DNA of 45,829 nucleotides from Thermoproteota archaeon. Its GTDB lineage: Archaea > Thermoproteota > Thermoprotei > Thermoproteales > Thermocladiaceae. Positions 1 through 45,829 of the stretch are shown here, piece after piece; the stretch's first letter is position 1, and each line of letters starts with the position of its first letter. The notes below the pieces were generated by a model. That model searched no databases and had not been told where the DNA came from. It was given only the letters and a program-made list of their open reading frames with translations. The stretch spans positions 1 to 45,829 of the forward strand of contig JAADCU010000015.1 of the NCBI GenBank assembly GCA_013154355.1, in the 5' to 3' direction. Both the position numbers and the translations under genes were made by a program.

Positions 1-9
1 AATACTAAG

Positions 10-1926
10 CTAATAATTATTTAAACATCCTTCTTTTGAGGTATATCCAGTTAGTAAATTCAATATTTCTCTCACAGGTTTCTTGTTTACGGATTCTTTG
101 TTTATTATTATGTCGTATTCTTCATAGGTTAGTGGTATGAAGTCTAGGTTGTATAGTTCTGCTGCTTGTTTTATGCCTATTCCTGCGTCTGCTTTTCCTT
201 GTGCTATTGCTGCTGCTACTGCTGTATGTGTCTTCACCTCATACGTATATCCTCTTATTTTTCTGACTAGTTCTTGGAATGGTATTCCTTTTTCTTGTGC
301 TATCTTCTTTAGGTAGAGGTCTAGTAGGTGCCTGGTTCCTGATCCTTTGTTCCTATTTACTATTCTAATATCAGGTCTCAGAAAGTCTTCTATTGATTTA
401 ATATTTTTGGGGTTTCCTTTTTGTACTATTATTCCTTGTAGTCTTTTCCATCCTTTTACCAGTATTACCTTATCTTCTATTCCTAGCTTCTTTATTATTG
501 GTTCATTATATTTTCCTGTCTCTTCATCTATTATATGTATTCCTCCTAGGTCTGCTATTCCTCTTGATACTGCTATTATTGCTCCCATTGATCCTGTTAC
601 TACTTGCTTAATCTTGTATCCTTTCTCAGCTAGCTCTGTAAGGATCTTATCTAGAGTATAGTCGTGACTTCCTATAACCACTAGGTCAGGCCTCTCCTTC
701 TGTTCAATTACTACTTTAACTTTCTCTCCTTCGTCTATGAACTCTCTATCCTCTGGCACTATTATGTATCCATCAGCATTTACTACTGGACTTATGCTTC
801 CCTGTGGTGCTTCTAGAGGATATGCTAATAACTTTCCATTTCTCTCAACTATTATCGCTGGTACATATGCTCTACGTCCTTGAGCACCAAGAATCCTCTT
901 CACAAGAATAGCTTCAGCTTCTTCACACTTCTCTTCACTACAGAGCATTCTTCCTATTAATGGTCTAACTATGAGATCAAAGACGAGTAATGCACTGTTA
1001 GGATACCCAGGTAAGCCTATCACAGGTCTACCATCTATGTCAGCTATTACTGTTGGTTTTCCAGGTTTTATAAGTAGTCCATGTATGAGAACATTACCAA
1101 GCTTTCCAAGTACTCTATAAGTTATATCCGATGTTCCAGCTGATGTTCCACCAGTTATCAACACTATATCGTTCTCTCTTACAGCATTCTCGATAGTCTT
1201 CTTAAGAACGTTCTCGTCGTCTGGAACTATGCCGTAGATTCTTGTCGTACATCCCATCTCTATACATGCTGCATTAAGCATGTACGTGTTAGAATTATAT
1301 ATCTTACCTATATCTAGAACAGATCCTGGTTCTACAAGCTCGTTTCCTGTAGCTATTATGCCTATCCTAGGTCTAACATATACTGGTACTCTATCTACTC
1401 CAACTGCTGCTAGAAGAGCTATCTCTCTGTAGCTTAACCTCGTACATTTTCTAAGTATTATCTCACCTTTAACAACGTCAGTACCTGTAAATGCTATATT
1501 TTCTCCAGGATAAGTTGATCTATATATGAGGACTCTACCATCTCTTAGAGAAGTGTACTCTACCATAACTACAGAGTCTGCTCCAGCTGGCACAGGTGCT
1601 CCTGTAGCAATCTCAACACATGTTCCCTCGTCTACCTCTATGTCAGGTCTCTGACCAGCCTCTACTCTTCCTATAAGTCTAAGCTCTACTGGAGATATCT
1701 CTGAAGCATTCTCCACATCTATACTACGTACAGCATACCCATCCATTGTCGCTCTATCAAATGGTGGAACATCTATTGGACTAGCTACATGTTCTGCAAG
1801 TACTCTACCGTGAGCCTCAGATACGTGTACATACTCTACTCCTAGAGGCCTAGGATCGAAATGTTCTACGATGAGGCTTAAAGCTTCTTCAGGTTTTAGT
1901 AGTCTATGAAACAGTTGTCTCTCCAC
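10..1926 (-). CDS. moeA: Molybdopterin molybdenumtransferase MoeA fused to a C-terminal PBP-like (LysR substrate-binding type) domain
   Basis: MoeA inserts molybdate or tungstate into adenylylated molybdopterin in the cytoplasm. Residues 1 to about 405 are a complete MoeA: DRATMDGYA near residue 60, ATGAPVPAGAD near 108, the TGGTSAG substrate loop near 258 and the GLPGYPNS segment near 305. Residues from about 412 to 638 form a periplasmic-binding-protein-like domain (VIGSHDYTLD, GSGTRHLLD, GKADAGIG). This fusion is known in archaea, and the extra domain is thought to sense the oxyanion or a cofactor precursor. The GTG start lies about 25 nt from a TATA box at 1948-1958, so the transcript is probably leaderless. 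With WtpABC and the AOR gene in the same window, a role in tungstopterin synthesis is likely, but that is inference. Confidence 0.93.
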   Translation of the reverse strand: MERQLFHRLLKPEEALSLIVEHFDPRPLGVEYVHVSEAHGRVLAEHVASPIDVPPFDRATMDGYAVRSIDVENASEISPVELRLIGRVEAGQRPDIEVDEGTCVEIATGAPVPAGADSVVMVEYTSLRDGRVLIYRSTYPGENIAFTGTDVVKGEIILRKCTRLSYREIALLAAVGVDRVPVYVRPRIGIIATGNELVEPGSVLDIGKIYNSNTYMLNAACIEMGCTTRIYGIVPDDENVLKKTIENAVRENDIVLITGGTSAGTSDITYRVLGKLGNVLIHGLLIKPGKPTVIADIDGRPVIGLPGYPNSALLVFDLIVRPLIGRMLCSEEKCEEAEAILVKRILGAQGRRAYVPAIIVERNGKLLAYPLEAPQGSISPVVNADGYIIVPEDREFIDEGEKVKVVIEQKERPDLVVIGSHDYTLDKILTELAEKGYKIKQVVTGSMGAIIAVSRGIADLGGIHIIDEETGKYNEPIIKKLGIEDKVILVKGWKRLQGIIVQKGNPKNIKSIEDFLRPDIRIVNRNKGSGTRHLLDLYLKKIAQEKGIPFQELVRKIRGYTYEVKTHTAVAAAIAQGKADAGIGIKQAAELYNLDFIPLTYEEYDIIINKESVNKKPVREILNLLTGYTSKEGCLNNY

Positions 1927-1947
1927 TGTTCAAGAGTAAACATTTAA

Positions 1948-1958
1948 CTACTATTTAT
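1948..1958. promoter_or_regulatory. TATA element in the moeA / zinc-ribbon divergent spacer
   Basis: The 52-base spacer between the divergent genes contains the AT-only run ATTTATATATT. It is TATA-like on both strands and lies about 25 bases from each start codon. One near-symmetric TATA box may serve both genes. No other regulatory site is evident here. Confidence 0.5.
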
Positions 1959-1978
1959 ATATTCTCTATTATCATGAT

Positions 1979-2374
1979 ATGCTGATGATACCGGTAAGAG
2001 GAGACGATACAGTAGTCAAAAAGATGGCTCAACTAATGAGAGCAGGAGCAAGATTAACAAGCTACAGCTGTCCAGCATGTGGAACACCTCTACTGCAGCT
2101 CAAATCTGGAGAGTACTACTGTGCTAGATGTGATAGACAGGTAGTCATAGTACGTAGTGAGGAAGAGGAAGCACAGGTAACAATGAAGTTCGGTCTAGCA
2201 GAGGTCAGAGAGATAGTATTTCAGAAAATACTCATGCTAGGTAGAACACTAGAGAAGATTCCTCCAAGCGAGCTTGAGTCTATGCAGGAAGTAACTAGAA
2301 ATCTCCTACTTCTACTTGAGGCCTTTGACAAGCTTAACAAGATAATAAGAGAGTCTGAAAGAGAGCGAAGATGA
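1979..2374 (+). CDS. Zinc-ribbon protein of the Sjogren's syndrome/scleroderma autoantigen 1 (p27, ZNRD2) family
   Basis: This small soluble protein of unknown biochemical role belongs to a family widespread in archaea and related to human ZNRD2. The zinc ribbon is clear: CPAC near residue 36 and CARC near residue 53, 15-20 residues apart. A helical C-terminal half follows (FQKILMLGRTLEKI, LLLLEAFDKLNKII). The start could be ATG 1979 or ATG 1985, and both fit a near-leaderless transcript. Its stop overlaps the start of the SAM hydrolase gene (ATGA), so the two are translationally coupled. Confidence 0.75.
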   Translation: MLMIPVRGDDTVVKKMAQLMRAGARLTSYSCPACGTPLLQLKSGEYYCARCDRQVVIVRSEEEEAQVTMKFGLAEVREIVFQKILMLGRTLEKIPPSELESMQEVTRNLLLLLEAFDKLNKIIRESERERR

Positions 2375-3165
2375 GAATAATAACGTTACTCACAGACTTT
2401 GGAACAAGAGATTACTTTGTACCTTCAATGAAAGGAGTTATCTTATCTATATGTGATAATGTTCATATAGTAGATATAACTCATGAAGTTCCTCCACAAA
2501 ATGTTAAGAGAGGAGCAGTACTTTTATGGGCATGTTATAAGTACTTTCCTAGAGATACTATACATGTAGTAGTTGTCGATCCTGGAGTAGGAACAGAGAG
2601 AAAACCTATAATAGTTAGATCAAGAAACTACTACTTCATAGGTCCTGATAATGGTGTCCTGATACCAGCAGCAGAGGATGATGGAATAGTTAAGGTATAT
2701 GAGATAATTGTGGAAAAGGTTTCTAGAGGAAAGATATCGAGGACGTTTCATGGTAGAGACATTTTTGCACCTGCAGCAGCATTATTAGCCTCTGGTATCG
2801 ACGTTGAGGAGATAGGTAGACCATTAGATAGTTATGATAGAAGTATAATTATTGAGAAAGCTAGAAAGATATCTGAGAATGCTTTTGAGGCTCAGGTAGT
2901 CTATATCGATAGATTTGGAAATGTCTATACTAGTGTGAGAGAAGAAGATCTTAAAGAACAACCAAGATACATAATAGTTAGACTAGGATCAGAAAGAGAG
3001 ATCAAGCTACCTTTTGTTGATGCTTATGGTAGAGTTCCAGTAGGTAGTGATCTAGCCTTGATAAATAGTGAAGGTTTTCTAGAGTTAGCTACGAATCATG
3101 GAGACTTCTCTAACAAGTATGGTATTAAGGAGCTTGATAAACTTATGATTATGGTAGAGTACTGA
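2371..3165 (+). CDS. SAM hydrolase (adenosine-forming), DUF62 / SAM hydroxide adenosyltransferase family
   Basis: Characterised members of this family hydrolyse S-adenosylmethionine to adenosine and methionine; fluorinases and chlorinases are relatives. Visible motifs are the N-terminal LLTDFGTRDYFV, VVVDPGVG near residue 70, FIGPDNG near 90 and TFHGRDIFAPAAA near 130. The length of 264 residues is normal. It overlaps the zinc-ribbon gene by four bases. The archaeal role may be disposal of SAM or of its (R,S) stereoisomer formed at high temperature, which is inference. Confidence 0.9.
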   Translation: MRIITLLTDFGTRDYFVPSMKGVILSICDNVHIVDITHEVPPQNVKRGAVLLWACYKYFPRDTIHVVVVDPGVGTERKPIIVRSRNYYFIGPDNGVLIPAAEDDGIVKVYEIIVEKVSRGKISRTFHGRDIFAPAAALLASGIDVEEIGRPLDSYDRSIIIEKARKISENAFEAQVVYIDRFGNVYTSVREEDLKEQPRYIIVRLGSEREIKLPFVDAYGRVPVGSDLALINSEGFLELATNHGDFSNKYGIKELDKLMIMVEY

Positions 3166-3216
3166 TATTGCTCATAAAGGTATTGCTTAAATAGGAGAAC
3201 AGGGACTAGTTTAACC

Positions 3217-3594
3217 ATGTCTAAACCAGACGTAGTGAAAGTAGTCATAATAGCTTGCAAGAAGATAAGAGAACAAGGACTATGTCCAGGAGATGCAAAA
3301 TGCCTCATCGCATCAATGAGAAAAGAAGGAAAGTTTGCACAGTTTGGAGATAAGGAAGTAAGAGTCATAGCTATAGTAGACTGTGGAGAATGTCCAGGAA
3401 CAAGAGTAGGAGCAGTACTAACATGGCTTAAGCCAGTACTAGACAAGCTAGGAGAGAAGCCCGACGCAGTCATGGTAGGAACATGCATCATGAGAATGTG
3501 CAAGTACAAGGACGAGATCTTAGAGAGACTGAAAAAGATCTGTCAAGTACCAGTAATAGAAGGAACACACGAGTACGCAGCACCATTCCCGTAA
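3217..3594 (+). CDS. CGGC domain-containing protein, putative metal-binding
   Basis: The 125-residue protein has eight cysteines, including the diagnostic DCGECPG near residue 54 and GTCIMRMCKY near residue 91. This fits the CGGC family, thought to bind a metal or iron-sulfur centre; no enzymatic role is established. The ATG start is preceded by a purine-poor leader about 50 bases after the previous gene, so it may be transcribed separately. Confidence 0.75.
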   Translation: MSKPDVVKVVIIACKKIREQGLCPGDAKCLIASMRKEGKFAQFGDKEVRVIAIVDCGECPGTRVGAVLTWLKPVLDKLGEKPDAVMVGTCIMRMCKYKDEILERLKKICQVPVIEGTHEYAAPFP

Positions 3595-3652
3595 AGGACC
3601 TAAAAGACACTACTGACCTAACTTTCCTCATAATATTTTTATGATAATCTAT

Positions 3653-3729
3653 TGGTAGCGGGGGGTGGATTTGAACCACCGACCTCGGGGTTATGAGCCC
3701 CGCAGGATACCTGGCTTCCCCACCCCGCT
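3653..3729 (-). tRNA. Initiator tRNA-Met (CAU), copy 1
   Basis: Read on the minus strand this folds as a complete cloverleaf. The acceptor is AGCGGGG / CCCCGCT with A1:U72, the anticodon stem is CGGGG / CCCCG around loop CTCATAA, and the T-arm is GGTGG-TTCAAAT-CCACC. The discriminator is A and the terminal CCA is encoded. The A1:U72 pair and three consecutive G:C pairs in the anticodon stem mark it as an initiator rather than an elongator. It is identical to a second copy 853 bases away. Confidence 0.96.
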
Positions 3730-3764
3730 TGCTTTGCAAGCTTCACCTATAGTGACTGTCCTAT

Positions 3765-3787
3765 CTTTAAAAACCATTCTCCGTGAT
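3765..3787 (-). promoter_or_regulatory. Promoter of initiator tRNA copy 1
   Basis: On the minus strand the sequence TCACGGAGAA is followed by GGTTTTTAAAG, a TATA box about 37 bases upstream of the tRNA 5' end. The same TCACGGAGAA block precedes the TATA box of copy 2, so the promoter was duplicated or conserved with the gene. Confidence 0.6.
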
Positions 3788-3859
3788 TATGCATGTGATA
3801 TTTTATCAATTTCTAATTAGAGATTGCTTATTAAGTTGAAACGAGGTTCCTAGCTTAAC

Positions 3860-4099
3860 ATGTCGTTAGAGTCTTCAGAATACGTCACTATTCAGGTGCG
3901 AGTTCCTAGATGGATTAAAGAAATTCTTGATAAGTATAGTATAGATATTGAGCTTATCGTTCAGAAGATTCTTGAGCATGAGATGAAGACAATAATGTTA
4001 AGAGAAATTGAGAAAGAGCTCGATAAGATACGTAACAAGCTTAACATGACTGATGAAGAGATCGTGAGACTCATACGTGAAGATAGGGATAGAATGTGA
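3860..4099 (+). CDS. vapB: VapB-like antitoxin
   Basis: This 79-residue protein directly precedes a PIN toxin, and the stop and start overlap by four bases (GTGA). The N-terminus has a ribbon-helix-helix-like pattern (YVTIQVRVPRWIKEIL); the C-terminal half is a charged helix (EIEKELDKIRNKLNMTDEE) of the kind that wraps VapC. It would neutralise VapC and repress its own operon. Position and length support the call more than sequence does. The module lies between two identical initiator tRNA genes. Confidence 0.75.
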   Translation: MSLESSEYVTIQVRVPRWIKEILDKYSIDIELIVQKILEHEMKTIMLREIEKELDKIRNKLNMTDEEIVRLIREDRDRM

Positions 4100-4527
4100 C
4101 TGTGAGATACGTGTTCGATGCTTCTGCAATAATAAACTTATTGAGAAAGAACGTGCTAAGTCCATTCCTACATGGTGCAACACTTGACCTAGCACTATAC
4201 GAGACTCTTAATGCATTATGGAAGGAGTATAAGCTCTTAAAGAAAATAGATGAAGAAACTTTAAACGATTTCGTAAATATTTTATGTAAGATATTTAAAA
4301 TTCTTGAACTATATTCAATAAGAGGATTCGAGAGACAAATTCTTGATATAGCATGTAAGGAAAAGATAACGATATATGATGCAGCATATCTTGTGTTGGC
4401 GATATCTAAGAATGCTATACTTATCACAGATGATGGAGAACTCGCTAGAGTAGCTGAGAGGTATGTTAGGGTGCTCTCAAGTGAAGATTTAAGGAGGATT
4501 GTAAGTGGTAGCGGGGGGTGGATTTGA
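4096..4527 (+). CDS. vapC: VapC toxin, PIN-domain endoribonuclease
   Basis: The Mg-dependent PIN nuclease is intact. The four acidic residues are D8 (VFDASAIINLL), E36 (ALYETLNAL), D95 (TIYDAAYLV) and D112/D113 (LITDDGEL). It starts with GTG overlapping the antitoxin stop. Bacterial VapC enzymes studied in enterics cleave initiator tRNA in the anticodon loop; other VapC proteins cut 23S rRNA or other tRNAs. The last codons (GSGGWI and the stop) are read from sequence antisense to initiator tRNA copy 2, so the C-terminus was probably created or changed when the tRNA was placed there. Confidence 0.9.
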   Translation: MTVRYVFDASAIINLLRKNVLSPFLHGATLDLALYETLNALWKEYKLLKKIDEETLNDFVNILCKIFKILELYSIRGFERQILDIACKEKITIYDAAYLVLAISKNAILITDDGELARVAERYVRVLSSEDLRRIVSGSGGWI

Positions 4528-4582
4528 ACCACCGACCTCGGGGTTATGAGCCCCGCAGGATACCTGGCTTCCCCACCCCGCT
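4506..4582 (-). tRNA. Initiator tRNA-Met (CAU), copy 2
   Basis: It is base-for-base identical to copy 1 over 78 bases (4506-4583 against 3653-3730), including the encoded CCA and one base beyond the 5' end. The cloverleaf and initiator features are the same. Its 3' end is antisense to the last 22 bases of vapC. Outside the 78 bases the flanks differ until the promoter block, so both copies look functional. Confidence 0.96.
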
Positions 4583-4616
4583 TCTCTTACTGTTCGAGAT
4601 GTAGTTTCTGCATAGG

Positions 4617-4640
4617 TTTTATAACACTTTCTCCGTGAGC
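4617..4640 (-). promoter_or_regulatory. Promoter of initiator tRNA copy 2
   Basis: On the minus strand TCACGGAGAAAG precedes TTATAAAA, a TATA box about 35 bases upstream of the tRNA. The upstream block matches that of copy 1, although the 35 bases between TATA and tRNA differ. Confidence 0.6.
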
Positions 4641-4741
4641 TATCTTGCTTGTTCTGTCCCTTATGGTAGCATTTTTATGCTTGTACATCAATGTTGTCTA
4701 GGAACTTTTAAATACTTCTAACAGGTAAATTATGACCGTAC

Positions 4742-5244
4742 ATGATAGATGTTTACGAGATTGTTAAGAGTTGTCTCACAAGCTCTTTTCTAAGAATGTT
4801 TAGAAACGATATAGTATCTCTAGTACTTTACGGATCGTATGCTAGACGTGAAGCAAGGCCAGACAGCGATGTTAATGTTATAGTTGTTCTAGAGAGAGTT
4901 TCTGAAGATAGATTCGAACTTCATAAGTTACTTGATAATGTTGAGAATAACTTCTGGAACTGTCTGGCTGAGTTCGGAATATATAGAAGACCTGTAATTT
5001 CTCCAGTAGTGTTAGATAGAGAAAGTGCAAGAGTCTTTCAACCATTATAGTTGATGCTATATTTGATGCAGAGATACTCTATTATAAAGATGGATTTATG
5101 AGAAACGTGTTGGAGAAGGTGCGTAAGAAGCTTGCTAAGCTTGGTGCAAGAAGAGAAAGGATAGGGAAGATATGGTATGTTAATTTAAAACCTGATTACA
5201 GATTTAGAGAAATAATCGATCTTTCTTTAGAAGATGACGAATAA
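4742..5244 (+). pseudogene. MNT-type nucleotidyltransferase (HEPN partner), frameshifted
   Basis: The first frame (4742-5050) has the nucleotidyltransferase motif SLVLYGSYARREARPDSDVN near residue 30. It ends at a TAG just after ARVFQPL. The family C-terminus continues in the -1 frame from about 5044 to a TAA at 5242-5244, reading IIVDAIFDAEILYYKDGF and later WYVNLKPDYRF. One frameshift therefore splits an otherwise full-length gene. The second catalytic aspartate of the D-x-D pair is Asn (SDVN). MNT proteins are antitoxins that AMPylate HEPN toxins, and the intact HEPN gene follows with an 11-base overlap. A sequencing error or programmed frameshift cannot be excluded. Confidence 0.8.
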
Positions 5245-5596
5245 TATAGAGCTAGCTTTAGCATATGTAGAGGAAACTAAGAGAAGATTAAGGACTGCGT
5301 TAAGATTGATAGGTATTGAGCCTCCTAAAGTATATGATGTAGGACCTGTACTTATGCAGAATAGAGGAAAAATTCTAAATTTCTTTAGAGAAAAGATTCC
5401 AGAACTAGTAGCAATATCAAGATGGCTTAGAAGAGAAAGAGAACCATCAATGTACGGTGATGAAGAACTTGGGATACCTCCTACGAAACTATATACTGAA
5501 CCCTATGCTAGGAAAGCTTGTGAGAGTGCTATAATGGTTTTAACAGAAGTTGATAAGTTATTTAATCACGTGTTAAGAGGCGAGGACAGGATGTAA
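5234..5596 (+). CDS. HEPN domain protein, putative RNase toxin of an MNT/HEPN pair
   Basis: The protein of 120 residues is helical, with the archaeal HEPN pattern: an N-terminal helix (ALAYVEETKRRLRTALRL), the central REREPSMYGDEE (an R-x4-Y arrangement as in HEPN active sites), PPTKLYTEPYA, and a C-terminal helix with CESAIMVLTEVDKLF. HEPN proteins of this class act as RNases controlled by an adjacent MNT nucleotidyltransferase. The reading frame overlaps the end of the frameshifted MNT gene by 11 bases, as expected for a coupled pair. Confidence 0.78.
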   Translation: MTNNIELALAYVEETKRRLRTALRLIGIEPPKVYDVGPVLMQNRGKILNFFREKIPELVAISRWLRREREPSMYGDEELGIPPTKLYTEPYARKACESAIMVLTEVDKLFNHVLRGEDRM

Positions 5597-5689
5597 GCGA
5601 GCTTTTTATTATCTCAATGTCTCGATGGTATGCTAGGGGTAATGCTGAAGTTGCAGCCTTACCGAACGAATGAGGAAGGGACGTATTGC

Positions 5690-6271
5690 TTAGCTCTGGG
5701 TTGATGTTTTCTGTGTCGCTTGTTGTTCTAGTTTGGGTAGTAGTGTCTTTCTTAGTCTCTCTATTGTTGCTTTCTGCTTCTGTCTTAATCTTCTTCTCCT
5801 GTCTATGTATCTTCCTACTAGCCATGCGAAGTCTGGATCGTTCTTTATTGCTGGGTGATGTGGGTCTACTAGTATGACTTCGAAGTATTTGTAGAGTCCG
5901 TCTTCTCCTACCCAGTATGATCCTAGTACCTCCATGTTAGGGTACTTTCTTGCTGCTCTTTCCTCAGCTATTAGTTGTAGACTCTTCTTCGTTGTGTGAC
6001 CATATACTCCCATTCTCTTAGGTCTTCTACCACACTTAGGTCTAGGCTTGTTCATTGGTCCCTTCCTCACACGTACTCTCACCACTATTATTCCCTGCTT
6101 AGCCTTGTAACCATACTTTCTAGCCTTATCTACCCTAGTAGGCTTCTCTAACCTGACAATTGCTGGATCTCTCCTCCATTTGATTAGTCTCTGCCTAAGT
6201 ATTAGACTTATCAGTCCCTTGCTAGGTCTCTTCCATATCTGCCCTAGGTAATAGTAGAACGACTTCGCCAT
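5690..6271 (-). CDS. rpl15e: 50S ribosomal protein L15e
   Basis: A large-subunit ribosomal protein found only in archaea and eukaryotes. It has the family N-terminus ([16 protein letters not shown]), the basic core ([28 protein letters not shown]) and [22 protein letters not shown] split by normal spacing. The length of 193 residues is typical. The ATG is about 30 bases from a TATA box at 6299-6308, and a perfect 12-base palindrome lies between them. Confidence 0.97.
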
Positions 6272-6288
6272 GCTCAGCCACGTACACC

Positions 6289-6308
6289 TAGGCTAGCCTA
6301 TTTAAATT
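6289..6308 (-). promoter_or_regulatory. rpl15e promoter with a 12-base palindrome
   Basis: On the minus strand the TATA box GAATTTAAAT (6299-6308) is followed directly by TAGGCTAGCCTA (6289-6300), a perfect palindrome between TATA and the expected start site. This is a typical place for a repressor site. It also covers the stop codon of the upstream gene. Confidence 0.5.
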
Positions 6309-7383
6309 CTTTCTCAAGCCTTAAAAATGCTCTAGATAAAGCATATGAGTATGCTGAAGTATATATTGGAAGACCACTATACATCGAGTAAATGGAGAAC
6401 ACACACGGAACATATATCCCATATACATCATTTAGGAAGGAGTAAAATACCTCCTCTGCAAAAGGTAGACAAGAAAAAGATGAGCAATATACATCAGAAC
6501 ATAGAGAAAAACCATTAAAACAAGCAACACGAGAGCAGACTCTACAAGAATCATAATCAACACAGGACCTGAAAAACGATATATCACGATACTTGTACCT
6601 TAAACTACTTAGTAGATCACCAATATGAAGAATACAGAACCTATCTGAGACCAACATATCTATCTTCAACTCCCTCGAAAATCCTGAATAAAGAAATAGA
6701 AATGATCTAAGAAGAAGTTCAAAATCTCTCACAACTCTATCATATTCAACCTTGAATAACCTACAAGAACATGATCTGACACGAGGCTTATCAGAGAATA
6801 TATCGAACCTGATAACGTTTTTGTCAGAACAATATTCAGAGAAATCAATACTCTCAATATAGGGAATCTCAGAAACTATCTCACGAACTTTCTTACTAAT
6901 TTTAATATCTACAACATCTCTAAACAATATATAGAATTCTAACATCTTGAAGATATCAGATCCATCTAACATATACGATCTAGATCTACCTGAACATACA
7001 TCTTTTAAGAACTCAAAATCAGCATAAGATGGTACGATAGTAACTTCATCACCACATATTATTAAACCTCTTCTGACAAGAATCTCACGACCATTAACAT
7101 ATACTCTATCACGATCTATAACAACATTATCAAGGTCATCGACCTCTATAGTATCAAAACTTGTTAGAATATTATAATATCTATCTGTCACAAGGTAAGC
7201 ACATTCAGGTTCTCTATTCTTTATAAACATGTGAGGTACAACATCTATCAATGTTATCTTGTTCCTTATATCGATCTTAGATGATGTAATAATCAATATG
7301 TCATTCATGATCTTACTAAGGTTCTTAAGAATCATTAATGTTCCTACATTTATTCCAACTATGCATGCAGAGTATCTTCCCAC
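6298..7383 (-). CDS. Unrecognised cysteine-rich protein with a degenerate FAD/NAD-binding N-terminus
   Basis: I do not recognise a family with certainty. The N-terminus (YSACIVGINVGTLMILKNL) resembles the Rossmann beta-alpha turn of flavin reductases with an altered GxGxxG. VYVNGREILVRRGLIICGDE near residues 91-112 resembles the connector before the second glycine segment of such enzymes. Residues of about 270-305 carry seven or eight cysteines in a row of C-x2-C, C-x4-C and C-x4-C spacings, which could hold an iron-sulfur cluster or zinc. The composition is rich in Ser, Asp, Tyr and Cys. It is divergent from the 7445-7960 gene. Confidence 0.45.
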   Translation of the reverse strand: MGRYSACIVGINVGTLMILKNLSKIMNDILIITSSKIDIRNKITLIDVVPHMFIKNREPECAYLVTDRYYNILTSFDTIEVDDLDNVVIDRDRVYVNGREILVRRGLIICGDEVTIVPSYADFEFLKDVCSGRSRSYMLDGSDIFKMLEFYILFRDVVDIKISKKVREIVSEIPYIESIDFSEYCSDKNVIRFDIFSDKPRVRSCSCRLFKVEYDRVVRDFELLLRSFLFLYSGFSRELKIDMLVSDRFCILHIGDLLSSLRYKYRDISFFRSCVDYDSCRVCSRVACFNGFSLCSDVYCSSFSCLPFAEEVFYSFLNDVYGIYVPCVFSIYSMYSGLPIYTSAYSYALSRAFLRLEKEFK

Positions 7384-7444
7384 TCTACTCAGGATATGTA
7401 GAGGTTACTCCTTATTAATCTAACGTCTCTACTAATTTTTAACT

Positions 7445-7960
7445 ATGGAGAAGAGAGATATTGTGAATATTTTTACAAGATTCTTCAATTGTGTTGTATT
7501 AAGTATTGAAGATCTTATAATGATATTTCTATACTATGCTAGGGAAAGGAAAATGAGTTTACTTAAGATTATGCTTCTAATGTTCAGATATAGAGATCTC
7601 TATGGTATAGTTTTTGAGGTTCCTCCTATCATATCTATTAACGTTTTTAGATGTTTAAAGAAGCTCATAAATAGTGGATTATTATCTATCTTGGATGGTT
7701 ACGTGATGCTTACTGACAGTGGTTACAGGTATGTGTCTAGTCTGGTTAATAAGTTAAGATCTTGTAAATATGTTGTTGCTGGTTCTCTTGTTAAGCCTCA
7801 GATAGACTTTATTAGAGATTTATCTTTTAATGTGTCTAGTATAGAGAATTCTGATGTAGAATCTGTTTATAAGAGTTCTATATTGAACTATGTTGTTGAT
7901 GATTTATCTTGTTATGATGTTCTTCATCTTGTTAGACTTGTTCTTGATCAAGTGTGTTAG
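7445..7960 (+). CDS. Unrecognised protein with a winged-helix-like segment
   Basis: The 171-residue product is not a family I recognise. Residues of about 62-100 (INVFRCLKKLINSGLLSI followed by DGYVMLTDSGYRYV) have the helix plus beta-wing pattern of winged-helix proteins. Hydrophobic helices come before it. It is divergently transcribed from the cysteine-rich gene with only 61 bases between them, so it could regulate that gene; this is inference from position. It stands just upstream of top6B but is separated by a promoter. Confidence 0.45.
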   Translation: MEKRDIVNIFTRFFNCVVLSIEDLIMIFLYYARERKMSLLKIMLLMFRYRDLYGIVFEVPPIISINVFRCLKKLINSGLLSILDGYVMLTDSGYRYVSSLVNKLRSCKYVVAGSLVKPQIDFIRDLSFNVSSIENSDVESVYKSSILNYVVDDLSCYDVLHLVRLVLDQVC

Positions 7961-7969
7961 AGTTGTGTG

Positions 7970-7978
7970 TTTATAAGT
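7970..7978 (+). promoter_or_regulatory. TATA box of top6B
   Basis: TTTATAAG lies about 34 bases before the top6B ATG, giving a very short leader. Its presence indicates that top6B is not simply co-transcribed with the 7445-7960 gene. Confidence 0.55.
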
Positions 7979-8007
7979 CTCATAAGATAATATAGTGTGA
8001 GGGTCTC

Positions 8008-9603
8008 ATGAAGAGTAGTAAGAGTATTGAGATCAGGTATGAGGAGCTCTCACCAGCAGAGTGGTTTAGACGTAATAAGGAGCTTGCAGGTCTAACTAAT
8101 CCAACTAGAGCAATGTATCAGACTATTAGAGAGTTTGTTGAAAACAGTCTTGACGCCACCGAGAGCTATGGTATTCTACCAAGTATAAAGATAAAGATCG
8201 ACTACTATGATAAGTCTCGAGGATGGGTCTCAGTATACGTTGAGGATAATGGTATAGGCATACCTGACAGCGAGATACCTAACGTTTTTGGTAGAGTATT
8301 CTACAGTAGCAAGTATAGGATAAGACAGCACAGAGGAGTGTTTGGTCTTGGAGCTAAGATGATAATACTCTACGCACAGTCGACGACCAACAAGCCAATA
8401 TATGTGAGAAGTGCTCCACTTGGAAGCGATAAGATATATGAGTATGTTCTCATGATAAACACGTTGAAGAATGAACCCATAATCCTCGAGAGGAGAGAGT
8501 ACGAGAACAAGTATAAGTGGCATGGAACTGCTGTGAAGGTCATAATTGAGGGAGACTGGTCAAGAGCTAAGAAGAGAGTCGAGGAGTATCTCAAGAGGAC
8601 GTACATGATTGCTCCATATGCTGAGATAGTGCTGAAGGCTCCTGACCTATTCCTATGTTTTCCACGTGTGACAACCAAGCTTCCTCCACCACCTAAGGAG
8701 GGTCTACCACATCCAAAGAGCGTCGACGTTGAGCTCATAAAGCATCTCATAGCTAGGAATCCTAACCTTACGCTTAAAGAATTCTTAACAGAGTATTTCG
8801 ACGGTGTTGGAAAGCAGACAGCTGAAGCATTTCTAAAATGGGCTAAGCTTGATCCTAATAAGAAGGTTGGTGATCTCACGGAGGACGAGATCACTGAGCT
8901 AACTACGAAGATGAGAGAGTTTAATGGCTGGAGAAGACCTAAGGCTGACTGGCTATCTCCTGTAGGTGAGGAGCTTCTAGTAGAAGGTATAAGAAAGGTA
9001 CTAGAGCCAGAGTTCGTAGCTGCAGTAACTAGAAAACCGAGCTCCTACATGGGTCACCCATTCATCGTAGAGGCAGCAATAGCATGGGGTGGAAAGATTC
9101 CTCCAAGCGAGAGACCAATAGTCTACAGATTTGCTAACAAGGTACCACTACTATATGATGAGGGAAGTGACGTTATTAGAAAGGTCGTGGAAGAGATAGA
9201 CTGGAGCGTTTACAAGGTCAAGTTTCCTGCTCCACTAGCAGTTATAGTTCACGTATGTTCAACAAAGATACCATACGTGAGCGCTGGCAAGGAAGCTATC
9301 GCTGACGTTGTAGAGATAGAGGAGGAGATAATGCTAGCTATAAGAGAAGTTGCAAGAAAACTTAGACAGTACATAACGAAGAAGGAGAAGGAAGAGGAGA
9401 TATATATAAAGTATGCAACGTTCAGCATGTATGCTGGAGAGGTAGCTAGCGCATTATCATATGTTACAGGAAAACCTGCAGAAGAGATAAAGCGTAAGCT
9501 TCAGGAGCTGATAATTAAGAAGGTCGGTATTCCTCCTGTGCCTGAGAAGACTACTGAAGTAAAGGAGACTTCTCGAGAGATCACTGTAGAGGCAAGAAAG
9601 TAG
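8008..9603 (+). CDS. top6B: DNA topoisomerase VI subunit B
   Basis: ATPase subunit of the type IIB topoisomerase that relaxes and decatenates DNA. The GHKL motifs are complete: N-box EFVENSLDA at residues 42-50, DNGIGI near 80-85 and GLGAKM at 113-118. The helix-two-turn-helix insert and the transducer domain follow (PPPPKEGLPHPKS, GHPFIVEAAIAWGG). The length of 531 residues is normal for crenarchaea. In many archaea top6A follows directly; here the wtpABC genes are in between. Confidence 0.97.
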   Translation: MKSSKSIEIRYEELSPAEWFRRNKELAGLTNPTRAMYQTIREFVENSLDATESYGILPSIKIKIDYYDKSRGWVSVYVEDNGIGIPDSEIPNVFGRVFYSSKYRIRQHRGVFGLGAKMIILYAQSTTNKPIYVRSAPLGSDKIYEYVLMINTLKNEPIILERREYENKYKWHGTAVKVIIEGDWSRAKKRVEEYLKRTYMIAPYAEIVLKAPDLFLCFPRVTTKLPPPPKEGLPHPKSVDVELIKHLIARNPNLTLKEFLTEYFDGVGKQTAEAFLKWAKLDPNKKVGDLTEDEITELTTKMREFNGWRRPKADWLSPVGEELLVEGIRKVLEPEFVAAVTRKPSSYMGHPFIVEAAIAWGGKIPPSERPIVYRFANKVPLLYDEGSDVIRKVVEEIDWSVYKVKFPAPLAVIVHVCSTKIPYVSAGKEAIADVVEIEEEIMLAIREVARKLRQYITKKEKEEEIYIKYATFSMYAGEVASALSYVTGKPAEEIKRKLQELIIKKVGIPPVPEKTTEVKETSREITVEARK

Positions 9604-9614
9604 GTGGGGTCATG

Positions 9615-9646
9615 CTTTAATACTATTCGATATCCGATAACGGATA
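9615..9646 (+). promoter_or_regulatory. wtpA promoter and candidate operator
   Basis: CTTTAATA at 9615-9622 is a TATA box 27-30 bases before the ATG, which fits a leaderless mRNA. Between them, at 9631-9646 and touching the ATG, is the perfect inverted repeat TATCCG-ATAA-CGGATA. Its right part, GATAACGGAT, occurs again in inverse orientation upstream of the tungsten AOR gene at 27053-27062. The position suits a repressor that responds to tungstate or molybdate. Confidence 0.6.
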
Positions 9647-10759
9647 ATGAGGAGATACATCATAATAGCGATAGTGATAGGCATAGTCATAGCAATAATA
9701 GCAGGAATAGCATACTACTATTCAACCCATAAACATAGAGAACAGACACTCAAGAAGACACAGATAAGCACGGGAACCTACCTAAGAATATTCTGCGCAG
9801 GTTCACTCACAATACCATTCCAAGATATAGCACAAGTATTTGAGAAGAAGTATGGAGTAACAGTACATATCGAGCCTAGTGGAAGCGTAATGGCTGTAAG
9901 AAAGATCACAGATCTACACGAGTGGTGTGACGTACTCGGAGTATCAGACTACAGGCTAATACCTAAGTTCATGATACCTAGATACGCAAAGTGGTGCATA
10001 GGTTTTGCAACTAATCAGATAGTTCTAGCATTTACAAATCATTCAAGGTATGCTACATACTTGATAAAGCATCCACAAGATTGGTATAAGATACTCATGA
10101 TGAAGAACGTAAGATACGGATTCTCAAATCCAAACATGGATCCATGCGGTTATAGAGCCGTAGGTGTGATAGCACTAGCAGCACTATATTACCATAACAT
10201 CACTATACTCAAAGATCTCGTGATCTCTAAGATAAGTGGAGCAAAGTACAGGCTACTTAAGAATGGTACCCTCATAGTGTACATACCTGCAACATTTACG
10301 ATAGAGGGAAGACGACTAGTTATAAGACCTAAAGAAGTTGACCTAGTATCATTATTAGAGAGTGGAGACATAGATTACGCGTTCGAGTATAAGAGTGTTG
10401 CAATTCAACACCACCTGCTTTACATAACGTTGCCTCCACAGCTCAATCTCGGTAATCCTGACTATGCTAAGTACTACTCTAGGGTTATAGTTAAGATACT
10501 TGTAGGAACTCCTGAAGAGAAGAGTATCAAGATGGCACCAATAATATATGGAATAACTATTCCAACAGTTACTAAACATGAGGATCTAGCTATCAAATTT
10601 GTAGAGCTCATTCTGAGCGAGACTGGTAGAAGAATATTTGCAGAGAATGGTCAAAATATTTTAAAGAAGCTCATAATAGTTGGAACTCCGCCTGATTGGC
10701 TTATGAGATTTCTAAGAGAGACTGGTTATAGCTATGTCGTCCAGAAAACTTCAAGTTGA
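9647..10759 (+). CDS. wtpA: Tungstate/molybdate ABC transporter, substrate-binding protein WtpA
   Basis: An extracellular oxyanion-binding lipoprotein or anchored protein. A hydrophobic N-terminal segment (residues 4-26) anchors or exports it. The mature part has the WtpA signatures FCAGSLTIPFQ, EPSGSVMAVRKITDL, GFATNQIVLAF, FSNPNMDPCGYR and DYAFEYKSVA. It leads a three-gene operon (wtpA-B overlap 26 bases). The operon separates the two topoisomerase VI genes. Family members bind tungstate with very high affinity; preference over molybdate here is inferred from the tungsten AOR in the window. Confidence 0.93.
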   Translation: MRRYIIIAIVIGIVIAIIAGIAYYYSTHKHREQTLKKTQISTGTYLRIFCAGSLTIPFQDIAQVFEKKYGVTVHIEPSGSVMAVRKITDLHEWCDVLGVSDYRLIPKFMIPRYAKWCIGFATNQIVLAFTNHSRYATYLIKHPQDWYKILMMKNVRYGFSNPNMDPCGYRAVGVIALAALYYHNITILKDLVISKISGAKYRLLKNGTLIVYIPATFTIEGRRLVIRPKEVDLVSLLESGDIDYAFEYKSVAIQHHLLYITLPPQLNLGNPDYAKYYSRVIVKILVGTPEEKSIKMAPIIYGITIPTVTKHEDLAIKFVELILSETGRRIFAENGQNILKKLIIVGTPPDWLMRFLRETGYSYVVQKTSS

Positions 10760-11519
10760 GAGAAGTCTAGTACTCTTCTATGGAGCTTTTTCTTTTGCTA
10801 TAATGTTCATACTTATACCTATAGTCTCTCTCTTCCTATTTTTCAACTATCATGTTCTTCTCAAAATATTTAACACACCGATACTTATCTCAGAGCTAAG
10901 ATCTGCGTTTGTGACAACATTTGAAGCTGCATCATTGAGCACAAGTATACTACTCATTATTGGTGTTCCTGTAGCATATGTTCTAGCTAGAAGAGAGTTT
11001 AAGGCTAAACCTATTGTTGAAGCTATAATAGATATGCCTTTTGTTGTTCCTCATCCTGTGGTAGGTATAATGTTGTTGACAGCGTTTGGAAGTAGAGGAC
11101 TTATTCCTCTAAATGTTGAAGACACTTTTTGGGGAGTGGTACTAGTCATGTTGTTTGTATCGGCCCCACTTCTGATAGATACTGTTAAGCTTGGTTTTGC
11201 ATCTATAGATGTATCGATAGAACATGTTGCTAGAAGTCTTGGAGCATCATTTTATAGAACATTTTTCAGTATTCTCTTACCATTATGTAGTAGAAGCATC
11301 ATAGCTGGCATAATACTGGCCTTGGCTAGGTCTCTAAGTGAGGTAGGTGCTCTCCTTGTGCTCGCATATTTTCCAAAGACTGTCAACATTCTCATACTTG
11401 AGTGGTTAGATACTCTAGGACTACCATATGCTATTGCTGTATCCTGTCTATACCTTATCGTGATATTTGCAATGTTTATAGCTCTGAGAGTAGTAACGAG
11501 AAGCTATGTTGTATATTGA
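10734..11519 (+). CDS. wtpB: Tungstate/molybdate ABC transporter permease WtpB
   Basis: Membrane channel of the importer with about six transmembrane segments. The cytoplasmic EAA loop that docks the ATPase reads EHVARSLGASFYRTFFSILLP minus its last residues, near residues 163-182. The protein of 261 residues is normal in length. It overlaps wtpA by 26 bases and wtpC by 14 bases, so the three are translationally coupled. Confidence 0.93.
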   Translation: MSSRKLQVERSLVLFYGAFSFAIMFILIPIVSLFLFFNYHVLLKIFNTPILISELRSAFVTTFEAASLSTSILLIIGVPVAYVLARREFKAKPIVEAIIDMPFVVPHPVVGIMLLTAFGSRGLIPLNVEDTFWGVVLVMLFVSAPLLIDTVKLGFASIDVSIEHVARSLGASFYRTFFSILLPLCSRSIIAGIILALARSLSEVGALLVLAYFPKTVNILILEWLDTLGLPYAIAVSCLYLIVIFAMFIALRVVTRSYVVY

Positions 11520-12264
11520 GGACCTGTATATAAAGGTTAAGGATCTTGAGATAAAGATAGATAATCTATCTATTAGTAAAGGCACATATGCTATACTGCT
11601 CGGACCTAGTGGTGTAGGTAAGACTATGCTACTTAACGCCATAGCTGGATTCATTAGACCTTTAAGAGGTCGTATAGTGATTGAAGGTGAAGATGTTACT
11701 AATCTACCTCCGGAGAAGAGAGGTGTAAGTATTGTTCCTCAGAATTTTGCTCTATTTCCTCATATGACAGTGTTTGATAATATAGCCTTCTGTCTAAAGC
11801 TGAGAAGACTCTCAAGAAAAGAGATAGAGAGAAGAGTTATGGAGATTGCTAGACTTCTAGAGATTGAGCATCTTCTTCATAGGCGTCCAGGTACGTTAAG
11901 TGGGGGAGAAGCTCAGAGAGTTGCTCTTGCTCGTGCAATAGTGGCTGAGCCTAGACTACTTCTTCTCGATGAGCCTCTTTCGAACATAGATCCTGAGAGA
12001 AGATTGAAGGCTATCGAGCTTCTGAGAAGAGTTACTAGGGGTAGAAGGCTTACGGTTCTTCACGTAACTCATGACATATCTGAGGCTCTTGCTCTGGGAG
12101 ACTACGTTATATATATGAGGGATGGAAAGATTCTCTTCCAAGGTACTCTACGAGAGTTTGCTACGAGTAGGTTTGCTCTACCATATATCAGCTTGATAGA
12201 GAGAGCTCTATCATGGTTAAGCTCTATCAGAGACGTCTACTCTATGCGAGACTCTCCCTTATAA
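11506..12264 (+). CDS. wtpC: Tungstate/molybdate ABC transporter ATP-binding protein WtpC
   Basis: ATPase of the importer. Walker A is GPSGVGKT near residue 34, the ABC signature LSGGEAQRVALARA near 129, Walker B LLLLDEPLSNID near 148 and the switch THD near 187. At 252 residues it lacks the long C-terminal regulatory domain of the ModC/PotA class, so feedback inhibition by bound oxyanion is less likely. The top6A TATA box lies in its last codons. Confidence 0.92.
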   Translation: MLYIEDLYIKVKDLEIKIDNLSISKGTYAILLGPSGVGKTMLLNAIAGFIRPLRGRIVIEGEDVTNLPPEKRGVSIVPQNFALFPHMTVFDNIAFCLKLRRLSRKEIERRVMEIARLLEIEHLLHRRPGTLSGGEAQRVALARAIVAEPRLLLLDEPLSNIDPERRLKAIELLRRVTRGRRLTVLHVTHDISEALALGDYVIYMRDGKILFQGTLREFATSRFALPYISLIERALSWLSSIRDVYSMRDSPL

Positions 12265-12267
12265 ATC
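12258..12267 (+). promoter_or_regulatory. TATA box of top6A
   Basis: CTTATAAATC overlaps the end of wtpC and is about 34 bases from the top6A start. It gives top6A its own promoter, so the subunit need not depend on read-through from the transporter operon. Confidence 0.6.
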
Positions 12268-12296
12268 CCCTGTGACTACTCTATAACGAGTACCCT

Positions 12297-13406
12297 ATGG
12301 TGGCTAGGTCGAGGCAGGAAGTGCTTAAGATACTTGAGGAGTGGGGAAAGAAGATAGTTGAGCAGATAGAGAGAGGTCAGGAACCTGTCATAGAGATACC
12401 AGCACGTACGCTATCGAACACGGTGTGGGATCCTGTTAGAAAGATACTCGTGCTAGGTCCAGAGAAGATGCGTAGAAGATTCCTCGATCTCAAGGAGTCT
12501 AGAAAGTTCATGCAGACCATGCTCATGCTCAAGCTTATTGTCGAGGCTATTAGAGAGAACGTTTATCCAACGATAAGAGACCTATACTACAATGGTAAGC
12601 ACACGATAGTCTATGTTGACCCTAGGAAGAGAGTATTCAAGGAGAACACGTGGGATGATCAGCAGGAATCTAACGCTGTCATAGAGGACATAGAGGTAGC
12701 TACTAGCTTACTGAGAGAGGAGATGGGTATATCAGCAGACGTTAAAGGAAAGGTTGTAGGCCCAATAATAGTGAGGTCCAAGGGCTTCGAGATAGATGCT
12801 ACAAAGCTTGGAGATGCTGCTCTAAGCTTACCACCAAACCCCGATGAGCTAGAGATAGTTAAGGTAGAGGCAAACTATGTACTAGTGATAGAGAAGGATG
12901 CTATATTCCAGAGACTTAACAGAGAAGGATTCTGGAAAGATGAGAACTGTCTACTCGTCACTGCCAAGGGCATGCCAGACAGAGCTACAAGGAGATTCAT
13001 AAGGAGACTAAGCGAGGAGTTTAAACTACCTGTATTTGTACTGACAGACGCAGACCCATATGGATGGTACATATATAGCGTCTACAGAAGCGGTTCAATA
13101 AAGCTCAGCTATGAGAGTGAGAGACTAGCAACACCAGACGCAAAGTTTGTAGGAGTAACAGCATCAGACATAATTAACTACAAGATAACGGACGAGTACG
13201 TTATAGCAGCAACAGATAGAGACATAAAGAGAGCACATGAGCTACTTAGATACCCATGGTTCCAGAGCGATGCCTGGAAGAAGGAGATACAGCTATTCCT
13301 AAAGATGAAGAAGAAGGTAGAGATAGAGGCATTATCGACACATGGTCTAAAGTTCCTACATGACTATCTGAAAGATAAGATACACAACAAGAAATGGATA
13401 GAGTGA
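12297..13406 (+). CDS. top6A: DNA topoisomerase VI subunit A (Spo11 homologue)
   Basis: DNA-cleaving subunit. The catalytic tyrosine is in RDLYYNGKH (Y98) of the winged-helix domain. The Toprim domain has the glutamate in VLVIEKDAIF near residue 203 and the DAD pair in VLTDADPYGW near 252. It works with the B subunit encoded 2.7 kb upstream. It overlaps the Bud32 gene by 13 bases. The length of 369 residues is typical. Confidence 0.97.
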   Translation: MVARSRQEVLKILEEWGKKIVEQIERGQEPVIEIPARTLSNTVWDPVRKILVLGPEKMRRRFLDLKESRKFMQTMLMLKLIVEAIRENVYPTIRDLYYNGKHTIVYVDPRKRVFKENTWDDQQESNAVIEDIEVATSLLREEMGISADVKGKVVGPIIVRSKGFEIDATKLGDAALSLPPNPDELEIVKVEANYVLVIEKDAIFQRLNREGFWKDENCLLVTAKGMPDRATRRFIRRLSEEFKLPVFVLTDADPYGWYIYSVYRSGSIKLSYESERLATPDAKFVGVTASDIINYKITDEYVIAATDRDIKRAHELLRYPWFQSDAWKKEIQLFLKMKKKVEIEALSTHGLKFLHDYLKDKIHNKKWIE

Positions 13407-14053
13407 AGAGAGTACTCATAGGTAGAGGAGCAGAAGCAGAAATATACCTAGAAGAATGGATGGGATTACTGACCGTTCTTAAACGTAGAATAGCTAAGAG
13501 ATATAGACGCCCTGAACTAGATAAGAAGATTAGAAAACAGAGAACAGTAACAGAAGCTAGAATAATGATAAAAGCTAGAAAAATAGGCGTAAATGTTCCA
13601 AGAGTACTAGACATAGACTTAGGAGAGTATTCTCTACGTATGGAATATATTGAGGGAACTAATCTGAGAGATATTACTCGAAAAATATCAGACTACGAGA
13701 AGTATTATGAGGAGGCTGGCATCATGGTTGGAAAGTTACACATGTCTGGAATAGTTCACGGTGATCTAGCATTAACAAATTTCATAGTTAGTAGTAGAGG
13801 ACTCTTTCTCATAGATTTTGGGCTAAGTCATGAGATAGGTAGGATAGGTGATAAGAGAAGTATTAACATTCTTGCACGTGATGTAAATGTGCTGCTGAGA
13901 AATCTTGAAGCAAACTTTGGAGATAAATCATCAATAATGTTCGAGGCCTTCCTCAGAGGATATAGAGCCGTTATTGGAAGAGAGCTTGAGCATGCTATTC
14001 TACGAGAGATAAGAAGAATACGTAGCATGGCTAGGTATGCTCCACGTGTCTGA
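13394..14053 (+). CDS. bud32: KEOPS complex kinase/ATPase Bud32 (PRPK family)
   Basis: Small atypical kinase that supports Kae1 in t6A37 tRNA modification. It has the short N-lobe with LIGRGAEAEIYLEEW, the invariant lysine in VLKRRIAKRYR, the catalytic loop HGDLALTNF near residue 122 (usual HGDLTTSN) and DFGLS near 142. The length of 219 residues is normal. It is not fused to Kae1 here. It overlaps top6A, and a second KEOPS gene, Pcc1, is 1.5 kb downstream. Confidence 0.94.
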   Translation: MDRVKRVLIGRGAEAEIYLEEWMGLLTVLKRRIAKRYRRPELDKKIRKQRTVTEARIMIKARKIGVNVPRVLDIDLGEYSLRMEYIEGTNLRDITRKISDYEKYYEEAGIMVGKLHMSGIVHGDLALTNFIVSSRGLFLIDFGLSHEIGRIGDKRSINILARDVNVLLRNLEANFGDKSSIMFEAFLRGYRAVIGRELEHAILREIRRIRSMARYAPRV

Positions 14054-14074
14054 CAATGTTCTACGAGCGAGAAG

Positions 14075-14083
14075 ATTTATAAG
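14075..14083 (+). promoter_or_regulatory. TATA box of the rps15 operon
   Basis: ATTTATAAG is centred about 27 bases before the GTG of rps15, so the transcript is leaderless. It probably drives rps15, the DHH-like gene, Pcc1 and perhaps S3Ae. Confidence 0.6.
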
Positions 14084-14106
14084 AAGATTAGAAATCATGG
14101 TCTAAC

Positions 14107-14565
14107 GTGCCTCATAGATCAAGACATAAGAAGGGCAGGAGCAGCTCTACGAGACCTGTAACTAAGACTCCTCCAACATGGGTTAAGTATACTCCAGAGC
14201 AGATAGAGCAGCTCATTGTTGAGCTTGCTAGAAGAGGATTCACACCTTCTATGATAGGTATAATACTGAGAGATCAGTATGGTATTCCACTAGTAAAGCC
14301 CATACTTGGAAAATCCATAACAGACGTGCTTGAGGAACATGGTCTTGCACCACAGATTCCTGAGGATCTGATGTTCCTGATAAGGAAGGCTATAAAGATA
14401 AGAAAGCATCTCGAGGAGCATCCTAAGGACATGTCTGCTAAGAGAGGTCTAATATTAACGGAGTCCAAGATAAGGAGACTAGTGAAGTACTATAAGAGAG
14501 AAGGTAGACTACCTGAAGACTTCGAGTACAGGCCAGAGCAGTTCATGCACATGATGGCAATGTAG
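14107..14565 (+). CDS. rps15: 30S ribosomal protein S15
   Basis: Archaeal/eukaryotic-type S15 with the N-terminal extension [17 protein letters not shown], then [27 protein letters not shown] and the four-helix core ending in [20 protein letters not shown]. The start is GTG and leaderless. The length of 152 residues is usual. It begins a cluster with a DHH-like protein, Pcc1 and S3Ae, an order seen in other archaea. Confidence 0.97.
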
Positions 14566-14572
14566 TGACCTA

Positions 14573-15604
14573 ATGAGCATTGAAAACATAGATGTAGCAT
14601 CTCCACGACTACTAGTACTTACTCGAAGAGACCCAATCTGCATATTCTTCTCATTATTCATAACAGTTCTCAGACAACTACGTGGAAAAGTTACTCATGT
14701 ATCGTTTGTAGATTATCTTTTTGAACCTATTGTCGAGGATCTTCTTCAACATTATGATAATGTTCTACTTCTCGACATAGCTGATGAGTTCAATCTAAGT
14801 ACAATGTTGAGAAAAAACATATCATCTATTAATATAGATCTCAAGAACTTGACAGATTCTAAAGACTTGATTAGTGAGAGAGAGCTTGAGTCTAGGCTAC
14901 TGTTAGAGATAGCTACAGTAATATATCTTATGGAACATCCTGAACATGTTCTTGATGTTAGTAATCTTGAGATCGATGTTTTAGAGAAGTTAGAGAAGCC
15001 TCCTCTGCCTGGATCAACATATCTAGAAATTTCTAGAAGTCTGATACTATCTATAACACCATACATACCTGAGATAACTGGATCAGATAACGTGAGTATA
15101 GATTCTAATGATTTTGAAAATATTTTAAGAATAATTAGTGAGAAGGTTCTAAAAACTAGATTTCATGGTATAATGATTGATACTCTACTATATCCCTCAT
15201 ATAGAGTACGAGATGGTGCGCTAGTACAGGACATAGCTCTAGTTGTTGAGTCTCATTTTTGGAAAGATGAGTATATTAACATTATAGATGTAGTAAAAAA
15301 TAGTAATGTTTTATCAGATAAAAGCATGTTCTATACATGTTTAAGCTATGTTAAAGATCTAAATAACAACATTCAGAAGATATTGAGAAGTAGAGATTAT
15401 GCAATAGATGTTGAGAATATGGTAATGTTCTACAGACTATGTAAGATACTGAGATTTCATAGAAAATGGAAAGAAATGAAGATAGTATGTAGACCTCGTA
15501 GAGGAGTCATATGTTCTGCATCAGGTACTAGACCAGAGATCAATGCTAAAGAGTACTCTCTATATAGTAGAGATGGTATATACGTGATATGTTATGAGGA
15601 GTAG
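14573..15604 (+). CDS. Highly diverged DHH/RecJ-like protein, candidate archaeal Cdc45/GAN
   Basis: No clear family match by eye. The N-terminus (PRLLVLTRRDPICIFFSLFI) fits the first strand and helix of a DHH phosphoesterase, where HxDxD is reduced to RRDP. VLLLDIADEFN near residue 65 sits where the next metal motif would be. The C-terminus (CSASGTRPEINAKEYSLYSR) resembles a DHHA1-like end. The gene occupies the slot between S15 and Pcc1-S3Ae where RecJ/Cdc45 homologues lie in other archaea, and crenarchaeal Cdc45 versions often lose catalytic residues. A replication role with GINS and MCM is inference. It overlaps Pcc1 by 11 bases. Confidence 0.5.
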   Translation: MSIENIDVASPRLLVLTRRDPICIFFSLFITVLRQLRGKVTHVSFVDYLFEPIVEDLLQHYDNVLLLDIADEFNLSTMLRKNISSINIDLKNLTDSKDLISERELESRLLLEIATVIYLMEHPEHVLDVSNLEIDVLEKLEKPPLPGSTYLEISRSLILSITPYIPEITGSDNVSIDSNDFENILRIISEKVLKTRFHGIMIDTLLYPSYRVRDGALVQDIALVVESHFWKDEYINIIDVVKNSNVLSDKSMFYTCLSYVKDLNNNIQKILRSRDYAIDVENMVMFYRLCKILRFHRKWKEMKIVCRPRRGVICSASGTRPEINAKEYSLYSRDGIYVICYEE

Positions 15605-15872
15605 AGTAATAGTTAAGGTATCGATAAAATTAGACAGAGTTGACGAATGTGAAGCTGTGAGAAAAGCTATTCAAGTAGATAATGTTGATCTTCCTAACTG
15701 TATTAGAGATATAGTAGTCAAATGTGAGGAATCTATTCTAAAAATTGACATAATCTGTAGAATAGATGAGAGCTTGAACATACTTACGGCATGGTCAACT
15801 ATTGATGACATTATTAGATGTGTTAGAGCTGCTATAGAAGCTCTAAGAGAAGCAGAAAAGAAAAGAATTTAA
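15594..15872 (+). CDS. pcc1: KEOPS complex subunit Pcc1
   Basis: Small dimerising subunit of the t6A-synthesising KEOPS complex. The 92-residue product has the beta-alpha-beta layout: strand RVIVKVSIKL, helix DECEAVRKAIQVDN, strands KCEESILKIDIIC and a C-terminal helix (IDDIIRCVRAAIEALREAEK). Length and position before S3Ae support the call. It overlaps the DHH-like gene by 11 bases. Confidence 0.82.
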   Translation: MRSRVIVKVSIKLDRVDECEAVRKAIQVDNVDLPNCIRDIVVKCEESILKIDIICRIDESLNILTAWSTIDDIIRCVRAAIEALREAEKKRI

Positions 15873-15897
15873 TATACCCCTCTCACATAGTCGTTGA

Positions 15898-16536
15898 ATG
15901 TCATCAGCACATAAGTCACTTATAGGAAAATGGGCGCTTAAGAGATGGTTCACTGTACATGCTCCACCAGTCTTTAAATGTGTTGAGATAGGTGAGGTCC
16001 CTGCTGATAGTCCAGAGAAGCTTCTCAATAGAACCATAGAGGTGAGCTTGTTCGAGCTTACTAGAGATCTATCACATATACCTATCAAGCTCAGATTTCA
16101 GATATATAGAGTAGAAGGTGAACATGCATATACACGCTTCAAGCTTCAGGAGCTAACCAGAGACTATGTCAAGTCTCTGGTTAGGAGAGGATCATCAAAA
16201 ATAGTTACTATACATGACGTGCTAACTCCTGATGGAGCTAAGATGAGAATACAGGTTCTCGCAATAACTGCCTACAGGTGTAATACTAGTCATAAGAGAG
16301 CTATAAGAGCAATAACAAGAGATAGACTAGACTACTATTCCAAGTATCTGAACTTTGATAACTATGTCCTAGCACTAGTATTTGGAGCAATAGCTCAGGA
16401 TGTTCTCATACATGCTAAGAAGATATATCCTCTAAGGAAGGTAGAGATACTTAAAGTAAAGGTACTTGACTATCCAGAGCACTTGAAGAAGACTGAGGTA
16501 ATAGAGAAACCTATCGTAGAGACACTTCAGCAGTAG
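15898..16536 (+). CDS. rps3ae: 30S ribosomal protein S3Ae
   Basis: Archaeal/eukaryotic small-subunit protein. Visible family segments are KWALKRWFTVHAPP, LFELTRDLSHIPIKLRFQI split by normal spacing, RRGSSKIVTIHDVLTPDG and YPLRKVEILKVKVLD. The length of 212 residues is typical. It ends the S15-DHH-Pcc1-S3Ae run, 25 bases after Pcc1. Confidence 0.96.
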   Translation: MSSAHKSLIGKWALKRWFTVHAPPVFKCVEIGEVPADSPEKLLNRTIEVSLFELTRDLSHIPIKLRFQIYRVEGEHAYTRFKLQELTRDYVKSLVRRGSSKIVTIHDVLTPDGAKMRIQVLAITAYRCNTSHKRAIRAITRDRLDYYSKYLNFDNYVLALVFGAIAQDVLIHAKKIYPLRKVEILKVKVLDYPEHLKKTEVIEKPIVETLQQ

Positions 16537-16553
16537 AGATCATAATCGTTGAA

Positions 16554-17204
16554 CTAGTATTCTTCCTCTCCTCCTATCACATCTCTCCAATCGATCCCAA
16601 CATCTTCTCTAAACATGGATCCAGCACCTGACACAAGCTCTTCAAGTTTTCTTCGTCTCATCTCTCTTCTCCATGATTGTAGTCTCCTATATACTGTAGC
16701 ATGTTGTCTACCCTGTATTAACATCTCTATTGCTTCTCTAGCAGCTTTAGCATTCTCATACTCTCCTATAATTGCTACAGACTTATCTGATATGACTATC
16801 TTCGCTCCTGATAATTCTTCTATCGTCTTTCTAGCTCTACCTTCCTCACCTATGAGTCTACCTTTTATTCTTATGAGATGGTTTATCTTTGATTTGTCTA
16901 TTATGTAGTCTCTTAAGTTAACTATCATGAGCACGTAGTTCGGTTTTTTCAATTCTAGCGCTGTGTTAACGTCGAATCCGTAGTTTATTGCTTCTATGAC
17001 TTCCTTGGCCTTCATTATCTGGTTAAGTGTTGTGTTCTCTCTAGGCTCTATTACTACCTGTCCTGTATCGTCAACTGTTATCTTTACATTTAGCTCTCTC
17101 TCTAGTAGATCTTTAAATTTCTCTACATACTTAATCTTGTTCTTATCCATTGCTACAACTATTCTACCTCTGACACCATCTACGGACCAGGTATTAACTG
17201 ACAT
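16554..17204 (-). CDS. KH-domain RNA-processing protein, Dim2/Pno1 homologue
   Basis: Two KH folds can be seen. The first (VVAMDKNKIKYVEKFKDLLE) is degenerate; the second has the GxxG loop as GRLIGEEGRARKTIEEL near residue 120 followed by SGAKIVIS. The tail HATVYRRLQSWRREMRR is the conserved Pno1 end. In eukaryotes the homologue acts in 18S 3' end maturation. It is often next to Rio kinase or eIF1A genes; here it converges on S3Ae instead. Confidence 0.9.
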   Translation of the reverse strand: MSVNTWSVDGVRGRIVVAMDKNKIKYVEKFKDLLERELNVKITVDDTGQVVIEPRENTTLNQIMKAKEVIEAINYGFDVNTALELKKPNYVLMIVNLRDYIIDKSKINHLIRIKGRLIGEEGRARKTIEELSGAKIVISDKSVAIIGEYENAKAAREAIEMLIQGRQHATVYRRLQSWRREMRRRKLEELVSGAGSMFREDVGIDWRDVIGGEEEY

Positions 17205-17223
17205 ACATGTCTATACTAGGTAC

Positions 17224-17234
17224 ATAATTTATTA
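17224..17234 (+). promoter_or_regulatory. TATA box of the dppA-like gene
   Basis: ATAATTTATTA is centred about 30 bases before the ATG at 17260 and only 22 before the ATG at 17251. Spacing therefore favours the second start and a leaderless transcript. Confidence 0.5.
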
Positions 17235-17259
17235 AGCTGACTCGAGGACTATGATAGTC

Positions 17260-18102
17260 ATGAGAGCGTACATTTCAGTAGATTTTGAAGGTCTTCCACA
17301 TATTGTGTCCTATAGTCAACTTCTTCCAAAAGGAAAACTGTTTAATGAGGCTAGGTCAATAGTTACGAAGATTATTAAACATGTATGCGAGGTACTACAT
17401 AGGGAGGGAGTAAAAGAAATCATGGTAGCTGATAGTCATGGCTGCATGATTAACATAGATCCAGAACAACTTCCTGAATATGTCCAGCTCATACGTGGAA
17501 TACCTAGGCCACTAAGCATGATAGTAGGAGTAGATAACTGTGACTTCACAATGTTCATAGGATATCATGCAGGTGCTGGAACAGTTAGAGGAGTACTAGA
17601 TCACACATACTCATCCACTAGTATATATATGTTAAAGATTAATAACATCATCGCAAGCGAGTATCTCATAAATGCCCTAGTAGCTGGATATTATGATGTT
17701 CCTCTCATACTTGTAGCTGGAGACAAAGCGCTAGAAGAAGAAGTACGTAAATACACTCCATGGGCAGAGTTTGTACCTATGAAGAGAGGTCTCTCAAGAT
17801 TCTCAGCAATATCATACTCGACTAATAGGATCCTAAAAGATCTTGAATGTAGCATACTTAGAGCATTAGACAGATATAGACGTGGAGAAACAAGACCATT
17901 AAAGATAGATGAGAAGATAGTAATGGAGATTGTCTTCAGGAGTACAGAGTTTGCTGATGTTGCTGAGATGATACCAGGAGCAGAGAGAATTGATGGATAT
18001 ACTGTAAGATATAGTTGCGATAACATTATCACAGCATACAGGATACTTGAGGTAGTGACATTGGCGTGTCTAGGAGCTAGATATCTAGTAACAGAATGCT
18101 AG
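17260..18102 (+). CDS. dppA: M55 family D-aminopeptidase, DppA-like
   Basis: Zinc-dependent peptidase that removes D- or L-amino acids from short peptides; members form ring-shaped decamers in the cytoplasm. With the start at 17260 the metal and catalytic residues fall at family positions: D8 and E10 (SVDFEG), H60 (ADSHG), H103 (GYHAG), H115 (VLDHTYSS) and E134 (ASEYLIN). This match and the TATA spacing argue against the ATG at 17251. The 3' end overlaps the convergent pilus gene by four bases. The natural substrate in archaea is unknown. Confidence 0.92.
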   Translation: MRAYISVDFEGLPHIVSYSQLLPKGKLFNEARSIVTKIIKHVCEVLHREGVKEIMVADSHGCMINIDPEQLPEYVQLIRGIPRPLSMIVGVDNCDFTMFIGYHAGAGTVRGVLDHTYSSTSIYMLKINNIIASEYLINALVAGYYDVPLILVAGDKALEEEVRKYTPWAEFVPMKRGLSRFSAISYSTNRILKDLECSILRALDRYRRGETRPLKIDEKIVMEIVFRSTEFADVAEMIPGAERIDGYTVRYSCDNIITAYRILEVVTLACLGARYLVTEC

Positions 18103-19010
18103 AGTACTGACATTATGGAATCAAATATCATGTAGAACATTATTGTGATAAAAGGAGAATATATCATAGCCAGCATTACAGCTATTCCCCAGACATTGAA
18201 GAAGGGTGGAACTATCATTGATAAGTACGTTGATATGAATGGTGCTCCTGCTCCAATTCTTGCACCAGATAGAAGCTGAGGAAGACCGAAGGCTGCGTAA
18301 AGTATTAGAAGTAGAGACGGTGCAAGAAAAGCCATTATCGAATACGTCTGAAATAGAAGCGTCAAATTCGTTAATACCTGCCTAAGTCTAAGGAACTTAT
18401 CTCTAACTAGGACGTTAAGCTTCTGAAGTATTATTCTCTCAGGTTCTGTTGTAAGCTGAACACTCTGCACTAGCGCCGTCATCACGTCTTTATACACTAT
18501 TGACCTAGTTCTCTCTATACTTCTCTTAATTGCTGTAATTATGTCTGTTCCCAAGATATAGTCCTTCAATATGAGACCAAGCTCATGTTTTATCTCAGGA
18601 TCCTTCTCTACCTGGTAAAGCTTAGCTATGACCTCAGCTAGAGGAGCAGATGTTGCTAATAGTGGAACCATGTACGATACAGTGTATAGAAATTTCTCAT
18701 TAAACCTTGTATCTCTTCTATATATTATCATTAACGCGTTACTTATTAGAGCTATCATTCCCATGAACATTCCCATTAACGTGAAAGATAATGAGATTGA
18801 TAAGTATCTGAAAAAGGCGTTTCGAGTAAGCTCATAAAGTATCGATACAGTAAAAAGAACGGGAATCATCATCATTATAGAGTACATGAGTACTAGTAGC
18901 GTAGTCTTGAAAGATCTCTTATCAATACGATAGCCAGTGTACTCGTAGAATCTTGACGCAAGATCTTCACAGAACTTCTCTAATGGTAGCTTGATCTTTA
19001 TTTTCCTCAT
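18099..19010 (-). CDS. Type IV pilus/secretion platform membrane protein (T2SF, TadC/FlaJ-like)
   Basis: Inner-membrane platform partner of the secretion ATPase encoded just upstream. It has two transmembrane helices near residues 40-95, a cytoplasmic helical T2SF region (LYQVEKDPEIKHELGLILKD, SIERTRSIVYKDVMTALVQ) and three or four helices in the C-terminal third. The 34-base gap and same strand indicate an operon with the ATPase gene. Confidence 0.85.
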   Translation of the reverse strand: MRKIKIKLPLEKFCEDLASRFYEYTGYRIDKRSFKTTLLVLMYSIMMMIPVLFTVSILYELTRNAFFRYLSISLSFTLMGMFMGMIALISNALMIIYRRDTRFNEKFLYTVSYMVPLLATSAPLAEVIAKLYQVEKDPEIKHELGLILKDYILGTDIITAIKRSIERTRSIVYKDVMTALVQSVQLTTEPERIILQKLNVLVRDKFLRLRQVLTNLTLLFQTYSIMAFLAPSLLLILYAAFGLPQLLSGARIGAGAPFISTYLSMIVPPFFNVWGIAVMLAMIYSPFITIMFYMIFDSIMSVL

Positions 19011-19043
19011 TAATTTACTAAGTGTATATCCTGTACTCTCTTT

Positions 19044-20567
19044 TTAAGGTATAACTCCTGATATTACCTTCAGGTACGTGTCTTCTGGATTTATATGATA
19101 GCTTCTAAATATTCTAAATACTGTTGGTGGATCTCTGAAATTATATTTCACCATTGCTTCAAGAACTTCTCTACGTCTTCTTAACTCGGTTAGAAGACTC
19201 TCATAGGGGACTAGTCTAACATCTGCAATCTCTTTAAGTAGTTCGCTTTCTTCAGCTTTCTCTACCTTATCTATGAGTGGGTTATATTTGAATGCTGTGA
19301 CGAACCTAGGTTTTCCGTTCTCGAATCCTCTGAACTCCTTTATCTCTATAACTCTTCTTACAATCTTGTCGAATATTCTAACTCTCTGTATATTACAGAA
19401 CACGTGAGCCATTTTTAATAATCTTCTTGGAACACTCATAGGCTTCGTAGTTAATCTCATTATTGCTGCCTCTACAGTATCTGCATGTAGCGTAGTTAGT
19501 CCAGAGTGCCCGCTTGCGAATGCTTGAAATAGTGCATATGCTTCTTCTCCTCTGATCTCTCCTATCACTAGATAGTCAGGTCTTATTCTCATAGAGACCT
19601 TTATGAGATCGAACTGAGTGATCTCTCTTACCTGTGGATTAAATGAGGGTCTTGTTAGTAGTGGTACCCACTGTTCATGAGGTATATTTATCTCTCTAGT
19701 ATCCTCTATAGTTACTATTCTAGCCTCCGGACGTATCAGGTAGAGTAGTGCATTGAGAAGTGTTGTCTTTCCACTTCCTGTTGGTCCGATTATGACTATG
19801 TTAAACTTGTAGTCAACGACTAGCCATAGGTAAGCTGCTGCTTCTGCACTTATGGTTCCCGTCTTTATGAGATCGATTATTGTGAATGGCTCAGCTCTGA
19901 ACTTCCTGATGTTAATGCAGTGTCCAAGTGGTGCAACATCGCTTAACGTTGCTTCAACTCTTGCAAAGTTTCCTATAAGTCCCTCAAGTATTGGGTTTGC
20001 AGAGCTCACGTTTCTTTTAACTATCTGAGATATCTTCACAATATAGTTATATATCTCGTCTGCTGTCTCAAATATTATATTAGTACGTAAATGCTCATAA
20101 AAGCTATGCCACACATATACATATCTTCCAGGACCATTAACGTTTATATCCTCTATATATGGATCACGTAGAAGAGGATCAAGCTTTCCGAAACCTAAGA
20201 CATCTCTAGCTATGTAATACATGTACTTCTTAAGTACAGGATCCTCAATCTTTAGTTTAAGCTTCTTAACAGCATTTCTTACATAGGATTCAAGTCTTTC
20301 ATGAGGTAGTGTGAGCTTTCCAGCTAGTACTTCTCCTAGAATCTTCTTATCTTTCATTATTATGTCACGCACAGTCTCGATTATTAATTCTAGATTCTTA
20401 ACATCCTCGTCTGTTAATGGAGGCTCGATAACATTATATACTAGCGAGCCCTCTTTCTCATCTCTATATATTATCACGTATACGTATCCAGGTACTATAT
20501 TATACACGTCTCTAAGAATTATGCTGCTCCTTGCCTCCTGTCTCTGAACTGCCTCTTGAACTGTCAC
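19044..20567 (-). CDS. Type II/IV secretion system ATPase (GspE/TadA/VirB11-like)
   Basis: Motor ATPase for assembly of an archaeal type IV pilus or related filament. Walker A is IIGPTGSGKTTLLNALL near residue 255, the Asp box is ARIVTIEDTREI, Walker B LVIGEIRGEEAY near 335, and the His box GHSGLTTLHADT. The N-terminal domain of about 180 residues is typical of archaeal members. The platform protein gene follows; a second platform gene is divergent 79 bases away. Confidence 0.93.
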   Translation of the reverse strand: MTVQEAVQRQEARSSIILRDVYNIVPGYVYVIIYRDEKEGSLVYNVIEPPLTDEDVKNLELIIETVRDIIMKDKKILGEVLAGKLTLPHERLESYVRNAVKKLKLKIEDPVLKKYMYYIARDVLGFGKLDPLLRDPYIEDINVNGPGRYVYVWHSFYEHLRTNIIFETADEIYNYIVKISQIVKRNVSSANPILEGLIGNFARVEATLSDVAPLGHCINIRKFRAEPFTIIDLIKTGTISAEAAAYLWLVVDYKFNIVIIGPTGSGKTTLLNALLYLIRPEARIVTIEDTREINIPHEQWVPLLTRPSFNPQVREITQFDLIKVSMRIRPDYLVIGEIRGEEAYALFQAFASGHSGLTTLHADTVEAAIMRLTTKPMSVPRRLLKMAHVFCNIQRVRIFDKIVRRVIEIKEFRGFENGKPRFVTAFKYNPLIDKVEKAEESELLKEIADVRLVPYESLLTELRRRREVLEAMVKYNFRDPPTVFRIFRSYHINPEDTYLKVISGVIP

Positions 20568-20646
20568 GTCTTCCTTACAGTACTATCAGCTGTAGAGTTT
20601 ATTTTTCTTAATCTCTTTAAGAGACATAACGGGGTCTAGAATACCG

Positions 20647-21651
20647 TTGAGAATTAGAAGAAAAGGGAAGAAGGAGAAAAAGAGGAAGGAGAAGCATGCT
20701 CGTAAGGTAGCTAGGCTAGATGTTAGACTTCTAGTAAGAATTCCAGCATACATAATTCTTCTACTATGCATGTTCATGGTTATTACACAGTGCATGCATT
20801 CTAGATCATTTATAGAAGGAGAGATTCTAAATGTTAAGATAAAGATACCATATGCACCTCTCAGACCTAAGTTTCTTATAGAACTCATAATGCTATCTGT
20901 AGTTTTTGTAGCTCCCTCAGCAATATATGAGTACAATAGGTTCAAGCTTCTATACAGAATAGAGGATCAGCTACCTATAGTAACAAGAATAGTAGCAGAC
21001 GCATTAAGAACAGGTACCGTAATCGAAGATGCACTCAACCTGATAGCTAGAAGCGGCATGTATCCAATAAATACGATAATTGGAAGAGCACTTCTACTCA
21101 GTAAATACAAGTCTATACCAGTACCCGAAGCTTTACGAATACTAGGATCTGAGATCGGGGCTGAAGGTATAATAAGGTTTGCCGATCTACTAGACCTAGC
21201 ATATAGATATGGAGCTCGTGCAGAAGATATTCTAGATGTTGCTGCGTATACGATGGAGTCTATTCAATCATATAGGAGAGAGAGAATGGTTAACTTAAGA
21301 CCATATGTAGCACTGATATACATGATGGTGTTCGTGTACCTCTTCATATGTGGTATAATAGCAATATTATCATCATTTCAGATACCTCAGACCTTCACTA
21401 CAGCTCCTGGTTCTATAAGACTTGAAATAAATACAGAATATCTAGACGCTATGATATCAATAGTAGAGTACATAACTTTAATTAACTGTGCAGGTGCATC
21501 ATTAATAATTGGTAGGATAGTATATGAGAGACCTCTAGCTGGACTGATACATTACATGGTTCTGGCACCAACAACATACATGTTCCTCCTAGTACTAAAG
21601 TTGGTTCTAGCAAAGATGTTTGTACCAAGTATTCACTTGACTATAATTTAA
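20647..21651 (+). CDS. Second type IV pilus platform membrane protein (T2SF, TadC/FlaJ-like)
   Basis: The N-terminus is strongly basic and leads into a transmembrane segment (PAYIILLLCMFMVI). The cytoplasmic T2SF region starts at YRIEDQLPIVTRIVADALR with TVIEDALNLI and FADLLDLAYRYGARAEDILD, followed by three or four membrane helices. The start is TTG; the first ATG would cut into the first membrane helix. It is divergent from the ATPase gene and probably shares its regulatory region. A pair of platform proteins with one ATPase is known in several archaeal pilus systems. Confidence 0.82.
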   Translation: MRIRRKGKKEKKRKEKHARKVARLDVRLLVRIPAYIILLLCMFMVITQCMHSRSFIEGEILNVKIKIPYAPLRPKFLIELIMLSVVFVAPSAIYEYNRFKLLYRIEDQLPIVTRIVADALRTGTVIEDALNLIARSGMYPINTIIGRALLLSKYKSIPVPEALRILGSEIGAEGIIRFADLLDLAYRYGARAEDILDVAAYTMESIQSYRRERMVNLRPYVALIYMMVFVYLFICGIIAILSSFQIPQTFTTAPGSIRLEINTEYLDAMISIVEYITLINCAGASLIIGRIVYERPLAGLIHYMVLAPTTYMFLLVLKLVLAKMFVPSIHLTII

Positions 21652-22606
21652 AGACTCTCCTTATAGCATCTTCAAGATTAGCCTCTAGATTAGATAGGTC
21701 AGCTGGTACCACAGTAATAGTGGACTTACCAGCTGCAAGCGTTGAACAAGACATGCCAAGCTCCTTCACAGCATTATCATCACATATCACTATCATCTCA
21801 CGTGGCTCAGGAAGATCAAGTAGTAAGCTTGTGAACAATGTTGCATCTCTCTCGTTAAGTATGTAATATACTATGACCTCCTTAGAGCCTCTCTTGAGTA
21901 GTACAGGTATCTTATGGACTACTCCAGACATTCCTTTCAGATCTACGTCAAACTCGACGTCTATACCGTACTTGTCAGCTATGTTGACAATCATGTTTTT
22001 AACATAGTCTCTCACAAATATTAACTTGGCTTTCTCTAGAGCTGATGTCTCGATGGCGTACTGAGGTACTCTCTTTATCTTAGCCTCCTTAAGAGTGAAC
22101 ACTAGTCCACAGTTTAGACATCTAAGCTTTAACGAGGGAGTCTCAAACTTTGCTCCACAGTTCTGGCACATGAACACTCTACCATAAACCTTCAATTCGG
22201 TGTCACTATTCTCTATCTTCTTTCCACATCCAGGGCATACTAGTTCGCCATTACGCGTGAACTCTCTAAGAAACCCAATATATCCACACTTGATATGTGC
22301 TACAAGCTCTGCAATATCTACATCATTAGAGTTACATCGAGGACAGACAGGTAGTACTGCTAGAACATGGTCTCCACAGGATGGACATGACAATATACCT
22401 ATGAACCCTATCTGTACTAGTAGGCCAAGCTCCTTCATCTTCTGTATACTCTCTTCCGTAAGTACGCTATCTCCAACATAGTATCTTATTCCCGTCTTAT
22501 CTATGGCTGTTATGACCGTCTGCGTAGCACCCTTACCTACCTTGTCTAATATTGCCGATGTTGCTGATAAGGGTAGATTATATTCAGAGTTTCTTTTATT
22601 AGACAT
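21641..22606 (-). CDS. Multi-zinc-ribbon protein with a TackOD1-like domain
   Basis: The 321-residue protein has an N-terminal winged-helix-like part, then zinc-binding pairs CPSC/CPRC near residues 74-91, HIKCGYIGF with CPGC near 105-125, and CQNC/CLNC near 147-165. The spacing of the CGY and CPGC part resembles the TackOD1 output domain of the TACK archaea. The C-terminal 110 residues form an alpha/beta domain of unknown role. Function is unknown; signalling or RNA binding is possible. It overlaps the upstream phosphomevalonate dehydratase gene by eight bases. Confidence 0.6.
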   Translation of the reverse strand: MSNKRNSEYNLPLSATSAILDKVGKGATQTVITAIDKTGIRYYVGDSVLTEESIQKMKELGLLVQIGFIGILSCPSCGDHVLAVLPVCPRCNSNDVDIAELVAHIKCGYIGFLREFTRNGELVCPGCGKKIENSDTELKVYGRVFMCQNCGAKFETPSLKLRCLNCGLVFTLKEAKIKRVPQYAIETSALEKAKLIFVRDYVKNMIVNIADKYGIDVEFDVDLKGMSGVVHKIPVLLKRGSKEVIVYYILNERDATLFTSLLLDLPEPREMIVICDDNAVKELGMSCSTLAAGKSTITVVPADLSNLEANLEDAIRRVFKL

Positions 22607-23783
22607 CTACGAGTAGAGAACTTCCTGATACATTATTTAACATTTCCTCAATCTCTTTATCTACTAAGATAAGAACTTCTAAATCTCTAACTCTCTTGGT
22701 AAGATAATAATACTGTTTCAAGGAAATTGTATATATTCTATCAAACTTATCCTTAATATCTTCTATGTAAGATGAGACAAATAGACAAGTATCATATATC
22801 ACTTTAATGTTTCTCCTCTCGCTAGAGGTTACCTTATTAAATCTACAGGTGAATACCCATATATGTGATCTAAGCATTATAGAGCTCGCAACATCGATCA
22901 ATCTTGTGACACCATTTTTAGAGAGGTGAGGACATCCAATGACTACGAGACTTCTATCATCTAGATCTTTCAACGATGATCTAACTGATAAATCTTTTAA
23001 ATTACTTAGTATGTCTCTCATATCTATTTTTAATTTACATTCTATACACATTTTTTCTCTATATTTTCTATAATTTACCGATAAGCCTTCCATGATTACT
23101 AGTGGACAATTACTAAATGTTGAGAATGCTGCTAAGAAACTTTTTATAGCCTCAATACTCGTGAATGGTGTTTTACGAAACTTAACATATGGTATCTCAA
23201 GTTTTCCTCTATATTGTGAACCTATCATCATACCAAGTATACCAGCCTCAACTATGCCTAGTCTTCTATCATTATCAACTTCTACGATTATTCTAGGATA
23301 TCTTTCTTCCTCTCTAAGTATCTCTGTCTTAGGTGCTTCTCCTGTCAGTGCAGAGATGAGTGTTAGAGGTCCAGGAAACTTGTCTGTATATGCGTCAAAT
23401 ATTGAGTTTATGAATGCTACTGCGCTGGACTCTGACCATGCGTAGTATCTTTCTTTTCTTATTCTCATGTACTCGTATGGTGTACATGTTAACCATGTTG
23501 ATACTCCGATACTCTTGAGTATGTCTATTATTTCTCTCTGTTTTTCTGCTTCTTCTGTACCAGTTCTGAGGTCTTCTACACACATGCATGATGGATTGCA
23601 GGTTGTGAATGTTCTTGTTCTTAGTTCTTCTCTAGCTATATCTTCTAGAAACTCTAGTCCTGGTTCTCCTATGTTTATGTACGATATTCCTGATATATGT
23701 GCTGTCTCTATCTTTACGAACTCTTCGTATCCTGCTCTCCTGAGAGAATCCTTCAATTTTTCTATTCTCTCTCTCAGATTCAT
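22599..23783 (-). CDS. AcnX-type dehydratase, probable phosphomevalonate dehydratase large subunit
   Basis: The aconitase X catalytic domain is recognisable: AHISGISYINIGEPGLEFLE minus its end near residue 28, TTCNPSCMC near 60, TCTPYEYM near 99, YAWSESSAVAFINSI near 113, ALTGEAPKT near 144 and IGCPHLSKNG near 282. In archaea this family supplies the large subunit of phosphomevalonate dehydratase in the modified mevalonate pathway; relatives act on hydroxyproline. The small swivelling subunit is not encoded nearby. Its proximity to a geranylgeranyl reductase gene supports an isoprenoid role. Confidence 0.85.
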   Translation of the reverse strand: MNLRERIEKLKDSLRRAGYEEFVKIETAHISGISYINIGEPGLEFLEDIAREELRTRTFTTCNPSCMCVEDLRTGTEEAEKQREIIDILKSIGVSTWLTCTPYEYMRIRKERYYAWSESSAVAFINSIFDAYTDKFPGPLTLISALTGEAPKTEILREEERYPRIIVEVDNDRRLGIVEAGILGMMIGSQYRGKLEIPYVKFRKTPFTSIEAIKSFLAAFSTFSNCPLVIMEGLSVNYRKYREKMCIECKLKIDMRDILSNLKDLSVRSSLKDLDDRSLVVIGCPHLSKNGVTRLIDVASSIMLRSHIWVFTCRFNKVTSSERRNIKVIYDTCLFVSSYIEDIKDKFDRIYTISLKQYYYLTKRVRDLEVLILVDKEIEEMLNNVSGSSLLVDV

Positions 23784-23852
23784 TATCCTATGTGAAACCT
23801 ACATTCTTATAAGACGGATACGGAGTATTTTCTAGTCGGTGAAGTAGGAGAG

Positions 23853-24143
23853 ATGACGAGAATAAGAAGACTAGTGCTTGATGTAGATATTCCATCTAGG
23901 GTAAGCATAGTAGACCTAGCTAAAAACATTACCAAGGTTCCAGGTGTGAGAGCAGTGAATATAACAGTGGAGGAGACCGATGTAGATGTTTTAGGCCTAG
24001 TCATCATAGTTGAGGGGGATGACATAAACTTTGAAGAGCTCAGAAAGGTCATAGAGTATCATGGAGCTGCTATTCACGGCGTGGATCAGGTGGTTGCTGG
24101 TGATAGAATAATAGAGTATCCTGTGAGGATAGTACGACGATGA
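23853..24143 (+). CDS. DUF211 family protein
   Basis: A 96-residue ferredoxin-fold-like protein of the archaeal DUF211 family, with RIRRLVLDVDIPSR at the start, VPGVRAVNITVEETDVDV in the middle and the ending HGVDQVVAGDRIIEYP. Such proteins oligomerise and may bind small ligands or metals; the function is not established. It lies upstream of the geranylgeranyl reductase gene, which has its own promoter. Confidence 0.85.
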   Translation: MTRIRRLVLDVDIPSRVSIVDLAKNITKVPGVRAVNITVEETDVDVLGLVIIVEGDDINFEELRKVIEYHGAAIHGVDQVVAGDRIIEYPVRIVRR

Positions 24144-24150
24144 TGTAACT

Positions 24151-24160
24151 GTTAAATATG
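24151..24160 (+). promoter_or_regulatory. TATA box of the geranylgeranyl reductase gene
   Basis: GTTAAATATG is centred about 26 bases before the GTG start at 24181, consistent with a leaderless transcript. Confidence 0.5.
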
Positions 24161-24180
24161 TCTTGACTACATATATGTGA

Positions 24181-25533
24181 GTGACCAAGTTCGACGTCAT
24201 CATAGTAGGTGCTGGAACAGCAGGACTCTACTCTGCTTACCTATTATCAAGCCTCGGCTTCTCTACCTGTGTAATAGAGCAGAAACCTATAGAGAAGCTA
24301 TACAAGGTCACAGGAGATGCAATAGGTAAACATCATGTTGAGCAACATAATATAGACGTGAGCGACATAGTAGAGAACTACTATAGAGGTGCGCTGGTCT
24401 ACAGTCCTAGAGAGGACATAAGTCTAAGAGTTCCTGGAGAAGGATATGCTCTAGACATATCTGGATGGAGTAGAAAACTTCTGAAGATGGCTACATCTAA
24501 AGGTGCTGAGATCCTTGATGCAACAACCTTCATAAAGCCCATAGTTGAGGGTGAGACTATACGCGGAGTAGTGGTCAAGAGGAGAGATGGCACTATCAGT
24601 GAGCTTAGATCAAGCATAGTCGTAGATGCTTCTGGAGCTACTGGAGTAGTAAGAACTAGACTACCATGGACGAACATTCCAATAACGGAGCCTCTCAGAC
24701 CTGAAGATGCATCGTACGCGTACAGGGAGGTCGTCGAGGTGAGAGATGTTCCAGAGAATCCTGACCATATACGGATCTATCTTAATCAGGAGGTTGCTCC
24801 AGGAGGCTACTGGTGGTACTTTCCTAAGAGGGGCAACGTGGTGAACGTAGGTCTCGGAATATGGGGTAGACATGTAAAGGAGAGGGGTCTAAATCCTGCA
24901 GATCACTATCGTAGGTATATTCTAAAGAGGAGAGAGCTAGAGGGTAGAAGAGTAATCAATTCTGGTGGAGGAATAGTACCTACGAGAAGACCTCTAGACA
25001 CGTTAGTATGGAATAACATAGTTGCTGTAGGAGATGCAGCACTTACAGTAAATCCAATACATGGTGGAGGTCTAGGTCCAGCACTGCTCTCAGCTAAGCT
25101 TGCTGTAGAAGCAGTAGCTGATGCTTGGGAGAGGGGTGACCTATCTGCACGTGGATTATGGAGCTATAATCTAAAGTACATAGAGGCCTATGGTAAGAAG
25201 CAGGCTAAGCTAGACATCTTCAGACTTGCTCTACAGCACATGAGTAATGATGAGATCCAGAAAGGACTTGAGGCAGGGATAGTTACAGAGAACGAGGTTC
25301 TAATACTATCATCTGAGGGTAGAGAGCTCTCAGTGTTTGATAAAGTTAAGAAGCTTCTAAGGCTAAGAAAGGTCCCGTTATCTCTAGCTAGAAAGCTCAT
25401 ACTTGCTTTCACCTACATGAGAAGGATCGAGAAACTGTACGAGGAGTATCCTGAGAATCCTGAAGGTCTTGAGAACTGGTCTAGACGTGTAAGAAAGCTC
25501 TACTCAGACTATTTAAGAGCTCTAGCAAGATAA
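24181..25533 (+). CDS. Geranylgeranyl reductase family FAD-dependent oxidoreductase
   Basis: It saturates the isoprenoid chains of archaeal lipids. The FAD-binding motif IIVGAGTAGLYSAYLL is at the N-terminus with the ribose-binding VIEQKP. The second FAD segment AVGDAALTVNPIHGGG is near residue 285. The substrate-site pattern YWWYFPKRGNVVNVGLG is near 205-222. At 450 residues it is normal. The GTG start is leaderless. The class II aldolase gene follows after seven bases, and an isoprenoid-pathway gene lies 0.4 kb upstream on the other strand. Confidence 0.92.
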   Translation: MTKFDVIIVGAGTAGLYSAYLLSSLGFSTCVIEQKPIEKLYKVTGDAIGKHHVEQHNIDVSDIVENYYRGALVYSPREDISLRVPGEGYALDISGWSRKLLKMATSKGAEILDATTFIKPIVEGETIRGVVVKRRDGTISELRSSIVVDASGATGVVRTRLPWTNIPITEPLRPEDASYAYREVVEVRDVPENPDHIRIYLNQEVAPGGYWWYFPKRGNVVNVGLGIWGRHVKERGLNPADHYRRYILKRRELEGRRVINSGGGIVPTRRPLDTLVWNNIVAVGDAALTVNPIHGGGLGPALLSAKLAVEAVADAWERGDLSARGLWSYNLKYIEAYGKKQAKLDIFRLALQHMSNDEIQKGLEAGIVTENEVLILSSEGRELSVFDKVKKLLRLRKVPLSLARKLILAFTYMRRIEKLYEEYPENPEGLENWSRRVRKLYSDYLRALAR

Positions 25534-25540
25534 GCATGCT

Positions 25541-26128
25541 ATGACTCGAGAAGCAGAGCTACGTAGACTACTTGCAGAGGTCTTCCGGTGGACCTATCTT
25601 AAGAATCTGACAACGACCATGGGAGGCAACGCGTCTGCTAGACTAGACGAGGAGACCATCCTAATAACACCGTCAGGAATGCCTAAGCACATGATAAGGC
25701 CAGCAAACATAGTTAAGATGAAGCTAGATGGAACAGTGCAGGGACCTGGAAGACCTTCATCAGAGTGGAGAATGCATGTTGAGATATATAAGACTAGGGA
25801 TGATGTTAAGGCAGTACTTCACGTACATTCACCACATGTGTTAGCTCTCTATGAGGCAGGTTACAAGCTCGACATAGATATAGTAGAATTGAAAGCATAC
25901 GTGGGACCTACAATACCAGAAGTAGGATACCTAGCTCCTGGCAGTCAAGAGCTTGCAGAAGCAGTAGCAAGAGCATTAAGACCAAGAAACGTGAATGCAG
26001 TAATATTGAGAGGTCATGGAATAGTCACGGTAGGATCTAACATATTTGAAGCACTGAACAGGGCAGAAGTGATAGATCAAGCAGCATACATAACGATACT
26101 TAGAAACTTGTTAACAGGAGAAAGATGA
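25541..26128 (+). CDS. Class II aldolase/adducin family protein
   Basis: Zinc-dependent aldolase related to L-fuculose-1-phosphate aldolase. Metal ligands are visible in VLHVHSPHV near residue 92 and RGHGIV near 155. The catalytic acid is in PSSEWRMHVEIY near 73, and the phosphate loop is TMGGNASARL near residue 27. Alternatives are ribulose-phosphate aldolase or methylthioribulose-phosphate dehydratase. Its stop codon lies inside the C box of a C/D guide RNA. Confidence 0.85.
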   Translation: MTREAELRRLLAEVFRWTYLKNLTTTMGGNASARLDEETILITPSGMPKHMIRPANIVKMKLDGTVQGPGRPSSEWRMHVEIYKTRDDVKAVLHVHSPHVLALYEAGYKLDIDIVELKAYVGPTIPEVGYLAPGSQELAEAVARALRPRNVNAVILRGHGIVTVGSNIFEALNRAEVIDQAAYITILRNLLTGER

Positions 26129-26173
26129 TGACGTCCTAGTTTACTGACTACTGATGATAGGGTAGGTTGCTGA
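26125..26173 (+). ncRNA. C/D box guide RNA (overlaps the aldolase stop)
   Basis: The layout is canonical: C box ATGATGA (26125-26131), 12-base guide, D' box CTGA (26144-26147), 3-base spacer, C' box CTGATGA (26151-26157), 12-base guide, D box CTGA (26170-26173). Such RNAs direct 2'-O-methylation with L7Ae, Nop5 and fibrillarin. The implied targets are UAAACUAGGACG and CAACCUACCCUA, with the fifth base from the box modified; I cannot place them. No separate promoter is seen, so it may be cut from the aldolase mRNA. Confidence 0.85.
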
Positions 26174-26195
26174 TGAACAACGTGATAACTTACTG

Positions 26196-26272
26196 TGGCG
26201 GGCCCGCCGGGATTTGAACCCGGGACCTACGGCTCCGAAGGCCGCCGCTCTTCCTGGCTGAGCTACGGGCCC
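26196..26272 (-). tRNA. tRNA-Arg (UCG)
   Basis: Complete cloverleaf on the minus strand: acceptor GGGCCCG / CGGGCCC, D-arm GCTC/GAGC, anticodon stem around loop CTTCGGA (anticodon TCG), T-arm CCGGG-TTCAAAT-CCCGG, discriminator G and an encoded CCA. No intron is present. Confidence 0.95.
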
Positions 26273-26297
26273 TCAGCTTTGTAAATTGTTCTTGATT

Positions 26298-26313
26298 AAG
26301 GTTTATGAACCTT
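26298..26313 (-). promoter_or_regulatory. tRNA-Arg promoter region with an inverted repeat
   Basis: The perfect inverted repeat AAGGTT-TATG-AACCTT contains a TATA-like core (TTCATAAACC on the minus strand) about 35 bases upstream of the tRNA. The symmetry may be chance. The rest of 26273-26395 shows nothing else I can support. Confidence 0.4.
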
Positions 26314-26395
26314 ATCTACTTCTCTACATGTTTCTTTAGTGTATCTATGTCAAGTTTTATTAGGTCTTCTAACGCTCTTATTAGCATAGTCGGCA

Positions 26396-27007
26396 ATGAT
26401 GGATAGCTGCTTAAAAAGCATTATTGAGGAGATATGTACGAAATGTACTATAAAGAACATTGTTGAGACAGTTGTTCCTGTTATTGAGGACGTAGTATTT
26501 AAGACATATGTCTGGTACCTATCATCTACACATGATGGATATGTAGCGTCAGTATATACCATATATCTAATATTTACTGAGAACATCATATTTGATGCAG
26601 CATCACTAATACTATGCATATCCTCGAGAGAGCCTAGGTGGTTTGAATCTTTTACAATACTCTCATCAGCATTCATGATGCATATGATAGTCAAGAGATG
26701 CTTCACAGAGACTTCTAGGCCAGTTAGAGATAGGTTTGAAGTTAAGTTCTCAATATATGAGAAGGTTAGACAGAATGTTCAAAGCAAGCTATCAAAGCTC
26801 ATGGCAGGTCTTGGCGATGCATCTTCATCTGACGTGTTTATTGTGCCTATATCAGCCATATTTCTAATAATGCTCTTCTACCTATGCTCGAGTGATCATG
26901 AAGATCCGTTTCAGCATGTTATAGATGTCTTGAAGTACGTCTTAAATGAGGATACTTTTAAGATAGTCTCAGAGTATGGTAATACTACTCCAGAGTTGAC
27001 CATGTGA
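26396..27007 (+). CDS. Hypothetical protein with a C-terminal hydrophobic segment
   Basis: I do not recognise this 203-residue protein. It is helical, with several cysteines in the first 90 residues (CLKSII, ICTKCTI, LCISS) and a strongly hydrophobic stretch near residues 153-168 (IVPISAIFLIMLFYL) that could be a membrane helix. It is flanked by a tRNA on one side and a C/D guide RNA on the other. Its stop codon is part of the C box of that RNA. Confidence 0.5.
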   Translation: MMDSCLKSIIEEICTKCTIKNIVETVVPVIEDVVFKTYVWYLSSTHDGYVASVYTIYLIFTENIIFDAASLILCISSREPRWFESFTILSSAFMMHMIVKRCFTETSRPVRDRFEVKFSIYEKVRQNVQSKLSKLMAGLGDASSSDVFIVPISAIFLIMLFYLCSSDHEDPFQHVIDVLKYVLNEDTFKIVSEYGNTTPELTM

Positions 27008-27053
27008 TGAGGATGGACCGCCCCTGAAGGATGAAGATGCCTCGCAATTCTGA
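27004..27053 (+). ncRNA. C/D box guide RNA (overlaps the 26396-27007 stop)
   Basis: C box GTGATGA (27004-27010), 13-base guide, D' box CTGA (27024-27027), 3-base spacer, C' box ATGAAGA (27031-27037, one mismatch), 12-base guide, D box CTGA (27050-27053). The implied targets are GGGCGGUCCAUCC and AAUUGCGAGGCA; I cannot place them in rRNA from memory. The C box contains the stop codon of the upstream gene, as in the RNA at 26125, suggesting release from an mRNA 3' end. Confidence 0.8.
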
Positions 27054-27079
27054 TCCGTTATCTAGTTTCTGATAAGGAT
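27053..27079 (+). promoter_or_regulatory. Candidate operator upstream of the AOR gene
   Basis: ATCCGTTATC is followed after eight bases by GATAAGGAT, an inverted repeat with one base missing in the right arm. The left arm is the exact reverse complement of GATAACGGAT in the wtpA operator at 9636-9645. It lies about 40-65 bases upstream of the AOR TATA box, which would suit an activator. Its first base overlaps the D box of the C/D RNA. Confidence 0.45.
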
Positions 27080-27115
27080 TTGATATAGGAGATCATAGAT
27101 TTAATATAGAGAATG

Positions 27116-27123
27116 TTTAAATG
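27116..27123 (+). promoter_or_regulatory. TATA box of the AOR gene
   Basis: TTTAAATG is centred 27 bases before the ATG at 27147, giving a leaderless mRNA. Confidence 0.6.
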
Positions 27124-27146
27124 TTTCCTAATCGTAGTATACTCAG

Positions 27147-29039
27147 ATGTGTCCTGGAGGATACGTTGGAAAGATAGCTAGAGTAAACCTCTGGAAAGGC
27201 AAGGTCTACTACGAGACTCTTCCTGATAATGTTCTACGAATGTGGATTGGTGGTAGAGGTCTCGGAGTCTATCTCATGCTTAAGGAGGTTGATCCTAAGG
27301 TTGACCCATTCAGCCCCTCTAACAAGGTGATCATAGCTACAGGACCTCTCACAGGTCTTACAGGTGCTCCATCTAGTGGAAGATGGACTTCCATAACTAA
27401 GTCTCCTCTAACAGGAACAGTCCACGATAGTCACAGTGGAGGAAAATTTGGACCAGTTCTCAAGTTTGCTGGATTTGACGTGATAATAATAGAGGATGTC
27501 TCTGAGAGACCAGTATGGTTATGGGTCCATGATGGTAAGGTGGAGATCAGAGACGCATCAAGACTGTGGGGTCTAGACGTGCACTCCACGACTAATCTTC
27601 TAAAGGAGGAGATCGCGTCAGAGATAGGTAAGGACGAGGCTGAGAAGGCGTCAGTTGCATGTATTGGCCCTGCAGGTGAGAGACTTGTAAAGTTTGCCTC
27701 AATAATGAACGACTATAATAGAGCTGCTGGAAGAGGCGGTCATGGAGCAGTATGGGGAAGCAAGAAGCTTAAAGCAGTCGTAGTATATGGAAAGGAGAGA
27801 CCTAAGATAGCTAACGAGGAGAAGTTTAGAGAGGCCTCAAGAAGAGCAATGGAGAAGCTTAGAACAAACTCCGTAACTGGACAAGCCTTACCTAAGCTTG
27901 GCACAGCTGTCCTAGTTAAGATAATTAATGAGGCTGGAATATTACCAACAAGAAACTTCAAGACCGGAGTCTTTCCAGAAGCTGATAAGATCAGTGGAGA
28001 AGTTCTTGCAGAGAAGTACCTAGTACCTGAGAAGCAGAGAAAGGAGATATGTTGGGGATGTCCAATAGGATGTGCAAGATATACAGAAGTACGTGAGGGC
28101 AGGTTCACAGGAGAGGGAGGAGGACCAGAGTACGAGACCATATGGGCATTTGGACCACAGTGTGGTGTTAGTGATTTCTCAGCAATAATGAAGGCTAACT
28201 ACCTCTGTAACGAGCTTGGCCTAGACACGATATCTATGGGACATGTCATAGGAACGTTCATGGAGCTTGTAGAGAGAGGAAAGGTGCCTAAGGATCTTCT
28301 TAGAGGACTCAAAGTTGAGTGGGGTAATCCAGAAGTCATAGTTGAGCTAGTCTGGAGAACAGCATATAGGTCAGGAGTAGGTGACTACCTTGCTGAAGGT
28401 GCTAAGAAGCTTGCGGAGACCTTCAACGATCCTGACGTAGCAATGGTAGTGAGAGGACAGGAGCTTCCCGCATATGATCCACGTGGAGTACAGGGACATG
28501 GACTAGGATATGCTACAAGTAACAGAGGAGGCTGCCACTTACGTGCATACATGATATCTCCAGAGGTGCTAGGAGTACCAAGACCTGTAGATAGATTTGA
28601 TACTAGAGGAAAACCTGAGATGGTGAAGCACTTCCAGGACGTGTTCGCAGTAGTTGATAGCCTAGTACTATGTAAGTTCACCACGTTTGCACTATGGGTA
28701 GAGGACTATGTTCCACTGTTAGCTGGAGCAACAGGATGGGATATTACTGAGGAAGAGTTCTGTAAGATAGGTGAGAGAATATATAATGCTGAGAGAGTGT
28801 TCAACATATTATCATTCGGCGACGGAAGACAATATGATACATTACCGAGAAGATTACTTGAGGAACCAATGCCTGAAGGACCATCTAAGGGACATGTTGT
28901 GAGACTTGGAGAGATGCTTGACGAGTACTACAGGCTGAGAGGATGGAAGGATGGTAGGCCAACAAGAGCAAAACTAGAGGAACTAGGATTGAAATGGCTA
29001 GCAGATAGGTTAGAAGAGGAAGGACTTTTACCAGAGTAG
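27147..29039 (+). CDS. aor: Tungsten-dependent aldehyde:ferredoxin oxidoreductase
   Basis: It oxidises aldehydes to carboxylic acids and reduces ferredoxin, using a bis-tungstopterin and one [4Fe-4S] cluster in the cytoplasm. The pterin-binding N-domain has GGRGLGVYLM near residue 30, GPLTG and GRWTSITKSPLTG near 70-90. The cluster ligands are CWGCPIGC near residue 300 and a fourth cysteine in LVLCKF near 508. DPRGVQGHGLGYATS near 442 is the second pterin motif. A radical SAM gene follows after 18 bases, as is common for this family. Confidence 0.95.
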   Translation: MCPGGYVGKIARVNLWKGKVYYETLPDNVLRMWIGGRGLGVYLMLKEVDPKVDPFSPSNKVIIATGPLTGLTGAPSSGRWTSITKSPLTGTVHDSHSGGKFGPVLKFAGFDVIIIEDVSERPVWLWVHDGKVEIRDASRLWGLDVHSTTNLLKEEIASEIGKDEAEKASVACIGPAGERLVKFASIMNDYNRAAGRGGHGAVWGSKKLKAVVVYGKERPKIANEEKFREASRRAMEKLRTNSVTGQALPKLGTAVLVKIINEAGILPTRNFKTGVFPEADKISGEVLAEKYLVPEKQRKEICWGCPIGCARYTEVREGRFTGEGGGPEYETIWAFGPQCGVSDFSAIMKANYLCNELGLDTISMGHVIGTFMELVERGKVPKDLLRGLKVEWGNPEVIVELVWRTAYRSGVGDYLAEGAKKLAETFNDPDVAMVVRGQELPAYDPRGVQGHGLGYATSNRGGCHLRAYMISPEVLGVPRPVDRFDTRGKPEMVKHFQDVFAVVDSLVLCKFTTFALWVEDYVPLLAGATGWDITEEEFCKIGERIYNAERVFNILSFGDGRQYDTLPRRLLEEPMPEGPSKGHVVRLGEMLDEYYRLRGWKDGRPTRAKLEELGLKWLADRLEEEGLLPE

Positions 29040-29057
29040 AAGAAGTAGAGTATCTTC

Positions 29058-30119
29058 ATGTCATTTAAAATAGATGAATGGATAGTAAGACTAGACGAGA
29101 ATAGCAGACCTGAAACGATAATAGTAGAATCCTCTACAGAATGTAACTTCTCTTGTCCTTACTGTTTTCGAAAAACATTTTATGAAAATATTCAAAAAAG
29201 ATTTCTAGATATTGAACTATTTAAGAAGATTGTAGAAGAATGTGATAGAGGTAATATAAGAAGAATAGTATTTACAGGATTTGGTGAACCAACATTGAAC
29301 CCATATTTCCACGATATGCTAGGTCTAGCATCCAGCAGGTTCAGTAGAGTGGTATTGAACACTAATGGAAGCAGGATTCAGGAGTTTGAGAAAGAGATAT
29401 TGAATAATCTAGATAAGCTTGAGCTAGTAATAAGTATACATGGTGAAGATACTTTTAACATTATTGAAGATCTAATGAAGAAAGTTGAGGAAAAGAGAGG
29501 TAAGATACATACTAGAGCCATCATAGTAATCTCACGACATAATTATGAATATCTTATCAATATTTTAGAGAAATGCTTGAAATATTTTTCTATAATAATT
29601 ATGACAAATATCATACCTATAGATGATAGATCACTAGAAGATACATGTATCGATGATCAGTTATGTGAGAACTATGTTAGAAACATGTTAGCAAGATATG
29701 GATTTAAATTCATGTTTTCAGGTTCATGTGTGAAATCTGTCGACTTTAAACTGAGAACTAGCGTGTTTGAGTGTCCATTTGTAGATTCTAAAGCTATGTT
29801 CGTACGTAGTGACGGTCTTGTATCACCATGCATGTTTATGAGTCATGGATGGAGATGTTATCTCCAGGGAATAGAGCGGACCATAAGTCCTGTAACTTAT
29901 GGAGATCTCTCTGAAGATAGTATTATTAGTGTTTGGAGAAGACCTACATATGCTAAGTTTAGGTTCCTAGTAAAGATGAGACAGTTTCCATGTTGTCTTG
30001 ACTGTGACTTAGTTCAGTATTGTACATTTACTCTATCTAACGAACATGATTGTTGGGGAAATAGTCCATCATGTGCATTCTGTCCTTTTGCTAGAAAGCT
30101 TGCTTACTGTCCTGTCTAG
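29058..30119 (+). CDS. Radical SAM protein associated with AOR (SPASM-type C-terminus)
   Basis: The radical SAM cluster motif is CNFSCPYC near residue 29, followed by FTGFGEPTL near 76. The C-terminal third has many cysteines (FECPF, SPCMF, CCLDCDLVQYC, SPSCAFCPFA) expected to hold auxiliary [4Fe-4S] clusters. Radical SAM proteins of this kind are found beside tungsten aldehyde oxidoreductases and are proposed to mature the enzyme or its cofactor; the reaction is unproven. It is co-transcribed with the AOR gene. Confidence 0.85.
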   Translation: MSFKIDEWIVRLDENSRPETIIVESSTECNFSCPYCFRKTFYENIQKRFLDIELFKKIVEECDRGNIRRIVFTGFGEPTLNPYFHDMLGLASSRFSRVVLNTNGSRIQEFEKEILNNLDKLELVISIHGEDTFNIIEDLMKKVEEKRGKIHTRAIIVISRHNYEYLINILEKCLKYFSIIIMTNIIPIDDRSLEDTCIDDQLCENYVRNMLARYGFKFMFSGSCVKSVDFKLRTSVFECPFVDSKAMFVRSDGLVSPCMFMSHGWRCYLQGIERTISPVTYGDLSEDSIISVWRRPTYAKFRFLVKMRQFPCCLDCDLVQYCTFTLSNEHDCWGNSPSCAFCPFARKLAYCPV

Positions 30120-31411
30120 ATTATCCACATAGGTATCTCAAGATCTTCAAACATGTTAGCCATTCTCTCAATTCCGACTCTATCGGTAGGCTTCATGAGA
30201 TGCCTGAACTCTGATAAATAAGGTAAGGAGAATAGAATGTTAGAGGAGTCTACTTCACTTATGATCTTGTGTAATGTAGGTATCTTGATGTTACATTTTT
30301 TGCAGAAGAATCCTCTACCTTTACCTAGGGATTTCAATGCTGAACCACATCTAGGACATCTTGGATTGTTCAACTGTACAAGTCTTCTGCTTAGTTTTCT
30401 GCATCCTTCCACATATATGAAGTATCTACCATCCTTTATACGTAATCCTCCCCATACTTCAACTATGTCACCTAGACTTCTCTCAAGGAATGAACAAGGA
30501 GAGCCTATATGTCTGTAGGAGAACACGCTAGGTCCGTTCTCTGTAAAACATAGTAAATGTCTATCCTCTGTTCTAGATATCTTACTTACTCTAATCATAG
30601 TTCTGTACGGGTTGAACGTTCTAATCTTGTTCTCAGAGTATTCTACATGTATACCTGTTGCCTGATTTGTACGAAATAGAAGCCAGCCTTCTATCTCTAT
30701 TTTGGCAACATGTTGAACTAGAGATGATAGAAAGATCACGTGAAGTGGTGAATCACCTCTCACACCGTATATGACTGGATCAGGACCACTAGGAAATATT
30801 AGAATTTTCTCATTCTCTACATCAACATTAGCAAAAGTGTATAGCTTGAAAAGTTGATCTAGGACCGAGAATGATAATACATCTATATTGATTCTTTTCT
30901 TAGTTGAGGGATCTCCGTATGCAAGAAGCTCAAAAGTTGAGTCGATGTCAGGTAGAAATCCTAGACATGATACAGCTCCTACTCTTCCTTTACCACCTCT
31001 AACATATATGTTAAATTTCTCGCATAGTTTATCTACCTGATCTATAGTTATGATGTCAGTTACGGCTTTTCTATATATCTTGTATAGGATCTTCAACTTA
31101 CCTATGTTGTCTACGCGTGTTACTGCTATTCCAGGATCAGCCTTACCTCTCTTTTCTCTATACTTATCTACTATTTCTCGAATATGTTCGATAATGTCCT
31201 TTTCTGTAGTGTTTTCGGATTCTATTACTAGTCTTACTGCAGCGTTTCCACGAGTCTTAAATGGTATGTAAGGATTAAGTCTGACAAGTGCTGGTAGAGG
31301 AATTACTCTTAGTCTAGTGTTAGCTAGCTCACGTATTAGTCTATATGCTACATATGTTGTACATCCTCCAAAGTGGCTATCATGGTCATCTAGGCCTACA
31401 AGAAAGAGCAC
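30116..31411 (-). CDS. tiaS: tRNA(Ile2) 2-agmatinylcytidine synthetase TiaS
   Basis: It attaches agmatine to C34 of tRNA-Ile2(CAU) using ATP so that the tRNA reads AUA. Family features are the N-terminal GLDDHDSHFGGCTTY, the segment VRLNPYIPFKTRGNAAV, the OB-fold region and a C-terminal zinc ribbon CPRCGSALKS/CKKC. The length of 431 residues is normal. It starts with GTG overlapping the dCTP deaminase stop by one base (TAGTG) and ends four bases into the convergent radical SAM gene. Confidence 0.94.
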   Translation of the reverse strand: MLFLVGLDDHDSHFGGCTTYVAYRLIRELANTRLRVIPLPALVRLNPYIPFKTRGNAAVRLVIESENTTEKDIIEHIREIVDKYREKRGKADPGIAVTRVDNIGKLKILYKIYRKAVTDIITIDQVDKLCEKFNIYVRGGKGRVGAVSCLGFLPDIDSTFELLAYGDPSTKKRINIDVLSFSVLDQLFKLYTFANVDVENEKILIFPSGPDPVIYGVRGDSPLHVIFLSSLVQHVAKIEIEGWLLFRTNQATGIHVEYSENKIRTFNPYRTMIRVSKISRTEDRHLLCFTENGPSVFSYRHIGSPCSFLERSLGDIVEVWGGLRIKDGRYFIYVEGCRKLSRRLVQLNNPRCPRCGSALKSLGKGRGFFCKKCNIKIPTLHKIISEVDSSNILFSLPYLSEFRHLMKPTDRVGIERMANMFEDLEIPMWII

Positions 31412-31989
31412 TATCTCATCATGTTGCTAAGTTTTCTAACTATCTCTTCAGCCTTCTGACACTCATCTTTCAATCCTTTCGGCGGTCTGACGCCTCTCTG
31501 GCCAAGGTACTTTCCAAGATATCTTGCACTGCCTTCACATCTTAGGAGAACTAGGTGAAGGAACCTCATTCCTGTTCTCAGCACTATGGGATTAGGACTG
31601 TTGTTTACGACCTCTATAGTTAACGTTCCTTCAAAACCTGCGTCGACTACTGTTGGTGGTATTGAGAGACCGTACCTCGCTAGTGTGCTTCTTAAGTTAC
31701 ATAGTCCTATTATGTTGTCTGGAAGCTTCACGTACTCGATGGTTGTTAGAAGTACGAAGTTTCTTGGTGGAATAACTATCTTTCCATCGCATCTAACGAT
31801 CCTGAAGTACTCTGCTGCATCATCTATGCTACAGGGATCCACTGGAGTGTTCTCGTAGGCATATATTGCATACTCGTTACCTATTCTTAGGTCTATGCCG
31901 TTCTCTCTTATAGAGTCGTCGAATATGGGATCTATCTTGAGTCTACCCTCCTCAATCAATTTCTCTATCTCTGATCTTGCAAGTATCAT
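31411..31989 (-). CDS. dcd: dCTP deaminase
   Basis: It converts dCTP to dUTP for thymidylate synthesis. Family motifs are GIDLRIGNEY near residue 31, LRSTLARYGL near 103 and VVDAGFEGTLTIEV near 117 with the catalytic glutamate. The length of 192 residues is usual. Whether it also has dUTPase activity cannot be told from sequence. It leads a two-gene operon with tiaS. Confidence 0.94.
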   Translation of the reverse strand: MILARSEIEKLIEEGRLKIDPIFDDSIRENGIDLRIGNEYAIYAYENTPVDPCSIDDAAEYFRIVRCDGKIVIPPRNFVLLTTIEYVKLPDNIIGLCNLRSTLARYGLSIPPTVVDAGFEGTLTIEVVNNSPNPIVLRTGMRFLHLVLLRCEGSARYLGKYLGQRGVRPPKGLKDECQKAEEIVRKLSNMMR

Positions 31990-32070
31990 CTATACTATAC
32001 CACTGGCATATTTATAGAGGAGAAACACTTAATATGTCTTATGCTACTCTCCTACATATGGCAAATTGAC

Positions 32071-32089
32071 AAGATCTTACTTAGATCTT
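32071..32089. promoter_or_regulatory. Candidate operator between dcd and glnA
   Basis: AAGATCT-TACTT-AGATCTT is an inverted repeat with 7-base arms in the 183-base divergent spacer. It is 82 bases from dcd and 84 from glnA, so it could act on either. It sits upstream of both core promoters. Confidence 0.4.
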
Positions 32090-32143
32090 CGGCACTTCGC
32101 CTAGTCGGATCGTCACTTTACAGAATCTCCTTGATGTAATACC

Positions 32144-32150
32144 TTTATAC
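32144..32150 (+). promoter_or_regulatory. TATA box of glnA
   Basis: TTTATAC is centred about 26 bases before the GTG start at 32173, so the glnA mRNA is probably leaderless. Confidence 0.55.
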
Positions 32151-32172
32151 TCCGAAGAAACTTGAACTTCTC

Positions 32173-33522
32173 GTGCTCAGCAAGGAGATCCTTGAACAGA
32201 TAACGAAGGTAGATCCACTAGATGTGTGGAGAGTGCTCAAAGGTGCAGGAGTGAAATATGTGAAGTTCGTGCTCTCAGACATATATGGAAGACCTAAATG
32301 TGAGATAGTTCAGATAGATGCTGCAAAAGACATATTCACGGGAGGAATGCCATTTGATGGCTCGTCAATACCTGCCTATGCTACAGTAAACAAGAGCGAC
32401 TTTGTTGCACTACCTGACTGCAGAAGCGTGTTCATAGAGACGTGGAATGGTGGAAAGCTTGCATCAGTGTTTCTATCAGTCGTAGATGACTCAGGATATC
32501 CACATCCACTAGATCCAAGAAACGTGCTGATGGCAGTACTTGATGAGATAAGGAAGAAGGGTTACGATGTCAAGGCAGGAGTAGAGATGGAGTTCTTCAT
32601 AGTGAAGGTGGTCGATGGTAAGCCTCAGCTCGTAGATCCAGGACTCTACTTCGAGGGTTACAACGTGCACATGCTCATGAAGCCGATCCTCGAGATACAG
32701 ACTCACTTCGAGCTAGCTGGCTTTGGAAGCTCTAAGGTTCATCATGAGGTAGCTCCAAGCCAGTACGAGATTAACATACCTGCAGATGATCCTGTGAAGA
32801 CTGGTGACAAGGTTCTGATGTTCAAGATAATGACTAAGGACATAGCTAAGCAGCATGGTCTAGAGACGACATTCATGCCAAAACCATTCTGGGGACTAAA
32901 CGGAAGTGGAGCACATACTCACCTCAGTGTACATGATGCTAAGACTGGTGAGAACCTCTTCAAGTCTACGGAGAAGATTACAGAGATATGTGCCTATGCT
33001 ATAGGTGGAATACTGAAGTATGCACGTGAGATAAGTGCTGTTGTTGCACCAACAGTAAACTCGTACAAGAGACTAGTACCTGGACATGAGGCACCAACAA
33101 GAATAGTCTGGGGTTACGCTAACAGGAGCGCTCTCGTGAGAGTACCATTCTACAAGAGGAAGATCAACAGAATAGAGTACAGAGAGCCAGATCCATCATT
33201 CAACCCGTATCTAGCACTTGCAGTGATGGCTCTAGCCATGATAAGAGGAATAGAAAATAAGGTAGATCCAGGAGCACCAACAGAAGAGATAGCATATGAG
33301 CTACCTAACGTACCTGAGACACCGAAACATCTAGGAGAAGCAATAGAACTATTCGAGAAGAGTGAGATAGCTCAGATGCTTCCACAGGAACTTGTCAAGA
33401 AGTATGTTGAGCTTAAGAAGAAGGAGTGGGAGAGCTACTGTGCAGCGATAGGAAAACCATGGGAGGAGACTGTGACAAAGATAACTGACTGGGAGTACGA
33501 GCAGTACCTACTCTTCGCCTAA
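32173..33522 (+). CDS. glnA: Glutamine synthetase, type I
   Basis: It makes glutamine from glutamate, ammonia and ATP. The family sequence is complete: FDGSSIPAYATVNKSD near residue 60, AGVEMEFFIV near 136, HHEVAPSQYEIN near 191, GLNGSGAHTHLSVH near 242, VPGHEAPTRIVWGY near 307 and YREPDPSFNPYLALAVMAL minus its end near 338. The length of 449 residues is typical of type I-alpha. The start is GTG. The convergent radical SAM gene overlaps its stop by four bases. Confidence 0.97.
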   Translation: MLSKEILEQITKVDPLDVWRVLKGAGVKYVKFVLSDIYGRPKCEIVQIDAAKDIFTGGMPFDGSSIPAYATVNKSDFVALPDCRSVFIETWNGGKLASVFLSVVDDSGYPHPLDPRNVLMAVLDEIRKKGYDVKAGVEMEFFIVKVVDGKPQLVDPGLYFEGYNVHMLMKPILEIQTHFELAGFGSSKVHHEVAPSQYEINIPADDPVKTGDKVLMFKIMTKDIAKQHGLETTFMPKPFWGLNGSGAHTHLSVHDAKTGENLFKSTEKITEICAYAIGGILKYAREISAVVAPTVNSYKRLVPGHEAPTRIVWGYANRSALVRVPFYKRKINRIEYREPDPSFNPYLALAVMALAMIRGIENKVDPGAPTEEIAYELPNVPETPKHLGEAIELFEKSEIAQMLPQELVKKYVELKKKEWESYCAAIGKPWEETVTKITDWEYEQYLLFA

Positions 33523-34577
33523 GGAATAATCTCTGTACTATCTTCAACACCATCCTGAAAAATATCCTCTCTCCTAATGATACCATCTCTCACTAGCTCT
33601 CTAACTCTATCACTTATCTTCAAAATATATGACAAGTACTCACAAGTGACCTCACATACAGCTTCAAAACCTTCCTCACCCCAGGAACGTTCATAATATG
33701 CGTATAGGCATCTACCACCACATAGCTTGAACATGCTGCAGCTAGTACATGGTTCACCAATGGTCACAATCTTCTGAACACCAGTCAACACATTACCGAC
33801 CTCAGCCCACCTCTCTCTGACAGCTATTGGACAAGCAAGTATCCTACCATCACTATTAATTGCGAATGCTCTATACCCAGCTCCACATGGTACTGATATG
33901 ATATCCTTGAATAAGATCTCTGTAAGAACTCCCGTTATAGGAACAATCTTCAAAACAATACCTCTCTCAGCAAAGTCTAGGAAGAGCTTAACGAGCCTTC
34001 TCATACCTGGAAGATACTTCTCTCGAGCCCACTTCTCAAACTCCCACCTCTCATACCATATCACGTTAAGCTGCCAATGAATTTTATCGAACAATCCTAA
34101 CTTAAGTAAATGAGTAACGTCTCTATATATATCTGAGTCCTCTGTTACAGTCATTCTAGCAATTATCTCGCCTCTGTAACCTATCTTACGTAGATATTTC
34201 GCAGCTTCAATAACCCTCCTATATACTCCTTTACCTCTGTATTTATCTGTTACCTCTTCTACACCATCTATCGATAGTAGAACGCAGTCTATTAGACTCC
34301 AGACCCATCTAGGAACCTCATGTATGAGAGTACCATTTGTCTGTACTATGAACTTTCTCGCATTGACTGTCAGTAATATTCTTATAAGATCTTCAATATT
34401 TAGAAGAGGTTCACCACCGTAGAAGCATACGTTATCTCTCCTACTTATGATGTTTCTAAGAGTTTTTGGATCATACTTCAACCTGTATGGTACCAGGTTC
34501 TCTGGAAATGAACCTCCACAGTACCTACATCTGAGATTGCACTTTCCTGTCAGTATTATGAACCAGAGCTTTCTCAC
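33519..34577 (-). CDS. Radical SAM/SPASM enzyme, putative peptide-modifying (AF1577-like)
   Basis: The cluster motif CNLRCRYC is near residue 13, followed by VCFYGGEPLLN near 51 and LLSIDGVEEVTDKYRGKG near 100. The C-terminal SPASM region has CGAGYRAF, GRILACPI, CTSCSMFKLCGGRC and VTCEYL, for auxiliary clusters. The arrangement resembles the archaeal AF1577-type group proposed to modify peptides. I see no small precursor peptide gene nearby with certainty. It overlaps the upstream ASCH gene by 53 bases. Confidence 0.82.
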   Translation of the reverse strand: MRKLWFIILTGKCNLRCRYCGGSFPENLVPYRLKYDPKTLRNIISRRDNVCFYGGEPLLNIEDLIRILLTVNARKFIVQTNGTLIHEVPRWVWSLIDCVLLSIDGVEEVTDKYRGKGVYRRVIEAAKYLRKIGYRGEIIARMTVTEDSDIYRDVTHLLKLGLFDKIHWQLNVIWYERWEFEKWAREKYLPGMRRLVKLFLDFAERGIVLKIVPITGVLTEILFKDIISVPCGAGYRAFAINSDGRILACPIAVRERWAEVGNVLTGVQKIVTIGEPCTSCSMFKLCGGRCLYAYYERSWGEEGFEAVCEVTCEYLSYILKISDRVRELVRDGIIRREDIFQDGVEDSTEIIP

Positions 34578-35202
34578 CTATCTCAGACGTCTTGTTACTG
34601 AGGCTAGGATTAGATAGTTTACTTGTCTGAGCTTGAAGTTCCTGTAAAAGCTTCAGAGCTTTTCTAACAATCTTCCTAATAATCCATCTCTTCTCTATTG
34701 TTCCATAGAGCTTGATAGCAAGTTTTCGTAGACTTCCAACCTCAGTAAGCTGCTTCAATATTTTTCTCTCTTCCTCGCTTAATGGAACGTTGTAGTAGAG
34801 TGCTAGTCTAGCTATCTCTACTGGACTAAGTTTTGCATTAACATCCTCGTCAGAGAGATCAAGGTACTCGACTATTCTTAGTTCTAGTATTGTTACTGGT
34901 GTGCTAGGTCTGAGTTTTCCATAGATCTTCTCTAGCTCTCTTATGAGCTCTCTCTTGTTTGCGAATCCGTCAAGTCTCGCGTCCTCGTCCGTGAGCTCGC
35001 TGACCTTCTTATATATTGTCCTCACTATCTCTGCTTTAGCGACAACTTTTCCTCCACTATGTATGAAGATCTCTCGAAACTTTGGCTTAACTATTCCTAA
35101 CCTTATTGTTCTAGTTGTCCCTCCAACTCCACACTCCATTATCTTCTTAACATAGCTAGATCTGAGCATTAGATGTCTTCCAAGATAGATTATCTTCGTC
35201 AT
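34525..35202 (-). CDS. ASCH domain protein
   Basis: The N-terminus has the ASCH (PUA-like) pattern with LGRHLMLRSSYVKKI and TTRTIRLGIVKPKF, followed by FIHSGGKVVAKAEIV and LTDEDARLDGF near residues 74-84. The rest is helical, with LSPVEIARLALYY near 125, and has a polar tail. ASCH domains bind RNA, and some are amidohydrolases. The gene overlaps the radical SAM gene by 53 bases, so the two are co-transcribed; a functional link is inference. Confidence 0.72.
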   Translation of the reverse strand: MTKIIYLGRHLMLRSSYVKKIMECGVGGTTRTIRLGIVKPKFREIFIHSGGKVVAKAEIVRTIYKKVSELTDEDARLDGFANKRELIRELEKIYGKLRPSTPVTILELRIVEYLDLSDEDVNAKLSPVEIARLALYYNVPLSEEERKILKQLTEVGSLRKLAIKLYGTIEKRWIIRKIVRKALKLLQELQAQTSKLSNPSLSNKTSEIGEKALVHNTDRKVQSQM

Positions 35203-35292
35203 CTCTTCTCTTTATCATGCTATACGTAGCTTGTTCTTATAAACGTTTGTACGAGGAATAACATATTAATAATCTCTCTCAAGAACTGACAC

Positions 35293-35544
35293 ATGGATAG
35301 GAGACTTATAACCATTCTGAAGTATGTAGCATTTGCAAGCTGCGTGATGTGTATAGTATACATGTTAAGTGTTGGTGGAGTTGTTACGTACCTTCTCATA
35401 AATGGTGTTAGGTTTTCATCTTTATCAGGATTGAAGACGATGTTCTACGTTACGATAGGCGTCATAGTGTTCACGTCGATCGTCAACATAATGTATATCA
35501 TAGCTAAGAGAGAAGCTGAAATGTACACTTCTAAACGAAGATGA
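35293..35544 (+). CDS. Small membrane protein with two transmembrane helices
   Basis: This 83-residue protein is not a family I recognise. It has two hydrophobic helices (residues 10-35 and 49-70) and basic ends. The coding region lies between a divergent ASCH gene and the threonine synthase promoter. It may be a real small gene because it has an ATG start and a TATA-like ATATTAATAA about 30 bases upstream. Confidence 0.5.
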   Translation: MDRRLITILKYVAFASCVMCIVYMLSVGGVVTYLLINGVRFSSLSGLKTMFYVTIGVIVFTSIVNIMYIIAKREAEMYTSKRR

Positions 35545-35558
35545 GTAGAAGGATCATA

Positions 35559-35567
35559 CTTATAAAC
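35559..35567 (+). promoter_or_regulatory. TATA box of the threonine synthase gene
   Basis: CTTATAAAC predicts a transcript beginning near 35590, about 130 bases before the first in-frame GTG at 35718. This shows that the zinc-ribbon region in front of that GTG is inside the transcript. A 7-codon reading frame (MAHLETE) starts with GTG at the predicted start site. Confidence 0.5.
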
Positions 35568-35633
35568 TAGAGACAGTCAACCTCAGCTGGTGGCTCATCT
35601 GGAAACAGAATAAACATATTCTCAGACTACGTA

Positions 35634-36833
35634 CTGAGATGTCCAAGATGTGGGAGAGAGTATGAGCCAGATCCATACAGGTTCACATGTGAAAGCTGTG
35701 GAGAGCTACTTGATGCTGTGCTGAATGTTCATGAGAGAAACTTCAACATCAGAGAGGCTGCTGAGAGGAGATGGATAGGAGTATGGGCGTTCAGAGAGCT
35801 TCTTCCTAGAGTCACTGATATAGTGACGCTGAGAGAAGGAAATACGCCACTTCTACCACTCACCAGAATCAGGGGTAGAGCATATGTGAAGTTTGAGGGA
35901 GCTAACCCAACAGGATCGTTCAAGGATCGTGGAATGACTATAGGAGTATCGATAGCTAAGTCAATAGGTTCAAGATATGTCATAGTAGCATCAACTGGAA
36001 ATACTGCTGCAAGCGTTGCTGCATATGCTGCAAGAGGAGGATTAACATGTCTAGTAGTTGTTCCTAGAGGAGGTATAGCACGTGGAAAGCTTGCTCAAGC
36101 TATACTCCATGGAGCAACTGTGATAGAGGTTGAGGGAAACTTTGATAAGGCTCTCTCACTAGTGTTAGAGACCTTGAACAGGATTGGGAAGAAGGGACTA
36201 ATATATCCTCTGAACTCTATAAATGTGTGGAGACTTGAAGGACAGAAGACTACTGCATTCGAGATATTTCTAGACGTTGGTGTTCCTGACTATGTGATAG
36301 TTCCTGTAGGTAATGCAGGTAACATATATGCTATATGGAAGGGCTTCAAGGAGCTTCATGAGCTTGGCATAGTGGATAGGTTACCCGTGATGATAGGTGT
36401 TCAAGCTGAGGGGGCCTCACCTATAGCTCGAGCATGGTCTCTAGGTCTCGATAAGCCACTATTCATGGATAATCCTAGCACTGTAGCATCAGCTATAAGG
36501 ATAGGCAGACCAGTAAACTGGTATAGAGCATGGAGAGCAGTAAAAGAGAGCAATGGTACATTTATTACTGTAAGTGATGAAGAGATCCTTCAAGCACAGA
36601 AGATGCTTGGAAGAGAAGGTATTGGTGTAGAGCCAGCAAGTGCAGCTAGTCTAGCAGGTTATCTAAAGCTTCTAGAGGAGAAATACATAGGAAGAGATGA
36701 TACATGTGTTCTAATAGCTACAGGACATGGTTTAAAGGATCCTGACACCATACTTAAGCTATCGTATAGATCTATCATAGTTAGAGATGCCATAGAGATA
36801 GTAGATTTAGTTATGTCTGGTCGATTAGAGTAG
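35634..36833 (+). CDS. thrC: Threonine synthase with an N-terminal zinc ribbon; start codon uncertain
   Basis: PLP enzyme that converts O-phosphohomoserine to threonine. The PLP lysine is in PTGSFKDRGMTIG, with VASTGNTAASVAAYAARGG, VPVGNAGNIYAIWKG and IATGHGLKDP following. The frame stays open upstream of the GTG at 35718 and encodes LRCPRCGREYEPDPYRF and CESCGELLDAV, a zinc ribbon typical of archaeal threonine synthases. No ATG, GTG or TTG exists between the stop at 35568 and 35718. Translation may begin at CTG 35634 or ATA 35610/35616, or the sequence may have an error. I give CTG as a minimal start. Confidence 0.85.
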   Translation: MRCPRCGREYEPDPYRFTCESCGELLDAVLNVHERNFNIREAAERRWIGVWAFRELLPRVTDIVTLREGNTPLLPLTRIRGRAYVKFEGANPTGSFKDRGMTIGVSIAKSIGSRYVIVASTGNTAASVAAYAARGGLTCLVVVPRGGIARGKLAQAILHGATVIEVEGNFDKALSLVLETLNRIGKKGLIYPLNSINVWRLEGQKTTAFEIFLDVGVPDYVIVPVGNAGNIYAIWKGFKELHELGIVDRLPVMIGVQAEGASPIARAWSLGLDKPLFMDNPSTVASAIRIGRPVNWYRAWRAVKESNGTFITVSDEEILQAQKMLGREGIGVEPASAASLAGYLKLLEEKYIGRDDTCVLIATGHGLKDPDTILKLSYRSIIVRDAIEIVDLVMSGRLE

Positions 36834-36834
36834 T

Positions 36835-37779
36835 ATGAGAAGTAGACCTTTAGTAACCATAGTTGGATCAGGTAGAGTAGGTACAGCATGTGCACTCTTC
36901 TTAATGATGAGAGGTATATGTGATATAAGGTTGATAGATGTTGTACAAGGTCTTCCTCAAGGAGAAGCACTAGATATATCTCATGCAGCATCAATACTAG
37001 GAATAGATGTTAACGTAGAGGGATCAAACGATCTTAAGGATGTGGAGGGATCAGATGTTGTAGTAATAACTGCAGGATTTGCTCGTAAACCTGGCATGAC
37101 TAGAGAAGAGCTAGCTATCGAGAATGGAAAGATAGTGAGAGACATATGTGAGAAGGTTAGAGAACATGCTAGAGATTGCATAGTCATAGTTGTTACTAAT
37201 CCAGTAGACATAATGACAAGCGTAGCTATAAGAACATTAGGATTTCCTAGAGAGAAAGTAATAGGTTTCAGCGGAATATTAGACTCTGGAAGATATAGGT
37301 ATCTTATAGCAAAGAAGTTGAACATATCTTTCAGATCTGTCGAAGCATACGTTATTGGTCAACATGGCGAGAAGATGATACCTCTCATATCTAACTGTAG
37401 AGTCTGCGGACTACCTGTGACTAAGGTACTATCACGTGAGGAGCTCGATGAGATAAGAACGAGAGTTATCAAGGCTGGAGAAGAGATAATAAAATTGAAG
37501 GGTTGGAGCGCATCTCATGCAGTTGGTGCTGGAGTATCTGAGCTTGTTGAAGATATTTTAAAAGATCGTAGAAAGCTTGAAAACGTCTCAGTAATGCTTA
37601 GAGGAGAGTATGGGGTAGATAATGTTGTTGCAGAGGTTCTAGCAGTAGTAGGAGGAGAAGGTGTAATCAAGGTGGTGGAGCTGGAGATGAGTGATGAAGA
37701 GAGAAAGGCTTTCCAGGAAGCTGTCGAGTGGATTCGCGAGCTCACGAAGAAGGTACTGTCAAGTCTCGGTATAGCATAG
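36835..37779 (+). CDS. mdh: Malate dehydrogenase
   Basis: NAD(P)-dependent oxidation of malate to oxaloacetate. The dinucleotide-binding motif is VGSGRVGTACA at the N-terminus. Substrate-binding arginines are in GFARKPGMTREEL near residue 84, which favours malate over lactate. VTNPVDIMT, GILDSGRYRY and the catalytic His in IGQHGEKMIPL near 178 complete the site. The start is one base after the threonine synthase stop, so they form an operon. Confidence 0.94.
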   Translation: MRSRPLVTIVGSGRVGTACALFLMMRGICDIRLIDVVQGLPQGEALDISHAASILGIDVNVEGSNDLKDVEGSDVVVITAGFARKPGMTREELAIENGKIVRDICEKVREHARDCIVIVVTNPVDIMTSVAIRTLGFPREKVIGFSGILDSGRYRYLIAKKLNISFRSVEAYVIGQHGEKMIPLISNCRVCGLPVTKVLSREELDEIRTRVIKAGEEIIKLKGWSASHAVGAGVSELVEDILKDRRKLENVSVMLRGEYGVDNVVAEVLAVVGGEGVIKVVELEMSDEERKAFQEAVEWIRELTKKVLSSLGIA

Positions 37780-37780
37780 G

Positions 37781-38209
37781 TCAGCTTTTTCCATTTCCCT
37801 TATCATCCTTATCAGTCTCTGCTATAACATTTTCAAGATTCATAATCATCTCTTTAGCATTCTTATAGAACTCGTCTAGACGTTCTTGAAGCATCTTCTT
37901 TATCTCTTCTAGAGGTCTAGGATAGTAAACATATGTGTATCCTCCTGAGCGTGATAATGTCTGTCTTCTCTCTATGAAATTTGATTTATGAAGTTTAAGT
38001 ATGGTTCTCTCTATCGCGCTCCGTGATTTTCCTAGAAGTTGTGTTAGCTCACTAACTGTGAGAGGTTCTCTACTTCTCTCATAAATTCTAAGCATGATTA
38101 TGTAGATATCGAAATCGCACTGAGATAGTCCTGTTAATGTACGTAAGATCTCGTAGAACTTTAGCATATCCTCTCTATTCTCTGTAGCGGACTTTATAAT
38201 ACTACTCAT
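37781..38209 (-). CDS. Helix-turn-helix transcriptional regulator (TrmB/MarR-like)
   Basis: A 142-residue winged-helix protein: LSQCDFDIYIIMLRIYE, then SREPLTVSELTQLLGKSRSAIERTILKL as the recognition part without its ends, and GGYTYVYYPRP as the wing. The C-terminus (LQERLDEFYKNAKEMIMNLE) is a dimerising coiled helix. It converges on the malate dehydrogenase gene with one base between. It is divergent from the TIP49 gene across a 188-base spacer with repeats that may be its binding sites. Confidence 0.78.
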   Translation of the reverse strand: MSSIIKSATENREDMLKFYEILRTLTGLSQCDFDIYIIMLRIYERSREPLTVSELTQLLGKSRSAIERTILKLHKSNFIERRQTLSRSGGYTYVYYPRPLEEIKKMLQERLDEFYKNAKEMIMNLENVIAETDKDDKGNGKS

Positions 38210-38259
38210 AGACGCTACCCGAGGAATCTATATGGGTAGGAGATTAAAGCGTCGAGAGT

Positions 38260-38332
38260 GTTCGAAGGTTCGAATATGTGTAACACATGCTGTATTCGTT
38301 TATTGCAGTGTATATTTTTCGTTTATTGTAGT
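38260..38332. repeat. Short repeats in the regulator/TIP49 spacer
   Basis: Two direct repeats TTCGTTTATTGCAGT (38295-38309) and TTCGTTTATTGTAGT (38318-38332) differ at one base and start 23 bases apart, about two helical turns. Just before them TTCGAA occurs twice (38261-38266, 38269-38274). They lie between the HTH regulator and TIP49 and are likely protein-binding sites. The TIP49 TATA box is downstream of them. Confidence 0.5.
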
Positions 38333-38363
38333 ATGGTAACTTATAAGTCGATTATTACCAAAT

Positions 38364-38372
38364 CTTTTTAAG
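38364..38372 (+). promoter_or_regulatory. TATA box of the TIP49 gene
   Basis: CTTTTTAAG is centred about 30 bases before the ATG at 38398, giving a nearly leaderless mRNA. Confidence 0.55.
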
Positions 38373-38397
38373 CGAGAGTATTTAAGTATTAAATGTC

Positions 38398-39762
38398 ATG
38401 CCAGAGATACGTATCGAAGAGGTTCCACAGAGAAGATTCGAGAGAGTAGGTCTTCATAGTCACATACGAGGACTAGGTGTCAGAGATGGGAAAGTAGAGT
38501 TCATGGCTGATGGATTCGTAGGTCAAGTAGAGGCTCGAGAGGCAGCATACTACGTTGTCAAGCTCATAAGAGAAGGAAAGTTCGGAGGTAAGGCAGTTCT
38601 CATAGTTGGACCACCAGGAACAGGTAAGACAGCTATAGCCATAGGAATAGCTAGAGAACTTGGACCTGACACACCCTTCGTACAGATATCAGGTGCAGAG
38701 ATATATAGCATGGAGATAAAGAAGACAGAGTTCCTCATGAGAGCTCTCAGAAGAGCAATAGGTATAAGGATAAGAGAGTGGAGAAAAGTGTATGAAGGCG
38801 TTGTTAAGAGCATAGAGATAAAATATGGTAGACACCCATACAATCCATATCTACAGATCCCTGTAGGAGCAACCATAAGACTGAAGACGAAGGACGATGA
38901 GAAGACGCTGAAGGTCCCTGAGGAAGTTGCAATCCAGCTCATAGAGCTTGGAGTTGAGGAAGGAGATATAATAATGATAGATGCTGAGACAGGAAGAGTC
39001 ATAGTTGAGGGTAGAGTTGAGGAGGAGGCTTCAGAGAAGTATGACATATCTGTGAAGAGAAGAGCAGAGATACCTAAGGGTCCAGTGTTCAAGGAGAAGG
39101 AGATCGTGAGGTTCTTCACTCTACATGACTTAGACATGTACTTTGCTAGACAGCAGGGACTCGTATCAGCAATGTTGTTTGGTTTTGCTATTGAGGAGAG
39201 GGAGATACCTGCAGATGTTAGAAAGATGACTGACGAGAACGTGAGAAAGCTCATAGAGGAGGGAAAGGCTGAGCTTGTTCCTGGAGTTCTCTTCATAGAT
39301 GACGCACACATGCTGGACATAGAGGCTTGGGCATTTCTCTCAAGAGCTATGGAGAGCGAGCTGTCACCAATAATAATCTTAGCTACTAACAGAGGTCTTG
39401 CAAAGGTGAGAGGAACAGATGAGATTTCTCCACATGGAGTACCTCTAGACATGCTTGATAGACTGATAATCATAAGAACGAGACCATACACAGAGCAGGA
39501 AGCTAAGGAGATAATAAAGATCAGAGCAAGAGAGGAGAAGATCGATCTAACAGACGCTGCTCTAGATGCCTTAACTAAGATAGCGATGGAGCATAGTCTG
39601 AGATATGCTATTCAGCTTCTAGCACCAGCACAGGTTAGAGCTAAAGAGCTTGGTAGAGATAAGGTCGATAGAGAAGATGTGGAGTACGTGAAGAAGCTGT
39701 TCATGAGCGTGAAAGAGAGCGTGGAGTACTGTAAACAGTATGAGCAACTACTCTTAAAGTAG
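38398..39762 (+). CDS. TIP49/RuvB-like AAA+ ATPase (RuvBL1/2 homologue)
   Basis: Archaeal homologue of pontin/reptin, a hexameric AAA+ protein whose archaeal role is not known. SHIRGLGVRDG opens the family region, Walker A GPPGTGKT is at residues 71-78, the OB-fold insert spans about 125-285, Walker B is LFIDDAHMLDIEAWAFLSRAMES minus its end near 299, and sensor 1 is ILATNRG near 332. The usual Walker B DExH glutamate is Asp here (DDAH). The length of 454 residues is normal. Confidence 0.93.
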   Translation: MPEIRIEEVPQRRFERVGLHSHIRGLGVRDGKVEFMADGFVGQVEAREAAYYVVKLIREGKFGGKAVLIVGPPGTGKTAIAIGIARELGPDTPFVQISGAEIYSMEIKKTEFLMRALRRAIGIRIREWRKVYEGVVKSIEIKYGRHPYNPYLQIPVGATIRLKTKDDEKTLKVPEEVAIQLIELGVEEGDIIMIDAETGRVIVEGRVEEEASEKYDISVKRRAEIPKGPVFKEKEIVRFFTLHDLDMYFARQQGLVSAMLFGFAIEEREIPADVRKMTDENVRKLIEEGKAELVPGVLFIDDAHMLDIEAWAFLSRAMESELSPIIILATNRGLAKVRGTDEISPHGVPLDMLDRLIIIRTRPYTEQEAKEIIKIRAREEKIDLTDAALDALTKIAMEHSLRYAIQLLAPAQVRAKELGRDKVDREDVEYVKKLFMSVKESVEYCKQYEQLLLK

Positions 39763-40218
39763 TTAACCACCATAGTAGAAGGTGTAGCTTGCCTCAAATC
39801 CTGACCAGGAGTATACTATGACCTGGTAAGAGTTCTCTTTTATTAGAACACACTTGAGGTCTATTCTCACACTATGTTCGGGAGCTACTGTGACTGGGAG
39901 CTGTGTTATAGGAGTACATGAGACTACTTCTGTGATAGATGGTGCAGGTATTCTGAGAACTTTCACTTCTGTTATATTGACAGGAACATCGCCAGTATTT
40001 AATACATATACCGATAACGTGTCAGTAGTTGAGGAGTAGTTCACTGCTGTAATTATGAAGGATCTTATTGCTGTGTACTTTGATGCTGAGGACACCGATC
40101 CTGAGACTACTGATGAGAGATACATGTAGACTATCGGTATCAGTGCTCCAACAAGAGCTAATAGGAGGACAGCACCAACAACGTTTTCTAAGCCGCTATG
40201 CTTTTTAGATACTCTCAT
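39763..40218 (-). CDS. Archaeal pilin/archaellin-like protein (type IV pilin N-terminal domain)
   Basis: A short basic N-terminus MRVSKKHSGLENVVG is followed by a 22-residue hydrophobic helix (AVLLLALVGALIPIVYMYL), matching archaeal class III signal peptides and the DUF1628-type pilin domain. The remaining 110 residues are beta-rich with DTLSVYVLNTGDVPVNITEV. It could be a filament subunit for the motor encoded at 18-21.7 kb, but the genes are 18 kb apart and the link is inference. It converges on the TIP49 gene directly at its stop. Confidence 0.75.
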   Translation of the reverse strand: MRVSKKHSGLENVVGAVLLLALVGALIPIVYMYLSSVVSGSVSSASKYTAIRSFIITAVNYSSTTDTLSVYVLNTGDVPVNITEVKVLRIPAPSITEVVSCTPITQLPVTVAPEHSVRIDLKCVLIKENSYQVIVYSWSGFEASYTFYYGG

Positions 40219-40296
40219 GCCTAATTACTAGTGATCTCACGTAGTATTAAACATTTGGCCTCTGCCAATCCCTCACATTGTTCTAGGAACGGAATC

Positions 40297-40305
40297 TTTT
40301 TATAT
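40297..40305 (+). promoter_or_regulatory. TATA box of the rps2 operon
   Basis: TTTTTATAT is centred about 30 bases before the ATG of rps2 at 40331, fitting a leaderless transcript that probably includes the next three genes. Confidence 0.55.
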
Positions 40306-40330
40306 CTAGTACAGAGTAAAACCATGCTAT

Positions 40331-40975
40331 ATGTCTCGTGAAGGAGTAGCACCAGTACCTGAAGGAGAGTTTCTAGTACCTATTGAGAAGTACATGTTTG
40401 CTGGTGTCAGATTGGGAACACGTGTCTCAAATGCCTACCTCGAGAAGAGAGGCTTCATCTTCGCTGTAAGACATGACGGTCTGAGAATATTTGACCTCAG
40501 AAAGATAGATGAGAGAATAAGGATTGCTGCAAAGATGATAGCAAGATATGATCCTTCTAAGGTGGTAGTGGTCTCAGCTAAGCCATATGGCTGGCGTCCT
40601 GTAGAGATGTTCTGCAAGTTCACGGGATGTAGACCCATAACGGGAAGATTCATACCTGGAACCTTCACCAACCCAAGAGCATCATACTACATAGAGGCTG
40701 ATCTTCTCGTAGCAACAGACCCAAAAGTTGATACACAGGCAATAACAGAGGCTGCACAGCTCGGCATCCCCGTCATAGCTCTAGTAGATACTGACACACC
40801 ATTTCACTTCATAGATCTAATGATACCCTGCAACAACAAGGGTAGGAGAAGTCTCGCTCTCATATACTGGCTTCTTGCAAAGCTCGTGCTAATTGAGAGA
40901 GGACTACTCAAGCCTGGCGAGGATCTACCCGTACCTCCTGAGGAGTTTGAGACAAGGTTAAGGGAGATCGAGTGA
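40331..40975 (+). CDS. rps2: 30S ribosomal protein S2
   Basis: Family segments are FLVPIEKYMFAGVRLGTRV, GFIFAVRHDGLRIFDL, GRFIPGTFTNPR near residue 105, EADLLVATDPKVD and PVIALVDTDTPFHFIDLMIP without its end, followed by NNKGRRSLALIYWLLA. The length of 214 residues is normal for archaea. It overlaps the next gene by four bases (GTGA). Confidence 0.97.
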   Translation: MSREGVAPVPEGEFLVPIEKYMFAGVRLGTRVSNAYLEKRGFIFAVRHDGLRIFDLRKIDERIRIAAKMIARYDPSKVVVVSAKPYGWRPVEMFCKFTGCRPITGRFIPGTFTNPRASYYIEADLLVATDPKVDTQAITEAAQLGIPVIALVDTDTPFHFIDLMIPCNNKGRRSLALIYWLLAKLVLIERGLLKPGEDLPVPPEEFETRLREIE

Positions 40976-41382
40976 CAGTAGAAGATCTCTACGAGACCGA
41001 TAAGTATACCATACATACGGTACCAGTAAACAATGGCGAGCTCGTAGTTCTCTTACCAAGATGTACACCATCAGGAAGAGCTAAGACTGTTATAATACTA
41101 CCAGAGCTTGACTGTAGAAATTTCATACTTCTAGCAGTACTTCTCGTAAAGAACTTGTTTAAAGTAATCTTAGCATGTCCACGTGTCATTGTAGATCCAT
41201 GCTCTATTAAGACGAGTAGACAGATAATAATATCTGAACATGATGGAAAGATCCATGTCATATGTGGAGAAGAAAACTCTGTGATCGAGTGGAATATGTC
41301 GCTAGATAATATACTTAAGATCTTGAATAAAGTTGTGGAGTGTAGAGAACGTGAGGATACCTCTATTCATAGAGCTAAATAA
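40972..41382 (+). CDS. Unrecognised protein in the rps2 operon
   Basis: This 136-residue protein is alpha/beta (ELVVLLPRCTPSGR, KTVIILPEL, KVILACPRVIVDPC, GKIHVICGEENSVIEW) with six cysteines. I do not recognise the family. The GTG start overlaps the S2 stop by four bases and its end overlaps the Met8-like gene, so it is translated as part of that operon. A role cannot be assigned. Confidence 0.5.
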   Translation: MTVEDLYETDKYTIHTVPVNNGELVVLLPRCTPSGRAKTVIILPELDCRNFILLAVLLVKNLFKVILACPRVIVDPCSIKTSRQIIISEHDGKIHVICGEENSVIEWNMSLDNILKILNKVVECREREDTSIHRAK

Positions 41383-42022
41383 CAGGAAGATACTCGTTCT
41401 AGGAGGAGGACAAGTAGGTACCCATAGGGCTAGAAAATTTGCTGAAGCAGGCGCACGTGTAGTAGTCCTATCAAGAGAGTTCACGGAAGAATTAAAGAAG
41501 CTCAGTAGAGAAGGAAAGGTAACACTTTACCAGGTATCTCTCGATAGTGAAGCAGCATTATCATTTGTTGAAGCATGGATAGCATGGGCTGATATTGTAG
41601 TGTACACTATCCCCGATATTGAGCTTGCAAGAACTGTTAGAGAGCTCTGTAAAAGATATTCAAAACTTCTAAACGATGCTACAGATGCCGAACATACTGA
41701 TGTAGTAGTACCTTTTGAAGGTTCGGTAAATGGTATAAGAATAGCTGTAACAACTGAAGGAAAAAGTAGTACTTTCGCGAGAATACTTAGAGACTGGATA
41801 GTAGACCAGATAAGACATAACGAGAAATTGAAAAATCTTGCAAGATCCTGGTTCAAGGCTAAGAGCATAATAAAGAGAGAAGTCAAAGATCCTAAGAAGA
41901 GAATGAACATCTATAGAGAACTCATGAATAATGAAGAGTTCTTAAAGATAGCTCAGACAGGAGATTTAGACAAAGTTGAACAATTTGTGAAGAAGATTAT
42001 AGAAAACTTATCAAGAAGATAA
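41351..42022 (+). CDS. Precorrin-2 dehydrogenase / siroheme synthase N-terminal (Met8-like)
   Basis: It oxidises precorrin-2 to sirohydrochlorin with NAD. The N-terminus has RIPLFIELNNRKILVLGGGQVG, split here only by normal residues, and then THRARKFAEAGARVVVLS. DATDAEHTDVVVPFEG near residue 115 and IAVTTEGKSSTFARILRDWI after it are the family's active-site region. The methyltransferase domain of bacterial CysG is absent, as usual in archaea. The GTG at 41351 places the family N-terminus better than an upstream TTG at 41333. Siroheme feeds the archaeal alternative haem route. Confidence 0.85.
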   Translation: MRIPLFIELNNRKILVLGGGQVGTHRARKFAEAGARVVVLSREFTEELKKLSREGKVTLYQVSLDSEAALSFVEAWIAWADIVVYTIPDIELARTVRELCKRYSKLLNDATDAEHTDVVVPFEGSVNGIRIAVTTEGKSSTFARILRDWIVDQIRHNEKLKNLARSWFKAKSIIKREVKDPKKRMNIYRELMNNEEFLKIAQTGDLDKVEQFVKKIIENLSRR

Positions 42023-42062
42023 AGATATTAGACCTATCGAAGAATATTATAACGATCTAGAT

Positions 42063-42308
42063 ATGACTGACATAGTCGAAGAAATAAGGAAAAGATGGAA
42101 ATGTCCAAAATGTGGAACAGGAGATCCATACATAAACGAGCACTCTTTTACAGGTAGTGGACTCTCAAGACTACTGAACTGGCAAGCCTATACTTACGTA
42201 GCAATAACCTGTAGACACTGTGGATATACTGAGTTCTATAATAAGGAGATATTGACAGGTAGGAAAGATACTTTAATGCAGATCCTAGACCTACTCTTCG
42301 GACGTTAG
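42063..42308 (+). CDS. Small zinc-ribbon protein (DUF2082-like)
   Basis: An 81-residue protein with CPKCGTGD near residue 14 and CRHCGYTEFYN near 51, forming one zinc ribbon, separated by SFTGSGLSRLLNWQAYTYVA. This matches the small nucleic-acid-binding zinc-ribbon family annotated as DUF2082. It overlaps the 3' end of the convergent membrane-protein gene by 18 bases. Confidence 0.75.
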   Translation: MTDIVEEIRKRWKCPKCGTGDPYINEHSFTGSGLSRLLNWQAYTYVAITCRHCGYTEFYNKEILTGRKDTLMQILDLLFGR

Positions 42309-42863
42309 TAGATAGTTTCCTGGACCAATTCTGAAGAATCCACCTGAAATAACAATGTTATTCCCACTTTCTGAGACTACTCTCATGTATATAGGTACGC
42401 TCTCCCTCAATAAACGACACTTCATGTCATATATGATTATCCTAAACGTGTATAGCACACCGTTCAGAGGATTTCTTATCCTTAATATTATGGTTTTCTG
42501 ATCTACCTGAGAGACTTCAAATAGATTTCTATATGAGTCAGAGTACACGAATACTAGATGGTAAAATGGGGAGTTTGTTAGAAGCTTAATTTCGAACTCT
42601 TTAACAGCATAATCATCATTGTTAGGTCCTACTGAGACTTTCAGCACATATACACAGTTGCTCCTGTAGTACGCCCAGATACCAACTACCGCGTGAGGTG
42701 ATGCTGCAAATCCATAGAATTTACCAACATCACCTAGCTCAAGTTCTTCATAGCTCTTTCTTACTATACTTATCATGTTGAGCTGAGGGAGAACTAGTAC
42801 AAGGGTGAGTGCTGTAAATATGAGAATTATTATTATGCAGGTTCTCAGATGTTTAGTGGTCAT
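42291..42863 (-). CDS. Hypothetical secreted or membrane-anchored protein
   Basis: The N-terminus has a signal anchor (residues 9-30, IIIILIFTALTLVLVLPQL). The 160-residue exterior is beta-rich, with VVGIWAYYRSNCVYVLKVSV and FRIGPGNYLL near the end. I do not recognise a family. A TATA box GATTTAAATAAC lies at 42884-42895 about 27 bases upstream of the ATG. Confidence 0.6.
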   Translation of the reverse strand: MTTKHLRTCIIIILIFTALTLVLVLPQLNMISIVRKSYEELELGDVGKFYGFAASPHAVVGIWAYYRSNCVYVLKVSVGPNNDDYAVKEFEIKLLTNSPFYHLVFVYSDSYRNLFEVSQVDQKTIILRIRNPLNGVLYTFRIIIYDMKCRLLRESVPIYMRVVSESGNNIVISGGFFRIGPGNYLLTSEE

Positions 42864-42883
42864 GTTTGTAAGGTGATAAAGTT

Positions 42884-42895
42884 ATTTAAATCTTT
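42884..42895 (-). promoter_or_regulatory. TATA box of the 42291-42863 gene
   Basis: On the minus strand GATTTAAATAAC is about 27 bases upstream of the ATG at 42863, fitting a leaderless transcript. Confidence 0.5.
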
Positions 42896-42913
42896 TTCGT
42901 AGAGTATGTAACT

Positions 42914-42962
42914 GTGATGAGAACTCCCCAGTATGAGAGGTGATTAGAATTCCTTTAGCTGA
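42914..42962 (+). ncRNA. C/D box guide RNA predicted to target 16S rRNA helix 27 region
   Basis: C box GTGATGA (42914-42920), 12-base guide, D'-like ATGA (42933-42936), 3-base spacer, C' box GTGATTA (42940-42946), 12-base guide, D box CTGA (42959-42962). The geometry is the same as the RNA at 26125. The D guide GAATTCCTTTAG pairs over ten bases with archaeal 16S UAAAGGAAUU. The D' guide GAACTCCCCAGT pairs over nine bases with CUGGGGAGU. By the fifth-base rule the sites are A915 and G886 (E. coli numbering). The rRNA sequences are from memory of conserved regions. Confidence 0.85.
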
Positions 42963-42970
42963 TCAGCAAC

Positions 42971-42978
42971 TTATATAA
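42971..42978 (+). promoter_or_regulatory. TATA box of the GC-rich ncRNA
   Basis: TTATATAA is centred about 27 bases before 43002, the first base of a strongly structured GC-rich segment. No protein-coding gene follows on this strand, so it most likely drives an RNA. Confidence 0.6.
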
Positions 42979-42992
42979 GTGCTCTCTACGTA

Positions 42993-43072
42993 ATATCTCT
43001 TAGCCCCACCTCCTCGAGGGGTCGGTGGGGCCGACCTCAGTGAGAGGGGGTTCCGTCGGGCCGAGAGATATC
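42993..43072 (+). ncRNA. GC-rich structured RNA with a three-way junction, family unknown
   Basis: In an AT-rich region this segment is about 65% G+C. Outer arms ATATCTCT (42993-43000) and AGAGATAT (43064-43071) can pair. Inside, GCCCCACC (43003-43010) pairs with GGTGGGGC (43024-43031), and CCGAC (43031-43035) pairs with GTCGG (43055-43059) enclosing CCTC-AGTGA-GAGG. An alternative stem GGTCGG/CCGACC excludes both inner helices. A TATA box sits at the right distance upstream. It does not match tRNA, 5S, SRP or RNase P RNA; an H/ACA-like RNA is possible. The boundary depends on the true transcription start. Confidence 0.6.
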
Positions 43073-44170
43073 TTAGCTAATTATCATTATCTCAACATCC
43101 TGTTTTGTAGATTTCTCTATAAGTATCTTGTAGTGTGATCTTATCTTCTTTCTATGCTCTTTAGGTATTTTTGATATGTACGTTCTTCCGATAAATTGTT
43201 GAGATATTTCTTCTATCTTTTCTAGGAATGTATCAACGTTAGTTGTTTTTATATTAAATTTCTTCATCTCGTATATTGTTGCCTTCTTGAGACTTCTTTC
43301 CTTGTTTATCATGTATATTCCGCAGCAGTCTTCTGCTCTACATAGTATATTTATTTTAGGATCTTTACAGGTTGCTAGACTAATGTTATGAGTCTCTGCT
43401 TCTTTTCTAAACTTCTCTATTATTGTTCTTGTCCAGGAGTCACATGGTTTTACTAGTCCTCCTATCTCTGTATATGGTTCCCATTCTACGATTGATATCT
43501 CTGGTATCTGTTCTCTAAGCTTTAAGAGTAGATTTCTTTCTATTCTAATCGGCTCTATTATTATCTGACCTATCGATAGTTCTCTACATAGTTTAACTAT
43601 TTGAGGATACTCTACGTCTGCAATTCCTGGTATTGTTGGCTGATATCTGAGCACTGTCTTTACACCATGTTGTTTAAGTATGTCCATCATCTCCATTCTC
43701 TCTGATGGTGTTGGAGCTCTTGGTTCAAGTAGTCGTGCCTTAGCTTCATCTAGCGTACATAACGATACTTGGACTAGGATTAGATTCTTATCTGCTAGCT
43801 TTAGTACTTGTTCAAGTATCTCATCTCTTCTCACTAGGTTTAGACTCTTAGTATTCACTATGAGTGGTATGTTATGAACGTTACAGAGCTTTAATACGTG
43901 TTCTGCTCTGACTAGTGATCTGTCCTGTAATGGTTCTACTAGTGTGGACATTCTGAATACTGGTGCTCTAGGTAGGTTCTCTGATACGTAGCTTATGAAT
44001 CTTCTAAACTCTTCTAGATGTCTGAGAGTCAGTTTTCTATCGTTTATCCTGTACCATCTGGCGTAGCAGTATCTACATGCTAGCTCGCATGTTGAGTCTG
44101 TCTCTACTCGATATATGGAGTAGCAGTACGTGCTTATTATTGATGATGGATTTATTATGAGTGTTGTCAC
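43073..44170 (-). CDS. Radical SAM protein, spore photoproduct lyase-like (SplB/COG1533 type)
   Basis: The cluster motif is CELACRYCYARWY near residue 28. STLVEPLQDRSLVRA near 75, VNTKSLNLVRRDEIL near 104, VQVSLCTLDEAKARLLEPRAP minus its end near 134 and VKTVLRYQPTIPGI near 170 follow the COG1533 pattern. The C-terminus has further cysteines (CKDP, CRAEDCCGIY). The function of archaeal members is unknown. It overlaps nikR by four bases. Confidence 0.82.
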   Translation of the reverse strand: MTTLIINPSSIISTYCYSIYRVETDSTCELACRYCYARWYRINDRKLTLRHLEEFRRFISYVSENLPRAPVFRMSTLVEPLQDRSLVRAEHVLKLCNVHNIPLIVNTKSLNLVRRDEILEQVLKLADKNLILVQVSLCTLDEAKARLLEPRAPTPSERMEMMDILKQHGVKTVLRYQPTIPGIADVEYPQIVKLCRELSIGQIIIEPIRIERNLLLKLREQIPEISIVEWEPYTEIGGLVKPCDSWTRTIIEKFRKEAETHNISLATCKDPKINILCRAEDCCGIYMINKERSLKKATIYEMKKFNIKTTNVDTFLEKIEEISQQFIGRTYISKIPKEHRKKIRSHYKILIEKSTKQDVEIMIIS

Positions 44171-44589
44171 ATGTGTTCTTCTTCTGATACTGGGTATATG
44201 CAGTACTTGAGCGATAGGACTCCTTTCAGTCCTTCTAGCTGGTTTGCGAGCTCCTTGACCTCTTTCAATTTCCCTTTAACGGCTATTATCTCCATGCACA
44301 TGGTCTTGCTAACATGTATATGCATTGATGCTCTAATTATCTCATCATGCTGATGCTGAAGTATTGTAAGCTTAGTATCAGCCTCGTAGTGACCTGTCTC
44401 GTACAGAACTATGAGGACTCCACAGACAACGTCCTCATCTTTTCCAAGGACCCAGGACTTGTCCATTATGTATGACTCTATTGCTGATGTTATGACGTGA
44501 CTACGCGTCGTGTTGAGCTCTTTAGCTAGCTTATCTACTAGGTCAAGTATCTCCTTCTTTATTGATATGCTTGTGCGGACAGTCGACAT
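44167..44589 (-). CDS. nikR: Nickel-responsive regulator NikR
   Basis: A ribbon-helix-helix DNA-binding domain (residues 3-45, RTSISIKKEILDLVDKLA) is followed by an ACT-type nickel-binding domain. The nickel ligands are at H79, H90, H92 and C98, with the same spacing as H76, H87, H89 and C95 in E. coli NikR. It would repress nickel uptake genes when nickel is bound. It is co-transcribed with the radical SAM gene. HypE is encoded just upstream on the same strand. Confidence 0.94.
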   Translation of the reverse strand: MSTVRTSISIKKEILDLVDKLAKELNTTRSHVITSAIESYIMDKSWVLGKDEDVVCGVLIVLYETGHYEADTKLTILQHQHDEIIRASMHIHVSKTMCMEIIAVKGKLKEVKELANQLEGLKGVLSLKYCIYPVSEEEHM

Positions 44590-44659
44590 CTCTCTCGTAA
44601 AATATCTCTGTCTTAGTTAAAACAGTATCGACTAGTTCAACCTAGGTTTGCAAGAGATA

Positions 44660-45688
44660 TCAACATATTCTAGGGACAAGACTTCCTCTCAGTGGTTCTA
44701 CTATTCTTAGGCCTCCTGAGACTGTTCTACATACTACTGTTCCTCTAAACTTCTCGCTTTCTCTGACTTCTCCTATTATGGTAGCATTCTCCATTCCTGC
44801 TGACTGAAGCTCCTCTACTAGTACTGGAGCTGTCTCTGAATCTACTGCTATAGTCATTACACCTTCACAGGCAAGATATAGTGGGTCTACGCCAACCATC
44901 TCACAGAACTTTCTTACCTCAAACCTTATTGGTATCCTGTCCTCATATATGAGGATGAGAGTACCTGTGTCTCTAGCCCACTCGTTAAGCGTCTGAGCAA
45001 GTCCTCCACGTGTAGGGTCTCTCATTGCATGTATATGGTTAACATACTTTTCTACTATATCTAGTAGTGGCCTCAGTAGTGGTCTACAGTCACTATGTAG
45101 ACCATATCTCTCAGCATCTAGTCCCTGCTGAAGCGCCATTATTGTAGCACCATGCTCAGCAATATTACCTGTAATAACAATCTTATCTCCTGGTCTCAGA
45201 TCTCTATCTATGATAGGTCTCTTTGCAATGCCTAGCCCAGTAACAGTTATCACTATCTTGTCAAGCTGTCCTCTCGGCATGACCTTGAGGTCTCCTCCTA
45301 TTAGAGGTATGTTCTCTCTGACAACGATATCTATGAACGATGATGTTATCTTATCGATAATCTCGATTTCTGTACCTTCCTCAACGATAAGTGAGTCAAG
45401 CATCGCTATAGGTCTAGCACCCATGGCTACTAGATCGTTTATCGTTCCTGAAGCTGCAAGTTTTCCTAGATCACCACCAGGGAAGAATATTGGATTGACA
45501 GTGTACGAGTCCATTGTCACTATCAGGTACTTGTCGCCGATCTTCACACATGCGCCATCATCTAGTACATCTATTCCTGAGCCTTCTGGGGTCCTCTTCA
45601 GTGTTTCTGGAACTTTTGATAGTATTAACTTAGTGAGGAGTTCAAGTGTCTTTTCTCCGCCTGCCCCGTGTGCAAGTGTTACACTCAC
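44660..45688 (-). CDS. hypE: [NiFe] hydrogenase maturation protein HypE
   Basis: It dehydrates the carbamoyl group on its C-terminal cysteine to a cyano ligand for the hydrogenase iron. The N-terminus has LAHGAGGEKTLELL, then DDGACVKIGDKYLIVTMDS in normal spacing, FPGGDLGKLAASGTINDLVAMGA minus its ends, and the terminal PRIC with Cys342. The length of 342 residues is typical. The start is GTG. A TATA-like ACTTATAAAC at 45693-45702 is only about 5 bases upstream, which is too close to serve this start. Confidence 0.95.
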   Translation of the reverse strand: MSVTLAHGAGGEKTLELLTKLILSKVPETLKRTPEGSGIDVLDDGACVKIGDKYLIVTMDSYTVNPIFFPGGDLGKLAASGTINDLVAMGARPIAMLDSLIVEEGTEIEIIDKITSSFIDIVVRENIPLIGGDLKVMPRGQLDKIVITVTGLGIAKRPIIDRDLRPGDKIVITGNIAEHGATIMALQQGLDAERYGLHSDCRPLLRPLLDIVEKYVNHIHAMRDPTRGGLAQTLNEWARDTGTLILIYEDRIPIRFEVRKFCEMVGVDPLYLACEGVMTIAVDSETAPVLVEELQSAGMENATIIGEVRESEKFRGTVVCRTVSGGLRIVEPLRGSLVPRIC

Positions 45689-45829
45689 GCTATGTTTATA
45701 AGTATCTTGTCTATCTATTAAGCAGAACTTTTATGATGGATCTATGAGGTAATTAGTAAATCCTTAATTAACGATATAACGCATCTGAAGTCAGCTAGGT
45801 AAGACTTAATTTATATGTAGTCCGCATTA
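45689..45829. other. End of window, no gene seen
   Basis: These 141 bases upstream of hypE are AT-rich, with TATA-like stretches (TTTATAAG, TTAATTAA, AATTTATA). They hold no open frame I would support and probably contain the hypE promoter and that of a neighbour beyond the window. Confidence 0.4.

Follow-up and report, generated by a model that had tools for sequence, protein, structure and literature searches.

A G+C-rich island in the window, i.e. the whole 45,829-nt stretch of Thermoproteota DNA that was analysed, very probably encodes a guide RNA of the H/ACA-like type, whichever function it serves, and judged from sequence it is a likely guide for pseudouridylation of one specified uridine in 16S rRNA. 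The RNA would be an H/ACA-like sRNA that consists of one hairpin and has no conserved lower stem. L7Ae would bind the kink-turn (43016–43017/43039–43043) and Cbf5–Nop10–Gar1 would dock on the 10-layer stem beneath it. The unpaired 5′ end, AGCCCC, and the 3′ guide, CCGUCGGGC, would each base-pair with one flank of a single 16S site, placing the U between the flanks in the active site of Cbf5, where it would be converted into pseudouridine. We infer the transcript ends, the RNP assembly and the modification in this scheme. The positions of all features are given in Table 1.

Table 1. Positions of the predicted guide RNA, its parts and the neighbouring elements in the window
Feature	Positions	Strand	Basis
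Box C/D sRNA, separate neighbouring gene	42913–42965	+	RF00095, E 0.0028, below gathering score
TATA box CTTATATAAG	42970–42979	+	Top TATA score of the upstream stretch; centre 27–28 nt before 43002–43003, scored as 28.5 nt from centre to the base ahead of G43003
Putative H/ACA-like guide RNA with predicted 5′ and 3′ ends	43002–43073	+	Covariance match in 5 of 5 genomes of the genus and in other Thermoproteota
5′ guide AGCCCC	43002–43007	+	GCCCC pairs with 16S GGGGC
Upper stem, 5′ strand ACCUCCUC	43008–43015	+	Pairs with 43044–43051; covariation
Kink-turn, non-bulged strand GA	43016–43017	+	Fold; orthologs have GA, AA or similar here
Distal arm GGGGUCGG-UGGGG-CCGACCUC	43018–43038	+	97.5% of cells paired; 2 pairs changed on both sides
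Bulged strand of the kink-turn, AGU-GA; putative binding site of L7Ae	43039–43043	+	UGA in every ortholog parsed
Upper stem, 3′ strand GAGGGGGU	43044–43051	+	Covariation
3′ guide, conserved U43052 plus CCGUCGGGC	43052–43061	+	CCGUCGGGC pairs 9 bp with 16S GCCCGACGG
Candidate ANA boxes, AGA (43066–43068) or AUA (43068–43070)	43066–43070	+	14–16 nt past the stem

The G+C island encodes a conserved kink-turn hairpin

The G+C content reaches 64% at the locus versus about 30–45% in the flanks, and at minimum energy the sequence folds into one long hairpin (−44.2 kcal/mol, z −3.5), more stable than the folds of all 200 shuffled sequences, verifying the structured G+C-rich RNA proposed in the preliminary description. 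From the pocket upwards, the hairpin comprises an 8-bp stem (ACCUCCUC/GAGGGGGU), GA opposite AGU-GA, and the arm GGGGUCGG/CCGACCUC with a 5-nt loop. The kink-turn consensus is GA opposite NNU-GA, namely tandem G·A pairs adjoining a 3-nt bulge, and a hairpin bearing this element, one of the features of H/ACA-like guides, was found here. The same consensus is given in the relevant part of PMC5061560.

In an alignment of the five genomes of the genus, 97.3% of the cells of the kink-turn hairpin were paired and 6 of its 15 pairs had changed on both sides, versus 43–65% paired cells and 0–1 both-side changes in slid controls on the same alignment. The stem GGTCGG/CCGACC, previously taken as a competitor that would break two inner hairpins, is the conserved distal arm of the kink-turn and is replaced by GGCCGG/CCGGCC in G004, a compensatory change. 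Over 20 distinct orthologs the upper stem was 90.6% paired, compared with a mean of 63% and a maximum of 75% when the 3′ strands were shuffled between species. Nearly all orthologs keep 10 layers from the pocket to the kink-turn, i.e. 8 base pairs or mismatches plus two G·A layers; about 10 layers is the stem length typical of working H/ACA guides, according to the portion of PMC4652768 on guide anatomy.

The three-way junction suggested earlier was not upheld, since the best fold is one long hairpin and the outer stem is not conserved: AUAUCUCU/AGAGAUAU pairs in the window, contains a mismatch in G001 and is gone in G003, leaving no conserved lower stem. The covariation check in related genomes thus supported the kink-turn hairpin and not the hairpins of the preliminary description.

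Promoter, predicted ends and neighbouring genes

The 5′ end of the predicted RNA was set by the distance from the TATA box and the 3′ end by the ANA box. An own promoter had been claimed for a segment that begins at 42993; the TATA box is present, and its spacing points to a start at 43002–43003, not at 42993. Because the TATA centre lies 27–28 nt before these positions, transcription probably begins at the 5′ guide, and therefore no 5′ strand would be left to build a lower stem. A TATA centre 23–32 nt ahead of the 5′ guide was determined for most copies in the genus and the neighbouring genus, while for several other copies the automatic pick was off or the spacing was longer. The earlier view of a stand-alone, promoter-driven structured noncoding RNA is supported by the fold and its covariation, by broad conservation and by the plausible spacing of the TATA box; that it is a stand-alone gene is also indicated by the G002 and G004 copies, which adjoin other genes than the window copy does.

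Just upstream, the C/D RNA noted in the preliminary description was recovered by Rfam C/D matches (best E about 0.003, below gathering score). The D guide of this RNA, AATTCCTTTA, could base-pair with 16S TAAAGGAATT; the same observation covers L004 (1501–1549), and a close copy stands by itself in G026. At the G004 and G002 loci (L072 and L073), which have other gene neighbours, C/D-like motifs (RTGATGA ... CTGA) again adjoin the RNA, and this suggests that the guide RNA genes are clustered.

A covariance search against Rfam gave no match at gathering score at the locus, and the only matches above that score in the window were three tRNAs; the window holds two identical tRNA-Met(CAT) genes (3656–3729 and 4509–4582, minus strand) about 850 bases apart. 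No guide family of Rfam matched the orthologs. Several other identities were rejected: the HDV-like ribozyme drz-agam-1 (many broken pairs, 15.8 bits versus a gathering cut-off of 37), whalefall-1 (15.1 bits versus 37, chance level), mir-2432 and sR53 (both chance level), a tRNA (none found at the locus by ARAGORN) and an RNA of the minus strand (weaker folding). The preliminary description had held that no family could be assigned, which stands insofar as no Rfam model matches, whereas the anatomy places the RNA among H/ACA-like pseudouridine guide RNAs.

Both guides match one site in 16S rRNA

The 16S site GCCCGACGG-UGA-GGGGC is complementary to both guides and contains a candidate target U, which is U718 in the 16S of the relative G007 (context ...CCCGACGG-U-GAGGGGC) and by our own count presumably about E. 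coli U757 in helix 20. Essentially all 16S sequences examined carry the site unchanged, over a range that extends from the family of the window out to genomes with distant orthologs; in L221, it reads with extra Gs in its G-runs, perhaps an assembly artefact. The 16S of the window's own genus would be expected to carry GCCCGACGGUGAGGGGC or matching changes; the metagenome-assembled genome that contains the window (69% complete) gave no match for 16S, Cbf5 or Nop10, and of the five genomes of the genus, four have genes for both Cbf5 and Nop10. A 23S site, CCCCGACGGGG, was rejected as the target, its pocket having no U.

In most orthologs, the 3′ duplex measures 9–10 bp (range 6–14) and the 5′ duplex with GGGGC 4–5 bp. 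Taking the window RNA alone, its 9-nt complement is within chance (reached in 64 of 300 shuffles), so the target claim rests on both guides being conserved while the stem between them changes; when the guides were shuffled 3000 times, 35 trials reached as many paired positions (14) as observed.

In the sections of PMC4652768 describing archaeal H/ACA RNAs, the kink-turn lies 10 layers above the pocket and the strands pair on either side of an unpaired U; two unpaired target residues are the rule there, and a third is reported as unfavourable to activity. For the RNA described here, a straightforward count leaves three target residues (UGA) without a partner in nearly all orthologs. A U precedes CCGUC in every ortholog listed except that of G021, and pairing of this residue (U43052) with A(n+2) could leave a two-residue bulge of U and G.

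A candidate ANA box 14–16 nt past the stem was identified in the window, G001 and G004, but the box is poorly conserved, and in G003, G002 and several distant orthologs it has degenerated or lies elsewhere; at the AUA position, G001 and G004 have ACA, G003 has UCA, and the box of G002 is displaced. Pyrobaculum RNAs too have degenerate or missing boxes, as stated in the passages of PMC4652768 on them.

Orthologs are spread over several groups of Thermoproteota

A DNA similarity search detected the RNA in two sister species, a covariance model extended it to five of five genomes of the genus, and a pattern search located orthologs in the neighbouring genus of the same family. Among 398 genomes of the phylum, the five-sequence model gave clear matches, the best outside the family at E 3.6e-11. 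Scanning the 3′-half pattern over GTDB species genomes returned 57 stretches, 11 of them archaeal; the whole hairpin was found in 10 of these 11, labelled Desulfurococcales, Acidilobaceae, Pyrodictiaceae, Thermoprotei and Thermoproteota archaeon, and the remaining one, from Haloferax larsenii, bears no resemblance to the RNA. Altogether, about 20 further orthologs were collected beyond the genus, from other Thermoproteota, and nearly all have the 10-layer stem, a short 5′ guide rich in C and a 3′ guide that reads (U)CCGUCGGGC. In an earlier class-wide pattern search, the matches inspected outside the genus did not fold into the hairpin. The Pyrobaculum genomes searched yielded no clear ortholog; weak covariance-model matches near the Pyrobaculum 23S gene were judged as chance.

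The same scaffold carries other probable guides

Several model matches in related genomes share the scaffold but not the guides, and instead carry other perfect rRNA complements of 13–19 nt. The scaffold thus appears to be that of a guide RNA, because a search with it would otherwise have no reason to return rRNA complements, and these matches offer independent support for the guide assignment at the level of sequence. Among them, a paralog in G000, G001 and G003 has a 14-nt perfect rRNA complement directly after the stem (16 nt when two stem bases are counted).

Loci L116 (G000:C105:3027–3099, plus strand), L117 and L118 hold this second H/ACA-like RNA of the same genomes on the same scaffold; the 3′ strand is complementary to 16S 856–871 (G007 numbering), ending ...GCAAGGC-U-GAAAC, and the three are likely a paralogous 16S guide. 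Another kink-turn hairpin, L125 (G026:C1:343599–343663, plus strand; G026b), has the 3′ strand GGGACGTATTCACCGCGCG, a 19-nt perfect 16S complement near position 1333 (G007 numbering) ending GUCCC-U-GCCCC, and a 5′ strand without a match. Further kink-turn hairpin candidates with 13–16-nt perfect rRNA complements are L120 (G002:C214; 23S 2778), L130 (G002:C128; 23S 2360) and L124 (G003:C67; 16S 1260), and in the two from G002 the complement sits several bases off the stem. The candidate G004:C108 has no such rRNA complement. In G026a, the 3′ guide is shared and could form 14 bp with the 16S site assigned to the window RNA, and the 5′ strand has no match.

Alternative explanations

The same H/ACA-like RNP could bind the same 16S site and, much as snR30/U17 does in eukaryotes, serve as a chaperone of rRNA folding or as a factor in processing, leaving the U unmodified. 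We consider this unlikely, though three features would suit it: the conserved three-residue spacer is ill-suited to catalysis by the published rule, a 3′ duplex of 9–14 bp is long for a guide, and the site is in helix 20, which we take to adjoin a junction of the small subunit. The 10-layer geometry is nevertheless kept precisely, which only positioning of Cbf5 easily explains, and the conserved U before CCGUC, if paired with A(n+2), would restore a two-residue bulge. It is improbable as well that the H/ACA-like guide has as its real target in this order not U718 but 16S U291 (GACGGG-UG-GGGGCC in G007). In Thermoproteales 16S, U291 has the canonical two-residue spacer, with six pairs on one side and five to six on the other, and the conserved U is paired; yet the 16S in genomes with distant orthologs, whose guides are the same, did not show this pattern, and the conserved GGGC of the 3′ guide would go unexplained. 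The U718 site is preferred on account of this absence from the distant 16S.

A regulatory switch between two mutually exclusive folds, as envisaged in the preliminary description, seems very improbable. The window sequence does contain the alternative pairs, and hairpin 2 is pairable in all five genomes, but the alternative pairing potential arises because the guides resemble their own complement; the two inner hairpins were 84.7% paired over the five genomes with zero both-side changes, hairpin 1 (GCCCCACC/GGUGGGGC) is broken in four of the five without covariation, being lost from most homologs, and the orthologs occupy different gene contexts. The radical SAM gene ends at 43073, and we give almost no weight to the explanation that the element is its terminator on the minus strand or part of its 3′ UTR; the RNA lies directly past the stop codon of that gene, whereas its sequence and structure are conserved in other gene neighbourhoods, covariation and orthologs at a distance from this gene were both found, and the minus strand folds less well and reaches only 14 bits with the model. 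A canonical archaeal H/ACA sRNA was rejected, the required 5–9 bp lower stem not being conserved. The H/ACA-like guide for U718 remains the reading that we adopt.

Discussion

As far as the passages of PMC4652768 on them describe, the closest likeness to this RNA is found in the H/ACA-like sRNAs sR203–sR210 (Bernick et al. 2012, RNA 18:402), which are presented there as Pyrobaculum-specific: they share a single kink-turn hairpin, the lack of a lower stem, free 5′ and 3′ strands acting as a pseudo-pocket, a degenerate ANA/NCA box and rRNA or tRNA targets. Unlike them, as described in those passages, the RNA reported here occurs in a sister family and in other Thermoproteota and has a conserved three-residue spacer; it is likened to them by description, not by sequence. 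With canonical archaeal H/ACA RNAs (Pyrococcus Pa/Pf, Pyrobaculum sR201 and sR202, Sulfolobus Sso1) it has in common the kink-turn, the 10-layer stem, two guides flanking a U and, presumably, the dependence on L7Ae, Cbf5, Nop10 and Gar1, while these have a lower stem of 5–9 bp and an ANA box 14–16 nt from the pocket, and here no lower stem is conserved and the box is irregular. The eukaryotic snR30/U17 is likewise of the H/ACA class and pairs with small-subunit rRNA, and so furnishes the model for a non-modifying role; having two hairpins and other pairing elements and 18S sites, it serves as an analogy only.

A broader proposal is put forward tentatively, with more doubt than confidence: H/ACA-like guides without a lower stem may be general to Thermoproteia and not a Pyrobaculum oddity, with the substrate held chiefly by a long 3′ guide (9–19 nt) in place of the lower stem and with a 5′ guide that is short or absent, and the present member may adopt a conserved Psi-G-A geometry, the U ahead of the 3′ guide reaching over the bulge to pair with A(n+2). 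If this geometry were true, the published two-residue spacer rule would be broken, and the conserved 3-nt spacer offers a natural test of the rule, which calls such pairings unproductive. What was an anonymous G+C-rich island can now be assigned to a guide RNA for which one target uridine in rRNA is predicted, and the predicted pseudouridine could be tested where the organisms are cultured, with orthologs present in the complete single-contig genomes G145 and G119. The orthologs would form a new Rfam family, and an architecture reported only from Pyrobaculum would now extend to several other groups of Thermoproteota.
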